A stretch of 64,000 nt of DNA from Solirubrobacteraceae bacterium (GTDB taxonomy: Bacteria; Actinomycetota; Thermoleophilia; Solirubrobacterales; Solirubrobacteraceae), in NCBI GenBank assembly GCA_030447505.1, contig JAUJOT010000003.1:124001-188000 (forward strand), read 5' to 3'. The translations under genes were made by a program, and so were the position numbers. Positions within the stretch are counted from its first letter, which is position 1. Every line of letters begins with the position of its first letter. The notes beneath the pieces are model-generated. The model was not told where the DNA came from. It ran no database searches and saw nothing but the letters and a program-made list of their open reading frames with translations. Of this stretch, positions 1 to 64,000 are shown one piece after another.

Positions 1-35
1 GTGGAGACCCTCGCATAGCCCAGCAGCGCGCCCAT
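1..35 (-). CDS. Serine recombinase (resolvase/invertase), 5' end only
   Basis: The reverse strand has an ATG at 33-35 followed by codons for MGALLGYARVST before the window edge. Gly-Tyr-Ala-Arg-Val-Ser-Thr is the signature start of resolvase/invertase-family serine recombinases; the Ser in it is normally the catalytic nucleophile. Only about 12 residues are visible, so subfamily (Tn3-type resolvase, IS607-type or phage-type) cannot be decided. It suggests that the metal-resistance block to the right is bordered by a mobile element. Confidence 0.6.
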   Translation of the reverse strand, partial: MGALLGYARVS

Positions 36-72
36 TCCGCCTACCGTCTCACAACCCTCCACGGCGCGCAAC

Positions 73-92
73 TGAGACATTGATTATCGACA
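73..92. promoter_or_regulatory. Possible recombinase binding site upstream of the resolvase gene
   Basis: A 20-bp AT-richer patch lies about 40 bp upstream of the recombinase start. It has outward half-sites of the TGAGACA / TCGACA (reverse TGTCGA) kind, the general form of resolvase res subsites. It stands out in GC-rich surroundings, but only one such site was noticed. The function is inferred from position and base composition alone. Confidence 0.25.
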
Positions 93-238
93 CGGGTTCT
101 GAACGCATCGGCAGCTGTGCAGCTCGCTCAGCGCGGCTCGTTGCAGAATCGGTCGTTTCTGCGACGGCGGCTCGTCGGGTCGTCGAGCTGCGAGTTGCGC
201 GGCGTGATGCAGCAGTTCGGGAGCGGGATGCGCACCGT

Positions 239-586
239 TCATTCGGCAGGGCGGGGGGCGTACATGATCACCACGACGCCGATCAGGCAGATGACGGCGC
301 CGACGATGTCGTAGCGGTCCGGACGGAAGCCGTCGAAGGCGATGCCCCACGTGAGCGATCCGGCGACGAATATGCCGCCGTAGGCGGCAAGGATCCGCCC
401 GAAGTGCGGGTCGGGCTGGAACGTGGCGACGAACCCGTAGAGAAAGAGCGCGAGGCCCCCGAGAAGGGCGAGTGCCCAGCCTCGGCCCTCTCGGACTGAT
501 TGCCAGATGAGCCAGGCGCCGCCGATCTCGGCGATAGCGGCGACGACGAAGAGCGCGATCGAACGACTGATCTCGCTGCTCGTCAT
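239..586 (-). CDS. YnfA/UPF0060 family small membrane protein
   Basis: About 115 residues with four hydrophobic helices. It has the family's N-terminal segment ([19 protein letters not shown]) and C-terminal segment ([22 protein letters not shown]). UPF0060/YnfA proteins resemble small multidrug-resistance transporters, and several are reported to act in efflux. The ATG at 584-586 was chosen because it gives the usual family length of about 110; longer in-frame extensions read as low-complexity sequence. It lies 212 bp beyond lgt on the same strand and may be the distal gene of the metal operon. Substrate unknown. Confidence 0.85.
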
Positions 587-798
587 GGCCAGGGGTCGCG
601 CCATCATCCGCGCGAAATCCAACGCTTGGTGTTTGTCGCCACTCGCGACCGGCGCCGCGACCGCACGGGCTGGATCCCCGTGGTCGGTCCTCTTTGTCGC
701 CACCCTTGAGGTGCCCTCGCGCCGCCCCGTAGACCCGTTTGTCGCCACGATCGCCGGTTCCGCGGCGACAAAGAGCAGTTAGCCGCCGCTTCTTGTCG

Positions 799-1593
799 TC
801 ACGTCGCGTGCGGCTCGGCGCGGTGTTTGGTGAGCGTCCGGCCGATAAGGACGATGGCGAGCAGCGCGATGCTTGTCCATTGGGCGTTGTTGAGGCCGAG
901 TGCGAGTTGGGGGCTGTCGCTGCGCAAAAAGAACACGAAGAACCGTCCAGCTGCGAAGAGGCCGAGCACGAGCCATGCGAGGTCGGCGGGGCGTTTGAGG
1001 CGGTGGCGCAGTGGCCAGATCGCCGCGAAGATGATCGTGGCGAGCAGGACTTCGTAGAGGCCGCCGTTGTGGTAGGCGTAGTCGGGGTTGGGCGTCAGCG
1101 CGTCGGGGTGGGCGTTGCGTACGGCGAGCAGGAAGTCGCTGCGCTCCCCGTAGTGCTCGCCGTTGATGACGTCGCCGATGCGCCCGATCGCGACGCCGAG
1201 CGGCAGGCCGGCGGCACCGGCGTCGAGGTAGCGGGCACTGAGGCCGCTTCGCTGCACGTAGGCGGCGATCAGCAGTGCGGCGAGGATGATGCCGCCGTCA
1301 AACGTGTACCCGTTGCCCGTGATGAGGCGATCGGGCGCCAGCAGCGCGCCGGGGTCGTGCTCGAGCAGATAGAAGATGCGGGCGCCGATGATGCCGCCGA
1401 CTGCCGCGAGCACGGCGAAGGTGTACATCGGTTCGGGCGACAGGTCGCGTTCGCGCAGCCAGCGCGCGGCGGCGAGGGCCCCGATGAGGATGCCCAGCGC
1501 GATCGTGATGCCGTGCCAGGCGAGCGTGATCGGTCCGAGCTCGATCGTCGGGTCGATCCCGATCGTGATGACGGCCATGACCTCGATGCTCAC
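799..1593 (-). CDS. lgt: Prolipoprotein diacylglyceryl transferase
   Basis: Lgt transfers diacylglycerol from phosphatidylglycerol to the lipobox cysteine of prolipoproteins at the cytoplasmic membrane. The 264-residue product has several membrane helices and the diagnostic Lgt signature GRIGDVINGEHYG near residue 140. It also has the conserved N-terminal region with the WHG motif (ITLAWHGI). The start overlaps the stop of the MFS gene by 4 bp, so it is translationally coupled as the fifth gene of the metal operon. That is unusual for a housekeeping enzyme, so this may be an accessory copy that travels with the resistance genes. Confidence 0.93.
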   Translation of the reverse strand: MSIEVMAVITIGIDPTIELGPITLAWHGITIALGILIGALAAARWLRERDLSPEPMYTFAVLAAVGGIIGARIFYLLEHDPGALLAPDRLITGNGYTFDGGIILAALLIAAYVQRSGLSARYLDAGAAGLPLGVAIGRIGDVINGEHYGERSDFLLAVRNAHPDALTPNPDYAYHNGGLYEVLLATIIFAAIWPLRHRLKRPADLAWLVLGLFAAGRFFVFFLRSDSPQLALGLNNAQWTSIALLAIVLIGRTLTKHRAEPHAT

Positions 1594-3323
1594 TCGCGCG
1601 AGGCGCCGCGGCGCCCGCCTGTGCCCTGGCCAGGCACCGCAGGTTTTGCGGGGCGATCGTCGGTCGAGCCGCGCCCGTCGCGCCGCCGCTGCGCGTCGTC
1701 GTGTCCGTCGGGCTCTGGCCGCTCGTCGTCACGGCCGCCACGCAGGCGCGTCAGCCACTGGCGTATCCCGCAGCGGTCGGCGGGGTCTTCGATGGTCCGC
1801 CAGGCGAGCAGCGCGCCGAGCAGTGCGACGAGGACGGCTGTCAGCATCGCGGCGCGGTAGGCGTCGACGGTCGCGTCGGCCAGGACGGCTTGCAGCTGTG
1901 GCTGCGCTTCGTCGGTGATGCCCGACTCGAGGGCGGCGGTAGGTCGGTCGCGGGCTGCTGCGACGACGGCAGGATCGTCCGTCGCCGCGGGTGGTGGGAG
2001 TGTGGACCGAAAGACGACGGCGAAGACGAGCCCGAGCACCGCCACGAACACGAGGCCGGCGGTGCGGGCGACGGCGGTATTGACGGCGGAGGCGAGCCCT
2101 GAACGCGGGCCGGGGACGCTGCTGACGGCGGCGTTAGTCAAGGGCGGAACCGTCAGCGCCAGCCCGAAGGCGAAGACCAGCACGCCGGGGAGCACGCCGG
2201 TCCAGTAGCTGTCGCCGGGCTCGAGTCCGGCCAGCAGGGCAAGCCCGGCGCCGACGAGCGTCAGGCCGAGCGCCATCGGCCGGCGCGGTCCGAGCGGGGC
2301 GGTCAGCCGGCCCAGTCGCGAGGCGAGGCCGACCATCGTCAGGCTGACGGGCACGCTGGCGGTGCCGGCCGCCAGCGCGGAGTACCCGAGCGCCGCCTGC
2401 AGGTAGATGATGAGGATGAAAAAGGCGCCGTTGAAGACGCCGTAGAGCGCGAGCGTCGCGGCGTTGGCGGCGACGAAGTTGCGGATGCGAAACAGCGCGA
2501 GCGGGAGCATCGGCGCGCGCGCCGTGTGCTCGCGCGCGATGAAGGCGCCGCCGCCGGCGACGAACGCGGCGGCGGCGCCGATCACTGTCGGGCTGCTCCA
2601 GCCGATCGCCGGTCCCTGCACGAGCGCGAACGACAGCCCGCCAAGTGTCAGGGCCGCGAGCGCGGCGCCCGATGCGTCCAGGCGCCGCTGTGAGGGCTGC
2701 TCGTCGCGGCTTTCTTCGACGCGCCAGAGCGCCACCGCCATCGCCGCCGCGACGAGCGGCAGCGAGAGGTAGAAGATCGCCCGCCAGGAGAAGAGCTCGA
2801 TGAGGACGCCGCCGACGAGCGGACCGATCGCGGCGGCAAGTCCGCCCCAGGCCGACCACGACCCGATCGCGGCTGCCCGTGCCTTGCCCTCAAAGCAGCT
2901 CGTGACGAGCGCGAGTGTGTTGGGCATCAGCATCGCCGCGCCGAGGCCTTGCAGCAGCCGGAAGGCGATCAGCGTCTCGCCGGACGGGGCGAGCGCGCAG
3001 GCCAGCGACGCCACGCCGAAGGCCGCCAGCCCGTAGAGAAACAGTCGGCGGCGTCCGAACAGATCGCCGAGCGAGCCGCCGAGCAACAAAAACGCCGACA
3101 GCGTCAGCAGGTAGCCGTTGACGACCCACTGCTGCCCGTTCAGACCGAGCGAGAGGTCTCGCTCCATCGCCGGCAGCGCGACGAAGACCACCGTCTGATC
3201 AAGGATCGTGACGCTCAGGCCGAGGATCGCCGCCAGCAGCGTCGCCCGCTGACGAGTCAGCAGACCGCCGCCGCCGCCGGTGGCAGTGTGCGCTTGCGTG
3301 TTGGCGTTCGTGTCAGCGCGCAC
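1590..3323 (-). CDS. MFS transporter, DHA2 (14-helix) drug-efflux family
   Basis: 577 residues with about 14 predicted membrane helices. It has the DHA2/EmrB-QacA N-terminus (LSVTILDQTVVFVALPAMERDL), motif A between helices 2 and 3 (GGSLGDLFGRRR) and the motif C-like stretch near residues 160-185. Family members export drugs or cationic compounds using the proton gradient. The final 60 or so residues are hydrophilic and rich in Arg/Asp. It overlaps the thioredoxin gene by 11 bp and lgt by 4 bp, so it is in the metal-inducible operon. Substrate cannot be read from sequence. Confidence 0.88.
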   Translation of the reverse strand: MRADTNANTQAHTATGGGGGLLTRQRATLLAAILGLSVTILDQTVVFVALPAMERDLSLGLNGQQWVVNGYLLTLSAFLLLGGSLGDLFGRRRLFLYGLAAFGVASLACALAPSGETLIAFRLLQGLGAAMLMPNTLALVTSCFEGKARAAAIGSWSAWGGLAAAIGPLVGGVLIELFSWRAIFYLSLPLVAAAMAVALWRVEESRDEQPSQRRLDASGAALAALTLGGLSFALVQGPAIGWSSPTVIGAAAAFVAGGGAFIAREHTARAPMLPLALFRIRNFVAANAATLALYGVFNGAFFILIIYLQAALGYSALAAGTASVPVSLTMVGLASRLGRLTAPLGPRRPMALGLTLVGAGLALLAGLEPGDSYWTGVLPGVLVFAFGLALTVPPLTNAAVSSVPGPRSGLASAVNTAVARTAGLVFVAVLGLVFAVVFRSTLPPPAATDDPAVVAAARDRPTAALESGITDEAQPQLQAVLADATVDAYRAAMLTAVLVALLGALLAWRTIEDPADRCGIRQWLTRLRGGRDDERPEPDGHDDAQRRRDGRGSTDDRPAKPAVPGQGTGGRRGASRE

Positions 3324-3624
3324 TGCTGAGCGCGGCGTCGAGGTCGTCGTCGCCGATCAGGCCGTCCAGCCGCGCCTGCTCGGCGCCATCACGGAAGACG
3401 ATCAGCGTCGGCAGGCTCTGCACGCCGAATTGTTGCGCCGTCACGAGGTCCTCGTCGACGTCGACCTGCAGCACGCGCAGTTCGCCCGCGTGGCGGCGCG
3501 CGAAGGCCTCCAGCCGCGGCTCAAACGCGCGGCAGGGCGCGCAGGACGCCTGGTAGAAGTCGACCAGGACGACGCCCCGCTCGGGGACGCCGTCCTGGCT
3601 GAGCTTCGGCCAGCGCGCGCTCAC
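3313..3624 (-). CDS. Thioredoxin-family protein (CAPC active site)
   Basis: A 103-residue single thioredoxin fold without a signal peptide. The active site is CAPC at about residues 30-33 (FYQASCAPCRAFEP) instead of the classical WCGPC. The cis-Pro loop (SLPTLIVFRDG) is intact. It should act as a cytosolic dithiol-disulfide exchanger. The 4-bp overlap with the P-type ATPase gene upstream and 11-bp overlap with the MFS gene downstream place it in the metal operon, where repairing metal-oxidised thiols is a reasonable but inferred job. Confidence 0.88.
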   Translation of the reverse strand: MSARWPKLSQDGVPERGVVLVDFYQASCAPCRAFEPRLEAFARRHAGELRVLQVDVDEDLVTAQQFGVQSLPTLIVFRDGAEQARLDGLIGDDDLDAALSSAR

Positions 3625-5933
3625 GCCTGCGCGGCCGGCGCCGCGTCACCGACGGGCTGGCGGCGGCCGACGCTGGCGATCGTCTCAAACAGCAGCGGCA
3701 GGTTGCCGCGCAGCGAGTTGAGGAACACGCTCGTGACGCTGGCGACCATCGCCAGCATCGCCCACACCGGGTAGATCAGGCCGGTCGCCGCGGCGGGGAT
3801 GCCGATCCCGTTGAACAGGAACGCCAGCGCGACGTTCTGCTTGGTGGTTCGGTAGCTGCGCCGGCTGATCTCGCGCGCGACCAGGACCGCATCGAGGCGG
3901 TTGCCGACGATGATGATGTCCGAGGACTCGATCGCGATGTCGGTGCCGGCGCCCATCGCGATGCCGACGTCGGCCTGCATCAGCGCCGGCGCGTCGTTGA
4001 TGCCGTCGCCGACCATCGCCACGCGCCCGCGGGCCTGCAGCTCGCGGACGATCTCGGCCTTGCCGTCGGGCAGCACACCGGCGCGGACGTCCTCAATGCC
4101 GAGCGTGTCGGCGACGCGCTGGGCGGCATGCGCGTTATCGCCGGTCACAAGCACCGGGACGACGCCCTGGCGCTTGATCTGCTCGATCGCGGCGCGGGCT
4201 TCGGCGCGGATCTCGTCGCCGAGGGCGATCAGCCCGAGCGGCTGGTTGTCGCGGCTGACGGCGACGACCGTCCGCCCGGCGCGCTCGAGCTGCGCGAGGC
4301 GCTCGGTCAGACCGCTCAGGTCGGTGCCGGTCTGCGCGACGTAGGAGGGCTTGCCGACGACAACGTCGGCGCCGTCAAGCCGCACCCGCACGCCGTGCCC
4401 GGAGACGGCCTCGAAGGCCTCGCTCTTGGCGAACATCAGCCCGCGCTCGAACGCAGCGCTGACGATCGCCTGGCCGATCGGGTGCTCAGAGTTGGCCTCG
4501 GCGGCGGCCGCCACGGCCAGCAGCTCGTCCTCGTCACCGACCGGGTGCAGCTCGCGCACGGTGAAGTGCCCCTCGGTCAGCGTGCCGGTCTTGTCCAGCG
4601 CGATCTGCTCGACAGAGCGAAACGCCTGAAACGCCTCGCCGGTGCGCATCAGCACGCCCTGCTCGGCGGCCTCGCCGGCGCCGCGGACGATCGCCAGCGG
4701 CGCGGCGATCCCGACCGCGCACGGGTAGCCCATCACGAGCACGCTCAGGCCCGCGAACACCGCCCGGCTGAGATCGCCGTCGCCGCCCAAGGCCTCGACG
4801 CCGAAGCCCCAGAACAGCGCTGCCAGCAGCGCGGTCGCCAAGACGACGGGCGCGTAGACCTTGAGGATCCGGTCGACGAGATGCAGGATCCCCGGCTTCA
4901 GCGCCCGCGCGTCCTCGATGTGGCGCACGACCTGCTGCAGAAAGCTTTCCTCGCCGACGCGGGTGACCTCGACCAGCAGTGTCCCAGAGCCGTTGATCGA
5001 GCCGCCGACGACCTCGTCGCCTTCGAGCTTCTCGGCGGGCATCGATTCGCCGGTCACCAGCGACTCGTCGACGGCCGAACGCCCTGACACGACGCGGCCG
5101 TCCACGCCGACGCGCTCGCCGGGGCGGATGCGCGCAAGCTCGCCGACCCGCACGTCCTCGACGGGCACCTCGCGCTCATCGCCGTCGCGCACGACGCGGA
5201 CGGTGTCGGGCTGCAGGTCAAGCAGCTTCTTGACTGACTGCGAGCTGCGTGTGCGGACCAGCAGCGAAAGCCACTCCGAGAACGTGTGGTAGGTGACGAC
5301 CAGCACCGAGACCGCGAAGAACCCGGCCGTCGGGTAGTCCTCGGGCCGTGCGGCCAATCCGATGACCCCGCCGATCAGCCCGGCGAACGCGCCCGCCTGC
5401 AGCAGCACGTGCTGGTTCAGGATGCCGCGGCGCAGCGAGCTGGCGGCCATCGCCAAAAAGTGGCGCGTCACCCAGAAGACCGACGCTCCCGCCAGCGCGG
5501 CCTCCGTCCAGGCGACCCAGCCGGGCGCGTCGCCGAACAGCTCCCAGAGCATCAGCGCGATCGCGACAACGCTCAGCGCCGCCATCGTCAGCAGCCGCCG
5601 GCCCTCGCCGACGAGCTCGTCCTCCTCTTCCTCGAAGGTCCGCGTCTTGCGCGGGTCCCAGACCGTGTAACCGATGTCGCGCAGCGTCCCGACGAGCTGC
5701 TCTGGGGTCGCGCGCTCGGGGTCGTACTCGATCAGCGCCTGCTCGTGCGTGAGGCTGACCGCGACCTTCTCGACGCCGTCCTGGCGACCGAGCGCCTTCT
5801 CGATCGTGCCGGTGCACAGCGAGCAGTGCAGCCCGCCGATCTTCGCGCGCACGCGCGCCAGGCCGTCCTCGGTGCGGCCCTCGTCCTCCCAGAACTGAGT
5901 CGTGCTCTCCTCGTGTTGTCGCGTTGTGGTCAT
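3621..5933 (-). CDS. Heavy-metal translocating P-type ATPase (P1B) with an atypical YPC motif
   Basis: 770 residues. In order: an N-terminal HMA metal-binding domain with CxxC at C37/C40, membrane helices from about 115, actuator loop TGES at 294-297, the helix-6 ion motif Y403-P404-C405, phosphorylation site DKTGT at 447-451, the nucleotide-domain SEHPIGQ, the hinge VGDGINDAP, then two last helices with FN (residues NVALAFLFNGIG) and a VASVTSV stretch. P1B pumps usually carry CPC, SPC, APC, TPC or CPH in helix 6. Cu(I) pumps have CPC with YN and MxxSS in helices 7 and 8. Here one metal-site Cys is replaced by Tyr and the partner Tyr by Phe, so metal choice is uncertain. The gene overlaps both neighbours by 4 bp. 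Confidence 0.93.
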   Translation of the reverse strand: MTTTRQHEESTTQFWEDEGRTEDGLARVRAKIGGLHCSLCTGTIEKALGRQDGVEKVAVSLTHEQALIEYDPERATPEQLVGTLRDIGYTVWDPRKTRTFEEEEDELVGEGRRLLTMAALSVVAIALMLWELFGDAPGWVAWTEAALAGASVFWVTRHFLAMAASSLRRGILNQHVLLQAGAFAGLIGGVIGLAARPEDYPTAGFFAVSVLVVTYHTFSEWLSLLVRTRSSQSVKKLLDLQPDTVRVVRDGDEREVPVEDVRVGELARIRPGERVGVDGRVVSGRSAVDESLVTGESMPAEKLEGDEVVGGSINGSGTLLVEVTRVGEESFLQQVVRHIEDARALKPGILHLVDRILKVYAPVVLATALLAALFWGFGVEALGGDGDLSRAVFAGLSVLVMGYPCAVGIAAPLAIVRGAGEAAEQGVLMRTGEAFQAFRSVEQIALDKTGTLTEGHFTVRELHPVGDEDELLAVAAAAEANSEHPIGQAIVSAAFERGLMFAKSEAFEAVSGHGVRVRLDGADVVVGKPSYVAQTGTDLSGLTERLAQLERAGRTVVAVSRDNQPLGLIALGDEIRAEARAAIEQIKRQGVVPVLVTGDNAHAAQRVADTLGIEDVRAGVLPDGKAEIVRELQARGRVAMVGDGINDAPALMQADVGIAMGAGTDIAIESSDIIIVGNRLDAVLVAREISRRSYRTTKQNVALAFLFNGIGIPAAATGLIYPVWAMLAMVASVTSVFLNSLRGNLPLLFETIASVGRRQPVGDAAPAAQA

Positions 5934-6145
5934 GCCGCCTCCCGCACCTGATAGCCGGCCTGCTCGATCCGCGAGCGCACCGCCGGCTCGCCGCTTTGGG
6001 ACTCGTCGAGCAGCACCGTCACCGCGCCCGCCTGGTGGTCGGCGTTGACGTGGCGGACGCCGTCAAGGTCGCCCAGGACGCGCTCGATCCGGTTCTCACA
6101 ACCCGTGCAGGTCATACCGCTGACGCTGAGATTCAGTTGTTCCAT
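5930..6145 (-). CDS. CopZ-like heavy-metal chaperone (HMA domain)
   Basis: A 71-residue single HMA domain with the metal-binding loop SGMTCTGCENRIE (CxxC near residue 13-16), matching CopZ/Atx1-type chaperones that hand Cu(I) to the ATPase. It is the first gene after the MerR-type promoter, and its stop overlaps the ATPase start by 4 bp. A ribosome site-like AAGGAGGCG precedes the ATG. Mercury-binding MerP-type domains have the same fold, so the metal is inferred from the copper-like operator. Confidence 0.92.
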   Translation of the reverse strand: MEQLNLSVSGMTCTGCENRIERVLGDLDGVRHVNADHQAGAVTVLLDESQSGEPAVRSRIEQAGYQVREAA

Positions 6146-6185
6146 GACGCCTCCTTGATCGCCCAGAAAGACCTCTCTGATCGTC

Positions 6186-6216
6186 AGACTACGTTTCCAG
6201 TGCGCTGGAAGGTCAA
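6186..6216 (-). promoter_or_regulatory. MerR-family (CueR-type) activated promoter/operator of the metal operon
   Basis: On the minus strand there is a -35 box TTGACC at 6216-6211, a 19-bp spacer and a -10 box TAGTCT at 6191-6186. The spacer holds the dyad TTCCA-n6-TGGAA. A 19-20 bp spacer over a dyad is the hallmark of promoters untwisted by MerR-family activators, and ACCTTCC/GGAAGGT half-sites are those known for CueR. The regulator gene ends 66 bp upstream and copZ starts about 40 bp downstream. Confidence 0.85.
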
Positions 6217-6281
6217 GCGGTCCGGGGGCAACGGCGCCCCATCACTAGGGCGTCCCGCGATCGCCGATCGCATGGCGAGCA

Positions 6282-6752
6282 TCAGCGCCGTTTATGACCG
6301 ACTCGCTCGTCGTCGCGAGGGCCGGCTGTCCCCTCGATGTAGTGGCAGTAGGGCGAGTCGGCCTCGTCGGAATCCTGGCCGGCCATCCGCTCGCGCAGCT
6401 CGCTGAGCTCCTGCTTGAGCACGCGCAGGTCACGCATCCGCTCGTCGATCTCGCGCAGGCGCTGCTCGATCACGTCTGCGACGTATGAGCACGGCCGCTC
6501 ACCGCGGTCGCGCACCGCCAGGATCTCCTTGATCTCGCCGAGCGTCAGGCCGAGTCGTTGCGCGGTCTTGATGAATCGCAGCCGCCGCTCGTCGTCGGGC
6601 GAGTACAGCCGGTAGTTGCTGACCGTGCGCTCGGGCTCGGGCAAGACACCAGCCTGCTCATAAAACCGGATCGTCCGCGGGTTGAGATTCAGCCGCGAGG
6701 CGAGCTCGCCGATCCTCAGCTTCTGCGTTGGTGGCACGTCAATACCGTACAT
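6282..6752 (-). CDS. MerR-family heavy-metal-responsive transcriptional regulator
   Basis: About 156 residues from the ATG at 6752. It has an N-terminal winged helix (LRIGELASRLNLNPRTIRFY), the signature FYEQAGVLPEPERT, then a dimerisation coiled coil. Metal-ligand candidates are Cys in GERPCSYV at the start of the dimer helix and Cys/His in SPYCHYIEG near the C-terminus. The first position is Cys in the divalent-metal sensors ZntR and MerR but Ser in Cu(I)-sensing CueR, so the effector is not obvious even though the operator looks CueR-like. A longer in-frame start at 6794 exists but lacks family-like sequence. It probably activates the promoters at 6186 and 7953. Confidence 0.9.
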   Translation of the reverse strand: MYGIDVPPTQKLRIGELASRLNLNPRTIRFYEQAGVLPEPERTVSNYRLYSPDDERRLRFIKTAQRLGLTLGEIKEILAVRDRGERPCSYVADVIEQRLREIDERMRDLRVLKQELSELRERMAGQDSDEADSPYCHYIEGTAGPRDDERVGHKRR

Positions 6753-6842
6753 CCCTCCAGCCGACCGCAAGGTTGCGACAGCCTGAGCGATCACGCCGAC
6801 CTGTCGCGAACACGATTCGCCGGGTCGTGGGGGAGCGGGGCT

Positions 6843-7518
6843 CTAGCTGGCCGCTGGCGCTGACTGCGTCAGCCGGGCGAAGACGACGATGCGCTGCGAC
6901 GCGCTGTACAGCGGGTGGCACGCGATCAGCACGAGGCGCTCATAGGCGACGCGGCGCTTGACCCACAGCGCCGTCGGCTGCACGATCCGCGTGCGCTCGA
7001 CGCGGTAGGTGAAGCGCCCGTAGGGCATGTTGACGAGAAGCCGATCACCGCGGCGTAGCTGGTCGGTCGTGCGAAACGGCGCGAGGTACGTCGTCCGGTG
7101 CGCGGCGATCGCGACGGTCCCGCCCTGGCCCGGCAGCGATGTGTCGGAGAGATGGCCTGGGCCCTTGCGAAGGCTCGCCGTATCCGCCCCCTCCACCATG
7201 ACGTAGCCCCGGTCGAGCGTCGGAAGGCTCAGCCGGCCAAACGCCCGTCCCGGCCGCAGCCGCCGAGCGTAGGCGCTGGCCATCGCGGCGGCCTCCGAAC
7301 GCGTCAGCCGCGATCGGTCGTTGCCGCGCGGCTTGGCCAGCGTCGCCTGGCCGTTGTCTACGAGCTGGCGCTCGAGCGCGTTCTGGTTGCGCGCGGCGAC
7401 GAGGGCCGACACGGGCTCCCTGCCACGCCACGGTTACGACGGCGTCGGCCACGAGCAGCACGCCGCTCGTGGCGAGCACCGCGCCGACGAAGCGCCGAAC
7501 CGAGCGCACCAACGCCAC
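6843..7518 (-). pseudogene. Class E sortase with a one-base frameshift
   Basis: The C-terminal 189 residues (frame ending at 6843) form a sortase domain with the catalytic His in AIAAHRTTY and the catalytic Cys in LIACHPLYSASQRIVV. The N-terminus is in another frame from a GTG at 7518: a signal-anchor helix (VGAVLATSGVLLVADAVV) followed by VAWQ. Class E sortases have WQEPVSAL at this point; the downstream frame resumes exactly with EPVSAL. Dropping one C from the CCC run at 7418-7420 restores one open frame of about 225 residues. Either a real frameshift or a base-calling error. It follows the small gene at 7522 by 3 bp. Confidence 0.82.
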
Positions 7519-7521
7519 CGC

Positions 7522-7701
7522 TCAGGCCACCGCGGGCGTCTGCGCCGCGCCGTCCAGCGAGGATGAGTCGTGCGACTCGAGCCAGAGCAGAAAGCCGAAC
7601 ACGAGCACAGCGGACACGACCAGCACCGCCAGCCAGTACAGCACCGGGCGCGTCCACCTCACGGCCGCGATCAGTCGCCGCCGGCTGTTCCCTGCCGCCA
7701 T
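7522..7701 (-). CDS. Small single-span membrane protein upstream of sortase
   Basis: 59 residues with a basic N-terminus, one membrane helix (YWLAVLVVSAVLVFGFLLWL) and a short acidic/Ser-rich tail. A strong ribosome site GGAGGGG stands five bases before the ATG. The next gene, sortase, starts 3 bp after its stop, so the two are coupled. No LPxTG-like sorting signal is present. Family not recognised. Confidence 0.6.
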   Translation of the reverse strand: MAAGNSRRRLIAAVRWTRPVLYWLAVLVVSAVLVFGFLLWLESHDSSSLDGAAQTPAVA

Positions 7702-7952
7702 TTCCCCTCCGCTGAGTCCGCCGCTGTCATCTACGACACGGTAGCGCGGCGACATTCCACCAGGGCAGAAGGTTGTCGTGGGTCGGCAGCGCCACGTGCC
7801 CGTCGCGCTGCAAGCCGGCCAACGCGTTGGCAGATCAAAGGCGTGCCGGGGACCCGCGATGCTCGAGCTCGCCCACCGGCACATCCCGGGCAGCGGCCCG
7901 GTCTGCAGCGATCGGGCGCAGTCAGCACGATGACGTCTGCTCGCCTTGTCGC

Positions 7953-7984
7953 TTGACCTTCCATCCGACTGGAAGACATACGGT
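7953..7984 (+). promoter_or_regulatory. Second CueR-type promoter, upstream of the copper-storage gene
   Basis: TTGACC at 7953-7958 is followed by the dyad TTCCA-n6-TGGAA and a TACGGT -10 box at 7979-7984 (20-bp spacer, or 19 if ATACGG is used). The first 11 bases match the promoter at 6186-6216, and the half-sites match too, so both are probably switched by the same MerR-family protein. A ribosome site AAGGAG lies at 8001-8006. Confidence 0.82.
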
Positions 7985-8011
7985 TGGTTGGTTCCCAACG
8001 AAGGAGACGTG

Positions 8012-8350
8012 ATGGCAAGCCAGCTGGTGGCCGAGAAGAACCGCGAGTGCCTGGATGCCTGCAACGACTGCGTCGCCGCCTGCGAAGCCTGCGCGCAGCA
8101 GTGCATCGAGGCCGCGCAGCAGGAGATGGTCAGCTGCGTCAAGCAGTGCCTGGATTGCGCGACGCTCTGCCAGGCGTGTGTGACGCTGCTGGGCCGCGAC
8201 TCGCAGTACCTGAGGCACGTGTGCCGGCTCGTCGCCGAGGCCTGCGATGCGTGCGCCGCGGAGTGCGAGAAGTTCGACGATGAGCTGATGCGCCAGTGCG
8301 CGCAAGTCTGCCAGCGCACCGCGCGGGCGTGCCGCGCGATGGCCGGCTAG
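8012..8350 (+). CDS. Four-helix-bundle copper storage-like protein (Csp family)
   Basis: 112 residues with 18 Cys, mostly as CxxxC and CxxC along amphipathic helices (for example CLDACNDCVAACEACAQQC). This is the pattern of Csp proteins, four-helix bundles whose cores are lined with Cys that hold many Cu(I) ions. There is no signal peptide, so it resembles cytosolic Csp3, not exported Csp1. The ATG at 8012 was chosen for the AAGGAG five bases upstream and because it lies after the metal-responsive promoter. It is the first gene of a likely operon with the ABC exporter. Confidence 0.9.
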   Translation: MASQLVAEKNRECLDACNDCVAACEACAQQCIEAAQQEMVSCVKQCLDCATLCQACVTLLGRDSQYLRHVCRLVAEACDACAAECEKFDDELMRQCAQVCQRTARACRAMAG

Positions 8351-8381
8351 CGCGAGAAGCAGCCAGGAGCATGCGGCAGCG

Positions 8382-9128
8382 ATGAGCGAGCTCGAACGCC
8401 AGAGCGCGGCGCTATGGGCGCAGGACGTCGAGAAGGTCTACGGCGACGCCACGCATGCGCTGCGCGGCTTCTCGCTGCAGATCCCCGCCGGCTGCTTCTT
8501 CGGGCTGCTGGGCCCGAACGGGTCGGGCAAGAGCACCCTGATCGGGATGATCTCCGGGCTCGTCCGGGCGCGGGCCGGTTTCATCTCGGTGTTCGGCTGC
8601 GACGTCGTCAACCAAGCCCCGCAGGCGCGGCTGCAGGTCGGCGTCGCCCCGCAGGACGTGCATCTTGATCGATTTCTGACGACGCGTGAGGTGCTCGAGT
8701 ACCACGGCCGGTACTTCGGGATGGCGCGGCTCGAGGCCGGGCGCCGCGCGGATGAGCTGTTGGACGCCTTTGACCTGACCGCCAAGGCGAACGCCAAGCC
8801 AAACCGGCTGTCGGGCGGGATGCGCCGGCGGCTGCTGATCGCGCGCGCGCTTGTCCACCGCCCGCGGCTGCTGATCCTCGACGAGCCGACGGCGGGCGTC
8901 GACCTCAGGCTGCGCCGCGAGCTGTGGTCCTACGTGCGATCGCTGCACCAAGAGCACGACACGACGGTTCTGCTGACGACGCACTACCTCGAAGAGGCCG
9001 AGGAGCTGTGCGAGCGCGTCGGCTTCATCCGCGACGGCGAGCTGATCGACCAGGGCGCCGTCTGCGAGCTCGTTGAGCGCTACGGCGGCGGCGACCTCGA
9101 AGACGCCTACACCGAGGCGATGCGCTGA
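8382..9128 (+). CDS. ABC transporter ATP-binding protein
   Basis: 248 residues with Walker A GPNGSGKST near residue 45, Q-loop VAPQD, signature LSGGMRRRL, Walker B RLLILDEPTAGVD and the switch His in TTHYLEEAE. This is the ATPase subunit of an ABC-2 type exporter of the drug/polysaccharide (DrrA/NodI-like) class. It lies 31 bp after the copper-storage gene and shares one base with the permease start (TGATG), so the pair works as one transporter. Linkage to the metal-responsive promoter suggests a metal-stress role, which is inference. Confidence 0.93.
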   Translation: MSELERQSAALWAQDVEKVYGDATHALRGFSLQIPAGCFFGLLGPNGSGKSTLIGMISGLVRARAGFISVFGCDVVNQAPQARLQVGVAPQDVHLDRFLTTREVLEYHGRYFGMARLEAGRRADELLDAFDLTAKANAKPNRLSGGMRRRLLIARALVHRPRLLILDEPTAGVDLRLRRELWSYVRSLHQEHDTTVLLTTHYLEEAEELCERVGFIRDGELIDQGAVCELVERYGGGDLEDAYTEAMR

Positions 9129-9922
9129 TGGCGGTCGCCGCGCCCGCCGCACGCGAGCTGCGCACGCTCCAGCGCCGCGCGATGTGGGCGCTGGCCAGCC
9201 GCGAGATGCGCCGCGTGCTGACGCTCTGGACGCAGACCCTGCTGCCGCCCGTGCTGACCGGCGTCGTCTTCTTGGCCGTCTTCGGCGGCGCGCTCGGCGA
9301 CCGCCTGCAGGTCGCCGAGATCGACTACCTGCGCTTCATCCTGCCCGGCCTGCTGGTCATGACCGTCGTCGCGGCGGCATTCTCGAACAACTCCACCAGC
9401 CTCTTTCAAGCAAAGAGCGAGGGCTACATCGAAGACGTCCTGAGCAGCCCGATGCGCCCCTGGCAGCTGCTGGTCGGCTACATGGCCGGCGGGCTGCTGC
9501 GCGCCTGGCTGGCCGCGCTCCTGCTGTGGCTTGTGGCGTGGCCGTTCGCCGGCGCCATCGAGTACCCGGCGGTCACGCTCGCCGCGCTCTTGCTGTGCGG
9601 GCTGATCTTCGCGGTGCTCGGCGTCATCACCGGGATGTGGGCCGACACCTTCGATCAGCACTCGTTGATCGCCAACGTGCTGATCACGCCGCTGGCGATG
9701 CTCGGCGCCGTGTTCTACTCCGTCGACCGGCTCCCCGAGCCGTGGGAGACGCTGACCTACTTCAACCCGATCTTCTATCTCGTCGACGCCACCAGATACG
9801 GCTACACCGGCCTGCAGGACAGCTCCTCGTGGGCGGCGCTGACCGTCGCCGCGCTGGTCGCCGCCGGCGTGTTCTCGCTTGCCGTCACGCTGCTTCGCCG
9901 CGGCTGGCGGCTGAAGGCCTGA
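9128..9922 (+). CDS. ABC-2 type transporter permease
   Basis: 264 residues with about six membrane helices. Family landmarks include an early soluble-to-membrane segment (TQTLLPPVLTGVVFLAVFGG), the central region LSSPMRPWQLLVGYMAGG and the conserved late motif FNPIFYLVDATRYGYTG. It pairs with the ATPase encoded immediately upstream. The exported substrate cannot be inferred from sequence. Confidence 0.92.
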   Translation: MAVAAPAARELRTLQRRAMWALASREMRRVLTLWTQTLLPPVLTGVVFLAVFGGALGDRLQVAEIDYLRFILPGLLVMTVVAAAFSNNSTSLFQAKSEGYIEDVLSSPMRPWQLLVGYMAGGLLRAWLAALLLWLVAWPFAGAIEYPAVTLAALLLCGLIFAVLGVITGMWADTFDQHSLIANVLITPLAMLGAVFYSVDRLPEPWETLTYFNPIFYLVDATRYGYTGLQDSSSWAALTVAALVAAGVFSLAVTLLRRGWRLKA

Positions 9923-9929
9923 CGCTGGC

Positions 9930-10502
9930 ATGCTGGCGACCTCGCATCTGTTCTGGTCGGCTCACGCCCGGCCGTCAGCGACACGCTGGTGGCTGCTCGG
10001 CGCGGTCGCGCCCGATCTGCCCGCGATCGCGCGTGCGGCCGCTCTGCGCGCGCGCGGCAGCCGGCTCGACGACGTGTGCGCACAGACATACCACCGCTCG
10101 CCCTGGCGCGAAGTTCAACTCAGCGCGCACAGCGTCCTTGCGCCGCTGGCACTGGCGGCACTCAGGCGTCGTGCGGCGCGCCAGCTCGCCGCCGGCTGGC
10201 TCGGGCATCTCGTCATCGACGCGCTCACCCACCATGACGACGCCTGGCCACCGCTGTGGCCACTCTCACAGCGGCGCTGGCGCTCACCGCTGTCTTACTG
10301 GCAACGCGAGCACCACGCCCGTCAGCTGCTGGCCGCCGAGCTGATCGCTGTCATCTTCGCCGCGCGCCGCACCCACTACCCGGCCCTCGGCCTGCTGGCC
10401 GCCGCCGCGACCGGCTACACGCTGAGAGGCACACTGCTTGACGAGCAGGGGCCGCTTGGGCTCGCCGCCGATCCGCTCGCGCGGCAGCGCGACTTGCGCT
10501 AG
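9930..10502 (+). CDS. Predicted metal-dependent hydrolase-like membrane protein (DUF457/YdjM-type)
   Basis: 190 residues. It has an early His in ATSHLFWSAH, a GAVAPDLP segment, and a conserved HLVIDALTHHDDAWPPLWPLS block followed by SYWQREHH. This His/Asp pattern is shared with membrane-bound hydrolase-like proteins of the DUF457/YdjM group, whose activity is unproved. It starts 7 bp after the permease and may be the last gene of the copper-storage/exporter operon. Confidence 0.6.
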   Translation: MLATSHLFWSAHARPSATRWWLLGAVAPDLPAIARAAALRARGSRLDDVCAQTYHRSPWREVQLSAHSVLAPLALAALRRRAARQLAAGWLGHLVIDALTHHDDAWPPLWPLSQRRWRSPLSYWQREHHARQLLAAELIAVIFAARRTHYPALGLLAAAATGYTLRGTLLDEQGPLGLAADPLARQRDLR

Positions 10503-10579
10503 GCGGCCGTCGAGCTCGGCCACCAGCACTCGACCTGCGCGAGATGCCTCATGGGCTGCTCGGCGAGCAGGGGGCGCTG

Positions 10580-11020
10580 CTAGCTCGCGCGGCGTCGGCG
10601 ACCGACGGCGAGTGCCAGTCCGGCGACCATGATTGTCGCCACCGCCAGCGCCACCACCCACGGCCCGTTGCGCGCGCGGCTGGACTCTGGCTCGACGACA
10701 GCGGACGCCGGCGCGGCTGGCGCCGTGCTCCGCAGCGACGCGCGGTAGTACGTCACTCGGTGCAGCGCGGCGATCACGTCCGCGGGCGTGGCCTGGTCGT
10801 CTTGCAGCGTCACGCGCGCCAACCGCGAGTCGCGGTCGGCGTCGACGTCGACGACGCCGTCGACGGTTGCCACGACGCGCTCGACCGTCGCCTCGCAGTT
10901 CCCGCACACCATCCCCTCGACTTCCAAGACGACCGTCCTCGTCACCGCCGACGCGGGCACCGGAACCAACGCCAGCGCGACCAGCGCCAGCAGACAGATG
11001 AGAGCCGGGCGCAGTCTCAT
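10580..11020 (-). CDS. Exported, membrane-anchored HMA-domain protein (MerP-like)
   Basis: 146 residues. A signal peptide (LICLLALVALALVPVPASA) is followed by one HMA domain with CxxC in EGMVCGNCEATVE, a Pro/Ala linker and a C-terminal membrane helix (VVALAVATIMVAGLALAVG) with a basic tail. The metal-binding domain should face the outside of the membrane, like periplasmic MerP. Its start overlaps the end of the HMA-CcdA gene by 4 bp, so the two form an operon. It could bind extracellular Cu or Hg and pass it to the partner membrane protein. Confidence 0.85.
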   Translation of the reverse strand: MRLRPALICLLALVALALVPVPASAVTRTVVLEVEGMVCGNCEATVERVVATVDGVVDVDADRDSRLARVTLQDDQATPADVIAALHRVTYYRASLRSTAPAAPASAVVEPESSRARNGPWVVALAVATIMVAGLALAVGRRRRAS

Positions 11021-12114
11021 CCCAGCAGCGCTGAAAATCCGCCGGCGGCCAGGAACCGCCCGACGAAGTACGCGGCGGCGAGCACCAGCAGCACGCCGAC
11101 CGCGACTTCGGCGCGGCGCACAAGCCGAGTCGCAGTCAGCATCCGCTCAAAGACGCCGGTGAAGGTCCCGAGGACCGCCAGCGGAATGCCACGCCCGAGC
11201 GCGAACGCTCCCATCAGAGCCGCGCCGTAGAAGACGTTTCCCGCGGTCGCCGCGCCGACCGCCACCGGCAGCAGCAGCGGCGTACAGCCCGGGCACGCCA
11301 TCAAACCGAACGGCACACCGACCATGAACGCCCCGCCCGTCGTGCCGCCCGCGCCCACCCGCGGCGCGAACGCCGGCAACCGCGGACGCCACAAGCGCAG
11401 ATTGACCGCCGCCATCGCCAAAAGCACGACTGCCGCCACGAAGTACCAGACCGCGAGCCGTGAGCTGATGAACCCGATCGCCTCCGTGCCGACGAGCGCG
11501 AACGCCGCACCGAGCGCGACATCGACGACCACGACACCGGCGACGAACGCGACCGAGAGACGCAGCGCCCTCGCACGCGTCGTCGCGCCCGCCCCGGTCA
11601 CGCAGCCCATGACCGCCGGCGCCATCGCATAACTCGGGGGAGCGAACGCCACCAACAGCCCCAGCCCGAACGCAACCGGCAACCCGATCAGGGCCGCACC
11701 CCGCATGCTGTCGCTCATAGCCGCCAGCGCGCCCGACGAGAACAACGCGTCCGAACCGACCTGAAACAGCAGCACGCCGAGGAGGAACACCAACACGCCG
11801 GCCAACACCAGACCGACCGGCGACGGCCCTCCTCGCTGCGCCTGCTCGCCGATCCGGTAGCCGAGACGCTCAATCCGGCGCTGCGCCTCGGCGTCATCGA
11901 CCGCCGAGCCGGTGAGGCGAACCTCGCCGGCCTCGACATCGACGTCGACCTCACGCACGCCCGGCACCTCGCCGAGCGCGAGCTGCACCGTCTTCGCGCA
12001 GCCGTCGCACGTCATCCCTTCAACCCGCAGGCAGACCTTCGCGTCGGCGTCGGCAAGCGTTGTCCGCAACGCCGTCGCGCCCGACCTGCGCGCGTCTTCG
12101 CTCGCCGTCTTCAC
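11017..12114 (-). CDS. HMA domain fused to a DsbD/CcdA (SafE-like) membrane protein
   Basis: About 365 residues from the GTG at 12114. An N-terminal HMA domain (EGMTCDGCAKTV) is followed by about eight membrane helices of the DsbD/CcdA or SafE type, with a Pro/Cys motif in LMACPGCTPLLLPV. Such fusions occur near metal-resistance and cytochrome-assembly genes and may move metal or reducing power through the membrane. An in-frame ATG at 12264 exists, but the added 50 residues read poorly and would contain the promoter-like sequence at 12125-12155. The GTG lies just after that promoter's -10 box, which would give a nearly leaderless mRNA. Confidence 0.82.
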   Translation of the reverse strand: MKTASEDARRSGATALRTTLADADAKVCLRVEGMTCDGCAKTVQLALGEVPGVREVDVDVEAGEVRLTGSAVDDAEAQRRIERLGYRIGEQAQRGGPSPVGLVLAGVLVFLLGVLLFQVGSDALFSSGALAAMSDSMRGAALIGLPVAFGLGLLVAFAPPSYAMAPAVMGCVTGAGATTRARALRLSVAFVAGVVVVDVALGAAFALVGTEAIGFISSRLAVWYFVAAVVLLAMAAVNLRLWRPRLPAFAPRVGAGGTTGGAFMVGVPFGLMACPGCTPLLLPVAVGAATAGNVFYGAALMGAFALGRGIPLAVLGTFTGVFERMLTATRLVRRAEVAVGVLLVLAAAYFVGRFLAAGGFSALLG

Positions 12115-12124
12115 GATCGGCCGC

Positions 12125-12155
12125 ACGGTAAGCCATGCCGCGACTGGAAGGTCAA
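12125..12155 (-). promoter_or_regulatory. Third, degenerate MerR-type promoter
   Basis: On the minus strand there is TTGACC at 12155-12150, a 19-bp spacer and TACCGT at 12130-12125. The first 11 bases (TTGACCTTCCA) match the two CueR-type promoters in this window, but the downstream half-site TGGAA is not at the right spacing. It may be a weaker or altered target of the same regulator. Confidence 0.55.
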
Positions 12156-12359
12156 CGACAACCCACGCGCCGCGAGCACCGGGCGGCCCTGGGCAGGTCT
12201 CCGCTCGGAGATGCCGCCGGATGCCGCGCAGACGCTCAAGACGACTCGGCGTCAGTGGCGACAAACACTAAGAGTTGGATTTCGCGCCGGTGATGGCGCT
12301 ACCCGGGCCACTGAGCTTCCGAGATCAACGGCGGACTCCCAAGGGTTGGTGGTTTGGGG

Positions 12360-12379
12360 TATCAGCCTGGGGTGATAAC
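12360..12379 (+). promoter_or_regulatory. Operator and -10 box of the mer operon
   Basis: An inverted repeat TATCA (12360-12364) n8 TGATA (12373-12377) overlaps a -10-like GATAAC (12374-12379). ArsR/SmtB-type repressors bind such imperfect 12-2-12-like dyads over the promoter. The GTG start of the regulator at 12389 is nine bases beyond the -10 box, compatible with a leaderless transcript. No clear -35 box is present. Confidence 0.5.
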
Positions 12380-12388
12380 GTGTGCATT

Positions 12389-12763
12389 GTGTCGCGTCCG
12401 TCGTTGGAGATGCCGTTTGTGCTGCCCGCGCAGCCGGCTGAGGCTGATCTTGTCGCGAAGTACTTCAAGGTGCTGGCGGACGCGACGCGGGTGCGGGTCT
12501 TGGAGCTGCTTGATGAGCATGGCGAGCTGACTGTTGGCGAGCTCGTACGGCGCCTGGAGCAGCCCCAGCCGAAGGTGTCCAATCACCTTGCGTGTCTGCG
12601 CTGGTGCGGCTTCGTCGCGCGTGAGCGCCGGCATCCGAACGTCTTTTATCGCGTCGTCGACGAGCGCGCGCTTGAGCTGTTGGGGCTCGCCCGTGCGGTT
12701 CTCGCCGACAACGCCGAGCATGTCGCTTCGTGCGAGCGCGTCAACGAGGACGGGAGCTGCTGA
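12389..12763 (+). CDS. merR: ArsR/SmtB-family metal-sensing repressor of the mer operon
   Basis: 124 residues from GTG 12389, a winged-helix ArsR-type protein (YFKVLADATRVRVLELL, then QPKVSNHLACLRWCGFV). Cys in HLACLRWCGF occupy the place used by the Cd/Pb sensor CmtR in its recognition helix, and two more Cys lie at the C-terminus (ASCERVNEDGSC). Actinobacterial mer operons are known to use an ArsR-fold repressor instead of classical MerR, which fits here. The stop overlaps the next start (TGATG). The sensed metal is inferred from merA and merB downstream; the symbol follows actinobacterial usage. Confidence 0.82.
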   Translation: MSRPSLEMPFVLPAQPAEADLVAKYFKVLADATRVRVLELLDEHGELTVGELVRRLEQPQPKVSNHLACLRWCGFVARERRHPNVFYRVVDERALELLGLARAVLADNAEHVASCERVNEDGSC

Positions 12764-13017
12764 TGGTCGAGAAGCCGAGGGGGCGCGGAAGCGGACCGGC
12801 GCTGGGCGTTGGTGGGCTGGTGATGGTGGTCTGCTGCGGCGGCCATCTGCTCGTGCTGGCCGGGCTCGGTGGCTTGGCCGTCGGGACGGTCGTCGGGGTA
12901 CTTGGCGGCGTGCTCGCCGCGATGCTGCTGATCGCCGTCGTCGTAGTGATGCGCCGGCGGCGGCCAACGGCTGGGTGCGATGCGCGTCACGGGCGGGTGG
13001 TGGCTGATGAGCGTTGA
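12763..13017 (+). CDS. Small CC-motif membrane protein, MerF-like mercury transporter
   Basis: 84 residues with two membrane helices. The first holds a vicinal Cys pair (MVVCCGGHLLVLAGLGGL), the second ends in a basic RRRR stretch, and a single Cys (AGCDARHG) follows. MerF and MerT carry Hg(II) inward through a CC pair in helix 1 and cytosolic Cys after the last helix, so the layout fits, although the second Cys pair is reduced to one. It lies between the regulator and merA with overlaps of 1 and 11 bp. Confidence 0.62.
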   Translation: MVEKPRGRGSGPALGVGGLVMVVCCGGHLLVLAGLGGLAVGTVVGVLGGVLAAMLLIAVVVVMRRRRPTAGCDARHGRVVADER

Positions 13018-14623
13018 GCTGCAGATCGCGGGCATGACGTGTGCGGCGTGTGCGCAGCATGTCGAGCAGGCGCTGAGGCATGCGGGGGCGCGCGACGTGC
13101 GTGTGGACTGGCAGCTGGGCCGCGCGACCGTCGACCCCTATGGCGTGCCGAACGGCGAGCTTGTTCGCGCGCTCGATGACACCAATTATCGCGTGCAGCG
13201 CATCGTCGAGGCAGCGCGCGATGACGCGATCGACTCGGCCGGCTATGACTACGACCTGGCGATTGTCGGCTCCGGTGGCGCTGCGTTCGCGGCGGCGATC
13301 GCTGCGCGACGCCGCGACCTGCGCGTGTTGATGGTCGAGCGCGGCGTCGTTGGCGGAACGTGTGTGAACGTCGGGTGCATTCCCTCCAAGGCGCTGCTGG
13401 CCGCGGCCGAGTCACGTCGCCGTGCCATCGACGGTCGCTTTGCTGGCATCAGCACCGACGCCGGCCCAGTAGATATGGGCGCGCTCGTTGCGGCCAAGGA
13501 TGACCTGGTCGGCGAGCTGCGCCAGAGCAAGTACCTCGAGCTGGCCGACGAGTACGGCTTTGAGCTGCTTGACGGCAACGCGCGGTTTGTGGCCGGCCCG
13601 GCGCTGGATGTTGACGGCCGGCGCGTCGAGGCGGCGCACTACCTCGTCGCCAGCGGCGCCGAGCCGCACGTGCCCGACATCCCGGGCATACACGCCAGCG
13701 GGTATCTGACGTCGACGACGGCGATGGAGCTCACGTCGCTGCCGGAGTCACTGCTGGTGATCGGCGGCGGCTACGTGGCTATGGAGCAGGCACAGCTGTT
13801 CGCGCATCTCGGCACGCGTGTGACGATGCTCGTGCGCTCCCAACTGGCGCGCGGCGAGGAGCCCGAGGTCGCCGCCGTCGTGCGCGACGCATTTGAGGCC
13901 GAGGGCATCGCGGTGCACGAGGACATCACGCCCGACGAGGTGCGCCGCGACGGCGACGACGTCGTCGTGCTCGCGGCCGGCCAAGAGTTCCGCGCGCGCC
14001 AGCTGCTGCTGGCCACGGGCCGCTCGCCCCGGACCGACGGGCTAGGCCTGCGGGAGGTCGGCGTCGAGCTCGGCGCCCGCGGTGAAGTCACAGTCGACGC
14101 CGAGTTGCGCACGAGCAACCCGCGCGTGTGGGCGGCCGGTGACGTCACCGGCCACCCGCAGTTCGTGTACGTCGCGGCCAAGCACGGCGGTCTCGTCGTC
14201 GAAAACGCGTTTGATCGCGCGGGCCGGCGCATCGACTACGCGGCGCTGCCGCGGATCACCTTCATCAACCCGACGATCGCCGCCGCTGGTCTCAGCGAAG
14301 CCGACGCCCGGCAGCTGGGCATCGAGTGCGAGTGCCGGGTGCTTGAGCTCGAGCATGTCCCGCGCGCGATCGTCAGTCGCAACACGCGCGGCCTGGTCAA
14401 GCTCGTCGCCGAGCGCGAAGGCGGCCGCATCATCGGCGTGCACATCGTCGGCGACGGCGCCGGCGACGTCATCCTCGCCGCCAGCCTCGCGATCCAGACC
14501 GCGATGACCGTCGAGCAGCTCGCCAGCGGCTGGAACCCCTATCTGACGCTCGGCGAAGGTCTCTACCTCGCCGCGCAGTCCTTTCACCGCGATCCCAGCA
14601 AGCTGTCGTGCTGCGCGGCCTGA
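13007..14623 (+). CDS. merA: Mercuric reductase
   Basis: 538 residues. An N-terminal HMA domain (GMTCAACAQHVE, C12/C15) is followed by the FAD site (DLAIVGSGGAAFAAAI), redox pair GTCVNVGCIPSK, the NADPH site (LLVIGGGYVAMEQAQLF), the second FAD motif (VWAAGDVTG) and the C-terminal Cys pair SCCAA. All Cys needed to reduce Hg(II) to Hg(0) in the cytosol are present. The ATG at 13007 was chosen because it keeps the full HMA domain and overlaps the preceding gene by 11 bp. Confidence 0.95.
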   Translation: MSVELQIAGMTCAACAQHVEQALRHAGARDVRVDWQLGRATVDPYGVPNGELVRALDDTNYRVQRIVEAARDDAIDSAGYDYDLAIVGSGGAAFAAAIAARRRDLRVLMVERGVVGGTCVNVGCIPSKALLAAAESRRRAIDGRFAGISTDAGPVDMGALVAAKDDLVGELRQSKYLELADEYGFELLDGNARFVAGPALDVDGRRVEAAHYLVASGAEPHVPDIPGIHASGYLTSTTAMELTSLPESLLVIGGGYVAMEQAQLFAHLGTRVTMLVRSQLARGEEPEVAAVVRDAFEAEGIAVHEDITPDEVRRDGDDVVVLAAGQEFRARQLLLATGRSPRTDGLGLREVGVELGARGEVTVDAELRTSNPRVWAAGDVTGHPQFVYVAAKHGGLVVENAFDRAGRRIDYAALPRITFINPTIAAAGLSEADARQLGIECECRVLELEHVPRAIVSRNTRGLVKLVAEREGGRIIGVHIVGDGAGDVILAASLAIQTAMTVEQLASGWNPYLTLGEGLYLAAQSFHRDPSKLSCCAA

Positions 14624-14636
14624 CAGGAGGCACTGC

Positions 14637-15107
14637 ATGCAGAAGCTGATCGGAAGCGCCCTAGCCGGACTGGGCGCCACGCTGTTCATGGAGCACGCCT
14701 CAACGTGGCTGTACAACCGCCAAGACGAGCAGTCGCGAGAACGTGAAGAGCAGCTGCGCAGCGAGATGCCGACCACCACGCTTGTGCGCAAGACCGCCGC
14801 GCTCGCCGACACCCAACTCGACGACGAGCGCGCGCAGCAGCTCGGGATGCTCGCGCACTACGCCTTCGGTGCCGCCGGCGGACCCGCCGCGCTGGTGCTC
14901 AAGCGCAGCGGGCTCAGCCCGCTGAAGGCCGCACTCGGTGTGGCGACCGCGATGGAACTGGTCGTCGACGAGGCCATGAACACGCTGTTCGGGCTGACGG
15001 CACCGCCCGCTGAGTGGCCGTGGCAGGCGCACGCGCGCGGCATCGCCGCACATGCCGTGTACGGCGTCGCTCTGGGTCTGCTGCTTAGCGCCGGCGAAGA
15101 CGACTGA
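14637..15107 (+). CDS. Membrane-associated protein of a mer operon (DUF1440/YagU-like)
   Basis: 156 residues starting 13 bases after merA with ribosome site GGAGG. It has an N-terminal helix (SALAGLGATLFMEHASTWLY), a charged region, a Gly/Ala-rich helix (HYAFGAAGGPAALVL), and another with conserved acids (MELVVDEAMNTLFGL). The layout resembles the YagU/DUF1440 group of inner-membrane proteins, with low certainty. Its stop overlaps the next gene by one base. Role in mercury handling unknown. Confidence 0.55.
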   Translation: MQKLIGSALAGLGATLFMEHASTWLYNRQDEQSREREEQLRSEMPTTTLVRKTAALADTQLDDERAQQLGMLAHYAFGAAGGPAALVLKRSGLSPLKAALGVATAMELVVDEAMNTLFGLTAPPAEWPWQAHARGIAAHAVYGVALGLLLSAGEDD

Positions 15108-16453
15108 TGGACGAGCGCTATGACGCCGTCGTGCTTGGCAGCGGACCGGCCGGCGAGGTCGCCGTCTCGCGGCTGGCCGACCAGGGCCTGCGCGTCGCGC
15201 TCGTCGAGCGCGAGCTGGTCGGCGGCGAATGCGCCTATTGGGCGTGCATTCCCTCAAAGACGCTGCTGCGCCCACCCGAGACGCGGGCTCAGGCCAGGCG
15301 CGCCGCCGGCGTGCAGGAACCCCAGCAGCGCTGGGCTGAGGTCGCCAAGTACCGCGACTACATGATCCGCGACCTCGACGACGGCGCACAGGTCGACAGC
15401 TATGAGCAGCAGGGCGTCACGGTCATCAAGGCGGCCGGACGCATCTGCGGTGCCGGCCGCGTCGAGGTCGACGGCCGCGTCCTTGAGACCGAGCGGATCG
15501 TGATCGCTACCGGCAGCGACGCGATGATCCCGCCGATCGACGGCCTGGAGGAGGTCGGCTACTGGACTAACCGCGAGGCGACGACCGTTCAGCAGATCCC
15601 CGACAGCGTCCTGATCCTCGGCGGCGGCCCGGTGGGGGTCGAGCTCGCCCAGTTCTTTGCGCGCTTCGGCGCGCACGTGACGATCGTGCAGTCCGCCGAC
15701 CGCCTCGTCGACCGCGAGGACCCGCGCGTCGGTCAACTCATCGCCGACCATCTGCGCGAAGAGGGCATCGACATCCGGCTCGGCGCCACGGCGGTCGCCG
15801 CGCAACGCCGCGACGGCCGGCGCGTGCTCGTGCTCGAGGACGGCGAAGAGCTCGCCGCCCAGGAACTGCTGATCGCCACCGGCCGCCGCCCGCGGATCAA
15901 CGGCATCGGACTGGAGTCGCTGGGCATCCAACCTGACCCGAAGGGCATCGCGATCGACGAACGCTGTCGCGCCGGCGACGGCGTCTGGGCGATCGGCGAC
16001 GTCACCGGCGTCATGGCGTTCACGCACGTCGGCATGTACCAAGGCCGCATCGCCTGCGCCGACATCGCCGGGCACCCCGCCAAAGCCGACTACACCGCGA
16101 TCCCGCGCGTCGTGTTCTCCGACCCCGAGATCGCCGCCGTCGGGCTAACCGAGCAGCAGGCCCGCGACCGCGGGATCGACATCGCCACAAGCCACATCAG
16201 CCTGGCCGCCTCGATCGCGCGCCCGTGGACATATGAGCAAGACCCACGCGGCGACCTCGGCCTGCTCGCCGACCGCACCCAACGGGTGCTCATCGGCGCA
16301 TGGGCAGTGGCGCCCTTGGCGGGCGAGTGGATCCACCAGGCGGCGCTGGCGATCAAGACCCAGACATCGATCGACGTGCTGCGCGACACCGTCGCGCAGT
16401 TTCCCACCTTCAGCGAGGCCTACCTCAAGGGCGTCGAGGCGCTCGAATTGTGA
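15107..16453 (+). CDS. MerA-like FAD/NAD(P)-dependent disulfide oxidoreductase
   Basis: 448 residues without an HMA domain. FAD motif AVVLGSGPAGEVAVSRL, redox pair in GGECAYWACIPSKTLLRP, NAD(P) motif VLILGGGPVGVELAQFF and second FAD motif GVWAIGDVTG are all intact. The C-terminus lacks MerA's terminal Cys pair. It resembles the actinobacterial MerA-like/lipoamide-dehydrogenase-like group. In this operon it could recycle a thiol cofactor such as mycothiol-type disulfides, but this is inference. Confidence 0.88.
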   Translation: MDERYDAVVLGSGPAGEVAVSRLADQGLRVALVERELVGGECAYWACIPSKTLLRPPETRAQARRAAGVQEPQQRWAEVAKYRDYMIRDLDDGAQVDSYEQQGVTVIKAAGRICGAGRVEVDGRVLETERIVIATGSDAMIPPIDGLEEVGYWTNREATTVQQIPDSVLILGGGPVGVELAQFFARFGAHVTIVQSADRLVDREDPRVGQLIADHLREEGIDIRLGATAVAAQRRDGRRVLVLEDGEELAAQELLIATGRRPRINGIGLESLGIQPDPKGIAIDERCRAGDGVWAIGDVTGVMAFTHVGMYQGRIACADIAGHPAKADYTAIPRVVFSDPEIAAVGLTEQQARDRGIDIATSHISLAASIARPWTYEQDPRGDLGLLADRTQRVLIGAWAVAPLAGEWIHQAALAIKTQTSIDVLRDTVAQFPTFSEAYLKGVEALEL

Positions 16454-16526
16454 GCCTCCATCAGCGCCGCCCCCCGCGGCGCATCCCTCACGTAACGCAA
16501 CGCAGCATGCGCCAACCACCCGAGCG

Positions 16527-16781
16527 ATGACGTCCGCCATGCGCAAGCTGATCGTATTGAAGGTCGCCTGCTGCGGGACACCGTTGCTGGTGCTCGGCCT
16601 CATCGCCTCGGGGGCGGTCGCAGCGGTCGACCTCGCTATCGGAAGCGCCGTCCTGGGACTGGCTCTCATCGTCTGGGTGCTTTGGCGCCGCCGCCCAAGC
16701 CGCGTCTGCAAACCACGGAATACTCCGGCGGGAGCTCAGCCGTCGGATTCAAGCGGCGCCCGTGAGGCGGCTGACAGGTGA
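16527..16781 (+). CDS. merF: MerF-like mercury uptake protein
   Basis: 84 residues, or 80 from the ATG at 16539. Two membrane helices are visible. The first has the CC motif followed by TP (KVACCGTPLLVLGLI), closely matching the CC-x-TP arrangement of MerF, and a Cys follows the second helix (RRRPSRVCKP). MerF passes Hg(II) to MerA in the cytosol. It lies between the second flavoprotein and merB. Reduction of the second Cys pair to one Cys differs from the reference proteins. Confidence 0.7.
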   Translation: MTSAMRKLIVLKVACCGTPLLVLGLIASGAVAAVDLAIGSAVLGLALIVWVLWRRRPSRVCKPRNTPAGAQPSDSSGAREAADR

Positions 16782-16869
16782 GCATCCCGACCGCCACCCA
16801 GACGGGTGTTGTGGCTGTCGATGATGGCCGAGGCGAGCGCTCTCTTGCACCGCGACGAAGCCGATCGGC

Positions 16870-17496
16870 ATGACTGAGGCGTGTTCGCACGGCATCAAGG
16901 CCACCGACGTGGTGCTGCGCAGCCTCTTTGGTCAATGCGACGATGCGCCGCTGGCGTCGACGCTGCTCGGACTACTGGCTCAAGGCCAGCCCGTCACGAG
17001 CGCGGCCTTGGCCGGCGCGGTCGCGCGCGCACCCGAAGACGTCGCTCGGCAGCTCGCTGCGTGGCCGAACATCGAGCGCGACGGCGATGATGCGGTCGTC
17101 GGGTTCGCCGGGCTCACGCTGCGCCAAACCGCGCACAGCTTCGACGTCGCCGGCCGCCAGCTGCACACGTGGTGCGCGTGGGACACGCTGTTCTTGCCGG
17201 CGCTGCTGGACACAACCGCGCGCGTGCGCTCGACGTGCCCGGTAACCGGTGTCGGTGTCGAGCTCGTGGTCGCCCCCGGCGGCGTCCAGCACGCCCAACC
17301 GGCTGGCCTGCACGTCTCATTTCCGCCGCCCGCAACAACCGACGCCGCCGACGTCACCGGCTCGTTTTGCTGCCACGTCCACTTCCTGGCCGGCGCCGCG
17401 GCGGCACGCAGCTGGCAGAACGCCCACCCCGAAGGCGAAGTTCTCGACCTGGCCGCCGCGTGTGCCCGCGGCTGTCACGTTCGCGCGAACCCGTGA
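16870..17496 (+). CDS. merB: Alkylmercury (organomercurial) lyase
   Basis: 208 residues. The catalytic triad of MerB is visible: Cys and Asp in HTWCAWDTLFLP (C and D three apart, as C96/D99 in the reference enzyme) and the second Cys in GSFCCHVHFLAG (reference C159). An extra Cys follows that residue. MerB cleaves the C-Hg bond and passes Hg(II) to MerA. The gene is the last of the mer cluster, 88 bp after merF. Together with merA it predicts broad-spectrum mercury resistance. Confidence 0.93.
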   Translation: MTEACSHGIKATDVVLRSLFGQCDDAPLASTLLGLLAQGQPVTSAALAGAVARAPEDVARQLAAWPNIERDGDDAVVGFAGLTLRQTAHSFDVAGRQLHTWCAWDTLFLPALLDTTARVRSTCPVTGVGVELVVAPGGVQHAQPAGLHVSFPPPATTDAADVTGSFCCHVHFLAGAAAARSWQNAHPEGEVLDLAAACARGCHVRANP

Positions 17497-17949
17497 CGGG
17501 CGACGCCACCGCCGAGCTTCGTGCACCCGCATGCGGCACAGCCAACCAGACTTGGTCCACTTGTGTGGCTGCGCTCGCCAGATGCGACCAGCTGGGCTTG
17601 CCTCCAGCGCGTGGGCTAGCGCTTTCGCCTGGATGCGGCGGCGCGTCGAGGCCGGGCGAATAGCCGAGCCGTCTCCGCGGGACAGTGATCTCAGAAACGT
17701 CTGTTTCTGGGGCGAGCCAAGGACGCTCTGCCGAGCCTCGCGAACGGCGTAAGCGTCCTCACGCCGGCAGTCGCAGCCGGGTTCTGCGACGTCGGACCGA
17801 GTCGTCGTGACGCGGCATTGCGACGGGCCAGATAGCGCTGACAGAAGCGGCCATCTACCGCTGAAGATCACAGGCGTTGCTCGACGCTGTCGAGTTCCCG
17901 CTTGCGTTCTGCGTGTTGCGCAGGCACCGACGTCAGAAGGCAGCGAAGC
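17497..17949. other. Intergenic region after merB, no gene seen
   Basis: No frame here resembles a protein family. The only structure noticed is the hairpin at 17692-17709. The region marks the transition from the metal-resistance block to decayed accessory DNA. Confidence 0.5.
17692..17709. repeat. Perfect 7-bp inverted repeat (hairpin)
   Basis: CAGAAAC (17692-17698), loop GTCT, GTTTCTG (17703-17709). It is AT-richer than its surroundings and has no following T run, so it is not a typical rho-independent terminator. It may be an operator half-site pair or the relic of a mobile element end. Confidence 0.4.
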
Positions 17950-18190
17950 ATGAGCAGCAGCGCGCAGTACGACCTCGTGATCGTCGGCGCGGGCATCGCG
18001 GGCTGCGCCGCGGCGGCGCTGTACGGCCGGCGCGGCGCGCGGTGGCGCTGGTCGAGCGTCACGCAGATCCCGGGACGTACAAGACAGGCCGCCACCTCGT
18101 GGGAGCGCCCCGCCGGCTCGCCATCAGCGACCTCCCCCGCAGGGCGGTGCCGACGAGCACGCGCGTCGGCGTCACGAGCTCGAAGCACCT
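17950..18190 (+). pseudogene. Remnant of an FAD-dependent oxidoreductase/monooxygenase
   Basis: From ATG 17950 the frame reads a dinucleotide-binding fold (QYDLVIVGAGIAGCAAAALY). Near 18035 the expected continuation VALVERHADPGTYKT is found only in another frame, so a base has been lost or gained. After that homology stops. It looks like the first 50-60 residues of a geranylgeranyl-reductase- or monooxygenase-like flavoprotein, now dead. No active-site region beyond the FAD fold remains. Confidence 0.7.
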
Positions 18191-18547
18191 GATGGAAGCC
18201 CGATCCGGTACTCCCGGGGCTCGGTCTCGTGGTGTGCCGAGCCTGGAGCTCGAACAGCGCCCGCGAGCAGGCAGCCGATAGTGCCGATCGCGCCGTCTGC
18301 CGCACAGCAGACACGATCGCGCTTCGCAGCGGGACGCAGTCGTCGATCAGTGGTGTGGCCGGGCTTGCCTCGGCGCAGGGATCAACCGGCAGCTGATTCG
18401 CGTACGGCTTCGTGAGCGAGCGTCGAGAGCACTCGCGCCAGCGCCGTGCTCGAGCCTTGACCTCGCGCTTGCAGCACGCCAGCTCTATGCGACGGGGCCG
18501 ACCCGGAGTATGATCGTGCGGAATGTTACGAATCAGGAGGTGAAGTC
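18191..18547. other. Intergenic region upstream of the CBS gene
   Basis: No convincing gene. A -10-like TATGAT lies at 18509-18514, about 35 bases before the CBS-protein start, with no clear -35 box. A strong ribosome site AGGAGGTGA stands just before the GTG. Confidence 0.4.
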
Positions 18548-18961
18548 GTGCGCGTGCGAGACGGCATGAACCGCAAGGTTGTGACGGTCGGACCACAGCA
18601 CACGTTGCGGGAGGCGGCGCGACGGATGACGCGCGCCGACGTCGGCGCCGCTGTCGTGCTTGATCCCGACGGCAGCGGGCCCGGCATCTTCACCGAGCGT
18701 GATCTTCTGCAAGCCTGCGGCGCCGGCGACGACCTCGACGTCGAGTTGGTCGAAAATCACCTCACGCAGCGCCTCAAGTACGCCGCCGCGGACTGGTCGC
18801 TGGAGCGCGCTGCCGAGGAGATGGTGCGCGCACGGTTCCGCCACGTGGTCGTGCTCGACGGGTCAGAGGTCGTCGGGATCCTGTCGATGCGCGACATCGT
18901 GCGCTGCTGGACGCAGTCCGGCGCGACGGCGATCCTCGACGCGACATCAGCTCCAGCCTAG
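18548..18961 (+). CDS. Two-CBS-domain protein
   Basis: 137 residues from a GTG preceded by AGGAGGTGA. Two CBS motifs in tandem: MNRKVVTVGPQHTLREAARRM with IFTERDLL, then DWSLERAAEEMVRARFRHVVVLD with GILSMRDIV. CBS pairs bind adenosyl nucleotides and usually regulate a partner; here the pair stands alone. No partner gene is adjacent, and both neighbours are remnants, so it may be a leftover of a larger lost locus or act in trans. Confidence 0.88.
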   Translation: MRVRDGMNRKVVTVGPQHTLREAARRMTRADVGAAVVLDPDGSGPGIFTERDLLQACGAGDDLDVELVENHLTQRLKYAAADWSLERAAEEMVRARFRHVVVLDGSEVVGILSMRDIVRCWTQSGATAILDATSAPA

Positions 18962-19045
18962 GAGCAGCCCGGACACGCCAACCTGGGCATCGCGTCCGTC
19001 TACCTGCGGGGCATCGACAACAGCGAGATCATCGACACCCTCATC
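18962..19045 (+). pseudogene. C-terminal remnant of a tyrosine recombinase (phage-type integrase)
   Basis: Directly after the CBS stop codon the frame reads PGHANLGIASVYLRGIDNSE and then EIIDTL. This is the conserved integrase tail with the GH of the catalytic set and the nucleophile Tyr in SVYLRG. The remainder of the integrase is missing on both sides. It shows a past integration or deletion event here. Confidence 0.65.
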
Positions 19046-19537
19046 CGTCAAGCAGGCGTGTGCCTGACCGGGCGCATCCGACGTCACGTGGGCCGCGGTG
19101 TACAGCGACACACGACTGCTTTCGGTCCGTCAGAGCTTCCGGCGCCGTCAGTCGAGAAGGCGAACGAGGCGATCGCGGCAGCGGTGCGTCTCCCGGGCGA
19201 TTCGCAGCGCGCGACCGAGGCGCAGCAGACGCGCAACCGGCCTCAGGTCGGCCGGCGCGTTGCTACGCCCTGATCCGGCGACGCGGTTTCTGCACAACGG
19301 CGACAGCTGTGCGCGGGGCGGCCGCTGGGACCCCAGCTTCCTCAGGCATCGCGGACACCAGTCGGAGAACAGCCACCGAAGCCTCAACTTCGCATGCTGG
19401 CTCCATGAGCCACCCGTGCTGCTCTGCGCGAATAGCGGCGCTCTGCCGTCCTGGGACTCCGAGCAGGGCTCGCTCCGTCCCGGCGCTGGCGAGGCCGGGT
19501 CTTCGCTGAGATGTGCCTCATCGGGAGCGTCGGAGTG
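19046..19537. other. Gene-poor region, nothing recognised
   Basis: Open frames exist on both strands, but none has family-like sequence, a ribosome site or a sensible start. Base composition is slightly lower in GC than the metal block. Likely decayed mobile DNA continuing from the integrase remnant. Confidence 0.4.
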
Positions 19538-20428
19538 TCAGCTGGGTCCTTGCAATGCGTCCGCGCGCACCCGCGCCTGCATGGCGCGGTCGAGGGTGAC
19601 GCCGCCGACGATCAGCGCGCCGGTTGCCGTGAGGAAGCCGTAGGCGAGTGCGTTTGAGCTGTCGAACTCGGCCCAGGCGCGCAGCGCGGCGATGAGCAGC
19701 AGGGCTGAGGCGAAGACGGCGGAGCGGACGAAGACCTGCCAAGCGCTCCAGCGCGGATCGCGCGATAGCAGCAGCGCGGCGGTGCCCGATGCGGACAAGA
19801 ACGCCGCGATGACGCGGCTGGTAAGCGGCGTGAGCTTCCATGGCGCCACGTCGATGGCGGCCGACGGTGCGACGTACATCACGAGCGCGATGACGAGCAG
19901 CGTGGCGCCGCCGATGCCGATGAGCGCGCGTAGCGGGCGGGGAATGACCGCGTCGGCGAGGTTGGGGGAGCCGGGATCGGCCGCGCGATTGCGCAGGTAC
20001 AGCAGCGGCACGAGCAGCGGAGTCGTGACGTATAGCGACAGCCATGCGAAGAACGCGACGTGGCCGTGGTTGAACTTGTCCCACTGCAGGAAGGTGGAGG
20101 CGCCCATCAGCCACGCGAAGACCGCGATCCCTGGGAAGTAGGCGGCGACCGCGTGCCAGCTGCCGCCGAACGAGACGCGATAGAAGAAGTAGGCGCCTGC
20201 GCCGTAGCAGCTGCCCATGAACATCGCTGTCATCTCGGGCTTGACCGGCCATGCAAAACCGCCGGGCTGAAGGAACGAATCGGTCTTCCTGCCCGCTTCG
20301 ACTGGAAATAGGTAGAGCAAGACCGCCGCCGTGATGAGGACCACGAGGATGAAGATCCCGATCCACCTCAGCTCGGGACGCACCAAGTCCGCCCGAACGC
20401 GCGGACTCTCAGCGCCGGCGGTCGTCAT
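19538..20428 (-). CDS. Multispanning membrane protein of unknown function
   Basis: 296 residues from ATG 20428, with about eight hydrophobic helices. The first is WIGIFILVVLITAAVLLYLFP, followed by a short loop with FLQPGGFAWPVKPEMTAMFMG, then regularly spaced helices. No catalytic motif or known family was recognised. A longer in-frame start upstream adds only Arg-rich, non-family-like sequence. It stands alone on its strand. Confidence 0.7.
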   Translation of the reverse strand: MTTAGAESPRVRADLVRPELRWIGIFILVVLITAAVLLYLFPVEAGRKTDSFLQPGGFAWPVKPEMTAMFMGSCYGAGAYFFYRVSFGGSWHAVAAYFPGIAVFAWLMGASTFLQWDKFNHGHVAFFAWLSLYVTTPLLVPLLYLRNRAADPGSPNLADAVIPRPLRALIGIGGATLLVIALVMYVAPSAAIDVAPWKLTPLTSRVIAAFLSASGTAALLLSRDPRWSAWQVFVRSAVFASALLLIAALRAWAEFDSSNALAYGFLTATGALIVGGVTLDRAMQARVRADALQGPS

Positions 20429-20629
20429 GTCCCGTCGTCTTCGAGCGATCGCGACAACGTTACGCACCGCGCGGCCAACACGGCCTGATATCGCGCGCCG
20501 CCGGTTCGCGCGAGGAGGGACACTCTGCCGTCCCCTTCCCGAAGCGCTCCTGCCACGCGATAGCGATACCCTGCCCCGCAAGTTCAGTTGAGCAGTTGGA
20601 GCATCTCGAGTAGCTGCCTGGATCGTTGT

Positions 20630-21138
20630 TCAGTCGAGCGTGATGTCGCCGATGGAAATCGTGACGAGGGTGGGCCGGGGAGACCGCGCGGAACGACGCG
20701 CCGGCGGGTGGCGAAGAGCAGCCCGTCGACGCGTTCATGTACCAGGCAATGATTCGCGGCCCGCGCCCAGGGGCCGAAGACCTCGGCGGTGTAGTCGATT
20801 CTCGTGATCCGGCCGTCCTGACCGAGGTGAAACGTCTGTTTGCGCGAGTGCGTGGGTAGCTCGGGCGGGAACGTCGCGCGAAGGCCCCTGCCGGCGAGCT
20901 CCTCGACCGTGACGTCGTCGTTGGCGAGCATGAACGGCGCGGTGATGTAGTTCCACAGGGCATAGCCGGTGAAATAGAGGACCTCCTCGTCGGTCCAACG
21001 CAGACGGCGCGCGATCCGGAGGGGGCGGGCATCGGCGCCGTCGAAGGTTCCGAGCCGGTCGAACTGGACGTGGGGGCGGCGGACGTCGACGCTTGAGGTG
21101 AGTTCGAGCAGAACGCCGGGCCGGCCCTTCAGCGCCAT
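20630..21138 (-). pseudogene. C-terminal part of an interrupted host gene (unknown family)
   Basis: From 21138 the frame reads MALKGRPGVLLELTSSVD and a well-conserved-looking block (RWTDEEVLYFTGYALWNYI, then FPPELPTHSRKQTFHLG, then IDYTAEVFGPWARAANH). Near 20680 the natural ending PTLVTISIGDITLD is found in another frame, so a second defect is a one-base shift; stop at 20630-20632. Upstream it is cut by the 7.5-kb transposon. Joining the two sides of the transposon gives an open frame across the target site (KLKLHCGGIA-MALKGR), so the transposon interrupts this gene. Function unknown. Confidence 0.75.
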
Positions 21139-21140
21139 CG

Positions 21141-21148
21141 CGATGCCG
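21141..21148. repeat. Left target-site duplication of the 7.5-kb transposon
   Basis: CGATGCCG, identical to 28684-28691, directly outside the left terminal inverted repeat. An 8-bp duplication fits IS1-type transposition. Confidence 0.85.
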
Positions 21149-21165
21149 GGTAGTGGGTCAGTTTG
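21149..21165 (+). repeat. Left terminal inverted repeat of the transposon
   Basis: 17 bp, perfect complement of 28667-28683. The transposase stop codon (minus strand 21160-21158) lies inside it. Confidence 0.85.
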
Positions 21166-21318
21166 GATCGAGCAGGGCGGCGATCTCGCGCAGCGTCCAG
21201 ACGTGATCGGCGACGCCTGCGGCCATCGCCGGGGTCTGCTTCGTGCGCGTGCCGTCCTCGTGCTTGATCGTGAGCGACTGGTGGACCCGCGCGAAGTTGT
21301 AGTGCATGTAGTGGAGGC

Positions 21319-22790
21319 GAGGATGTCCCGCTCGTCGTGGAACTTCGCGACGACGGTCCAGTGGGTGGTGGTCAGGCGGTGACGAGCGTAGCGGCCTCCT
21401 CGGCGGTCGGTGAAGGAACGTTGGCGGCGAGGTCGCGCTCGACGGCGACGGCGAGCTTGGCGAGATCGCGGTAGCCGATCACACGGCGAAACTGCTGCTC
21501 GGCTTCGAGCACCCCGGCGGCCGTCCAGCGCAGCGCCATGTCGCCGGACTGCCAGTGCTTGACGTTGCGGCTGGTGCGACGCACGCACTCGATCATTGAC
21601 TCGCACGGGTTCGTGGACTCGAGCGTGCGCTTGAGCGCGCCGCGAATCCCGAGCCTGGTCACTGTCAGCGTCTCGGCGATGCCCTCACGCAGCGACGCCG
21701 CGGCACCCGGGTGTGAGCGCGCGAGCTCGTCGGCGAGCGCCTGCAGCCGCTCGAGCGCTGCAGCGTGATCGTCAAGCTTCCACGCCGCCCGCAGCCGGCG
21801 CTTGACGGGCGGACGATCGCGCTCGGGCAGGTGATCGAGGACGTTGCGTTCCTTGTGACGGATACAGCGCTGCACCGGCGTGTCGGCGCCGAGCACGTCG
21901 CGGACCGCTTTGCGCAGCGCCTTGGCGCCGTCGAGGACGCAGAGCACGCCCTGACCGACATTCAGACCGCGGTCGACGAGGTCTGCGAGCAGCGCGGTCG
22001 CGACGGCGGCGTTCTCGGTTGATCCTTCCCACAGGCCGAGCGGGATCTTCACGCCCTGCGTCGTGACACCGAGCGCGACGACGTTGCAGCGGCCCTTCAG
22101 ATCGATGCCGTCAAGCATCAGCACCGCGAGGCGGATGTCGTCGAGGCGACGCGCCATCAGCTCGCCCAGGCGCTCGCTCGTGCGCGCCACGAACGCCCGC
22201 GAGACCGCGGACTTCGATGTCGACCGCGACGCCTGCTCGACCTCCTCGCCGACGGGCTCCTGCGTGCGCGCGTAGCGGCGCGTGCTCACGCCGGCGAGCA
22301 TCCGCTCGAGCACGACAGCTGTCAGGGCGTCACGGTCGGCGAAGTGCGCGTACGTCTTCAAGGCCACCTCCTCGCTGTCGTCGGCGCTACGCACGCGCGG
22401 CCGTTGAACCGGGACGCGCCGGCCGCCGAGCGTCACGCTGCCGTCCTCGCGGCCGTGACGCACCGCGCTGCGATCAGGGTCGTGGCGGCCCTTCGGCCCG
22501 ACGACCTCATCGACCTCTTCTTCCATCAACTCGGCGAGCACGCCGAGGCCGACGCCGACGCTCAGCGCCAACAGTCCTTCCTTCGCGGCGCCGACGAGCT
22601 CACCGAGCGCTTCCTGCACGCGCGCGGGCAACACGCCCTCCTGCGCGGTCGCGGCCTGCGCGACCGATACGGTCTTCATGGCGGTTCCTCCTCGATCTTT
22701 GGCGGATCACCGCGAACGCTGCCAACGGCAGCGGACGCGGCGGGAGGGACCGCCGTCCTAGCGAAGTTCTACGAGCTACGGGACAACCTC
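21319..22790 (-). mobile_element. IS256-family element 1 (1472 bp)
   Basis: Ends are imperfect ~30-bp inverted repeats beginning GAGG(A/T)TGTCCCG and ending AACTTCGC. Target duplication GTGGAGGC at 21311-21318 and 22791-22798 is perfect. It is inserted in the IS1-like transposase gene. Its transposase gene is intact, so it may still be active. Confidence 0.92.
21372..22679 (-). CDS. IS256-family (Mutator-type) transposase 1
   Basis: 435 residues. Catalytic region seen: Asp in VLMLDGIDLKG, Asp in LCVLDGAKALRKA and Glu in the helical tail (AAGVLEAEQQFRRVIGY), with the family block IRHKERNVLDHLPE and STNPCESMIECVRRT between. Complete length for the family. Start ATG 22679 has AGGA-type ribosome site upstream. 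Clearly related to transposase 2 at 23839 by sequence, including the N-terminal ALGELVGAA block. Confidence 0.95.
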   Translation of the reverse strand: MKTVSVAQAATAQEGVLPARVQEALGELVGAAKEGLLALSVGVGLGVLAELMEEEVDEVVGPKGRHDPDRSAVRHGREDGSVTLGGRRVPVQRPRVRSADDSEEVALKTYAHFADRDALTAVVLERMLAGVSTRRYARTQEPVGEEVEQASRSTSKSAVSRAFVARTSERLGELMARRLDDIRLAVLMLDGIDLKGRCNVVALGVTTQGVKIPLGLWEGSTENAAVATALLADLVDRGLNVGQGVLCVLDGAKALRKAVRDVLGADTPVQRCIRHKERNVLDHLPERDRPPVKRRLRAAWKLDDHAAALERLQALADELARSHPGAAASLREGIAETLTVTRLGIRGALKRTLESTNPCESMIECVRRTSRNVKHWQSGDMALRWTAAGVLEAEQQFRRVIGYRDLAKLAVAVERDLAANVPSPTAEEAATLVTA

Positions 22791-23543
22791 GTGGAGGCTG
22801 ACGGCATGAGCCAGGTTCTCGACCTTCTTTGAGAACCCGTTGGTCAGGCGCGTGAAGCGGCGCATGCCCATCCGCATCGTGAGGTTCTGGCGCTCGACGT
22901 AGCTCGTGGAGATCTCGCGCTCGTCGGGATCGCCGCTGATGACCTTCACGTCGATGCCGGTGCAGACGTTCGGGCTGTACTTGCGCTCCTGCTGTGTATG
23001 GCCCTCAGCGGGGCCGTAGATCTTGTGGAGCATGGCGAAGTCGATATCCGCGCCGAACGTGAAGTCGACCGCTTGCAGGTAGGAGCGATGGCCGTCGGTT
23101 GTGAGCTGCACGCGGTGGGCCAGTCGGCGCTTGAGATCGTCCATGAACGTCCAAGCGTCATCCACCGTGCGCTCTCCGACGAGCCAGCTCGGGACGAGCT
23201 TCGTGTCGGCGCAGATCGCAGTCCACGTCCAGATGTCGCCGTAGCCGAACGTGCCACGATGCTCTTGCGGGACGTTCTTCTGCTTCGAGTAGCAGAACGA
23301 CCAGATCTCGTCGCACTGGATCGTGCGGCAGGGAAGGTCGCGCAGAACCTCGTTCTGGTACTCCGCGCAGGCCGCGCCGAGATCGACTAGGAGCTTCGTG
23401 ACGGTGTTCTTCGCCGCGCCCGTCATGCGGACGGTGGCGCGGATGCTGTTGCCCTCGATGAGGCAGCCGATGATTTGGGCGCGCTTCTCGGTGGACAGCC
23501 GGTTCATACTGACCAATGCCTGAGCGGACAAGCAAAAGTCAAG

Positions 23544-23573
23544 TTGACAGGGGCATGCTCTAGGCTGTACACG
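23544..23573 (+). promoter_or_regulatory. Promoter-like sequence for the cargo protease gene
   Basis: A perfect -35 box TTGACA (23544-23549), an 18-bp spacer and TACACG (23568-23573). It sits between the divergent transposase gene and the ORF starting at 23622, which would be its target. Confidence 0.45.
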
Positions 23574-23621
23574 GGCAACCTAGTCAACGGAAACGGGAGT
23601 CGAGGGGGGTGATCGAACACG

Positions 23622-23786
23622 ATGACGACGAAGAACGAAGACTCGACCCCGACGCTGCCCGTACCAATTCAGATCAGGGAGAAAGCGGACAGCATGACGC
23701 GGAAGGTAGCCCGCGCACTGGAGGTCCGGGAGAGTACGGCGAAGGCCAGGAAGGGCAAGCCACTGGCGTTCCCGACGCGCCGGGCG
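23622..23786 (+). pseudogene. N-terminal part of the broken ClpP-class protease gene (or separate small ORF)
   Basis: From ATG 23622 the frame reads a polar, basic 50-residue segment (MTTKNEDSTPTLPVPIQIRE, with a Lys/Arg-rich helix) ending KGKPLAFPTRRA, where IS256 element 2 begins. To the right of that element the protease frame contains PGTPLAFPSQTP in the same codon phase of a 25-bp repeat. If one copy of the 29-bp duplication and the IS are removed, the two become one open frame of about 320 residues. Alternatively this was a free-standing small ORF of 54 codons. In the present sequence its frame runs into the IS. Confidence 0.5.
23754..23778 (+). repeat. Left copy of an imperfect 25-bp direct repeat
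   Basis: Matches 25275-25299 at 22 of 25 positions, core GCGTTCCCG. Without the IS and one target duplication the two copies would stand 4 bp apart, a 29-bp tandem duplication. Confidence 0.7.
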
Positions 23787-25270
23787 GAGGTTGTCCGGAT
23801 CGTCGTAGAACTTCGACGGCGTTCCTCGCGGTTGACGGTCAGACCGTAGCGGGCTCGGCAACCTTGGTGTGGTCGAGGCGGGCGGGGTTGTGAGGGGTGG
23901 GGTGTCGTTCGATTGCGGTGACGAGTTTGGCGAGGTCGCGGTAGCCGATGATCCTGCGGAACTGCTGCTCGGCCTCGAGCATGCCGGCGGCGGTCCAGCG
24001 CTTGCGCATGTCGCCGTCGTGCCAGCGCTTCACGTTGCGCTGGGTGTGACGGACGATCTCGATCATCGACTCGCATGGATTCGTTGAGCACAGCGTCTTG
24101 GCGAGCTGCCCGGTGATCCCGAGGCGCGTCAGCGTCAGCGTCTCCTCGAGCCCTTCGTGCAGCGAGCGGGCGGCGTCCGGCCACGTCTGGTCGAGCTCGG
24201 AGGCGAGCAGCTGCAGGCGCTCACGCGCGAGCTCGTGATCGGTGAGCGACCAGGCGGCTCGGAGCCGCACGCGGACCTGCTCGCGGTCGCGCTCGGGCAG
24301 TAAATCGGTGATGTTGCGCTCCTTGTGGCGATGGCAGCGATGCACCAAGGCGTGCTCGCCGAACACGTCGCGGATCGCGCGGCGCAGTGCCTTGCCACCG
24401 TCGATGACGAACAGGATCGCCTGCTCGGGATCCAGGCCGCGGTCGACGAGATCGGCGAGCAGCAGGCCGACGAGGCGAGCGTTCTCCGTCGAGCCTTCCC
24501 ACAGGCCCAGCGGGATCTTCACGCCCTCGGTCGTGATCGCGAGCGCGACGACGTGGGTGCGTTCGGCGATCTCCAGGCCGTCGAGCATCATCACCGCCAG
24601 GCGTATGTCGTCCAGCCGGCGGCCCATCAGCTCGCCCAGCGCGGTGCGCGTGCTCGCGATGAACATCTCCGACACCGAGGACTTGCTCGTCGTCGTCGAC
24701 GCGTCCTCGACGTCGCTGCCGACGGGCTCGCCGGCCTGCGCGAACTTGCGCGTCGAGACGCCGGCGAGCATGCGGTCCATCACCGCCCGCGTCAGCGGGT
24801 CACGGTCAGCGAAGTACTCATACGTCGTGACGGGCAGCTCGTGCTCGTCGTCAGCGGTCCGCATGCGGGGACGGCTGACCGGCACGCGCCGGCCACCCAG
24901 CGTCATCGAGCCGTCCTCGTGGCCGTGGCGCTTCGCGGTCCTGTCGGGGTTGTGCTTGCCCTTCGGGCCCACGACCTCGGTTACCTCCGCTTCCATCAAC
25001 TCGTGCACGACCCCGAGCCCGACACCCACGCTCAACGCGAGCAGTCCCTCGCGTGCCGCGCCGACCAGCTCGCCCAACGCTTCCTGAATCTGCGCAGGGA
25101 GCGGACTCTCGATCACCTCCGCAGCCGTCGCGACCTTCGGGAGGGGTACCTTCTTCATGGCGGTTCCTCCTGTCCTCTCGGACTTGGTTAGCGCCCCGAA
25201 CGCTCCCAACGGGAGCGGACGAGGGCGGGAGGACCGCCGCCTCAACTTCTACGAACTACCGGACAACCTC
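23787..25270 (-). mobile_element. IS256-family element 2 (1484 bp)
   Basis: Inverted ends begin GAGGTTGTCCGG on both sides. The flanks GCCGGGCG (23779-23786) and GCCGGGCA (25271-25278) form an 8-bp target duplication with one mismatch, suggesting an older insertion than element 1. It lies in the protease gene, exactly between the two copies of the 25-bp repeat. Confidence 0.9.
23839..25158 (-). CDS. IS256-family (Mutator-type) transposase 2
   Basis: 439 residues from ATG 25158 (ribosome site AGGA). Catalytic Asp in VMMLDGLEIAER, Asp in LFVIDGGKALRRA and Glu in GMLEAEQQFRRIIGY, plus HRHKERNITDLLPE. Same subfamily as transposase 1; intact. Confidence 0.95.
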   Translation of the reverse strand: MKKVPLPKVATAAEVIESPLPAQIQEALGELVGAAREGLLALSVGVGLGVVHELMEAEVTEVVGPKGKHNPDRTAKRHGHEDGSMTLGGRRVPVSRPRMRTADDEHELPVTTYEYFADRDPLTRAVMDRMLAGVSTRKFAQAGEPVGSDVEDASTTTSKSSVSEMFIASTRTALGELMGRRLDDIRLAVMMLDGLEIAERTHVVALAITTEGVKIPLGLWEGSTENARLVGLLLADLVDRGLDPEQAILFVIDGGKALRRAIRDVFGEHALVHRCHRHKERNITDLLPERDREQVRVRLRAAWSLTDHELARERLQLLASELDQTWPDAARSLHEGLEETLTLTRLGITGQLAKTLCSTNPCESMIEIVRHTQRNVKRWHDGDMRKRWTAAGMLEAEQQFRRIIGYRDLAKLVTAIERHPTPHNPARLDHTKVAEPATV

Positions 25271-26129
25271 GCCGGGCACGCCACTAGCGTTCCCGTCGCA
25301 AACCCCGCTTTTCCACGCGCAGCATGCGGATCGCTATGCGCGTCAGGACCTAATCAGAGCCTACGAACGGCGCTTCGGCTGCCGCCTCGTCGTCATGGTC
25401 GATGCAATCTTCCCGGAGAGCGTCACGCTGTTCGAGGAACTTCTGTTCGACGCCGATCCGGCGGAGGACCTGCACTTGCTTCTGGAATCGCCTGGCGGTG
25501 ACGGCGAAACTGCGGTGCGCTTGGTCCGAGCGGCGCAGGCCCGCTGCCGAGAGCTGACCGTCGTCGTGCCGAATCAAGCCAAGAGCGCCGGCACGATCCT
25601 CGTGATGGGCGCACACCACATCCTGATGGGGCCAACGAGTGACCTCGGGCCGGTCGATCCGCAGTTTCCGTCGCCGGGCAGCGCTGGGCTGTACTCCGCC
25701 AAGGATCTCATTGCGGCGGTCGACAATGCGCAGGCGGCGATCGCCGCAAATCCCGATACCTACTTGCTCCACGTGTCCTTGCTAGCGGACGTGACCGCTG
25801 TCATGGTCCAGCAGGCTCGCTCGGCGCTCGGGCGGACCGATGATCTGGTTCGCGAAGCACTGAGCAGCAACGAGGATCGGGCCGAAGCCGAGGTCATCGA
25901 GATTGCGGAAGCGTTGAAGGAGCCGCTGATCAATCTTCCGCTGCATCACGGCGCGGTTTTCGGAGCCAAGGACGCACACGGTGCTGGGCTGCCGGTCATC
26001 TTCGCGGATCCGTACGGCGAGCAATGGAAGCTCATCTGGCATCTCTGGACCAAGTACTTCGCCCTTGACGCGTACGTCTACGAAGGACACCTCGCCTCGC
26101 AGGTTATGCCCCGACACCAGCCGTATTAG
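25271..26129 (+). pseudogene. ClpP-class serine protease (SDH_sah type), 5' end displaced by IS256
   Basis: The frame entering from the IS end reads PLFHAQHADRYARQDLIRAY, then an SDH_sah/SppA-like core: LHLLLESPGGDGETAVRLV (oxyanion Gly-Gly), the nucleophile Ser in PNQAKSAGTILVMGAHHI, and MGPTSDLGPVDPQF. The family has a ClpP/crotonase fold with a Ser-Lys or Ser-His-Asp type site. No start codon follows the IS before Met in RLVVMVDAIF, which is already inside the domain; translation, if any, would start in the IS. The stop overlaps the convergent gene at 26126 by 4 bp. It is the main cargo gene of the transposon. Confidence 0.72.
25275..25299 (+). repeat. Right copy of the imperfect 25-bp direct repeat
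   Basis: Partner of 23754-23778; three mismatches. Both encode PLAFP in the same phase. Confidence 0.7.
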
Positions 26130-26383
26130 CTGGTGTCTCGCTTACCGCGCCAGCGTGCTTGGGCCGCCCTGCGCGCCGCCTCGCTCCGCTGCTCGGCCGC
26201 CATCTTCTCGGCCCGCGCCTTGCCGCCCTTCAAGCCCCCGCGCCGTCCGAGCGCGACCGCCGCAGGGTCCTTCTCGCGCTCGGCCGGCGGTTTCTCGGGA
26301 GGCGCTTCGCCCGTAGCCTCTTCGACGAGCCGCTGCGCGAGCTGGTTGAGATCGCGCGGACGCTTGCTTGAGCGGTCGGGCAT
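26126..26383 (-). CDS. Small basic GGxKGGKARA-type protein
   Basis: 85 residues from ATG 26383. An acidic N-terminal helix (DLNQLAQRLVEEATGE) is followed by a Pro-rich linker and a highly basic tail (ALGRRGGLKGGKARAEKM, then RSEAARRAAQARWRGK). Such proteins are widespread in bacterial accessory DNA and look histone-like/nucleic-acid-binding, but no function is established. It is part of the transposon cargo and converges on the protease gene. A longer in-frame start exists but adds unlikely sequence. Confidence 0.75.
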   Translation of the reverse strand: MPDRSSKRPRDLNQLAQRLVEEATGEAPPEKPPAEREKDPAAVALGRRGGLKGGKARAEKMAAEQRSEAARRAAQARWRGKRDTS

Positions 26384-26468
26384 AGTCCCAAGCCTAGCGC
26401 CTAGCACGGCGGGCGCATACGCGAATCGCCGCCATACGTCCAGAACGTCTGGATGTCGATGGCTGCGG

Positions 26469-26476
26469 CATCTAGG
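26469..26476. repeat. Target duplication of IS256 element 3 (left)
   Basis: CATCTAGG, repeated perfectly at 27917-27924. Confidence 0.9.
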
Positions 26477-27916
26477 GGTGGCGTCCCAGGGAGTGGGGAA
26501 ACGCGGTGGGCGTAGCTTCCGCGGTGTGTGAGTGAATTTTACTTCACGCCGCAATCACCTCCTGAGCGGCAAGGGCGGTGGAAACGTCGGTGCGGGGGCT
26601 TTGGCCGCGGCGGACGCGTTCGATCTGCGCGACGGCCTGGGGGTCATGGTGATGCCGCGCCAGCCGCGGCTGGCGAGCTCCAGGACGGCCCAGATCAGCG
26701 ACAGTGCCGAGGTCTCGCCCGGGAAGCGGCCGATGATCTTCGTCCGCCGGCGGACCTCCACGAACGTGCGCTCGAGCAGGTTTGTGCTCCTGGTGCGCTT
26801 GCGGTGCTCGAGTGGGAAGCGCAGATGCGCCACGAGCTGGTCGATGTTGTCGTCAATGACGCGCATCGCCGACGGGTAGGCGGTGCGGTAGTCGCCGGCC
26901 AGGGCCAGCAGTCCGGCCTTCGCCTCGGCGGCCGAGACGGCGTCGTCGAGGACCTGCCAGTAGCGGGCTTTGACTTCGCGGTGCAGTCGCTCGGGCAGCT
27001 TGGACGTGAGATTCCGCAGCGCGTGGACGGTGCAGCGCTGCTCGGCCGCGTGCTCGAACAGCTCCCTGGTGGCCTTCCAGATCCCGGCTGCGCCGTCGGC
27101 CACGATCAACGCCGGCGCTCGCATCCCGCGGGCCTTGAGATCGCGCCCGAAGTCAAGCCACGACTCGTAGCTCTCCCTGGATCCGAGTTGCAGCCCGAGC
27201 AGCACCTTCTGGCCCTCCAGCGTGATCCCCCAGGCGACCAGCACGCCCTCGGCCGGCTCGTCGGTCGGCCTGAGCTTGAGGTAGATCGCGTCGAGATAGC
27301 AATAGACGAGATCGTGCACCGAGAGGTCGCGCTGGCACCAGGCCGCGTAGCGGTCGGCGACGTCCTTGCAGACCCGCGCGACGGTCGACTTGGCGATCAC
27401 CTGCTCGCCGAAGCACTCCTCTAGCGCGGCCTCGACGTCACGCACCGACAGGCCGCGCAGGAAGCTGCAGATCACCAACGCCTCCAACGCGTGCGTCCGC
27501 GCGACGCCCTTGCCGAGCACCTGCGACTCGAACCCAACGGCGGTTGCGTCACGCACGCGCGGGCGCTCGATCACCGTCGGGCCGCTCGTCGTGCGCACCG
27601 TCGAGGGCTCGGCGAACCCATTGCGGTAGATCACCTCCTCGCCGCCGCCGGCGCGCTCGTAGCGCCCGCGGCCGACGAACTCGGTCACCTCGTCCTCCAG
27701 CGCCTGCTGGAGGATCAGCCGCGCACCGAGCCGCGCGACCGCCTCGATCGGATCCTGCTCCTCGCCGATGGCGGCAAGGACATCATCAAGCTCGCGGCGC
27801 AGCCGCTCGCTGGGGACTACCTTCTTCATGCGGGCGTACCTCCATCAGCTTCGACTTGTCGGTCAAAGCGGAGGCTACGCCCGCCCTACGATTCCCCCAG
27901 CGCCTGGGACGGCACC
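26477..27916 (-). mobile_element. IS256-family element 3 (1440 bp)
   Basis: Long imperfect inverted ends: outer part GGTGGCGTCCCAGG / GGTGCCGTCCCAGG and inner part GGGCGTAGC(T/C)TCCGC. Perfect 8-bp target duplication CATCTAGG. Different subfamily from elements 1 and 2, inserted between the basic-protein gene and the putative antitoxin gene. Confidence 0.92.
26555..27829 (-). CDS. IS256-family transposase 3
   Basis: 424 residues. Catalytic Asp in VYCYLDAIYLKLRP, Asp in ALIVADGAAGIWKA and Glu in STNLLERTFVEVRRR; the block CTVHALRNLTSKLP is typical. The last 20 residues are Pro/Ala-rich, probably because the frame runs into the end of the element. Complete. Confidence 0.95.
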   Translation of the reverse strand: MKKVVPSERLRRELDDVLAAIGEEQDPIEAVARLGARLILQQALEDEVTEFVGRGRYERAGGGEEVIYRNGFAEPSTVRTTSGPTVIERPRVRDATAVGFESQVLGKGVARTHALEALVICSFLRGLSVRDVEAALEECFGEQVIAKSTVARVCKDVADRYAAWCQRDLSVHDLVYCYLDAIYLKLRPTDEPAEGVLVAWGITLEGQKVLLGLQLGSRESYESWLDFGRDLKARGMRAPALIVADGAAGIWKATRELFEHAAEQRCTVHALRNLTSKLPERLHREVKARYWQVLDDAVSAAEAKAGLLALAGDYRTAYPSAMRVIDDNIDQLVAHLRFPLEHRKRTRSTNLLERTFVEVRRRTKIIGRFPGETSALSLIWAVLELASRGWRGITMTPRPSRRSNASAAAKAPAPTFPPPLPLRR

Positions 27917-27924
27917 CATCTAGG
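27917..27924. repeat. Target duplication of IS256 element 3 (right)
   Basis: CATCTAGG, identical to 26469-26476. Confidence 0.9.
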
Positions 27925-27983
27925 CTGCCAGGTAGCCTATGCGCATAGGATTGGGTAGCAACGATTCGAACGGGGCCAAGCTC

Positions 27984-28220
27984 ATGGAGAAGACCTACTA
28001 CACAGCCAGCAGCCTTCGTCGCGTGCTGGATACGTTCGAGGGACGGTACGGCATGTCCTCGGCGGACTTCTACGCGGCCTACGTCGACTACGACGAATCC
28101 CGGATGGAGCACATCTCTGGCTTCCATCGCCACGCATGGGCAGGCTTCTACCGCGACTGGCGGCGGCTGAGCGGCGACGGCTTCGCGGCGACAGTCGAGA
28201 GAGAGTTGCACACGGTCTAA
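27984..28220 (+). CDS. Putative antitoxin of a TumA/TumE-like pair
   Basis: 78 residues from ATG 27984, acidic and mostly helical: ASSLRRVLDTFEGRYGMSSA then DFYAAYVDYDESRMEHISGF. The pattern 'helix, xYGMSSxDFYxxY, acidic helix' is common in small antitoxins encoded before TumE-type toxins. It lies 28 bp before the gene at 28249. Family call is by layout and motif style only. IS256 element 3 sits 60 bp upstream and may have replaced its promoter. Confidence 0.5.
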   Translation: MEKTYYTASSLRRVLDTFEGRYGMSSADFYAAYVDYDESRMEHISGFHRHAWAGFYRDWRRLSGDGFAATVERELHTV

Positions 28221-28248
28221 GCGGCGGCCCTCCGCTCCCGTTTCGAGC

Positions 28249-28674
28249 GTGGATGTCTGGGAGTACTTTGAGCAACGCGACCGCGAGGTTGCAGAGCAGT
28301 CCGCTGCCTGGGACTCGGATTTCGGATCTCCCTACTCCGAAGAGCAGGGCTCCAATGGACAGCGCGGCCGGATCTTTGGTCGCGTGGTCTTGAGCGAACG
28401 TGCCTTCCTCGCCGTAAACGAGGCCGTCGAGATCAGGGGTTCCGGCGTAACCCGCCTTGAGTATGCGTACTACCTGGTTTACGACGAGGCCCAACTGTGG
28501 GGCGAAGAGCGCGACCCGACGCACACGCCTGCTGTTCATCAGCACGACCGCGATCACAACAGGTACCCGAGCAGCGTCATCTCTTTCAAGGCCGCACTGA
28601 CAAAGGCTTGGGCGACGATTGGAGCAGAGGATGATCTTCGCGAGGCCGAACCGCGCGACGTAGATTCAAACTGA
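28249..28674 (+). CDS. Putative TumE-like (DUF6516-type) toxin
   Basis: 141 residues from GTG 28249. The core reads RLEYAYYLVYDEAQLWGEERD, then a His-rich stretch TPAVHQHDRDHNRYPSSVIS, then FKAALTKAW. TumE-family toxins have a 'YxYhl.d...RYDnaph.p...HkH' core of this kind. The last codons and stop lie inside the right terminal repeat of the transposon, so the C-terminus may be set by the element end. As a cargo toxin-antitoxin unit it could stabilise the element. Not proved. Confidence 0.5.
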   Translation: MDVWEYFEQRDREVAEQSAAWDSDFGSPYSEEQGSNGQRGRIFGRVVLSERAFLAVNEAVEIRGSGVTRLEYAYYLVYDEAQLWGEERDPTHTPAVHQHDRDHNRYPSSVISFKAALTKAWATIGAEDDLREAEPRDVDSN

Positions 28675-28683
28675 CCCACTACC
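28667..28683 (-). repeat. Right terminal inverted repeat of the transposon
   Basis: CAAACTGACCCACTACC, perfect complement of 21149-21165. It supplies the stop codon of the putative toxin gene. Confidence 0.85.
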
Positions 28684-28691
28684 CGATGCCG
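28684..28691. repeat. Right target-site duplication of the transposon
   Basis: CGATGCCG, identical to 21141-21148. Confidence 0.85.
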
Positions 28692-28800
28692 CCGCAGTGC
28701 AGCTTCAGCTTGATGCGCTTCAGCTCACGCCAGCGTTCCGCATGCCGCCGTGAGCGGCGATCGCTTCCTCCAGCGGACGTCGCTCGCGAGCTTCCTCGCG
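28684..28800 (-). pseudogene. N-terminal-side remnant of the interrupted host gene
   Basis: On the minus strand next to the transposon the frame reads WRELKRIKLKLHCGGI, continuing in phase into MALKGRPG at 21138 once the transposon is removed. A little further upstream the likely continuation PLEEAIAAHGGMRNA is in another frame, with the shift near 28733, so this side is also decayed. No start codon could be assigned. Confidence 0.5.
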
Positions 28801-29037
28801 ATAGCAACAGGCACCCGGCCTCCCCGCCGTTCCGAGCTGGAGGGAAGCGCCTGCGCCTTCCGGCGCTTCGCGCGCCTCTTCCCGCTACCCGAACCCGCTG
28901 CGACGACCGCCTAGCGACTCGCAGCCGGCTCGCTGCCGCTTCAGACGACGAGAGGAAGTGCCGCTTCGTGCCGACCCCAGCGCTGGGATGCGCGACAAGG
29001 CCGACACCGATCTGCGAACAAGGGCTTTCGCGCCAGG
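28801..29037. other. Intergenic region, no gene assigned
   Basis: No gene recognised. A GC-rich hairpin AAGCGCC (28845-28851) / GGCGCTT (28862-28868) lies here. Confidence 0.3.
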
Positions 29038-29703
29038 TTAGTCGCGGCCGGGCACGACGATCCCTGCTTCGTAGGCGAAGACGACTGCTTGGACGCGGTC
29101 GCGCAGCCCGAGCTTCATGAAGATTCGTCCGACGTGGGTCTTGACGGTCTTCTCGCTCAGGTATAGGCGCGTGGCGAGTTCGGCGTTTGAGTGCCCGCGT
29201 GCGAGTAGTTCGAGCACCTCGCGCTCGCGCGCGGTCAGCTCGTCAAGCTCCTTTGGGGGTTTGGTGGGTACGGCGGGCGCGTCGACGAACCGTTCGATCA
29301 GGCGGCGCGTGACCGAGGGAGAGGCAAGCGACTCGCCGCCAGCGACCGCTCTGATCCCCTCGACGATTTGCTCGCGCGGCGCGTCTTTTAGGAGGAATCC
29401 GCTGGCGCCCGCGGTGAACGCCTCGAAGACGTACTCGTCGAGGTCGAAGGTCGTCAGCATCAGCACGCGCGGCCCGTCGGTTGGGCCGGCGGCGATGCGA
29501 CGAGTAGCCTCGATGCCGTCGATCGACGGCATGCGGATGTCCATCAAGACGACGTCCGGGCTGAGGCGGCGGGCGAGCTCGACCGCCTCGGATCCGTCAG
29601 AGGCGTGTCCTGCGACCTGCAGGTCGTCGGTTGAGTCGATGATCATTTCCAGTCCGGCGCGGATGAGCTCCTGATCGTCGGCTAGCAGCACGCTGGTTGT
29701 CAT
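29038..29703 (-). CDS. NarL/LuxR-family response regulator
   Basis: 221 residues. Receiver domain with the acidic pair (VLLADDQELIRAG), phospho-acceptor Asp in VVLMDIRMPSIDG, Thr in VLMLTTFD and Lys in GFLLKDAPREQ. C-terminal LuxR helix-turn-helix from about residue 150 (LTAREREVLELLARGHSNAE, then LSEKTVKTHVGRIF). Its start overlaps the sensor kinase stop by 4 bp, so the two form a two-component system. Target unknown; the divergent membrane gene at 30998 is a candidate. Confidence 0.95.
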   Translation of the reverse strand: MTTSVLLADDQELIRAGLEMIIDSTDDLQVAGHASDGSEAVELARRLSPDVVLMDIRMPSIDGIEATRRIAAGPTDGPRVLMLTTFDLDEYVFEAFTAGASGFLLKDAPREQIVEGIRAVAGGESLASPSVTRRLIERFVDAPAVPTKPPKELDELTAREREVLELLARGHSNAELATRLYLSEKTVKTHVGRIFMKLGLRDRVQAVVFAYEAGIVVPGRD

Positions 29704-30866
29704 GGCGCGCGCTCCAGTGGCAGCCGCGCCCAGACACGGAAGTCGCCTTTCTCGCGGCGCCCGGTCTCAAGCTCTCCGCCGACGAGAGCTGCGCGCTCGC
29801 GCATCCCGATCAGCCCGCGACCGATTGTGCGCTCCTGTTGGCTTGGCGGCGCCCCGTCGTTGGTGACTTCGAGTTCCAGCGTCCGCTGCTCCCAGCGCAG
29901 CACAACGGTTGCGCGGCAGCATCCGGCGTGCTTGGCGGCGTTCGTCAGCGCCTCTTGCACGATCCGGTAGGCCGACAGGTCAATGGCGGGGGCGACCGGC
30001 CGCGGCTTGCCTTGTGACGTGAAAGACACCGCGAGCCCCGCCTCGCGCGCGCCCTCGATCAGCGTCTCCACGCGAGCGATCTCGGGCTGGGCCGAGAGCT
30101 CTGTCTGGTCGCGGTCGTCTCCCATCAGCCCGAGCAGCCGGCGCATCTCCGTCAGCCCCTCCCGAGCTGCCCGTTCGATCGAGCGCAGGCTCTCCTCGGC
30201 GCGCTCCGGGTCGCGCCGCAGGATGCCCTGTGCCCCGCCGGACTGCATCGTGATCATGGCGAGGCTGTGTGAAACGGCGTCGTGGAGCTCCCGCGCGATC
30301 CGCCGTCGCTCGGCGGCGACAGCCGCGCGCGCCTCGGCTTCGCGCCGCCGATCACGCTCAACGGCCCGGCGCTCGATCGCCCGAGCTCCCGCGTAACGAG
30401 CGCCCGCGACGCGTCCCACCGCCCAGACCGCGGCAAGAAAGATCGGTGCCACAACCGGGTCAGGGCTGGCATCGCCCCCGGTTCCTTTGGCAGCGGCGAT
30501 CTCGATCGTCCCGACCGCGAGTGCCAGTCCGAACAGCGAGGGCCACTTCGTCGCGTAGGCGGCGACCGAATACGCCGCCACAAGTGCTGCAAGGAATGAC
30601 GGAAGGATCTCGAGCGGCTCGGCGAGGAGCGCGCGCACGGCAATCGTCCCGAAGACCACTGCCGACACCACAAGCGGCGCGCTGCGCCGTGCGGCCAGCG
30701 GCAGCGTCATCAACGTGACGGCCACGAGGTTGAGCGCGAGCGGGCCCTGCACGAGGTCGTCCGCGAGCGACGCGCCGAGCACCTCCCACAGCCCGATCGC
30801 AAACAGCAGCAGCGCGAGCGCCGCGTCCGCCACCGTCGACCTGTACGTGCGCAGGCGCTCGCTCAC
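29700..30866 (-). CDS. Sensor histidine kinase (HisKA_3 type)
   Basis: 388 residues. About five or six N-terminal membrane helices with short loops (no obvious extracellular sensor), a coiled region, the phospho-acceptor His in RIARELHDAVSHSLAMITMQ, and a short HATPase domain with EALTNAAKHAG and GRGLIGMRERA. Typical of actinobacterial NarX/DesK-like kinases. Paired with the response regulator through a 4-bp overlap. Confidence 0.94.
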   Translation of the reverse strand: MSERLRTYRSTVADAALALLLFAIGLWEVLGASLADDLVQGPLALNLVAVTLMTLPLAARRSAPLVVSAVVFGTIAVRALLAEPLEILPSFLAALVAAYSVAAYATKWPSLFGLALAVGTIEIAAAKGTGGDASPDPVVAPIFLAAVWAVGRVAGARYAGARAIERRAVERDRRREAEARAAVAAERRRIARELHDAVSHSLAMITMQSGGAQGILRRDPERAEESLRSIERAAREGLTEMRRLLGLMGDDRDQTELSAQPEIARVETLIEGAREAGLAVSFTSQGKPRPVAPAIDLSAYRIVQEALTNAAKHAGCCRATVVLRWEQRTLELEVTNDGAPPSQQERTIGRGLIGMRERAALVGGELETGRREKGDFRVWARLPLERAP

Positions 30867-30997
30867 GGGCCCACGTTAACCCGTTCCCGCCGCCACCGGA
30901 TCGGGCTCAGGTCGCATACAAGGATTGGTCTTGAGGCCGATGTGCAGGCCGGCTCAAGCGACCTACGGTGGCTCGACAGCTACCGAAAGGAACCCAG

Positions 30998-31582
30998 ATG
31001 TCCCGCCGCGGACTCCTCACCCGACTCGCCCTCATCGCCGCCGGCGCCTACGCGCTGACAGGCGCGCTCGAGCTCGCCCACGACCAGCCAACCGTCTTCG
31101 TCGACCCGATCGACTACGTGATCGAGATCGCGTTCGTGCTGGCACTTGCCGCAAGCGCCGGCGTGCTCCTCTCGATCGCCCGCGCGCGGCTCTCAGGGCG
31201 CCCCGCGACGGTCGCGTGGATGGTCGCACTCGCCGGCAACGCAGCACTCGCGACCGCAGCGCTCGCCACGGCGATCGAGGGCCGCGAGGCGCTCGATCCG
31301 CTCTTCCCACTCGGCTTCCTCGCCGTCGTCGCCGGCTACCTCACGCTTGCCGTGATTGACCTCAGGGGCCGGCTGGTGCCGCCGCGCGCCGGGCTCCTCC
31401 TGCTAGTCGGCTTCGTCGCAACAGCCGCCATCGACAACCTCGTCACCGGCGGCGGAACGCTCGTGCTCGCGGCGACCTGGGCGGCGCTTGGCCGGTTGAT
31501 CTCCGCTCCCGACGGCGCGTCCGAACGGCGCCGGGTGACAGCTGCCGGGGCCTCGCTCTACGAAGGTCGCGTTGATGGCTAA
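30998..31582 (+). CDS. Membrane protein of unknown function
   Basis: 194 residues from ATG 30998 (ribosome site AAAGGAA). Six hydrophobic helices, starting LLTRLALIAAGAYALTGALEL; acidic loop DQPTVFVDPIDYV between helices 1 and 2. No known family seen. It is divergent from the histidine kinase with 131 bp between, so the two-component system may control it. Confidence 0.72.
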   Translation: MSRRGLLTRLALIAAGAYALTGALELAHDQPTVFVDPIDYVIEIAFVLALAASAGVLLSIARARLSGRPATVAWMVALAGNAALATAALATAIEGREALDPLFPLGFLAVVAGYLTLAVIDLRGRLVPPRAGLLLLVGFVATAAIDNLVTGGGTLVLAATWAALGRLISAPDGASERRRVTAAGASLYEGRVDG

Positions 31583-31762
31583 GTGAGCACGCGCGACGCT
31601 ACCTACGGACGGCAAGCGGCCGAGCCATCAAGCCAAGCCAAGACCAGGATGGCGGGATCGCGCGGACCGGGCGCCACGCCGGCAACTGCGAGATAATCCA
31701 GTACCGCCTCGATCGCGACGGTCAGCCGGTCGAGTCGTCTACGCCCAGGACTCTGGCGGCGA

Positions 31763-31771
31763 GGGCTGCGG
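31763..31771. repeat. Target duplication of IS256 element 4 (left)
   Basis: GGGCTGCGG, repeated at 33181-33189. Confidence 0.7.
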
Positions 31772-33180
31772 TCACGTCGGTAGAAGTGGTGTAGCGGGCG
31801 CCCCGGTAGGTCGATCCGACCACCGCGGTGTCCAAGCTCGTCGGCTCTTCCAGGAGTCGATGAACAAGGGAGCACCACGATGGCCGAAAACCGGATGATG
31901 ACCCCTGCCGATGTCGTCGCGCGCGCGATGGCCGGCGAGCATGGTGACCTGCTGCGCGACGCGGTCGGCTTGGTCGTGCGGGAGTTGATGGAGGCCGAGG
32001 TCGCGACGCTCACGGGCGCCGGGCGCGGCGAGCGTACGCCCGAGCGCGTGACGAACCTCAACGGGTACCGCGAGCGGGCGTGGGAGACCAGGGTCGGTGA
32101 GATCGACCTTCAGATCCCGCGCACCAGGTCAGGCCCGGCGTACTTCCCGTCGTTCTTGGAGCCGCGTCGGCGCTGTGAGCAGGCGATCGTCAGCGTGGTG
32201 ATGGAGGCCTACGTCAACGGTGTGTCGACGCGCAAGGTCGACCGGCTGGTCGAGCAGCTCGGCATCCAGGCCATGAGCAAGGACCGGGTGTCGCGGATGT
32301 GCCGCGACCTTGACGAGCACGTACAGCAGTTCCGCGACCGGCCGCTGGAGGGCGCCTATCCCTACCTGTGGCTCGACGCCAAGCATCTGAAGGTCCGCGA
32401 CCGCGGCCGCGTCGTCTCCAAGGCGCTGGTGATCGCCTACGCCGTCCACGACACCGGCCGGCGCGAGGTGATCGGCCTGGACCTCGGCGAGGTCGAGTCC
32501 GAGGCGTTCTGGACGGAGTTCCTTCGCGGCCTCCGCGCCCGCGGCCTGACCGGTCTGCGGCTCGTCATCAGCGACCATCACGAAGGCTTGAAGACCGCGA
32601 TCGCGCGGGTCCTCGACGCGCCGTGGCAGCGCTGCTGCGTGCACTTCGTGCGCAACATGCACGGCCACTGCCGACCGGCTCAACGCGGCCTGGTGTCCGC
32701 CGCCCTGCGCGAGGTGTTCAACGCCACCGACCGCGACGAAGCCCGCCGGCGCCTGACCGACGTTCTCGCCCGGCTGCAGTCGATCGCGCCGAAGGTCTGC
32801 GAGCTGCTCGAGGCGGCCGAGGAAGACCTGCTGGCGTTCATGGCGTTCCCGCCCGAACACTGGACCAAGCTGCGCTCCACGAACCCTCTCGAGCGCGTCA
32901 ACCGCGAGATCGGCCGACGCTCTGACGTCGTCGGCATCTTCCCCAACGACACCTCCGCGATCCGGTTGGCCGGCGCTCTGCTGATCGAACAGAACGACGA
33001 GTGGATCGTGTGTCGCCGCTACCTCTCCGAAGAATCCATGCGCGCGATCCTCTGCGCCAGGACGGAACGAGAAGACTCTCCCTCTCAGATCTCAGAGGAG
33101 GTGGACGAGCTCCCCGCCGCAGCCTGAGCCGCTGACACCGTCTCCGACGAGCACCTACACCACATCACGCGACTTGACTA
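31772..33180 (+). mobile_element. IS256-family element 4 (about 1.4 kb)
   Basis: The ends share an imperfect inverted repeat with the common block GTGGTGTAG and TCA(C/A)GTCG outside it, about 19 of 24 matches. Direct repeats of 8-9 bp (GGGCTGCGG) flank it. The exact end is uncertain by two bases on the right. The transposase is intact. Confidence 0.78.
31880..33127 (+). CDS. IS256-family transposase 4
   Basis: 415 residues. N-terminal [20 protein letters not shown], catalytic Asp in [14 protein letters not shown], Asp in [14 protein letters not shown] and Glu in [15 protein letters not shown], and [13 protein letters not shown]. Complete and of a third subfamily relative to the other three in this window. 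Confidence 0.95.
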
Positions 33181-33189
33181 GGGCTGCGG
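33181..33189. repeat. Target duplication of IS256 element 4 (right)
   Basis: GGGCTGCGG, identical to 31763-31771. Confidence 0.7.
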
Positions 33190-33621
33190 CTGGCGAACCG
33201 TCGAGCAGCGCGAGGGCCGCGGCTGGTGCGCGTCACGGCTAACTCGCCGCTCTGGAGGCGCTGGCCAGGGCGCTGCCGCGGTCCTCGGCCTAGCGTGGTG
33301 GCGTCGACGCCGGCCACACGAGTAAGCACTCCTCGGAGTCATCGCAGCATGAACGCACGAGAGTGCTCGCTGCGAGGGGTAGCCGGGAGGCGCCGAGGGC
33401 AGAGCGCCGCTTTCGCGTGCAGGAGCGATAGGCACCGCTCCTTTCCCACTTCTCACTCGGACGACGAGCGGCAGCGGCGTGCGGCGCCGGCGGCGGCGCC
33501 CACGGCCACTGAGCATGGACCAAGGTGGTGGCAGCGACCGCGGCTGCTGGCAGGCGAAGCGAACCACGCCGCGAGGGTCGGTCCCGGCCATCGGTCTCGC
33601 CAATGATGGATACTCGGTGGA
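33190..33621. other. Region without recognisable genes
   Basis: Open frames on both strands read as Arg/Ser/Ala-rich low-complexity sequence without start sites or family motifs. Nothing else was seen. Confidence 0.4.
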
Positions 33622-34056
33622 ATGCCAGTTGCCCAGCTTCGCCTGCTCGTTTTCGGCGCCGTCGTGCTCGTCCTCGAGATCGTCGCCACGATCGTCGCGA
33701 TCGTGCTGAACCTTCCAGCTCAATTCGGCGACGTAGGAACTGACGCTGGCAACGAGTTCGCCGCGCGTGGCACTGCAATCAGTCCACCAATCGCCCCACT
33801 GATCATTCTCGCCGGTTCGCTTCTTGTGCTGCGCCGGCGCGATAGGTGGGCCACCGTGGGGTGCGTCATCATCGGCCTGCTGGGACTGCTGTTCACAATC
33901 GGGGCGATCGGAGAGGCCGCTGCGAACGGCACGCCGGACGTTCCGAAAGCGGTGCTGCTCGGCTCAGGGATCGTCGGCTCTGTGATCGGCGCGACGTTAG
34001 TCTTCCTGGCTGTCGCAGCCGTCACGGCTCGCTCGAGAGTCTCGAAACCTGGCTAG
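33622..34056 (+). CDS. Small membrane protein of unknown function
   Basis: 144 residues with four hydrophobic helices (RLLVFGAVVLVLEIVATIVA; PPIAPLIILAGSLLVL; VGCVIIGLLGLLFTIGAIG; VLLGSGIVGSVIGATLVFLA). Hydrophilic extracellular loop DVGTDAGNEFAARGT. No family recognised; stands alone after IS256 element 4. Confidence 0.65.
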   Translation: MPVAQLRLLVFGAVVLVLEIVATIVAIVLNLPAQFGDVGTDAGNEFAARGTAISPPIAPLIILAGSLLVLRRRDRWATVGCVIIGLLGLLFTIGAIGEAAANGTPDVPKAVLLGSGIVGSVIGATLVFLAVAAVTARSRVSKPG

Positions 34057-34186
34057 CTCAGCTCCCTGGACCGCTGCCGGTTCGGACAGGACCGGTAGCG
34101 GCAGCGCATCGGCCGCACTACCGCCTTCGACGAGAACGAATAGTCATTCGGCGTTGGCCGGATGAACGTCCGGGCCGCTCGCCACG

Positions 34187-34744
34187 ATGCGGGGCATGGA
34201 TGACGCCGACCTTGTCCGGCTGCGAATCCCGACGGCGATGCGCGAGCGCACCCGCGAGATCGTGGCGATCACCGACACCGCCTGCGTGGCGTGCCTGGAT
34301 GAGGAGTACGCCTTTCTGTGCCGACAGTTCGTCGCGCGGCTGGCGCGCAAACGCCCGTCGCCGCTGGTGCGCGGCAACGCCCGCATCTGGGCGGCCGGCG
34401 CGATTTATGCGATCGGGCAGCAGAACTTCCTGTTTGACCGCTCGCAGCAGCCGCATCTCACGTCCGATCAGCTCGCCGCCCAGCTAGGCGTCGTCAAGAC
34501 GACGATGGCCAACAAGGCCGCGCTGATCAGCAAGACGCTCAACCTGGGCGCGTTTGAACCGGACCTGACCCACAGCGCGACGCTCGAGCAGCACCCGCTG
34601 GCATGGCTCGTCGAGATCGAGGGCTTCATCGTCGACGCCCGCATGCTGCCAGCCGACGTGCAGGACGAGGCTCGGCGCCGCGGCCTGATCCCTGACCTCG
34701 ATGGGCGGCGTGCAGCACGCGAGACACGGCCTGCCTACACGTAG
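34187..34744 (+). CDS. DUF6398-type protein with a helix-turn-helix
   Basis: 185 residues. N-terminal block with Cys (EIVAITDTACVACLDEEYAF), then LVRGNARIWAAGAIYAIG then QQNFLFD, then a helix-turn-helix-like LTSDQLAAQLGVVKTTMANK. Conserved actinobacterial/bacterial family usually labelled DUF6398. It may bind DNA; no partner is adjacent. It is followed closely by the IS110 element. Confidence 0.68.
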   Translation: MRGMDDADLVRLRIPTAMRERTREIVAITDTACVACLDEEYAFLCRQFVARLARKRPSPLVRGNARIWAAGAIYAIGQQNFLFDRSQQPHLTSDQLAAQLGVVKTTMANKAALISKTLNLGAFEPDLTHSATLEQHPLAWLVEIEGFIVDARMLPADVQDEARRRGLIPDLDGRRAARETRPAYT

Positions 34745-34831
34745 CAGCACCTTGTGCTGCCTGCTGCTCGGGACGAACACGCAGCAGTCCGCGGCTCGCC
34801 AGCGAGAGCGCTCGTATGCGCGAAGAGGTTC

Positions 34832-36005
34832 CTCCTATGTCAAGCAGGGCATGGATGCGGGTGCGCTGGTGACGAGGACGCGGTCGTCTGATGGCGGCGT
34901 GGCTGGGGCGGCGAGGATGTGGTGAAAGTGCCGGGCGAGGTGGCGTTTGAGGCAGCGGATGGCTTCGCGTTTGGTCTTGCCTTCGGCTTGTTTGCGGGCG
35001 AGGTAGGCCTTGGTGGCGGGGTCGTGGCGGGCGCGGGTGATCGCGATCGTGTGTAGCGCGCGGTTGAGCTGGCGATCGCCGCCACGGTTGAGGCGGTAGC
35101 GGTCGCTTTGGCCTGAGGAGCAGGGGATCGGCGCGACGCCTGCCTGTCTGGCGAAGCTCGCGTCGGTCTTGAAGCGCTCGGCGCCGGCGGTGCGGCCGAT
35201 CAGGATCGCGGCGGTCATCGGGCCGCAGCCGGTCTCGGTGAGCAGCACGGGACGATGGGCCTTGACGAGATCACGTAGCTCACGCTCGAGCTGGACGACT
35301 TGGCGTGTGAGGCGGCGGATGTGCACGAGCTCCTCGCGCGCGATCCGGACCCGGGCGCTGGGCGTCATCGCGCGCAGCCGCCGGTCGATGCGATCGAGCA
35401 CGACGAGTTGGTCAAGCGCTCGGAGCTTCACCGCGGCCTCGAGCTCGGGGGCAAGCGCGACCAAGTGCCAGCGCAGCCTGTTTTGCATCCTCGTGCGTTC
35501 GGCGACCAAGTCGCTGCGGTGATCAGACAGCAACCGGATCTGCATCGCGGCCTCATCTAGGTGCGCGACGGGGAACGCGTCGACGCCGTCTTTGACGACG
35601 GCTCGGGCGACCGCCTGCGCATCGATCTCATCAGACTTGCCGGGCTTGCGCTCGCCGCGCCGCGAAGCGCCCATCCGGTGCGGCGCGACCCGCACGACGC
35701 GTTCACCGGCGGCAATCAGGGCCTGCTCAAGGCGCCGCGAGACATGGCGGCAGTCCTCGATCGCCCAAACACGATCGTCGTCCAGGCCGCGCGCCCAGCG
35801 CAGCGCGTCGAGGTGCCCGGCGTCGCTAGCCGCGATCTCCCGGGCGCCGTGTAGCCGGCCGGTCCCGTCGTCGACGGCCACCAGCGCGTGCGTGCGCTTG
35901 TGCGTGTCCGCTCCGATCACAATCATCCCCACCGTCCCTTCGTTTGGATAGCTGAAGCGGACGTTCGGCGGACAGCTCTCAGTTGGGGCGATGCCACGCT
36001 CCTAT
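34832..36005 (-). mobile_element. IS110-family element bounded by CTCCTAT repeats
   Basis: The recombinase gene runs nearly end to end. A 7-bp CTCCTAT occurs at both boundaries in the same orientation (34832-34838 and 35999-36005), as expected from IS110-type recombination at a short core. The transposase stop codon lies in the left core. The resulting element (about 1.17 kb) leaves only about 66 bp of non-coding DNA upstream of the gene. Confidence 0.6.
34835..35932 (-). CDS. IS110-family recombinase
   Basis: 365 residues. N-terminal RuvC-like DEDD domain: Asp in VIGADTHKRTHALVAVD, Glu in VWAIEDCRHVSRRL, Asp pair in GKSDEIDAQAVARAV. After a coiled coil comes the C-terminal Transposase_20 domain with TETGCGPMTAAILIG and the Ser-containing PCSSGQSDRYRLNRGGDRQL. 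Complete. Confidence 0.94.
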   Translation of the reverse strand: MGMIVIGADTHKRTHALVAVDDGTGRLHGAREIAASDAGHLDALRWARGLDDDRVWAIEDCRHVSRRLEQALIAAGERVVRVAPHRMGASRRGERKPGKSDEIDAQAVARAVVKDGVDAFPVAHLDEAAMQIRLLSDHRSDLVAERTRMQNRLRWHLVALAPELEAAVKLRALDQLVVLDRIDRRLRAMTPSARVRIAREELVHIRRLTRQVVQLERELRDLVKAHRPVLLTETGCGPMTAAILIGRTAGAERFKTDASFARQAGVAPIPCSSGQSDRYRLNRGGDRQLNRALHTIAITRARHDPATKAYLARKQAEGKTKREAIRCLKRHLARHFHHILAAPATPPSDDRVLVTSAPASMPCLT

Positions 36006-36354
36006 TAGGTCACGCCGAAGGTCCTCGGGCGGCGACGGGCGACAGAACGTTTGCTGGCCAGACCAGATCGGTCGGCAAGCGCTCTCAGAGTCAGCCCGCC
36101 GCCAGCCCGAGAACCAACCGGATCGGTCGGACGACACCGCCCGAACCCCGACGACGATGACACTGAGGGCACTCTGCCGAGAGTGCTGGTCGCACGCAAA
36201 GCAGGATGCTGCCGCGGTCGCGCAATCTGCTCCATGCGCTTCGCGTACGACCGTTGGGTACGTGGCATCCATCCATCACTGCGCTAGGTGACTGCGGTGC
36301 GATGTGTCACAGGGACCGTGGCGCGGCTCGAATACAGGGATGCTGAAGCCCCTC
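36006..36354. other. Intergenic region right of the IS110 element
   Basis: No gene seen. Base composition is lower in GC than average for the window. It could contain part of the IS110 left end if the element extends beyond the core proposed at 35999. Confidence 0.35.
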
Positions 36355-37344
36355 CTAGCGATAGTCATCTGGGTTCTTTGAGGGCCACGACTGGTCGCGA
36401 GATGCCACCGCAGGGCGAGCGATCTTACGCGCTGCTCCGATCTGCGCGTTACCTGGAATTCCAAGGTCGTGGGCGATCTGATCGTCCATCAGCCTGGCGA
36501 AATCGTAATGCTCGGCTTGGACACGATCGCACGCTCGCATGGCGACCATCGCTTCGCGATATGCACGGCAGAGCAAATCTGGCAGCCCATCCTGCGCGAT
36601 CCTAAATCGGTCTTTCTCGCGAGTCGCCCACCCGTGCTTCGTGGCGATCTCGACAGTGCGCAGACACCAGTCAATTTGCCGCAGACGACGCACCAGAGTC
36701 GTTATGGCGTCGGTCGGCTCGGTCAACGCCTCTTCACCGATGGACGCTACGGCGCAGCGCGAGAGGACATCCTCGGAATGCTTGAGCAGCCTCGCTGTCA
36801 GGTCGTGAGCCGCGCCGCGCCAGGCAGGATCGTTGCGCAGGGTGACCAACACGGGATGGAGATGGCGGGCCACTTGGTCCTCGTACAGATCGTCCTCAAC
36901 CTCGCCTGATGGCCCTTGCGCCCGAGCCGTTTCCTGCGCCTTGTTCATCGCTGGCTTCGTCCGCGGATCGCTCAGGAACAAATTGCCTATGCCTATACGG
37001 GCTGCCACGCACGCATCGTGGAGTTCGGTCAGTGCGTGTTGAGAAAGCGATCGCCACCGTCGGCGATCACGCCGCGCCACGACTTCATCAATGAGCAGGA
37101 CTGTGGCTCCCAGCGTGAGCGCCCCCACGGCCAAACCTGCGCTCAGCGGGCGACGTTGCCAGAACGCACGAACCGCTTCGCTGGCCACCTCGGAGCCGAG
37201 TAGGACGCCGGTGACGACCGCGATCGTTGCCATCGCGACCTGTCCAAATGTCCCGGCACCGGCGTGTCGGCGCGCGGTCCAAAGTGCCGTCCCACCAAGC
37301 AGCACGCCGCACGCCGCGGATACCAGGAGCGCGTACGTGCTCAC
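36355..37344 (-). CDS. Membrane-anchored protein of unknown function
   Basis: About 329 residues from GTG 37344. Three N-terminal hydrophobic helices (YALLVSAACGVLLGGTALW; FGQVAMATIAVVTGVLLG; LSAGLAVGALTLGATVLLI), then a soluble, mostly helical cytoplasmic domain rich in Asp/Arg with scattered Cys (CVAARIG, SRCAVAS, DWCLRTVE). No known family was recognised. Codon use and GC are lower than in the core region, pointing to horizontal origin. Confidence 0.6.
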   Translation of the reverse strand: MSTYALLVSAACGVLLGGTALWTARRHAGAGTFGQVAMATIAVVTGVLLGSEVASEAVRAFWQRRPLSAGLAVGALTLGATVLLIDEVVARRDRRRWRSLSQHALTELHDACVAARIGIGNLFLSDPRTKPAMNKAQETARAQGPSGEVEDDLYEDQVARHLHPVLVTLRNDPAWRGAAHDLTARLLKHSEDVLSRCAVASIGEEALTEPTDAITTLVRRLRQIDWCLRTVEIATKHGWATREKDRFRIAQDGLPDLLCRAYREAMVAMRACDRVQAEHYDFARLMDDQIAHDLGIPGNAQIGAARKIARPAVASRDQSWPSKNPDDYR

Positions 37345-37395
37345 GGCAGGAGGGTAACCGACCGATGCGACTGTGCCGGGAAGGTCGCCGAAGGG

Positions 37396-37413
37396 CCTCG
37401 GCTCGAGCCGAGG
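37396..37413. repeat. Perfect 18-bp palindrome
   Basis: CCTCGGCTC followed by its exact complement GAGCCGAGG. It lies in the gap upstream of the membrane-protein gene at 36355 and could form a hairpin or be a dimeric binding site. Confidence 0.4.
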
Positions 37414-37541
37414 CGGCAAAGGGTCTCAATCCGACATCGACGCGCGCTGGTTAATCGCCCTCCTCATGGAGAGGACGGAGTCGGCGGCCGGCACGGACAT
37501 CCTTCTGGTTTGCGCGAGGAGGGACACCGCGCGATCGCGGA

Positions 37542-37739
37542 TCAGGCCGCGTCAGCGAGCAATCTGAGCGCGTGGTTCTCGATCTCGCGAATCCGCTCGG
37601 GCGTGATGTCCAACTCAGCACAGACGCCCCGCAGCGTGCGCGGCGCCGCGCCAGTCAGCCCAAACCGCATCTCGAGCACGTCGCGCTCGAACTGCGGCAG
37701 CGCGGCAAGTGCACGCTTCACGTTCTCGCGGTCCATCAC
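37542..37739 (-). CDS. Stand-alone sigma-70 region 4-like protein
   Basis: 65 residues. The sequence reads like region 4 of primary sigma factors: LPQFERDVLEMRFGLTG then a helix-turn-helix TLRGVCAELDITPERIREIE and NHALRLL. The -35-recognition helix (TPERIREIENHALR) is present, whereas regions 1-3 are absent upstream. It may bind promoters or RNA polymerase as an anti- or co-sigma, or be a relic of a sigma gene. Confidence 0.65.
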   Translation of the reverse strand: MMDRENVKRALAALPQFERDVLEMRFGLTGAAPRTLRGVCAELDITPERIREIENHALRLLADAA

Positions 37740-37931
37740 CGCGATCGTCGCTCGTCCTGCACCCGACGGGCTGGCGTCCGTGGCGCCCGAACGGCTTCGC
37801 GCATCAGGTTGGTATCGCGCACAAGAACAGTCCCCGCGGGTCTCGGCTAGAGCGCCGCCCCGCGCGAGATGCGGCGCGCTCAGAGACGGTCCGATGCATA
37901 CGCGGGTCGGACGCGCGTCGCGAGGAGTTCG

Positions 37932-38705
37932 CTACTTCCGCACCCACTGCGGAATCTGGGAAGTTTTTGCGAGCGAGTGGGTCCACTTGAGCATCCGGTA
38001 CTCGGCGACCGGACTATCGGGATCGTCCGGAGCCATCGGCTCAGCTCCTGCACTGACTTCCAGAACGCCCGAAAAGCTCAGCGCATCGAAGTTGGCCCCT
38101 GTGACGGTGAGGTATACGTAGTACGTACCGCCGAACATGGTGTCCAGAGCCCTGACCGTGCGCTTCGATCGCTTGTACAGGTTCACGACGGCGCAGTCGT
38201 AGCCGTGATCCTCGTCCTCGGCTGGAAACCCGGGGGGAAAATCACCCTTGGGCACGAGGTTCCAGAGCGTGCGATACCAACCGACCGCGACCCATGGCAC
38301 CCGGCGTACGAAACCCGCCGGGACAGTGGTCTGGGGCTGGCCGTCTTCGCTCTCCTGAAAGGAGTCGAAGCACAAGCGCCGGCCTTGGAAGACCCGCATC
38401 GGCCCAAGGCCCTTAAGCGGTGACGGGCGAGCGATAGAGAGGTAAATCTCGACTCCGTCGGCGGTGTCGCGACCTTCAGATGCGGTGAGCTCGATGAAGC
38501 CCTCGGCATGGTCGGCCTGAGTTTCCGCGTCCCAGAACTCGTGGACTACGTCGGATGCCGAGAGCGTGAGCTTCGGCCGCTGCTTCTTCGCGCGCCAACT
38601 CGGACCGAACAGCGCAACTAGGATTGCCCCAAGCGTGAGTACAACACCCACCATCCCGAACGTACCGGTGATGTACTCCCATTGCTCCGTAGCCAGCAGC
38701 GTCAC
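37932..38705 (-). CDS. Single-span membrane protein of unknown function
   Basis: 257 residues from GTG 38705. One N-terminal helix (TGTFGMVGVVLTLGAILVAL) and a soluble beta-rich domain with RPKLTLSASDVVHEFWD, EGFIELTASEGRDTA and TYYVYLTVTGANFDALSFSG. This layout recurs in accessory regions of bacteria as uncharacterised single-span proteins. No adjacent operon partner. Lower GC than the core genes to the right. Confidence 0.6.
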   Translation of the reverse strand: MTLLATEQWEYITGTFGMVGVVLTLGAILVALFGPSWRAKKQRPKLTLSASDVVHEFWDAETQADHAEGFIELTASEGRDTADGVEIYLSIARPSPLKGLGPMRVFQGRRLCFDSFQESEDGQPQTTVPAGFVRRVPWVAVGWYRTLWNLVPKGDFPPGFPAEDEDHGYDCAVVNLYKRSKRTVRALDTMFGGTYYVYLTVTGANFDALSFSGVLEVSAGAEPMAPDDPDSPVAEYRMLKWTHSLAKTSQIPQWVRK

Positions 38706-38917
38706 GGGTGCAGTGTCTCTGATCGCGGCGGCGCGTCCATGCTCGGACTTCCTCGGGAGGCGCAGCGCGTGTGGCCGAGACCGCTGCTCCTCGACGCCAG
38801 GAGCACTCTCTGCAGCCTGCCCCTTCTCAACCGCCCGCCAGAAGCTTCTGAACCAACGAGGCACCCCGGCCGCCGTATGCGAGCGCCCGCCGCAACGCGG
38901 GCCGCCCGCCGCCACCC

Positions 38918-39997
38918 CTACGGCGTGAACTTCACGGTCATCACGTCGCCGTCGCGCATCGCATAGTCGCGGCCCTCCAGGCGCAGGGTGCCGCGATCGC
39001 GGGCGCCGGCGTAGCCGCCCGCGTCGACGAGCTCCTGCCAGCCGATGACCTCGGCGCGCACGAAGCCGCGCTGGATGTCGGAGTGGATCTCGCCGGCGGC
39101 GTGCCAGGCGCTGCGGCCGCGCTTCAGATGCCAGGACTGCGCGGGCTTGTCCTCGCCGGCGGTGAAGAACGCGATCAGGTCCAGCAGCGAGAACGCCCCG
39201 CCGACGACGCGCTGCAGGCCCGTCTGAGAGAGGCCGAGCTCGGCGCGCATCGCTGCCGCGTCCTCGTCCTCGAGCTCGGACAGCTCGGCCTCGATCCGGC
39301 TCGAGATCGCGACGGCGAGCGCGCCCTGCGCGCCCGCGTGCTCGGCGACCTCGGGGGGAACCTCGTCGGAGCCCTCGTCGACGTTGGCGACGAGCAGCAC
39401 CGGCTTGGCGGTCAGCGGGCCGAGGTCGCGCAGCGCGTGCGGCGCGTCGGCCGGCGGCGGGACGCTGCGCGCCGGGCGGCCGGACCGCAGCGCCTCGATC
39501 AGCTCGCGCAGCCAGGCCTCCTCCGCGATCGCCGCCCGATCGCCCGATCGCGCGGTGCGCACGACGCGGTCGTGGCGGCGCTCGGCCTGCTCGAGGTCGG
39601 CGTAGATCAGCTCGGTCTCGATCGTCTCGATGTCGGCGATCGGGTCGACGCGGCCCTCGGGATGGATGATCGAGTCGTCGTGGTGGGCGCGCACGACGTG
39701 GACGATCGCGTCCGTCTCGCGGATGTTCGCCAGGAAGCGGTTGCCCAGGCCCTCGCCACTGTGCGCGCCGGCGACGAGACCCGCGATGTCGTGGAAGTCG
39801 ATCGTGTCGGGCACGATCTGCGACGCGCGCACGATCCGCGCGACCGCGTCGAGGCGCTCGTCGGCGACCGGCACGACGGCGACGTTCGGCTCGATCGTCG
39901 TGAACGGGTAGTTCGCGGCGTCCGCGCCGGCCTGCGTCAGCGCGTTGAACAGCGACGACTTGCCCGCGTTCGGCATCCCGACGATGCCGACCTTCAC
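38918..39997 (-). CDS. ychF: YchF/OLA1-type ATPase
   Basis: 359 residues from GTG 39997. OBG-type G domain with P-loop VGMPNAGKSSLFNAL, switch PFTTIEPN, G3 DIAGLVAGAHSGEGLGN and G4-position NVDE (YchF has a non-canonical NxxE that favours ATP). C-terminal TGS domain with FFTAGEDKPAQSWHLKRG and HSDIQRGFVRAEVI. YchF associates with ribosomes and responds to stress. Its start overlaps the PAP2 gene stop by 4 bp. Confidence 0.95.
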   Translation of the reverse strand: MKVGIVGMPNAGKSSLFNALTQAGADAANYPFTTIEPNVAVVPVADERLDAVARIVRASQIVPDTIDFHDIAGLVAGAHSGEGLGNRFLANIRETDAIVHVVRAHHDDSIIHPEGRVDPIADIETIETELIYADLEQAERRHDRVVRTARSGDRAAIAEEAWLRELIEALRSGRPARSVPPPADAPHALRDLGPLTAKPVLLVANVDEGSDEVPPEVAEHAGAQGALAVAISSRIEAELSELEDEDAAAMRAELGLSQTGLQRVVGGAFSLLDLIAFFTAGEDKPAQSWHLKRGRSAWHAAGEIHSDIQRGFVRAEVIGWQELVDAGGYAGARDRGTLRLEGRDYAMRDGDVMTVKFTP

Positions 39998-40572
39998 GGC
40001 GTACGCCCGGCACTGCCGACGAGCGTCCCGAGCAGCGCGCCGGCGGCGATGTCGGACGGGTAGTGCACGCCGAGGTAGACCCGCGACAGCGCCATCGCGC
40101 TCGCTGCCGCGTACAGCGGCGCCCCCGGCACGAGCGGCGAATACGCGAGCGCCGCGGCGAACGACGACGACGCATGGGCCGACGGGAAGCTCAGCGAGGT
40201 CGGCGTCGAGATCAGCGCGGGCAGCTTCTCGAGCTGCGGGCGCTTGCGCCGCACGACGGTCTTCAGCAGCGTGTTGAGCGCGTAGGCGGCGAGCACGGAG
40301 CGCGCGGCGCGCAGCCATTGCGTGCGCCGCCGCGGGTCGAGCAGTGCGCCGGCGAGCCCGAGCGCGAGCCACACCGCTGCGTGCTCGCCCAGCTGCGAGA
40401 AGCGGCGGATCGGCGTTTCGACGCGCGCGTCATGGCCGTGCTCGCGCAGCAGGCGGTACAGGCGCAGGTCGACCTTCGCGATCGCCCGCGCGAGCGGCCC
40501 GGCGCGCAGGCGCGCGCGCAGCGAACGGCGTGCCGCGGGATCGGGGACGGGCGGCACGCGGCTGGCGTTCAC
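39994..40572 (-). CDS. PAP2-family phosphatase
   Basis: 192 residues from GTG 40572. The three PAP2 motifs are visible: KTVVRRKRP, SFPSAHASSS and SRVYLGVHYPSDIAAG. Membrane helices surround them. Family members dephosphorylate phosphatidic acid, undecaprenyl-PP or similar lipids at the membrane. It is coupled to ychF and divergent from a diacylglycerol-kinase-like gene, so local lipid phosphate metabolism is a plausible theme. Confidence 0.9.
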   Translation of the reverse strand: MNASRVPPVPDPAARRSLRARLRAGPLARAIAKVDLRLYRLLREHGHDARVETPIRRFSQLGEHAAVWLALGLAGALLDPRRRTQWLRAARSVLAAYALNTLLKTVVRRKRPQLEKLPALISTPTSLSFPSAHASSSFAAALAYSPLVPGAPLYAAASAMALSRVYLGVHYPSDIAAGALLGTLVGSAGRTP

Positions 40573-40652
40573 CGCGAGGACGATAGCCGCGGCGCCCGCC
40601 GCACCGCGGTCGCCGCATCGAACCCTTGTCCAGGTGCGGGCTGACCGCGGCG

Positions 40653-41567
40653 ATGATCGGGCAGACTCCGCGGGTGCGGCTGGCTCTGATCGCGAATCCC
40701 CGCTCGGGGACGGCTCCCGCGCCCGAGCGGCTCGAGGCGCTGCTGGGCGCCGACGGCGCGCAGGTCTCATGCACGCCGATCGAGCAGATCGCCGACGGCG
40801 ACGGCGGCGATCTCGAGGCCCGGGCGCTTCGCGCGCTACAGCGCGCAGGCACGCCCGATCGGATCGTCGTCGCCGGCGGCGATGGCTCGATCGGCCCGGC
40901 CGCACTCTGCGCGGCGCAGCTGAGCGTGCCGCTCGCCGTGATCGCCGTCGGCACCGCGAACGACTTCGCCCGCACCAAGCAGCTGCCGCTCGACGACATC
41001 GAGGCGGCCTGCGCGCTGGCCCGCGATCCGCTCGCGCGAGCACGGCACGCCGAGCTCGGCATGGCCGGCGAGCGCCCGTTCGTCAACGCCGCCGCGGCCG
41101 GGCTGTCCGTCGCCGCCGCGCACGCTGCCAAGCCGCACAAGCCACGCCTCGGCCCGCTCGCCTACGTCGTCGGTGCGATCAAGGCCGGCGTCACGGCGAA
41201 GCCGCTGCGCTGCGCGGTCGCCTGCGACGGCGAGCCCTGCTACGAAGGCCCGGCGTGGCAGGTCGTGATCGGCGTCACCGGCGCGTTCGGCGCCGGCAGC
41301 GAGATCGGAGCGACGAGCACGGACGACGCAAAGCTCGACGTCGCCGTCGTGCCCGCGGGCTCGCGCGCCGGCCTGATCCGCCGCGCCTACGGGATGAGAA
41401 CCGGTCAACTGACGGAGCAGTCCGACGTCACGCACGAGCGCGCGGCGGCGATCGACGTCGAGGTCGCCGGGCATCCCGCCTTCAACGTGGACGGCGAGAC
41501 GTGCCGCTGCGAACCGGCGCGCTTCAGGCTGCACGCGAAGGGATTCGACGTCGTGACGCCGTCATGA
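40653..41567 (+). CDS. Diacylglycerol kinase-family lipid kinase
   Basis: About 304 residues (ATG 40653; GTG 40674 is also possible). The DAGK catalytic features are present: ALIANPRSGTAP, nucleotide loop VVAGGDGSIGPAAL and AVGTANDFARTKQLP, and the late VNAAAAGLSVAA. Members phosphorylate diacylglycerol or sphingoid-like lipids. It overlaps the phospholipase-D gene by 4 bp. Confidence 0.9.
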   Translation: MIGQTPRVRLALIANPRSGTAPAPERLEALLGADGAQVSCTPIEQIADGDGGDLEARALRALQRAGTPDRIVVAGGDGSIGPAALCAAQLSVPLAVIAVGTANDFARTKQLPLDDIEAACALARDPLARARHAELGMAGERPFVNAAAAGLSVAAAHAAKPHKPRLGPLAYVVGAIKAGVTAKPLRCAVACDGEPCYEGPAWQVVIGVTGAFGAGSEIGATSTDDAKLDVAVVPAGSRAGLIRRAYGMRTGQLTEQSDVTHERAAAIDVEVAGHPAFNVDGETCRCEPARFRLHAKGFDVVTPS

Positions 41568-42838
41568 ACAAGCGCTGGCCGGCGGCGCTCGCCCTCGCCG
41601 CCGTGGCCTGGTACTCGAGCGACTCGCTGCGCCACCGCCGCGAGCGGGGGCAGGGATATGAGCTGCGCGGAGAGGACATCGAGGTCGGCTCGGCGCAGTT
41701 CCTGCGCGCGACGGAGGCGATCACGATGGCCCCGATCGCCTACGGCAACGACATCGAGCTGCTGATCAACGGCGACGAGATCTTTCCCGCGATGATCGAC
41801 ACGATGCGCAGCGCGCAGCGCTCGCTGAACTTCCTCTCCTATCTGTACTGGAGCGGCGAGATCGGCTCCGAGATCGCCGCCGCTCTGTGTGACCGCGCGA
41901 AGGCCGGCGTCGACGTCAACGTCCTGCTCGACGCGGTCGGCAGCGTCAAGATGGACCGCAACCTCGTCCGCGAGATGGGCGACTCGGGCGTGACGTTCGC
42001 CTACTTCCGCCCTCCCAAGCCGTATGCCGTACGGCGTCTGAACAACCGCACGCACCGCAAGCTTCTGATCGTCGACGGCGAGGTCGGGATGATCGGCGGC
42101 GTCGGGATCGCCGACCAGTGGACCGGCAACGCGCAGGACCCAGACCACTGGCGCGACACGCACGTGCGCGTCCGCGGGCCGATCGTGCGCGGACTGCAGG
42201 GGGCGTTCGCCGAGAACTGGCTCGAGGCGACGGGCGACGTCCTCGTCGGCCGCTCGTACCTGCCTCAACTGCAGCCGGTCAGCGACAACGGCGCGATGCA
42301 GGTCGTCCGCTCGACTGCGACCGTCGGCGACACGAACGTCGAGGCGCTCTACTTCCTCGCGATCGAGTGCGCGCGCAAGAGCCTGTACCTGACGTCGGCC
42401 TACTTCGCCCCGCGCCCGGCGTTCATCAAGGCGCTGACCGACGCGGCGCAGCGCGGCGTCGACGTGCGCGTGCTCGTTCCCGGGCCGCACAGCGACAAGG
42501 AGATCGTCCGCCAGGCCGGACGCGCCGGCTATGAGGAGCTGCTCGACGGCGGCGTGCGGATCTTCGAGTACGCCCCCACGATGGTCCACGCCAAGACGCT
42601 CACGATCGACGGCGTCTGGTGCTCAATCGGCTCGGTGAACTTCGACAACCGCTCGTTTCAGCTGCAGGACGAGGTGACGCTCTGCGTCTGCTCGAGCGAC
42701 TTCGCCCGACTGCTCGACGAGCAGTTCGAGCGCGACCTCGAGCGCTCGGCGGAGATCGAGCTGGGGCGCTGGAACGGACGGCCGCTGCTCAATCGCGTCA
42801 GCGAGGCGGTGACGAAGGTCGCGCGGCGCGAGCTGTGA
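41564..42838 (+). CDS. Cardiolipin-synthase-like phospholipase D protein
   Basis: 424 residues with an N-terminal membrane anchor and two PLD domains. The first HKD is in NRTHRKLLIVDGEVGMIGG, the second in MVHAKTLTIDGVWCSIGSVN, both with HxK(x)4D complete. It should condense phosphatidylglycerol or hydrolyse phospholipids at the membrane. Coupled to the upstream lipid kinase (ATGA overlap). Exact reaction not determinable. Confidence 0.92.
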   Translation: MNKRWPAALALAAVAWYSSDSLRHRRERGQGYELRGEDIEVGSAQFLRATEAITMAPIAYGNDIELLINGDEIFPAMIDTMRSAQRSLNFLSYLYWSGEIGSEIAAALCDRAKAGVDVNVLLDAVGSVKMDRNLVREMGDSGVTFAYFRPPKPYAVRRLNNRTHRKLLIVDGEVGMIGGVGIADQWTGNAQDPDHWRDTHVRVRGPIVRGLQGAFAENWLEATGDVLVGRSYLPQLQPVSDNGAMQVVRSTATVGDTNVEALYFLAIECARKSLYLTSAYFAPRPAFIKALTDAAQRGVDVRVLVPGPHSDKEIVRQAGRAGYEELLDGGVRIFEYAPTMVHAKTLTIDGVWCSIGSVNFDNRSFQLQDEVTLCVCSSDFARLLDEQFERDLERSAEIELGRWNGRPLLNRVSEAVTKVARREL

Positions 42839-42853
42839 GGCGCGCGGCGGCCG

Positions 42854-43036
42854 CTACTTCGCGGCCGCGCCCGTGCCGTGATCCTCAAGCTTCAGGTCGA
42901 CGTCGCCGCTCTTGTCGGCCGTCTCGATCAGGAGGTCGGTCAGTTGCTCGGGCAGCAGGCTGCGCGACTCAAAGCGCGCGGTGGCGAAGCTGACGGCCTG
43001 ACCGCCGCCTGTCTTCAGTGTGTCTACGTCGCTCAT
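42854..43036 (-). CDS. Small conserved-looking protein, unknown
   Basis: 60 residues from ATG 43036. Sequence MSDVDTLKTGGGQAVSFATA followed by RFESRSLLPEQLTDLLIETA and an acidic end. No domain recognised. Converges on the phospholipase-D gene. Confidence 0.5.
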   Translation of the reverse strand: MSDVDTLKTGGGQAVSFATARFESRSLLPEQLTDLLIETADKSGDVDLKLEDHGTGAAAK

Positions 43037-43332
43037 GCGGTCTACTCCTCGTCGTGGGACATGCCGTGCGGGCCCTGCGCGCCGGCGCTGCTCGCGCGCC
43101 GCGACGACCCGCGGGTATAGCCGTACAGCGTGACGTCCGCGGGCACGGCAGAACAGTCCTTCCCGCCGTCTGGGGGGGTCGTTGCACCTCTGCAGGGCCA
43201 CGACGTGCGCGTCATCGAGCGCGAGATGCCGGCCGTGGCACGTCGCATCCGCGCCGCGATCGACGCGCGCCGGACGGGCGAGCGGCAGCGCTGAGCGCGT
43301 CGGGGCCGCAACCACGCGCCGGCGGCAGCGCC

Positions 43333-43554
43333 TCAGGTGGCGGCGCCGAAGCCGACCCGATGCTCGTCGCGCGACGTGCGCACGTACACCACCTCGCGGA
43401 GGTTCAGCCGGACCGTCCCGTCATCGACCGCCAGGTCGTGCCAGTCGGCGCCCGCGACGGCCTGCAGGAGCGCGTCGAGCGCGTCGTCCTCGATCCGCAC
43501 CGCCAGCACCTCGGTTCCGCCGCTGAAGCCGATCGTCACGCGTTGCAGAGCCAT
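43333..43554 (-). CDS. Small protein next to the epimerase gene
   Basis: 73 residues; overlaps the stop of the epimerase gene (TGATG), so it is translationally coupled. Beta-rich: VTIGFSGGTEVLAVRIEDD, LNLREVVYVRTSRDEHRVGF. No family recognised; coupling suggests a conserved partner of the epimerase. Confidence 0.65.
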   Translation of the reverse strand: MALQRVTIGFSGGTEVLAVRIEDDALDALLQAVAGADWHDLAVDDGTVRLNLREVVYVRTSRDEHRVGFGAAT

Positions 43555-43973
43555 CAGTGCACCTGCGCCGGTTGGACGATCTCGGTCAGCAGCCCGCCCG
43601 CGGTCTTCGGGTGCAGGAATGCGACGCGCGAGTTGCGGATGCCGATCCGCGGGGTCTCGTCGATGAGCTTCAAACCTGCCTCCTTCAAGGACGCGAGCGT
43701 CGCCTCGATGTCGTCGACCTGGTAGGCGACGTGGTGCATGCCCGGTCCCTTCTTGGCGATGAACTTGCCGACCGGCGTTTCCGGCCCGGTCGCTGCCAGC
43801 AGCTCGATGTGATTCTCGCCGACGTCGAGCAGCACGGCCTCGACGCCCTGCTCGGTGACGGTCTCGCGGTGCACGAGCGTCATGCCGTAGTCGCGCTCGT
43901 AGAGCTCCAGCGACGCGTCGATGTCCTCGACGGCGACGCCGATGTGATCGACGCGGTTGAACATTGCGCGCAT
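43554..43973 (-). CDS. mce: Methylmalonyl-CoA epimerase
   Basis: 139 residues, a vicinal-oxygen-chelate fold. Metal ligands visible: His in FNRVDHIGVAVED, His in PGMHHVAYQVDD, and the Glu/Gln positions in GENHIELLAATG and GGLLTEIVQP. It interconverts (R)- and (S)-methylmalonyl-CoA in propionate metabolism. Related glyoxalase-type enzymes share the fold, but the full-length match to the epimerase pattern (LTEPxGPxSPV.KFI-like ATGPETPVGKFIAKKG) favours this call. Confidence 0.9.
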   Translation of the reverse strand: MRAMFNRVDHIGVAVEDIDASLELYERDYGMTLVHRETVTEQGVEAVLLDVGENHIELLAATGPETPVGKFIAKKGPGMHHVAYQVDDIEATLASLKEAGLKLIDETPRIGIRNSRVAFLHPKTAGGLLTEIVQPAQVH

Positions 43974-44061
43974 CCTACGGCTGCGCGCCGTCGCCCGTCC
44001 GCAGCGCGCGACGACAACGATCGTCGTCGCTGCGATCGCACGCCCGCCGCGTCGCCGGTCG

Positions 44062-45651
44062 TCAACCGTCGGGCGGCGGCGCGGACGTTCGCGCGTTGCG
44101 CGGGTCCGCCTGCGGTCCGGGCGCTGCGGCGGCCACGACGCGCAGGCCCTGCTGGCCGCCGTTGCGCTGCATGCGCGGCACGCCCTTCATGATGCGGTCG
44201 ATGTCCTCGCGCTCGAGCACCTCGTTCTCGAGCAGCGACTGGGCGAACTCCTCGAGCTTGCCGCGCTGGCGCGTCAGCAGCTCGTGCGCCGCGCGCTGGG
44301 CCTCGAACGCGAGCTCCTGCTGCTCCTCGTCGCGCACGCGGCGGAACTGCTCCGAGCTCGCATCGCCCTCGGCGATCGCGCGCTGCGCGGTCCCGGGCGT
44401 TCCCATCGCGTAGTCGTAGACCATCGCGCGGGCGACCTCGGCGACGCGCTTGAGGTCGTCCGACGCTCCCGTCGTCACCTCGCCGAAGACGATCTGCTCG
44501 GCGATCCGCCCGCCGAGCAGGACCGTCATGTGGTCGATCAGCTCCTCGCGCGTCTTGAGGTAGCGATCCTCGTCGGGCAGGTTGAGCGTGTAGCCGAGCG
44601 CGCGCCCGCGCGGGACGATCGAGATCTTGTGCACGCGGTCGACGCCGGGCAGCAGCTCGGCGCAGAGCGCGTGTCCGGCCTCGTGGTAGGCGACGACGCG
44701 CTTCTCGTGCGCGTTGAGGATCCGTCGCGACTGCACGCCGGCGATGACGCGCTCGAGCGCCTGGTCGAAGTCGGCGCGGCTGAGCGCGACGCCCTTGCGC
44801 CGCGCGCAGCGGATCGCCGCCTCGTTGCAGAGGTTCGCCAGATCGGCGCCCGTCAGGCCGCTCGTCTGCGCCGCGACGTTCGCCAGGTCGACGTCGTCGC
44901 GCAGCGGCTTGTCGCGCGTGTGGACGCCGAGGATCCGCTCGCGGCCGCCGACGTCGGGCGGCGAGACGAACACCTGACGGTCGAAGCGGCCGGGGCGCAG
45001 CAGCGCCGGGTCGAGCTTCTCGAGCAGGTTCGAGGCCGCCATGACGACGATGTCGCCGGTCGAGTTGAAGCCGTCCATCTCGACGAGCAGCTGGTTGAGC
45101 GTCTGCTCGCGCTCGCCCGAGAAGTCCGAGCCGCGGCGCCCGCCGACGGCGTCGAGCTCGTCGATGAAGATGATCGCCGGCGCGTGCTTGCGCGCCTCGC
45201 GGAACAGGCGCCGGATGCGAGCGGCGCCGAGGCCGGCGAACATCTCGACGAACGAGGCCGCCGACTGGGAGAAGAACTGCGCGCCGGACTCGTGCGCGAC
45301 GGCCTTGGCGAGCAGCGTCTTGCCGGTGCCGGGCGGCCCGTGCAGCAGGACGCCGGCGGGGACGCGCGCGCCCAGCTTGCGGAAGTGCTTGGGATTTCGC
45401 AGGAACTCGACGACCTCGCGCAGCTCGTCCTTCGCCTCGTCGACGCCGGCGATGTCGTCCCATCCGATCGACGTCTTCACCTCGGGCTTGATCTGTACCG
45501 GCTTCGTGCGCGGCATCAGCTTCAGCGTCCGCCACAGGAAGAAGCAGATCAGGAACATGAAAAGGATCGTGAATACGCCCGACCACTCCAGCCCGAAGTC
45601 CTTGACGCTGTCGAGGAAGCTCTGCTGCGGTACGGCTGGGGCCGCGTTCAT
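44062..45651 (-). CDS. ftsH: FtsH-like AAA ATPase/zinc metalloprotease
   Basis: 529 residues. One N-terminal helix (WSGVFTILFMFLICFFLW), then an AAA module with Walker A GPPGTGKTLLAKAVAH, Walker B IIFIDELDAVGG and arginine finger LLRPGRFDRQV, then an M41 protease domain with zinc motif VAYHEAGHALCAE. Typical FtsH has two N-terminal helices and a periplasmic domain; here both the first helix and that domain are missing, so topology is altered. A pore-loop FVEMFAGLGAARIRRLF is present. Probably membrane-protein quality control. Confidence 0.93.
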   Translation of the reverse strand: MNAAPAVPQQSFLDSVKDFGLEWSGVFTILFMFLICFFLWRTLKLMPRTKPVQIKPEVKTSIGWDDIAGVDEAKDELREVVEFLRNPKHFRKLGARVPAGVLLHGPPGTGKTLLAKAVAHESGAQFFSQSAASFVEMFAGLGAARIRRLFREARKHAPAIIFIDELDAVGGRRGSDFSGEREQTLNQLLVEMDGFNSTGDIVVMAASNLLEKLDPALLRPGRFDRQVFVSPPDVGGRERILGVHTRDKPLRDDVDLANVAAQTSGLTGADLANLCNEAAIRCARRKGVALSRADFDQALERVIAGVQSRRILNAHEKRVVAYHEAGHALCAELLPGVDRVHKISIVPRGRALGYTLNLPDEDRYLKTREELIDHMTVLLGGRIAEQIVFGEVTTGASDDLKRVAEVARAMVYDYAMGTPGTAQRAIAEGDASSEQFRRVRDEEQQELAFEAQRAAHELLTRQRGKLEEFAQSLLENEVLEREDIDRIMKGVPRMQRNGGQQGLRVVAAAAPGPQADPRNARTSAPPPDG

Positions 45652-45693
45652 GCGTTCGTGCCTTTGGCGTTCATGCCTCTGTGCCTTCCGTGG

Positions 45694-46485
45694 TTATCCG
45701 CTTGGCGGTGTCTCGACGCGCAGGATCTCGGCGAGCGCGGCGCGCCCCACCTCGAGCTGGTGCTCGCTGGGCTCGCGCGTGCCGAGCAGGCGCTGCAGCT
45801 CGTGGCCGGGACGGCGCAGGGCGCGAGCGGCGGCGCTGCCGGCGTGCTTCTCGGTCCAGACGAACACCTCGACGGCGATCCCCAGCGACGCCACGCCGAC
45901 CGCGAAGTGCGCGGCCGGGCCGGGGCGGTCGAGCGTGTGGCGCAGCAGCGCGGCGCCGGCGAGGTTCGAGGCCAGCAGCGGCGTCATCAGGTGCGAGCCG
46001 CAGCGGTCGTGCTCCTTGGCGGCGTCGGCGGCGTCGGGCTGATCGTCCTCGTAGGCGGCGATCGACTTGTGCTCGACCCCGTGGTACTCGGCGAGCTCGC
46101 CGCCTCGCAGCGCGACGATGCTCGGCAGCAGCGAGACGGCGGCGATCACCGCCTCGGCACGGGTACCGCCCTTCAGGCGGCTGCGCAGCAGCCGGCCACC
46201 GCCGGCCGCGGCGACCATCGAGCCGAGCACCTTGACGTCCTGGAAGGGCAGCTTCGCCTCGGGCAGCGCGCGCTTGACGAGCGGGATCACGACGATCGCC
46301 TCGCCGAGGCGCACGACGCCGCGCACGCCGGCGAGCTTCTCGACGCCCGGCAGGCGCGGCTTGCGTCCCGAGGCGGTGCCGATCGTCCCGTCACGGCGCC
46401 GCACGGCGGCCGCCCAGTGCGTCGGGCCGTGGACGAGCAGCCCGTTGCGCAGCGCCATACCGCCGAGTCGCAGCTTGTCAGCCAC
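45694..46485 (-). CDS. DUF1385 family membrane protein
   Basis: 263 residues with the DUF1385 pattern: early GGMALRNGLLVHGPTHWAAA, central RGGELAEYHGVEHKSIAAYE and CGSHLMTPLLASN. Members are multi-helix proteins of unknown activity, often annotated as metal-dependent enzymes because of the conserved His/Glu in YHGVEHK. The stop of the upstream M20 gene overlaps its start by 8 bp. Confidence 0.88.
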   Translation of the reverse strand: MADKLRLGGMALRNGLLVHGPTHWAAAVRRRDGTIGTASGRKPRLPGVEKLAGVRGVVRLGEAIVVIPLVKRALPEAKLPFQDVKVLGSMVAAAGGGRLLRSRLKGGTRAEAVIAAVSLLPSIVALRGGELAEYHGVEHKSIAAYEDDQPDAADAAKEHDRCGSHLMTPLLASNLAGAALLRHTLDRPGPAAHFAVGVASLGIAVEVFVWTEKHAGSAAARALRRPGHELQRLLGTREPSEHQLEVGRAALAEILRVETPPSG

Positions 46486-47806
46486 CGAGCATCTCCTTGC
46501 AGACGTCGCGAAAGAAGGTCGACGCGAAGCCCAGGTCGCGGACGTCGATGCGCTCGTCGGCCGCGTGGATCAGGGGTGATGTCACGTGGATCGTCATGTG
46601 GCGCTGGGGGAAGAACCCGTACGCGACGCAGTCCGGGAACGCGTCGCGGAAGGTACGCGAGTCCGTGAACCCCGGCAGGATCGTCGGAACGACGCGCGAG
46701 CCGGGGTCGTTGACGCGCAGCCAGCTCTCGATCGCGCTCATCAGCGGCGAATCGGGGGGCGATCCATTTCCGACCACCTGCTCGGTGAACTCCAGGCGAT
46801 AGCCGTCGTCGCCGAGCACCTCGCGGATGCGCGCGAGCGCGTGCTCCTCGCCCAGCCCCGGCGGGACGCGGCAGTCGACGCGCAGCTCCGCGCTCGCCGG
46901 GATGACGTTGATCTTCTCCGAGCCCCAGATCCGCGTCGGCGTGAGCGTCACGCCGAGCAGCGGCTCGACGAGCAGCGCGAGCCTGGCGTCGTTCGCGCGC
47001 AGGCGCTCGAGCGCGAACTCGACCCCGCCGACCGCGCCGTTGACCTCGAGCCCGAGCCCCTCCAGCAGCGCGCGCGGCCCCTCCGTCAGGTCGTAGCCCG
47101 GCTGGCGCTCGCCCATCCGCGCCAGCAGCGGCGCCATCTTCAGCAGCGCGTTGTCGCCGATCTTCGGGATCGAGGCGTGGCCGGCGGTCCCTTCGGTCAG
47201 CACGCGAAAGCGAAAGACGCCCTTCTCCCCGACGCAGACGCCGTAGAGGCGCTCGCCGTCGTAGGGGATCACGGCGCCGCCGCCCTCGTTGAGCAGGAAG
47301 TCGCAGCGCACGAGGTCGGGATGGTGCTCGCACAGCCAGATCGCCCCGAGCTCGCCGCCGACCTCCTCGTCGACGACCACGACGACGAGCAGATCGCCCT
47401 GCGCCGGGCGCCAGCCCGAACGCGCGAGCGACAGCGCCGCGGCGACCTCGGCCGCCGTCTGGGACTTCATGTCCAGCGCGCCGCGACCCCAGATGCAGCC
47501 GTCGGCGAGGTCGCCCGACCACGGGTCGTGCGTCCAGTCGGCGGCCGTGGCGAGCACGGTGTCGACGTGCGAGAGCAGGCACAGCACGGGTCCGTCGTCG
47601 AGGCCGCGCAGCCGCGCGACGAGGTTCGGCCGCTCGGGCACGGCGCCGACCAGATCGACCTCGAAGCCGGCGGCGCGCAGGTCGGCGCCGAGCCCCTCCT
47701 GCAGCACGCGCTCGTTGCCGGGCGGATTGACGGTGTTGCAGCGGATCAGGCGCTGGAGCAGCTCGGTCGCGTCCTGCTGAAGGTCTGCGGCCACGATCGC
47801 ATTCAT
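46478..47806 (-). CDS. M20-family metallopeptidase
   Basis: 442 residues. Zinc ligands: His in CLLSHVDTVLAT (HxD), Asp in WGRGALDMKSQTA, Glu pair in VVVDEEVGGELG, and later Glu/His in the catalytic domain, with a lid domain around residues 190-320. Family includes carboxypeptidase, succinyl-diaminopimelate desuccinylase and acetylornithine deacetylase-like enzymes; substrate not determinable. It overlaps the DUF1385 gene by 8 bp. Confidence 0.9.
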   Translation of the reverse strand: MNAIVAADLQQDATELLQRLIRCNTVNPPGNERVLQEGLGADLRAAGFEVDLVGAVPERPNLVARLRGLDDGPVLCLLSHVDTVLATAADWTHDPWSGDLADGCIWGRGALDMKSQTAAEVAAALSLARSGWRPAQGDLLVVVVVDEEVGGELGAIWLCEHHPDLVRCDFLLNEGGGAVIPYDGERLYGVCVGEKGVFRFRVLTEGTAGHASIPKIGDNALLKMAPLLARMGERQPGYDLTEGPRALLEGLGLEVNGAVGGVEFALERLRANDARLALLVEPLLGVTLTPTRIWGSEKINVIPASAELRVDCRVPPGLGEEHALARIREVLGDDGYRLEFTEQVVGNGSPPDSPLMSAIESWLRVNDPGSRVVPTILPGFTDSRTFRDAFPDCVAYGFFPQRHMTIHVTSPLIHAADERIDVRDLGFASTFFRDVCKEMLGG

Positions 47807-47873
47807 GCTAGTCCCCCACGACCGCGATCTCGATCGGGTCCGGACCCCATCTGCACTGCGGGGGCGAGCACCA

Positions 47874-49256
47874 TCAGGCGAGGCCCGCGCCGCGCAGGCA
47901 GCTCCGCGTGTGGCGGCCGCCGAGCGCGCGGCAGCGCGCCCTCAGCGCCTCGGACGTCGACTCGAGCGAGGCGAGCACGGAGCCGACGCCCTCATAGCAG
48001 TGCGCGCGATGCCGTGCCGGGGCGCGCGCGCAGAAGCGCGCGCCGCGCTCACCGGAGGCATCCGCATTGACGATCTCGCGCGAGACGCCGTACAGGCAGT
48101 CGCGTTCGTTGCGCTTCGCAAGGCGGCAGCTCGCCAGCGCCTTGTCTGCATCCTTGCCCACCGTTCCCGAGACGTCGCGGCCGAATGACTCGTAGCACGT
48201 CTTGACCCAGGCGCTCTCGCTGCGCCGGCACGCGTCCGCCGTCTTCTTCAGGTCACCGTTCTCGATGCGCAGGATGTTCGCCGTGACGAGCAGGTAGCAG
48301 TAGAGCTTGTGGCGCTCGGCGACCGCATTGCAGGGATAGATCGGGTCGTTCTTGCGCAGGTACTTCGAGCTCACGCCGTAGGAGGAGTTGAAGTTCTCCA
48401 TGAAGACGCCGCCGCTGCAGGAGACGCGATCGAAGCCGTTGCGCAGGTCGTCGCAGGTCTTCAGCGACGCCGGCAGGTCGTAGCCGGTGTAGATCATCAG
48501 CCCGTGCCCGAGGCCGTGGATGCACTGGTAGGCGAGAAAGGGCCGCTCGTTGATGTCTGGGTCGCTGCAGAGCCGGCGCGCGACGATCGCGAGCCTGTCG
48601 GTCGGCTGGCCGAGGAACGCGCGCTCGACGATGCCGTGGTAGTAGCCGGACGCGCAGACGGGGCTGCCGGCGATGAACGCCGTCCCGACGTCGTCGCTGA
48701 AGCGCGAAAGTGCGGCCGAGCCCATGCGGTGCGCGATGCGGTGACAGTCCGCCGCGAGCGCGCTGTTGGTCTGCAGCGTGCGCTGCAGCACGTCGAGCGC
48801 CGCCTTGGGTCCGTCGCTGTAGACGAGGTTGCCGAAGGCCTGCTCGAGGCACTCGCCGTCGCCGTCGCGGCAGTCGGCCAGGCGCTTGTCGTCGGGCGCG
48901 AACGGCTCGACGACCGCCTTGGCCGACCCGTCGGCGGCGCCGACGAAGGCGGCGAGGTCGCCCTTCTCGCGCTCGGAGAGCTTGTCCGCGAAGCCCGGCA
49001 TGATCCCTCCGGGCTTGCGCAGCTGCGCGAGGACACGTGCCGCGCTCGGGCGCGCGGCGTCGAGGTCGGGGCCGACGGTCGCCTTCGATCCGGCAGCCGT
49101 GAGCGTGTGGCAGCCGTCGCAGCCCTCGGAGGCGAACAGGCGCTTGCCGGCAAGCGGATCGCCCTTCTCTGCGGTCTCGTCGCTCGAGCAGGACGTGAGC
49201 CCGAGCACGACGAGCACGACGACGGCCCAGCCTGGCAGCGGACGTCCGCGGTTCAT
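47874..49256 (-). CDS. Lipoprotein: cytochrome c domain fused to a Cys/His-rich domain of unknown function
   Basis: About 460 residues from ATG 49256. Signal peptide ends in a lipobox (VLGLTSCSSD). A c-type haem motif CDGCH (SEGCDGCHTLTAAGS) with a distal Met (GGIMPGFADKLS) gives a compact cytochrome c. The remaining ~300 residues hold repeated Cys and His motifs: ADCHRIAHRMG, CASGYYHGIVERAF, CIHGLGHGLMIYTG and Cys-rich tail blocks. No known family was recognised for the second domain. An extracytoplasmic redox or metal protein is likely. Confidence 0.8.
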   Translation of the reverse strand: MNRGRPLPGWAVVVLVVLGLTSCSSDETAEKGDPLAGKRLFASEGCDGCHTLTAAGSKATVGPDLDAARPSAARVLAQLRKPGGIMPGFADKLSEREKGDLAAFVGAADGSAKAVVEPFAPDDKRLADCRDGDGECLEQAFGNLVYSDGPKAALDVLQRTLQTNSALAADCHRIAHRMGSAALSRFSDDVGTAFIAGSPVCASGYYHGIVERAFLGQPTDRLAIVARRLCSDPDINERPFLAYQCIHGLGHGLMIYTGYDLPASLKTCDDLRNGFDRVSCSGGVFMENFNSSYGVSSKYLRKNDPIYPCNAVAERHKLYCYLLVTANILRIENGDLKKTADACRRSESAWVKTCYESFGRDVSGTVGKDADKALASCRLAKRNERDCLYGVSREIVNADASGERGARFCARAPARHRAHCYEGVGSVLASLESTSEALRARCRALGGRHTRSCLRGAGLA

Positions 49257-49333
49257 CCGCCGCGACGATAGCCGCGGCGGCACCGGCGATGTCGCAGCTC
49301 AGCGCCGCGGCGGCGTATCTCCGCGGCGTCTGC

Positions 49334-50503
49334 TCAGGAGTCGGCGGGCGCGTCGTAGTCCGTCAGCGTGTAGTTCGTCGCGAGCAGGCCGAGCACGGTC
49401 AGCCAGGCCCTGCGCGCGCGCCGGTCGCTGACCGCGCCCGTGAGGGGCGGCAGCGCGATGACGGCGGGCGCCGCGGCCAGCTCCAGCCAGCCGTGGATCC
49501 GCAGCGGGATGATCCGGCGCAGGCCGACGGGATGGTCGGTGAGCGCGTTGATCGTGCCCTGCGTCGCCGCGACTGCCCAGCTCAGATTGCGGATCCGCGG
49601 GTTCAGCTTCAGCAGGACCGGCCCGGTGGTCATCAGCGCGAAGAAGCCGTAGTCGATCACGCCGTGGGCCGTCGCCTTGATCGGCTGCGGGAAGCCCTCG
49701 ATGCGCTTGGCCGAGCCCGGCTGCGCCATCAGCGCGTGCATCCGCGCCTTGACGGCGTCGGGCAGCAGCCGGCTGCCGCGCCCCTGCAGCTTCGTGTTGA
49801 TCGATGCCGAGACGACCCGTTCCCTGCCGGCCATCAACGCCTCGAAGCCGTCACGGGCGACATCCGACGGATCGTCCTTCGGTCCCGCACCGATCATCGT
49901 GTCCGTCAGGTCGGCGCGCTCGAAGAACTCGGTGTCGGTCGGTCCGGGCATCAGCGACGTGACGGTCACGCCGGTGTCCTCGAGCTCCGCGCGCAGCGCG
50001 AGCGCGAAGGACTGCACGAAGGACTTCGAGGCGTTGTAGACGGCGTGGAACGTGCCGGGCATCGACGAGGCGATCGACGACGTCAGCAGGATCCGCCCTT
50101 CGCCGCGCTCGACCATGTCGTGCACGACGTGCTTGGCGAGGTGGACCGTCGAGCGCACGTTGAGATCGACGAGGCGCAGCTCGTCGGCGAGGTCGGTGCC
50201 GTTGGCGAACTCGCCTCCTGCTCCGATCCCGGCGTTCAGCGCGACGGCGTCGACCGGCCGGCCCGCAGAGCTCATCCGGCGGTGCAGCTCGTCGACCCCC
50301 GCGTCGGTGCTGAGGTCGACCTGCACCGCCTCGACGCTTGCGCCGAGCTGCTCGAGCTCGCGGGCCGCGCTCTGCAGCTCGGCGTCCTCGGCCGCGATGA
50401 TCAGGTCGAAGTCGTTGCTGGCGAATTGCTTGGCCAGCTCGCGCCCGATCCCGGAGGAGGCTCCGGTGACGACGGCGAGCGGGCGAGATGTGGTGGTGTG
50501 CAT
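49334..50503 (-). CDS. Short-chain dehydrogenase with a C-terminal membrane domain
   Basis: 389 residues from ATG 50503. SDR domain: TGASSGIG cofactor loop, NAG in ALNAGIGAGGEF, Ser in LLTSSIASSMPG, and YNASK in VYNASKSFVQSF. The last ~110 residues are hydrophobic with helices (HGVIDYGFFALMTTGPVLL; LAAAPAVIALPPLTGAV), unusual for SDRs, so this is a fusion of a soluble oxidoreductase with a small membrane module. Divergent from rarA. Confidence 0.85.
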   Translation of the reverse strand: MHTTTSRPLAVVTGASSGIGRELAKQFASNDFDLIIAAEDAELQSAARELEQLGASVEAVQVDLSTDAGVDELHRRMSSAGRPVDAVALNAGIGAGGEFANGTDLADELRLVDLNVRSTVHLAKHVVHDMVERGEGRILLTSSIASSMPGTFHAVYNASKSFVQSFALALRAELEDTGVTVTSLMPGPTDTEFFERADLTDTMIGAGPKDDPSDVARDGFEALMAGRERVVSASINTKLQGRGSRLLPDAVKARMHALMAQPGSAKRIEGFPQPIKATAHGVIDYGFFALMTTGPVLLKLNPRIRNLSWAVAATQGTINALTDHPVGLRRIIPLRIHGWLELAAAPAVIALPPLTGAVSDRRARRAWLTVLGLLATNYTLTDYDAPADS

Positions 50504-50581
50504 GCCGTCGCGGGTCCCCGCATATCTGGGGGCGGTAACCGCGGATGCAGGCTCCGCCCGCGCGCGCGGGATACTTGCCGC

Positions 50582-51886
50582 GTGTCCGACCAGCTCTTCG
50601 ACAGCGGCGATCAGGCGCCGCTGTCCGCGACGCCGGTGCCGCCCGCCGACGCGCCGCTGGCGGTGCGCCTGCGCCCGCGCACGCTCGACGAGCTCGTCGG
50701 CCAGGAGCACCTGCTGGGCACGCCCGAGCAGCCGACGACGCTGCGCCGCGCGATCGCCGAGGGCCGGCCGCACTCGATGGTCCTGCACGGGCCGCCGGGC
50801 AGCGGCAAGACGACGCTGGCGCGGATCGTCGCCGGTTCGGCACGCGCCGCGTTCGAGGAGCTCAGCGCGGTGCAGGCCGGGCGCGCCGAGGTGCGCGGCG
50901 TGATCGAGCGCGCCGCGCACCGGCGCAGGGCGCGCGGCGAGCCGACGGTCTTCTTCCTCGACGAGATCCATCGCTTCAACAAGGCCCAGCAGGACGCGCT
51001 GCTGCCGGCCGTCGAGGAGGGCCTCGTCACGCTGATCGGGGCGACGACGGAGAACCCGTACTTCGAGGTCAACTCGGCGCTGCTGAGCCGCTGCCAGGTC
51101 TATGAGCTGCACGAGCTGCGCGCGCAGGACATCGAAGCGCTGCTGCGCCGTGCGCTCGAGCGCGGCGAGTGCGCCGCGGCCACGGTGCCCGACGAGGTGC
51201 TCGACTTCCTCGCCGCGCGCGCCGGCGGCGACGCGCGCAGCGCGCTGACCGCGCTCGAGCTCGCCTGCGAGACGGCGGGCGCCGGCGCAACCATCACGCA
51301 GGCCGCGGCCGAGCAGGCGCTGCAGCGCAAGGCGCTGCGCTTCGATCGCGCCGGCGACCAGCACTACGACTACATCTCGGCCTGGATCAAGGCCACGCGG
51401 GCGTCCGATCCCGATGCGGCGCTGTACTACCTCGCCGTCATGCTCGAGGGCGGCGAGGACGCTCGCTTTCTCGTGCGGCGGATGGTGATCCTCGCCTCGG
51501 AGGACATCGGCAACGCCGACCCGCAGGCGCTCGTCATCGCGACGGCGGCGGCCGCGGCGGTCGAGCACGTCGGCCTGCCGGAGTGCATCCACGCGCTGTC
51601 GCAGGCGACGATCTACCTCGCGCTGGCGCCGAAGTCCAAGGCGGCGACGCGTTCGATCGGCGCCGCGATCCACCACGTGCGCCAGTTCGGCGCGGCCTCG
51701 CCCCCGCCCCAGGTCCGCTCGCGCGCGGTCGGCTACGACAGCCCCCACGACCACCCCGGCCACCTCGGTCCGCAGGAGGTCGCGCCCGACGACGTCGTCG
51801 GCGTGCGCTTCTACGAGCCTGACGAGATGGAGGCGCAGATGCGCGCGCGGCTGGAGGAGATCCGGCGGGGCCGCGGGCGCGCCTGA
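50582..51886 (+). CDS. rarA: Replication-associated recombination protein A (MgsA-type AAA ATPase)
   Basis: 434 residues from GTG 50582. N-terminal [16 protein letters not shown], Walker [14 protein letters not shown], Walker [21 protein letters not shown], sensor [20 protein letters not shown], and the C-terminal MgsA tail ([56 protein letters not shown]). RarA acts at stalled replication forks with SSB. Complete. Confidence 0.95.
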
Positions 51887-51903
51887 CAGAATCGCGACCA
51901 CTG

Positions 51904-53499
51904 ATGCCGGCGACTGCGTCCGATGCCCCGCGGATCGACTGCGTCAGCCCGATCGACGGCACGTGCCTGGGCAGCGTCGCCGCGACCGCGCCCGCCGACG
52001 TGCCCGCCGCCGTCGCCGAGGCCGCCGAGGTGCAGCGCCTCTGGGCGCAGCTGCGCTACGCCGACCGCGCGCGCTACCTCTCGCGCGCGGCGCAGGCGAT
52101 CATCGACGAGTGGGACGAGCTCGTGCGGATCGTCGTCGACGAGCAGGGCCGGCCGGTCGCCGAGGCGCAGACGATGGAGCTGCTGCCCGCCGTCGAGACG
52201 CTGCTCTGGCTCGCCGAGCACGGGCCGCGCATCCTCGGGCCCGAGCGCGTCGGCCTGTCGCGCTCGCTGCAGCCGGTCAAGCGCGCCCGACTGACGTTCG
52301 AGCCGCTCGGCGTCGTCGCGGTCCTGACGCCCGGCGCCGAGCCGTTCGCGACGCCCTTGGGCGACGTCGCGATCGCGCTGATGGGCGGAAACGGCGTCGT
52401 GCTGCATCCCTCGCCGCTGGCGGCGCTGTCCGGTGAGCGGATCGCGCGCGCGTTCATGCGCGCCGGGTTGCCCGAGGGGCTGCTGCAGGTCGTGCACGGC
52501 GCGCCGGACACGGCCCGCGCCCTGGTCTCGGCGCCGGACATCGCGCACGTCCGCTTCACCGGCTCCTCAGAGGCGGGCCGCGACGTCGGCGAGACCTGTG
52601 CGCGGGAGCTCAAGCGCGCGACGATCGAGGTCGGCGGCAAGGATGTGATGCTCGTGCTCGCCGACGCGAACGTCCCGCGTGCCGTCGCCGGCGCGGTCTG
52701 GGGCGCGTTTGCCAACGCGGGGCAGTCGGGTGGCAGCCTTGCGCGCGCGTACGTGCTGCGCGAGCGCCACGATCGCTTTCTGGCCGGCGTCGTCGCGCGC
52801 GCGCGGGAGCTGCGCGTCGGGCATCCCGGCGAAGCGCGGACGGAGGTCGGTCCGCTGCTGGCGCCCGACCGCGTCGCGCGGCTCGTCACGTACGTCGAGG
52901 AGGCTCTCGCCGCCGGCGCGACGCTGCACTGCGGCGGCCCGCGAACCGTCGCCGGCCGCGCGGGCGCGTACTTCGCGCCGGCCGTCCTGAGCGGCGTGCC
53001 GCACGACGCGCGGCTGCTGCTCGAGGACGCGCCGGGGCCGTGGCTGGCGATCGAGGCGGTCACGTCAGAGCAGGCGGGAATCGCCTTGTGCAACGCGGGC
53101 ATCGGCGGCCTCGGCGCCTCCGTCTGGACCGCCGACCAGTACAAGGGGGCGCGCGTCGCGCGCGAGATCCGCGCGGGAATGGTCTGGATGAACGACCACG
53201 TCGTCGCGCGCACGGAGCCGCAGCTGCCCTGGGGTGCCGTCCACGGCAGCGGGATCGGGCGCGCCCGCGGCGTCGTGGCGCTGCGGGCGATGGTCGAGCC
53301 CAAGCTCGTGACCTGGGACCCGCCGGGCGGCCGGATGCCCTGGTGGCAGCCCTACGACAGCTCGCTCGTCGCGGCGTGGCGCGCGCTCGCGCGCCTGCGC
53401 TCCGCGCGCGACGCCGATCGCGAACGGGGCTGGCGCGACGGGGCGCTGCCGCTCGCGCGCGTCGCGGGCCGCTCGCTGCGCGCGCTGCGGCGGCGATGA
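51904..53499 (+). CDS. Aldehyde dehydrogenase-family protein lacking catalytic residues
   Basis: 531 residues with the ALDH fold. The general base Glu is kept (IEVGGKD, E242), but the nucleophile is not: 34 residues later, where ALDHs have Cys (NAGQSC), this protein has Gly276 (NAGQSGG). The PWNFP-type oxyanion Asn is also replaced (TPGAEPF), and the late EETFGP-type motif reads EDAPGP. It is probably not an aldehyde oxidoreductase; a binding, structural or changed activity is possible. It shares 4 bp with the acetyltransferase remnant downstream. Confidence 0.88.
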   Translation: MPATASDAPRIDCVSPIDGTCLGSVAATAPADVPAAVAEAAEVQRLWAQLRYADRARYLSRAAQAIIDEWDELVRIVVDEQGRPVAEAQTMELLPAVETLLWLAEHGPRILGPERVGLSRSLQPVKRARLTFEPLGVVAVLTPGAEPFATPLGDVAIALMGGNGVVLHPSPLAALSGERIARAFMRAGLPEGLLQVVHGAPDTARALVSAPDIAHVRFTGSSEAGRDVGETCARELKRATIEVGGKDVMLVLADANVPRAVAGAVWGAFANAGQSGGSLARAYVLRERHDRFLAGVVARARELRVGHPGEARTEVGPLLAPDRVARLVTYVEEALAAGATLHCGGPRTVAGRAGAYFAPAVLSGVPHDARLLLEDAPGPWLAIEAVTSEQAGIALCNAGIGGLGASVWTADQYKGARVAREIRAGMVWMNDHVVARTEPQLPWGAVHGSGIGRARGVVALRAMVEPKLVTWDPPGGRMPWWQPYDSSLVAAWRALARLRSARDADRERGWRDGALPLARVAGRSLRALRRR

Positions 53500-53785
53500 C
53501 GATCCGCGAGCTGCAGGCCGGCGAGAGCGGCCAGGCGTTCGCTGCGATGCAGGCGCTGCGCCCGCAGTCGTGCTGTACGTCGACGACCTCTCGACGCTGC
53601 CGGCCGCCCGCCGTCGCGGGCATGCGCGGGCGCTGCTCGAGTGCTGCGCTCAGGAGGCGAAGCGACTGGGGCGCGACGCGCTGCAGCTCGATTCCGGCGT
53701 CGGTGCGGAGCGGCTCGCCGCGCACCGGCTGTACCTCAACTGTGCGATGCGGATCAGCTCGCAGCACTTCTCGCGCGAGCTGTAG
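53496..53785 (+). pseudogene. GNAT-family acetyltransferase with an internal deletion
   Basis: From ATG 53496 the frame reads MTIRELQAGESGQAFAAMQA then LRPQS, an N-terminal GNAT start. It then jumps, in another frame, to VLYVDDLSTLPAARRRGHAR with the acetyl-CoA loop RRGHAR, then ALLECCAQEAKRLG and a normal end at 53785. About 50 codons between (beta strands 2-4) are missing. Overlaps the ALDH stop. Confidence 0.75.
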
Positions 53786-53816
53786 GGCGCCTGTCGCACC
53801 TGCGACCGCCCAGCGG

Positions 53817-56123
53817 TCAGCGCTTGGGCCCGAACCGCCGCTGGCAGGAGCGCTGCGCGCGGCGGCTGCGCCGCTCGTCGCCGATCCGCGTCGCGCGCCG
53901 CGTACAGGACTTGAGCTTGCGCGCGCGCGAGCTGCTCATGCGCGGCCGCTTGGCGCGATTGCGAGCGGGGGCGAACGCCGCACCGACCCCGTCGACCGAC
54001 GGTGCCGGCCCCAGGAGCGCCGTTCCCGCCGCGGACGCCAGTCGGGTGCCGTCGGCGAGCGTCGTCGGTCCGGCGCCGCAGCCGAGGTTGAGCGTCACGT
54101 CCTGGCCGCGCCCGATCACGAGCCAGTGGCGCTCGAGCACGGTTCCTGACGGCTCCTCGCACGTCAGCTCGTAGGCCTCCGTCCCACCGGCCGCGCCGAC
54201 GAACGGGCGCGTCGACTGGTTCACATGCCATGCATAGCGGGCCGCCGAGGGCACCGTCGTCGTCATGTCGAGCACGTCGTCTAGCACGAGCGGCGGCTTC
54301 TCGCCGGTCAGGCAGACCCGCGGCAAGCCGATGTTGACGACGGGCTCGACGCCCTTCTCGCAGTACGGGCTCGTGCGGGTCTGGAAGCTGCGCCTCAGTC
54401 GCAGGACCTTGCCGGCCGGCGCATTGCCGCGCAGGATCGCGTGGTCGGGCGCGTTCGCGGCCGCCTCGGCTGCGACGAGCAGCCCCTCGCGCAGGCCTCC
54501 GCGCCCCTGCGCGTGCGGGTTGCGGCCCGTCCACTCGGCGACGACGCCGGTCTCGTAGGGCATGTGGAAGTTCCCCTCCGGCGGGCCCATCTCGATCGTG
54601 TAGCCGTAGCCGCCCGTCGCGGCATAGCTGTCGTCCTCCGTCGTGCCCGCCGTGTCGTAGAGCTCGAAGCCGTACTGCGACGTGTAGCCGGCGGCGTTGC
54701 CGATCGCATCCCCGACGGCCTTCAGCCGCGCCTCGTCGGGCGCCCGGCCGGAGCCGCTCAGGCCCGGCGGGCGCAGGACCAGCGCTGCGACGTTGTGGAT
54801 CGACACGAGCGTCGTGACGGCATGCGTGCGGACGTAGTCCCAGACCGCCTGCACCTCGGACTCAGAGCGTGGCGAGGGGCCGTGATACGACTGTGAGGTG
54901 ACGTCCGACGAGCTCCCCGGACCGCCCCAGAGGTTGCCGTAGTTGCGGTTCGGATCGATGCCCCAGGCAAGCTCGCAGGGCAGCTGGGGCCCGAGGATCT
55001 CGCCGTTGCAGTTCTTGCGCCGGTAGGCGAAGACGCCGCCGGGCGGAAGGATCGCCTCGACGAGCGTGACCGCCCGGTCCTGCCCAAAGAGGCTGTCGCC
55101 GGGATCGAACGCGCGCCGAGAGGAGACGAAGCCGTCGGGGTTGACGACGGGCAGGATCACGATCCGCTCGCGCCCGAGCAGATCCGCGACGCGCGCCGTC
55201 CCCTGCTCCTGGACGAGCATCTGGGCGAGCTCCATCGCCGCCTCGGCCGACGGCCACTCGCGCGCGTGATGAACGCCCATCGTGAAGAAGACCGGACGGC
55301 CGTCCGCGGCGTCGACGTCGCGCGCGATCTCGACGCCGGAGATCTCGCGGCCCTGATGCGACGTGCCGAGCACGACCTTGCGAACGAGCCCGGGATGCTG
55401 CGCGACGAGCTGCTTGAGCTCGGCCTGGATCTCCTCGTACGTGCGGTACGTCGTGCGCCCGGACGGAAGCGCCGAGCCCGCCGCGCCCGCGCGCGCCGTG
55501 AAGCGCCGATCGGCCGCGCGGGCGCGCGCGTACGACGACTCGAGGTCGGCGATGCGCGTCACGAAGCGCAGTCCGGAGAGGCGCAGCTGGGCGAGCTGCG
55601 CGGCGCCCGACACGACGACGTCGCCCCAGCCGCGACCGCGGGCGTGCGTCACGTCGAGGCCCGCGCGCTCGAGCGCGTCGAGCTGGGCGTCGGTCGCACT
55701 GACGCGGACGAGCTGCGGCGTGCCGGCCGGCGGCTTCGGCAGCGCGGACGCGACCATCCTGAGCGTGAGGCTTGCGCTGCGTCCGGCGCCGGCGCTGCGG
55801 CAGCCCTCGGCGGTCAGACGGCGCCCCGCGCGCACCCAGCCCTGGACGACCTCGCCGCCGCCGAAGCCGCGCGAGGCGGCGACGCGGTTGCCCCTGGCGT
55901 CGCGCAACACGAGGTCCCAGTCGCCGGCGCCGCGCAGGCGCACGTCGAGCATCCCCGTGACGGGGCTGCGATACGTCGTCGACGCGCAGCGCGTGCTGGC
56001 GTCCGGCGTGAGCGAGCGAACGGACGGGTCAAGCAGCTTCGGCGCGAGCGCGGCCGCCTGTCCGGGCGGCGCCAGCATCAGCATCAAGCCGACGGCGAGA
56101 AGGAGCGCGATCTTGCGTGACAT
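53817..56123 (-). CDS. Secreted M14-family zinc carboxypeptidase
   Basis: 768 residues. Signal peptide (IALLLAVGLMLMLAPPGQA), N-terminal beta domain, then an M14 catalytic domain: zinc ligands in MGVHHAREWPSAE (HxxE) and His in TLVSIHN, substrate-binding Arg/Asn in GIDPNRNYGNLWG, and the catalytic Glu in YTIEMGPPEGN. A C-terminal domain and a strongly basic tail (ARNRAKRPRMSSSRARKLKS) follow. Secreted metallocarboxypeptidase of the carboxypeptidase-T/A group. Faces the acetyltransferase remnant convergently. Confidence 0.93.
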   Translation of the reverse strand: MSRKIALLLAVGLMLMLAPPGQAAALAPKLLDPSVRSLTPDASTRCASTTYRSPVTGMLDVRLRGAGDWDLVLRDARGNRVAASRGFGGGEVVQGWVRAGRRLTAEGCRSAGAGRSASLTLRMVASALPKPPAGTPQLVRVSATDAQLDALERAGLDVTHARGRGWGDVVVSGAAQLAQLRLSGLRFVTRIADLESSYARARAADRRFTARAGAAGSALPSGRTTYRTYEEIQAELKQLVAQHPGLVRKVVLGTSHQGREISGVEIARDVDAADGRPVFFTMGVHHAREWPSAEAAMELAQMLVQEQGTARVADLLGRERIVILPVVNPDGFVSSRRAFDPGDSLFGQDRAVTLVEAILPPGGVFAYRRKNCNGEILGPQLPCELAWGIDPNRNYGNLWGGPGSSSDVTSQSYHGPSPRSESEVQAVWDYVRTHAVTTLVSIHNVAALVLRPPGLSGSGRAPDEARLKAVGDAIGNAAGYTSQYGFELYDTAGTTEDDSYAATGGYGYTIEMGPPEGNFHMPYETGVVAEWTGRNPHAQGRGGLREGLLVAAEAAANAPDHAILRGNAPAGKVLRLRRSFQTRTSPYCEKGVEPVVNIGLPRVCLTGEKPPLVLDDVLDMTTTVPSAARYAWHVNQSTRPFVGAAGGTEAYELTCEEPSGTVLERHWLVIGRGQDVTLNLGCGAGPTTLADGTRLASAAGTALLGPAPSVDGVGAAFAPARNRAKRPRMSSSRARKLKSCTRRATRIGDERRSRRAQRSCQRRFGPKR

Positions 56124-56287
56124 GGGCTTCGAGGAGCGGTGGACGCCGTCAGGCTAGCGCCGCTGCGAACGCGATGCGCAAGTCTTCACTCAACGGGGCG
56201 GGCGCAAGATCCGCATCGAAGTGCTGTGCAAGCGGCGGATGCCGTGCCTGGCGCGGGCGTCGCGCGCCTTGGGGCTACGCTGCCCAC

Positions 56288-56629
56288 ATGCCGGGCATCG
56301 ACGATCCCGAGAAGATCGACGTCATCGCCGAGGACGCCGACGGCAGCGCGCTGCTGTCGATCATCCAGACCGGTGGCTGGTCGAAGGACGGATCCGAGCG
56401 CGGACGCCTGAAGCGCAAGCTCGCGGTCTACCTGCGCTACGCGCTCGAGGGCCAGATGGTCAGCACGTACCCGAGCCTGAGAGACCGGCCGGTGGTGATC
56501 GCGCTGATGTACGAGGAGACGCCGCCGCAGGTGCTGCTCGACTACTGGCGCCGGCGTGGCGAGACGCTCGCGCGCGACGGCGTGAAGCTGACGGCGCGGC
56601 CGCTCGGCGACACGGTCTGGCGCGCCTGA
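56288..56629 (+). CDS. DUF6572-type small protein
   Basis: 113 residues from ATG 56288. Motif-like blocks: IDDPEKIDVIAEDADGSALL, TGGWSKDGSERGRLKRKLAV then YLRYALEG, and YWRRRGETLARDG. Resembles DUF6572-type uncharacterised proteins. No operon partner. Confidence 0.55.
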   Translation: MPGIDDPEKIDVIAEDADGSALLSIIQTGGWSKDGSERGRLKRKLAVYLRYALEGQMVSTYPSLRDRPVVIALMYEETPPQVLLDYWRRRGETLARDGVKLTARPLGDTVWRA

Positions 56630-56663
56630 GCGCGCGCGCCCGGCGAGCGAGCTGCGACGCGCT

Positions 56664-57494
56664 CTACCCGACGCGCGCGCTGGACACGAAGCGCAGCCGC
56701 TCCGGCGCCAGCGGCACGAGCACGCGCTTGGCGTACTCCGCCCCGCCGCGCAACATGAGCGACCGCAGCGGGTCCCAGGACAGCCCGAACTGGCGCCGTA
56801 GCCCGGCTGGCAGCAGCCCGACGGTGATGAAGTTGACGACCTCGAGGACCGGGCGCCTGGCCAGCGCGACGGGCGGGCGCATGACGATCTGCAGCGCGAG
56901 CTCGCGGGCGGCCGACGTGACGAACAGGTCGCTGCCGCTGAGCATCTCGCGCATGTAGTCGTCGAAGTCACGGATGTCGGCGGGCATCTCGTCGTCCTTC
57001 AGCCCGAAGAGCCCGCCGACGATGCGGTAGTCCTGCCAGTAGGCGTCGCGCTCGGCCTCCGACAGCGAGGCGACGTACCTGTCGTAGAAGACGAGCGCGG
57101 AGTCGACGAGCGACGCGAGCACCCACAGCAGCAGCTCGGGATCGTCGGCCGCATAGGGCGTCCCGGCGGGGAAGCGGCCGGCGGGCCGCTTCAGCTCGCC
57201 GCGGACGCGGCGGTGCATCGCACGCACGCGGCGCGTCGCGCCGTCGGCGTCGGCGCGCGACCCGAAGCCGATCGTGTTCATCACGGCGGCCGTGCGCGAC
57301 AGGCGCTCGTAGGGCGCGTCGAGGGCGCCGCTGTGGGCGAAGAAGCCCTCGAAGGCGACCGGGTGGGCGGCCTGCATGAGCAGCGCCCGCGATCCGGAGA
57401 GCGCGACGGCGAACTCGCGGTGCACGCGGCGCAGCATCGAGCCGTCGTCGAAGTAGGAGTCGATCTCCGAGCCTGAGGAAGGTAGAGCAGCCAC
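56664..57494 (-). CDS. Oxygenase MpaB-family (DUF2236) protein
   Basis: 276 residues with the latex-clearing-protein/MpaB pattern: [56 protein letters not shown] then MHRRVRG, and [16 protein letters not shown]. His residues in AAHP and MHRRV are haem-ligand candidates. Members are haem-b oxygenases acting on isoprenoid or sterol-type substrates. Divergent from the SirC-type gene. Confidence 0.88.
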
Positions 57495-57525
57495 GTTCGC
57501 TGTACGGCGTATTACCCTTGGATGG

Positions 57526-58263
57526 ATGCCCGCACAGGCCTATGCCGGAAAGGATTGCGTCTGTCAGCTGCGCAAGGGCATCTGCGATCAGTCCTGCGTG
57601 CAGGGGATGCTCGACACGCCGTTCTACATCGCGTGCCTGAAGCTCTCGGGCCGCAGGTGCCTCGTCGTCGGCGGCGGTGAGATCGGCCTCGAGAAGGTCG
57701 AGGGGCTGCTGGCCTGCGACGCCGACGTGACGCTCGTGGCGCCGCAGGCCAACCCCGAGCTGCAGGCGCTCGCCGCCGAGGGCTCGATCGCGTGGCAGCA
57801 GCGCGAGTACGAGCCCGGCGACCTCGAGGCCACGTTCATGGTCATCGCCTGCACCGACGACACGGACACCAACATCCGCGTCTTCGACGACGCCGAGCGG
57901 CGCGCGATGCTCGTCAACATCGTCGACGTCCCGCCGCTGTGCAACTTCATCCTGCCGGCGATCGTGCGCAGCGGCCCGCTGGCGATCGCGATCTCGACAG
58001 CGGGTGCCTCCCCGGCGCTCGCCAAGCGGATGAAGCGCGAGGTCTCGGAGCTGTTCGGCGAGGAGTACGCGCGCCTGGCGATCATGCTCAACGACGCGCG
58101 CGGCTGGGCGAAGGGGACGCTGCCCACCTACCAGGACCGGAAGCTCTTCTTCGAATCGATCGTCAACGGCGAGCCCGACCCGATCGCCCTGCTGCGCGCC
58201 GGTGACGAGCAGGCCGTGCTGGACCTGATCGCCGCCGCACAGCAGACGCACGCGACGGCGTAG
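57526..58263 (+). CDS. SirC-type precorrin-2 dehydrogenase with a Cys-rich N-terminus
   Basis: 245 residues. NAD site [15 protein letters not shown], then [17 protein letters not shown] and [20 protein letters not shown] then ASPALAKR, all typical of the N-terminal module of siroheme synthase (CysG-N/SirC/Met8), which makes sirohydrochlorin from precorrin-2. Before it stands a Cys-rich 27-residue extension (C11, C13, C20, C24). If translation starts at Met28 (57607) the extension is lost. No methyltransferase module is attached. Confidence 0.88.
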
Positions 58264-58304
58264 TTCTCGGCCCGAGCCCGTCGTCGATCGCGAGCGGTGA
58301 ACGT

Positions 58305-59462
58305 TCAGCGCCGCGGCGGCACGATCCGCAGGATGCGGTCGTCGGCGCCGCTGACGGGAGCGCCGTACATGTCGCGGTTTGAGGTCGTGACCCAGAGCGC
58401 GCCGTCGGGCGCCTCGACGACCGCACGCAGGCGACCGTAGCGCCCGCTGAGCAGCGGGGTGTCGCGCACGACCCGCGTGCCGTCGAGTTGCAGGCGGCGC
58501 AGCTGGCGGCCCTTCAGCGCGGCGACGATCAGCTGGCCCGTCCACGCCGAGCCGCGGCGACTGACGAAGGCCAGGCCCGACGGGGCGATCGTCTGGCGGT
58601 ACAGCCGGACCGGCGCGGCGAAGTCGCCGTGGCGCCGTCCGCGCACCCGCGGCCATCCCATGTTGCTTCCGCGGCGCGGCGCGTTGACCTCGTCGTCGCC
58701 GCTCGGGCCGTCAAAGCCGCTCGGACCGTGGTCGGTCGTGAACAGGCGGCCCGACCGCGGCTGCCAGTCCAGCCCCTGTGGGTTGCGGTGCCCGAGCGAG
58801 AAGATCTCGGGTCGGCCCCCGCGGCCGCGGTACTGGCGCGGGCTGAGCCGCAGGATCTTTCCGTTGCGCGAGCGGCGGCGCTGCGCCAGCTCACCGCGCC
58901 CGGCGTCGCCCGTGGCGACGTACAGGCGCCGGTCGGGGCCGAAGCGCAGGCGACCCGAGTCGTGGATCGAGCCGGCCGCGATCCCGCCCAGCACGACGGC
59001 CTCGCGGCGCAGCCTGCTCCCGCTGAAGCGCCAGCGCTGGACCTGCATCCCGCGCGGCGTCGTGACGTACAGGTAGGCAAAGCGACGGCCGTCGGCAAAC
59101 GCCGGGTCCAGGGCGATGCCCAGCAGGCCGCCCTCACCGCGTGCGGTCGTGCGTACCCGCGCGACGGGCCGGCGCTGCAGACGCCCGTTCGCGCTGATCA
59201 GCCGAACGCGTCCCGGACGCTCGGTGACCAAGGCGCGACCGTCGGGCAGAAACGCGATGTCCCACGGCACGACAAGGCCGCCGGCGACGACGCTGACGCG
59301 CGGGCTCCGTCGGGCGCTGCTGCGCACGACATTGACCGCCAACGGCCGGACGTTCTCGCTCTTCGTGTCCGCGGGCCGAGGCCGATCCGCGCTGCGCTCG
59401 CCGCCACCGCAGGCAGACAGCGCCACGCCAACCAGCCCGACCACCATCACCAGAGGTCGCAT
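58305..59462 (-). CDS. PQQ-dependent sugar (glucose/sorbosone) dehydrogenase, lipoprotein
   Basis: 385 residues from ATG 59462. Lipobox VALSACGGGE, then a beta-propeller: PWDIAFLPDGRALVTERPGR, GGLLGIALDPAFADGRRFAY, SIHDSGRLRFGPDRRLYVATGD (shown in parts), SLGHRNPQGLDWQP and GPSGDDEVN. This matches the soluble PQQ glucose/aldose dehydrogenase (GSDH) family. It should oxidise sugars outside the membrane. No PQQ biosynthesis genes are in the window. Confidence 0.9.
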   Translation of the reverse strand: MRPLVMVVGLVGVALSACGGGERSADRPRPADTKSENVRPLAVNVVRSSARRSPRVSVVAGGLVVPWDIAFLPDGRALVTERPGRVRLISANGRLQRRPVARVRTTARGEGGLLGIALDPAFADGRRFAYLYVTTPRGMQVQRWRFSGSRLRREAVVLGGIAAGSIHDSGRLRFGPDRRLYVATGDAGRGELAQRRRSRNGKILRLSPRQYRGRGGRPEIFSLGHRNPQGLDWQPRSGRLFTTDHGPSGFDGPSGDDEVNAPRRGSNMGWPRVRGRRHGDFAAPVRLYRQTIAPSGLAFVSRRGSAWTGQLIVAALKGRQLRRLQLDGTRVVRDTPLLSGRYGRLRAVVEAPDGALWVTTSNRDMYGAPVSGADDRILRIVPPRR

Positions 59463-59721
59463 CTGCGCGACGGTACTGGACGCACCGCGCTGCGGCGCCG
59501 GATGGCAACGCGGGCAGCGTCGACGTTCCGCTCGTCCGGGTGGCTCGTCGCGTACGACTTCGGGCAGCTCGGGAAGTGGGTCATGGCGTCGAGCGGCCGC
59601 TAGCGCCGAGATCGGCTGCCACAATCGCCGCCATGAGCTCGTTGCACTGGCGCAGGTCAGCGCTGTCGCGCGGGAGCCGCTCGACGCGCGGCTGCTGGCC
59701 GAGTTCGTGACGCAGCGGAGG

Positions 59722-60525
59722 ATGACGCTGTCTCTGGCGTGGCGGGTCGTGCTGGGCAGCGTGCTGCTGAGCTTCGCGCCGGCGGCGTGCGGCGGCGAAG
59801 AGCACCGCCAACCGCCCGCCCCCGGTCGTGCGTCCTCGACCGTGCCGCCTCCCGCCGCCGACGCGAGGACCGAGCGGATTCGAACGCTCGGCCGGTCGGC
59901 CGACGGCCGGCGCCTGCGCGTCGTCGAGCTCGGCGATCCCGGCAGCGACCGGAGCGTGCTCGTCGTCGGCTGCATCCACGGCGACGAGTGCGCCGGAACC
60001 GCGATCACCCGCCGGCTGCTGCGCGGCTCGGCGCCGCGAGACGGGCTGCTGTGGATCGTGCCCGACCTGAACCCCGACGGCCGCGCCGCCGGTACGCGGG
60101 TCAACGGCCGCGGCGTGGACCTCAACCGTAACTTCCCGTCGGAATGGCGACCGTTTCAGCGCCGCGGCGATCCGCTGTACCCCGGGCCGCGACCGCTGTC
60201 CGAGCCGGAGACGCGTGCGATCGCGCGCTTCATCCGCGCGCGTCGTCCGAGCGTCACGATCTGGTTTCATCAGCCGCAGGCCGTCGTGCGCGCGTGGGGC
60301 CCGAGCATTCCCGCGGCGCGGCGCTACGCGCGCCTGGCGGGGGTGCCCTTCCGCCGGATCCGCTGGCCGCCTGGCACCGCATCGAACTGGCAGAATCACC
60401 GCTTTCGCGCCACCAGCTCGTTCGTGGTGGAGCTGCCGGCCGGCAAGCTCGGCGCCGCGGCGGCGCAGCGGCACGCCGCCGCCGTGCGAGAGCTCGCGAC
60501 AGGCGGGCGAGGAGAGCGGCGGTGA
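59722..60525 (+). CDS. M14-type murein peptide amidase-like lipoprotein
   Basis: 267 residues from ATG 59722 (ribosome site GGAGG). Lipobox FAPAACGGEE; catalytic set: zinc ligands His and Glu in GCIHGDECAGTAI, His in TIWFHQPQ, Arg in VDLNRNFPSEW, catalytic Glu in SFVVELPAG. This layout matches MpaA/AstE-like M14 enzymes that cut L-Ala-gamma-D-Glu-Dap murein peptides. Extracytoplasmic. Confidence 0.88.
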   Translation: MTLSLAWRVVLGSVLLSFAPAACGGEEHRQPPAPGRASSTVPPPAADARTERIRTLGRSADGRRLRVVELGDPGSDRSVLVVGCIHGDECAGTAITRRLLRGSAPRDGLLWIVPDLNPDGRAAGTRVNGRGVDLNRNFPSEWRPFQRRGDPLYPGPRPLSEPETRAIARFIRARRPSVTIWFHQPQAVVRAWGPSIPAARRYARLAGVPFRRIRWPPGTASNWQNHRFRATSSFVVELPAGKLGAAAAQRHAAAVRELATGGRGERR

Positions 60526-60633
60526 CGCGATCGCCTGACCTGTTCGACCTTGACGCGTTCGTCGCGGGGCGGCGGCTCGAGCCCCCGAACCCGTCGCTGA
60601 GCAGCAAGAGGTGATGACGGCGCAACCACGATC

Positions 60634-60912
60634 ATGTCGAGCATGGCCGCGAGCGAGTGGACGACCAGCGAGCATGCCCTGCGCTACCTGGCGCGCGCCG
60701 ACGCCGTCCCCCACCGCACCGAGGGCGAGGGCGTCCTGCTCGACCACGTGTCCGTCTCGGCGCGACGCATCCTCGACCTCGGCACGGGCGACGGGCGTCT
60801 GCTCGCCCTCCTGAGGATCGATCGCCCCGAGAGCGAGGGCGTCGGCTTCGACGCGATCGTCTCCTGCTTTGCGATCCATCACCTCGAGCACGAGCGCAAG
60901 CGCTCCCTCTAC
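60634..60912 (+). pseudogene. SAM-dependent methyltransferase with an internal deletion
   Basis: The frame from ATG 60634 reads EWTTSEHALRYLARADAVPH and the SAM motif RRILDLGTGDGRLLALL. Then, directly after RIDRPE, comes FDAIVSCFAIHHLEHERKRS, which should be about 40-50 residues further on. After SLYG homology ends. Motif II region and the substrate domain are missing, so it is likely dead. Confidence 0.68.
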
Positions 60913-61028
60913 GGCTCAAGCCGCGGCAGGCGCGCGCGTGAGCATCGATCGCTCGTGCATGTACTGCCATTTAGACACAACCGCGAGACGGACGGTCCAG
61001 GCCGCCTCGAATTGGCCGTGGGGCCGCC

Positions 61029-61529
61029 TCAGCTCGCTTCAGGCCGCGCCTGCAGCCCGACGAGCGCCGTCCGTCCGGCGCCGTCGATCTTCACACGTGC
61101 GATCGCCCCCCGCCGGGCGAGCGCGCGCTCCAGGCGCCGCGCCTCCCTTTGTGAGGCGAAGAACGACTCGATACCGCAGCGCACCTCACCGTTCGCGTGA
61201 CAGCGCATGAACGGGCCGTCAGCCGGCGGCTCGCGCCTGATCCCCGAGCCACGGTAGGTCCCGTCGCGCCCGCGCACGAGCGGGACGTAGACCGTGCCCT
61301 CGTGGCGCGTGAACGCCGGCACTCCCACGACGCGCAGATCGACGTAGGCCCCGCGGAAGGGGTCGATCGGGTCCAGCGCGACGGTCGCGATCCGGTATTC
61401 AGCGCCCGTCAGCCGCGGCGCCAGGCGCGGTGCCGCGACCGCCGCGATCAGCGCCAGCTGGACGGCCAGCGCGAGCGCCAACGCCGGCATCCGTCGCATC
61501 CGTCGTCGCTCGGTCGTGCCCCCTTCCAT
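61029..61529 (-). CDS. GDYxxLxY-family membrane-anchored protein
   Basis: 166 residues. An N-terminal anchor (MPALALALAVQLALIAAVAA) and the domain with VALDPIDPFRGAYVDLRV, a variant of the family's PFRGDYVxLxY. Members are usually encoded beside DUF2157 proteins, as here: its ATG overlaps the DUF2157 stop (TAATG). Function unknown. Confidence 0.78.
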   Translation of the reverse strand: MEGGTTERRRMRRMPALALALAVQLALIAAVAAPRLAPRLTGAEYRIATVALDPIDPFRGAYVDLRVVGVPAFTRHEGTVYVPLVRGRDGTYRGSGIRREPPADGPFMRCHANGEVRCGIESFFASQREARRLERALARRGAIARVKIDGAGRTALVGLQARPEAS

Positions 61530-62715
61530 TACGACGCCCCGCGCAACAGGCGCCGCCGGCCGCGGTCGGCGAGCAGCCCGCAGACGACGAGGATCGCGCC
61601 GACGGCGAGGACCAGCGCCGCGCCGGAAAACAGCGGCGCGATCAAGCCGAAGCTCTGGACGGCGACGAACAGCACGATCGCCGCGATCGCAACGTTGGTC
61701 AGCGCCGCGACTCGCGCGCGACGCCGAGCAACGCGACGCCGACGGCGAGCGCCAGGAACAGCGCCGACGCTGCGAGCGCGTGGGCGAGCTGGCCCGCCGG
61801 CAGTCTCTCGCCGGCGAACGCGTCTGCCGTCCGGTCGGGCGCGACGGCCGCGAGCACGAGCGCCGCGACGGCGACCGCGGCGGCGACAGCGAGCTCGAAG
61901 CGCCCCAGCCGATCGGCACGCAGCGCGACGCCGCCGGCGATCGCCAGCGCTGCGCCGGCTGTGAGGAGTGCGAGCACCGGCACCGTCGCGTCCTCGAGCA
62001 GTCCGGGGATCGCGGCGGCGCCCAGCGCGAGCAGCGCCAGGCAGGCGGCGGCCATTCGCCATGCGGCGGCGAACCGCGCGCGTGCCGTGCGGTGGTGCAG
62101 GACGGCCGCCGCCGCCGTCAGCGCCGCCGCCGTCGCGAGGCCGAGGACGAGGACGAACGGTGCGCCGCCACCGACGTCGCGCGTCAGCAGCCAGACATAG
62201 AACACCGCGGCGACGCCGACGCCCAGCACGAGCGGTCCCGAGCTACCGATCGCGTACGCGTATGCAAGCGCGCCCGCGGCCCACGCCGCCAGCAGCCACG
62301 GCTCGTAGGCCGGCACCTGCAGGCTCTGCGCGACCTGGAATATCGTCGCGCCGAAGGCGGCCGCGGCAAGCAGCGCGAGCGGTCCTGCCAGCACGCCGAA
62401 GCGCTCGCGACCGCAGACGATCTCGGCCAGCACGACGAGTCCCAGCCACAGCGCGGCGACGAAAGCGATGCGCGCGAACGGCCCGACCTCGTCGAGCTCG
62501 ACATTCGACGCGACCAGCCAGATGATCCCGACGGCGAGCAGGACGCAGCCCAGCACGAGCAGCAGCCGCGCGGCCCGCGCCCGCGACGACACCTCGTATC
62601 GCGCCGCGATCGACGCCGCCGCGGCCTCGTCGACGAGTCCCGCGCCGCGCCACTGCGCCAGCTGCTGCTCCAGCCACTTCATCCGGCGGGCAGAGATCGG
62701 CCGGCGCTCTGCCAT
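61529..62715 (-). pseudogene. DUF2157 membrane protein with a frameshift near its C-terminus
   Basis: The first 338 residues hold a DUF2157 N-terminus (WLEQQLAQWRGAGLVDEAAA) and about ten helices, ending prematurely at 61699 (VARESRR). The conserved C-terminal part ALTNVAIAAIVLFVAVQSFG and LADRGRRRLL continues in another frame to a stop at 61529-61531. One base appears lost near 61701-61712. Real defect or base-calling error; two helices would be lost. Confidence 0.78.
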
Positions 62716-63088
62716 TGGCGTGAGCGTAGCCGGCGGCCCGGACCGCGGTGACTGCCCGACGGCCCGACACGCTGAGCGAGACGCCGCGCTCGTGTTCGTT
62801 GAGACGATGCCGGTCGTGTGTCAGATTGGCTCGGCGTGTCCGCGCCGGCCGACGTGGTCCGACGACTGACGCAGCCCTTCAACGCCCGTGACGTGACGGA
62901 AAGGTCGTCCTCTTCTGGGTCGTGATGGATCGTGCGAGCGTTGGACTTTGAAACCGGCGAGAGCTCGCCGAGCGACCGGCGCGGCGCTTGCTCGTCGTCG
63001 AATCCAGAAGCGCGCGCTCGGCACCGCGGACTGCTGCGTCTCGTCGTCGCACCGGGTAGCGCCAGGAGCGGAGGCGCGGCTACCGGGT
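62716..63088. other. Intergenic region, nothing recognised
   Basis: No frame with a family-like sequence or ribosome site. Confidence 0.45.
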
Positions 63089-63883
63089 CTATCGCGGCGG
63101 GTGGGCGCGGCAGAACGCACGCACGGCCTCGTTGAACTGCTCGGGCTGCTCGAGGTTGCTGACGTGGCCGCAGGCGGGGATCACGACGAGCTTCGTGTCC
63201 GGGATCGCCTGCTCGAACTGGCGTGCGACGGTCAGCGGCGAACGCGCGTCGAGCTCACCCCAGATCAGCAGGGTCGGCACGGTGATGCGGGGCAGCAGGT
63301 CGCGCTGGTCGGCCTCGGCCATCACGAGCAGCTGCGTCCTGAGGCTGTCGGGGCGCACAGCGGCGGCGATCTGTTCGAGCAACGAGACGAACTGGGCAGG
63401 CGGCTCGCCGGCGAACAGGCCGGGAAGGGTGGGATCGAACTTCTCGGCGGGCGCTGCGAGCATCTGACGCGCGCCGGCGACCCGCGCACGCACCTCCTGT
63501 GCGGGCAGCGATCCCTTCCAGCCGGCGTAGGTGTCGGCGAGGATCAAGGTCGCGACCAGCTCGGGATGGTGGCGGTAGAGCTCCTGTACGACGGTGCCGC
63601 CCCAGGACAGGCCGGCGACGTGCGCTGGGCCCGGCGCGAGCGCCGCGATCAGCGCCGCGAGGCAATTCGCATAGCCGGCCAATCCGAAATTCGCGGGCAC
63701 ATCGGAGGAGCGGCCCGCCCCCGGCTCGTCCCACGCGACGACCGTGAACTCGTCGGACAGCGCGGCGAGCTGCGGCTGCCATAGGCGGCCGTCCTCGGCG
63801 GCGCCGTGCACGAACACCAGCGGCGGTCCGTCCCCCACGCGCTCGTAGGCGATGTCGAGACCGTTTGCCCGCACGAAATGCAC
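63089..63883 (-). CDS. Alpha/beta hydrolase
   Basis: 264 residues from GTG 63883; an in-frame ATG at 63943 adds 20 poor residues. Oxyanion region VFVHGAAEDGRLW, nucleophile elbow VAGLSWGGTVVQEL (Ser), acid in LLIWGELDARSP, and His in PACGHVSNLEQPE. Close to 3-oxoadipate enol-lactone hydrolase-like and general esterase groups; substrate unknown. A -10-like TACGTT ends about six bases before the GTG, which would make the message leaderless. Confidence 0.88.
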   Translation of the reverse strand: MHFVRANGLDIAYERVGDGPPLVFVHGAAEDGRLWQPQLAALSDEFTVVAWDEPGAGRSSDVPANFGLAGYANCLAALIAALAPGPAHVAGLSWGGTVVQELYRHHPELVATLILADTYAGWKGSLPAQEVRARVAGARQMLAAPAEKFDPTLPGLFAGEPPAQFVSLLEQIAAAVRPDSLRTQLLVMAEADQRDLLPRITVPTLLIWGELDARSPLTVARQFEQAIPDTKLVVIPACGHVSNLEQPEQFNEAVRAFCRAHPPR

Positions 63884-64000
63884 GATCGCAACGTATCCGC
63901 AGCCCAGGCCAAGGGGATCTACGGCCGCTTCCTCCTGGTTCACAACAGCAGCGGCAGCGGGTGCGCTCGCGGCGCTGCTCCGTTTCGTCCGGAGCGGAAG
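63884..64000. other. Right edge of the window
   Basis: 117 bases without an identifiable gene. Confidence 0.3.

What the first reader, a model, noticed from the sequence alone, without database searches (positions are those of the whole stretch)
12360..17496. mer operon with two MerF-like proteins and a second MerA-like reductase
Seen: regulator, MerF-like, merA, small membrane protein, second flavoprotein without HMA domain, MerF-like, merB in one direction with overlapping starts. Both small transporters keep the CC pair in helix 1 but only one Cys after helix 2. The second reductase may recycle a low-molecular-weight thiol.
Basis: partly seen in the sequence, partly recalled or inferred. 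Interest (0 to 1): 0.5.

Follow-up and report, generated by a model that had tools for sequence, protein, structure and literature searches.

The report
Mercury operon with an extra reductase
A soil actinobacterium carries a complete mercury-detoxifying operon plus a second, unusual electron-carrying enzyme; relatives of that enzyme sit in mercury gene clusters of many actinobacteria, in some genomes with no classical mercury reductase present, so what it does is worth testing.

Summary
MerA and MerB look canonical; the small proteins resemble MerF in layout only. flav2 is neither MerA nor a glutathione/mycothione/lipoamide reductase by sequence: it keeps the CxxxxC pair but lacks MerA's C-terminal Cys pair and Tyr264, and the catalytic His of disulfide reductases is Phe/Tyr in 95 of 95 representatives. 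It is widespread: 40 of 95 representatives lie near MerA, 34 on the same strand within 1.5 kb. Seven others sit without MerA beside a like regulator and a 'DF family' thioredoxin-like gene; one of these has MerB in a genome with no MerA over cut-off. Mycothiol recycling is unlikely: the mycothiol ligase is under cut-off in 26 of 27 flav2 genomes tested, this one included. Best reading: an accessory NAD(P)H flavoprotein of mercury loci that delivers electrons to carrier-bound Hg(II). The linkage is well supported; the chemistry is inferred, and the missing tyrosine hydroxyl counts against it. New variant of a known kind.

The parts
12380..12763 (+). ArsR/SmtB regulator, CmtR-like layout (HLACLRWCGF and a C-terminal Cys; CmtR ligand positions recalled); GTG start, or ATG at 12410
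   Evidence: NF033788 81.9 bits (cut-off 55); CmtR equivalog only 53 of 150 bits; relatives at 53-67% identity beside flav2 or DF genes in other genomes
12763..13017 (+). small membrane protein 1, Cys-Cys in helix 1, one Cys after helix 2
   Evidence: sequence and hydropathy; no MerF profile hit; one BLAST cluster of 34 such ORFs in 30 loci, two of them the window's own (L001, L004)
13007..14623 (+). merA, mercuric reductase with N-terminal HMA (GMTCAAC) and C-terminal Cys-Cys
   Evidence: TIGR02053 556.3 bits, cut-off 454.45; PF00403
14637..15107 (+). 4-helix membrane protein (DUF1440/DUF2938-like), no Cys; E19, H74, D111, E112, H132, H139 invariant in an 11-row alignment
   Evidence: weak PF11158 hit 19.3 bits (cut-off 31.4); alignment; model pLDDT 93.8; relative within 5 kb of flav2 in 9 of 40 MerA-linked and 1 of 55 other representatives
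15107..16453 (+). flav2: NAD(P)H/FAD-type oxidoreductase, GGECAYWACIPSK redox motif, no HMA, no C-terminal Cys pair, Phe432 at the MerA-Tyr605 / GR-His467 position
16527..16781 (+). small membrane protein 2, Cys-Cys in helix 1, one Cys after helix 2
   Evidence: sequence and hydropathy
16870..17496 (+). merB, alkylmercury lyase with CAWD and FCCH motifs
   Evidence: PF03243 109.7 bits; motifs
11017..12264 (-). divergent HMA-CcdA (DsbD_TM) fusion, probably part of the locus
   Evidence: PF00403 and PF02683 over cut-off
10580..11020 (-). secreted or anchored HMA protein, MerP-like
   Evidence: PF00403 48.3 bits; TIGR02052 MerP 53.9 of 92.55 bits

Best explanation
A broad-spectrum mercury operon. 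Steps by analogy with known mer systems: the regulator derepresses on metal, the Cys-Cys membrane proteins pass Hg(II) inward, MerB splits organomercurials, MerA reduces Hg(II) to Hg(0). Shown here: flav2 is a recurrent companion of actinobacterial mer genes, distinct from MerA, and in some genomes is found in mer-like operons with no MerA. Inferred: flav2 is an accessory NAD(P)H:flavin reductase whose CxxxxC pair takes electrons from FAD and passes them to Hg(II) presented by a partner thiol protein (the DF-family thioredoxin-like and YHS proteins in MerA-less operons; the HMA domain of MerA, or MerB, here) instead of by its own NmerA domain and C-terminal Cys pair, which it lacks.
For: Linkage: 46 of 80 loci have MerA (>=45% identity) within the held flanks; after dereplication 40 of 95, with 37 of 40 on the same strand and 34 of 40 on the same strand within 1.5 kb. 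Phylum draw of 396 genomes: flav2 in 24, MerA over cut-off in 33, both in 8 (Fisher P 2.8e-4, genomes treated as independent), lying 0.35-1.1 kb apart on one strand in 8 of 8. The linkage label needs at least 15 changes on the flav2 tree (quick tree; gains and losses cannot be told apart). MerA-less operons: regulator, DF and flav2 without MerA in 7 of 95 representatives; five of these seven genomes were searched whole and none has MerA over cut-off (G157, G333, G557, G608, G622). G157 has regulator, Cys-Cys protein, MerB (CAWD, FCHH), DF and flav2, and its only TIGR02053 match at E<=1e-100 is flav2 itself. Precedents: GbsMerA lacks NmerA, C-terminal Cys-Cys and Tyr100 yet reduces Hg(II) (PMC10587081 passages); a Synechocystis MerA-like enzyme is reported to depend on glutaredoxin (PMC8261052 section 11 part 1).
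Against: F432 has no hydroxyl, and GbsMerA Y437F lost all activity; the Phe of M. sedula MerA is paired with Glu317, where flav2 has an invariant Thr306. Most MerA-linked flav2 genes therefore stand beside an enzyme that already does the job. 46 of 95 representatives show no MerA, MerB or near DF match in the held flanks (some flanks are short), so the family is not mercury-only. Of the five MerA-less genomes searched whole, three (G333, G608, G622) have no MerB either and in G557 MerB is on another contig with an in-frame TGA, so there the metal is not proven to be mercury. DF is common (84 of 299 class genomes over cut-off) and lies within about 2 kb of flav2 in only six of those 84 (G157, G333, G409, G557, G608, G622). 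Only 3 of 30 MerB-only genomes of the phylum draw hold flav2 and only 1 in the MerB operon. In G493 flav2 and MerA are unlinked. Six of the 8 co-occurring genomes belong to one family (f19).
Confidence: 0.4

Rival explanations
1. flav2 keeps protein thiols reduced: it reduces the thioredoxin-like or HMA carriers of the locus (DF, TlpA/CcdA relay, HMA-CcdA), so that they can go on trading Hg(II), and does not reduce Hg itself.
For: MerA-linked representatives often hold CcdA (15 of 40) and TlpA (13 of 40) matches within 5 kb; the five plasmid clusters read (of 13 hits) all have CcdA and a TlpA/thioredoxin gene, one also VKOR; in Rhodococcus ruber the regulator, Cys-Cys protein, TlpA, CcdA and flav2 genes run together with merA divergent; this window has a divergent HMA-CcdA gene; DF genes lie beside flav2 in MerA-less loci.
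Against: The His of the His-Glu acid-base pair used by disulfide reductases is Phe/Tyr in 95 of 95. The DF proteins read here have GCPxx rather than CxxC. In the 55 representatives without MerA, CcdA and TlpA matches are 0 each, with one HMA-CcdA-like match.
Confidence: 0.26
2. flav2 is a general flavoprotein (quinone, peroxide or other metal reductase) that limits the redox stress caused by mercury and is captured by mer operons as a helper, perhaps feeding the neighbouring 4-helix membrane protein.
For: 46 of 95 representatives lack MerA, MerB or near DF matches in the held flanks; loss of the catalytic His suits non-disulfide acceptors (inference); the DUF1440/DUF2938-like gene is near flav2 in 9 of 40 MerA-linked representatives and has invariant His/Glu/Asp; the window's copy has no Cys.
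Against: Does not explain the MerA-less operons with the DF protein or, once, MerB. The score against the NAD(P)H-quinone dehydrogenase model is 204 of 479 bits.
Confidence: 0.22
3. One reading: flav2 recycles a low-molecular-weight disulfide such as mycothione.
For: It belongs to the same superfamily; glutathione reductase genes do occur in other mer operons under the name MerK (PMC11227200 passage).
Against: No His for disulfide chemistry in 95 of 95; 192 of 635.65 bits against mycothione reductase and 238 of 480 against glutathione reductase; MshC over cut-off in only 1 of 27 flav2-bearing genomes.
Confidence: 0.06

Closest known systems
MerA mercuric reductase (TIGR02053; Tn501, Bacillus RC607)
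   Same: FAD/NAD(P)H two-domain fold (VIA Z 44.5-46.4 for MerA entries, tied with lipoamide dehydrogenase), CxxxxC pair, mer-operon context
   Different: flav2 lacks NmerA, the C-terminal Cys-Cys and Tyr264, has Phe (90) or Tyr (5 of 95) at 605, 343.5 bits against a 454 cut-off, and forms its own group in the tree
GbsMerA of Gelidibacter salicanalis (8k40; PMC10587081)
   Same: no NmerA, no C-terminal Cys-Cys, no Tyr100; encoded in a mer operon (passages); fold Z 46.4
   Different: GbsMerA needs Tyr437; flav2 has Phe there in 90 of 95; 24% identity
MerK (glutathione reductase genes in other mer operons; PMC11227200 passage)
   Same: a second pyridine nucleotide-disulfide oxidoreductase in a mer operon
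   Different: flav2 misses the glutathione reductase cut-off (238 of 480 bits) and the catalytic His
Synechocystis Slr1849 MerA-like enzyme
   Same: MerA-like flavoprotein acting on Hg(II) and linked to a thioredoxin-fold partner (glutaredoxin 1), as told in papers citing it
   Different: not in a mer operon (start of the abstract of PMC6741143); its sequence was not compared here
MerF mercuric transporter
   Same: hydrophobic hairpin with Cys-Cys in the first helix (MerF layout recalled)
   Different: one Cys instead of Cys-Cys after helix 2, and no profile hit

Membership tests
MerA (for flav2) | redox Cys pair (C207/C212, RC607 numbering) | tested here: met
   C42 and C47 in 95 of 95 representatives; criteria from PMC3466566 and PMC8261052 passages. 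The locus scan used a peptide of this motif, so it is partly selected for
MerA (for flav2) | Tyr264 (Tn501 Tyr100) | tested here: not met
   Gln95 in the window; Q 76, K 8, A 5, E 3, V 1, T 1 of 95 (one row not listed); Tyr in 52 of 52 MerA (alignment)
MerA (for flav2) | Tyr605 (Phe in archaea) | tested here: not met
   Phe432 in the window; Phe 90 and Tyr 5 of 95. Phe also occurs in archaeal and in 46 bacterial MerA (PMC8261052 passage), so this alone is not decisive
MerA (for flav2) | C-terminal vicinal Cys 628/629 | tested here: not met
   1 of 95 has any Cys in its last 25 residues; MerA Cys-Cys in 52 of 52
MerA (for flav2) | TIGR02053 cut-off 454.45 bits | tested here: not met
   343.5 bits
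glutathione / mycothione / lipoamide reductase (for flav2) | His-Glu acid-base pair near the C-terminus | tested here: not met
   His 0 of 95, Glu 89 of 95
glutathione / mycothione / lipoamide reductase (for flav2) | curated NCBIfam cut-offs | tested here: not met
   238 of 480 (GR), 192 of 635.65 (Mtr), 327 of 408.8 (LPD) bits
MerA (for 13007-14623) | TIGR02053 cut-off, Cys-Cys tail, both Tyr | tested here: met
   556.3 bits; the window MerA is one of the 52 rows, all of which have both Tyr and the Cys-Cys tail
MerB (for 16870-17496) | PF03243 cut-off; Cys96, Asp99, Cys159 (Cys117) | tested here: met
   109.7 bits; CAWD and FCCH motifs; the Cys of STCPVTG was taken by eye for Cys117. NCBIfam MerB models just missed: 190.9 of 193 and 181.5 of 200
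MerF (for the two small proteins) | Cys-Cys in helix 1 | tested here: met
   Cys 24/25 and 15/16
MerF (for the two small proteins) | Cys-Cys after helix 2 | tested here: not met
   single Cys 72 and 61; of 29 distinct small Cys-Cys proteins, the window's two included, 19 have Cys-Cys there, 7 single or other Cys, 3 none
MerF (for the two small proteins) | homology to MerF | tested here: inconclusive
   no MerF hit at E<=0.1 for either; weak MerE in 2, MerC in 2, MerT in 1 of 16 members (first 25 of 45 families shown); no MerF among the PDB matches of the 16-member profile
Hg(II) transporter (for the two small proteins) | moves Hg(II) across the membrane | not testable with these tools
   needs an uptake assay
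CmtR (for the regulator) | NF047906 cut-off 150 bits | tested here: not met
   53 bits

The most novel reading that the evidence does not exclude
flav2 is the reductase of a MerA-independent mercury system: with a CmtR-like regulator, a Cys-Cys membrane protein and a DF-family thioredoxin-like carrier (plus MerB or a YHS protein) it reduces Hg(II) in genomes that have no MerA, and it has been combined with MerA operons many times across the actinobacteria. It would give a first candidate answer, for a minority of cases, to how genomes with MerB but no MerA deal with the Hg(II) they release, and a first role for the DF family.
Probability: 0.25. Interest if true: 0.72.

Novelty: new variant of a known kind. 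Interest (0 to 1): 0.5.

Why it matters
A 2021 survey counted 906 of 1795 merB-carrying genomes without MerA and proposed that cells must have other ways of handling the released Hg(II) (PMC8261052 section 11 part 1). A flavoprotein that recurs beside MerA, and in one genome beside MerB with no MerA, is a concrete testable candidate for a few of these. It also warns annotators that a MerA-like hit in an actinobacterium may be this different enzyme, and gives the unassigned DF (seleno)protein family (listed as 'Hypothetical protein DF' in PMC13188914, passage) a possible mercury context.

Tried and rejected
Rejected: flav2 as a second MerA (residues and cut-off fail); as mycothione or glutathione reductase; the small proteins as proven MerF. 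A fold match for the 4-helix protein led nowhere: best Z 4.4, within the range the tool calls uninformative. Fold comparison could not choose between MerA and lipoamide dehydrogenase for flav2 (Z tied at 46.4). flav2 as the general answer for MerB-only genomes: only 3 of 30 in the phylum draw. DF as a mercury-only or flav2-only family: 84 of 299 class genomes have it over cut-off, six of them within about 2 kb of flav2. GC content does not set the operon apart from its neighbours. 'DF family selenoprotein mercury' in the literature gave nothing useful; the best lead was the selenoproteome review.

Rows dropped before counts: one search used 119 flav2 rows of at least 400 residues and reduced them to 95 at 90% identity; L153 (partial flav2 with regulator and DF nearby) fell out there. 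L138, L139, L142 and L145 appear to be the same loci as L010, L011, L013 and L019 (equal contig lengths and neighbours) and were merged by that step. Many contigs are short, so 'no mer gene' can mean 'not seen'; with at least 5 kb on both sides 29 of 59 are MerA-linked. The genomes of L015 and L028 were not searched whole for MerA. One search looked at 20 DF loci picked from the higher-scoring rows that had not been fetched before. Of 13 plasmid hits five were read.


Full report
Anatomy. The window lies at G000:C10:124001-188000 of a 3.84-Mb, 13-contig genome, 97.65% complete. Its nearest flav2 relatives are in MAGs titled 'Actinomycetota', Solirubrobacteraceae and Thermoleophilaceae, so the host is probably a member of the Thermoleophilia; this is an inference. 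The operon reads regulator, Cys-Cys protein 1, merA, 4-helix protein, flav2, Cys-Cys protein 2, merB, all on +. merA passes TIGR02053 (556 bits, cut-off 454) and has an HMA domain; merB passes PF03243 (109.7 bits, cut-off 27) and has the CAWD and FCCH motifs, though it just misses the two NCBIfam MerB cut-offs. Divergent genes on - encode an HMA-CcdA fusion and a MerP-like HMA protein.

What flav2 is not. flav2 scores 343.5 bits against MerA (cut-off 454), 327 against lipoamide dehydrogenase (408.8), 238 against glutathione reductase (480), 192 against mycothione reductase (635.65) and 204 against the NAD(P)H-quinone dehydrogenase model (479). Compared with 52 distinct MerA rows from the same set of loci, 95 flav2 representatives keep the redox Cys pair (95 of 95) but have Gln (76 of 95) where every MerA row has Tyr264, Phe (90) or Tyr (5) where MerA has Tyr605 and disulfide reductases have His, and no C-terminal Cys-Cys. 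In a quick tree of 105 rows the 95 flav2 rows form one group (SH-aLRT 99) and the 8 MerA rows another (100); three long branches are flagged there. By the published MerA criteria (passages) flav2 is not MerA. The predicted fold (mean pLDDT 94.9) matches M. sedula MerA, GbsMerA and a lipoamide dehydrogenase equally (Z 46.4 each).

Where it lives. The genome scan kept 80 loci (of 126 relatives found); 46 of 80 hold a MerA of at least 45% identity within the held flank. Pooling these with genome-draw and plasmid loci and reducing to 95 representatives, 40 of 95 are MerA-linked; 37 of 40 on the same strand and 34 of 40 on the same strand within 1.5 kb. Arrangements vary: merA-flav2, merA-merB-flav2, merA-DUF-flav2, flav2-merA. 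Of 13 plasmid hits five were read: Mycolicibacterium, two Rhodococcus, Streptomyces and Pseudarthrobacter records show merA and flav2 in the same cluster, merB in four of the five, CcdA and a TlpA/thioredoxin gene in all five; flav2 is annotated only as NAD(P)/FAD-dependent oxidoreductase. CcdA and TrxA proteins of actinobacterial mercury loci are already listed in a 2025 review (PMC12195606 table passage), so that part is known. In an even draw of 396 genomes of the phylum, flav2 (E<=1e-110) is in 24, MerA over cut-off in 33 and both in 8, and in 8 of 8 they lie 0.35-1.1 kb apart on one strand (Fisher P 2.8e-4 with genomes treated as independent; six of the eight are from one family). Among 28 chosen genomes, 9 have MerA over cut-off: close to flav2 in 8, unlinked in G493. 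MerA linkage is scattered over the flav2 tree and needs at least 15 changes, gains and losses not being told apart.

MerA-less operons. Seven of 95 representatives (L015, L028, L090, L092, L142, L143, L144) have flav2 with a DF-family thioredoxin-like gene within 2 kb and no MerA in the held stretch. NF049942 is well over its cut-off of 70 bits for L013 (114.5) and L090 (119.9). In five of them the DF match ends 0-18 bases before the flav2 match (L015, L028, L090, L092, L144); in L142 and L143 regulator and DF are divergent from flav2. A regulator 53-60% identical to the window's is present in all seven, a YHS-like gene in four (L015, L028, L092, L142; PF04945 over cut-off for L013, the same locus as L142, and for L028), a Cys-Cys membrane protein in five of the seven (L028, L090, L092, L142, L143). 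Five of the seven genomes were searched whole and none has MerA over cut-off: G157, G333, G557, G608, G622; L015 and L028 were not checked in this way. L090 (G157, 97% complete, 5 contigs) also holds MerB with CAWD and FCHH motifs between regulator and DF, and the genome's only TIGR02053 match at E<=1e-100 is flav2 itself. Against a mercury reading of the others: G333, G608 and G622 have no MerB match, and in G557 it is on another contig with an in-frame TGA. DF and regulator also pair without flav2: of 20 further DF loci examined, a regulator of at least 59% identity is adjacent in 8 and a MerB or MerB-like gene in 3 (L164 at 71% identity to the window MerB, L165, and L166, only MerB-like at 56 of 193 bits). 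DF is common: 84 of 299 class genomes over cut-off, within about 2 kb of flav2 in six of them.

Thiol recycling. MshC is not over cut-off in the window's genome (best 246.6 of 485.1 bits; 13 of 14 control genomes also ring at that loose level) and is over cut-off in only 1 of 27 flav2-bearing genomes, the window's included (completeness 71-100%). With the catalytic His gone, a mycothione reductase role is unlikely. Other small thiols were not tested.

Mechanism. Established for relatives: MerA reduces Hg(II) with NADPH through FAD and the CxxxxC pair (passages). Shown here: the association of flav2 with mer genes and its active-site make-up. Inferred: electrons go to Hg(II) presented by a partner. 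For: GbsMerA lacks NmerA, C-terminal Cys-Cys and Tyr100 and still reduces Hg(II) (passages), and a Synechocystis MerA-like enzyme is tied to glutaredoxin (section text; a reference title; passages). Against: GbsMerA Y437F is dead and flav2 has Phe; M. sedula MerA pairs its Phe with Glu317 where flav2 has Thr306. I therefore hold the mechanism at 0.4 while the mercury linkage of the MerA-linked members is firm.

The small proteins. Both keep Cys-Cys in helix 1 and one Cys after helix 2. Of 29 distinct small Cys-Cys proteins in the loci scanned, the window's two included, 19 have a Cys-Cys tail, 7 a single or other Cys, 3 none. The seven are the window's two, its near relatives L010, L011 and L013, and also L059 and L063, so the form is not unique to this window. 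More than one such gene per locus also occurs elsewhere (L056, L066, L082).

Literature. Ten full-text searches of the held open library were made. None of the listed titles and abstract openings, nor the passages and one section part that I read, describes this flavoprotein in actinobacterial mer operons or a MerA-less DF-flav2 operon; most subscription papers are not held, so it may be in print elsewhere. MerK, a glutathione reductase in mer operons, is the nearest named idea (PMC11227200 passage).

Verdict. Observation confirmed; interpretation partly supported; a new variant of a known kind with one bold and testable reading.

Noticed in passing
L090, L092, L015, L028, L142, L143, L144: MerA-less operons: CmtR-like regulator, usually a Cys-Cys protein, YHS or (once) MerB, DF-family protein, flav2.
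   Followed up: yes
L164, L165, L166: DF-family gene directly beside or within about 0.5 kb of a merB or merB-like gene, without flav2 in the fetched stretch.
   Followed up: partly
genome rows: 19 of 60 MerB-family matches in actinobacteria contain one or two in-frame TGA codons, perhaps selenocysteine forms of MerB-like proteins.
   Followed up: no
window 17902-18192 (+): Looks like the N-terminal piece of an FAD-dependent oxidoreductase that runs out of frame; possible decayed gene downstream of merB (judged by eye).
   Followed up: no
window 18548-18961 (+): Two-CBS-domain protein downstream of the operon (PF00571).
   Followed up: no
L105 8404-13176: On a Rhodococcus plasmid a GH15 gene, glucose-6-phosphate dehydrogenase and another FAD oxidoreductase follow flav2 in the mer cluster, which could supply NADPH.
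   Followed up: no
L002, L003, L005 (own genome): Three further full-length flav2 paralogues besides MerA: L002 (44%) and L003 (41%) carry Phe/Tyr at the catalytic His position, L005 (35%) keeps His and looks like a lipoamide dehydrogenase.
   Followed up: partly
L102 2870-3169: A DF-family gene lies about 4.2 kb from the L002 paralogue in the window's own genome.
   Followed up: no
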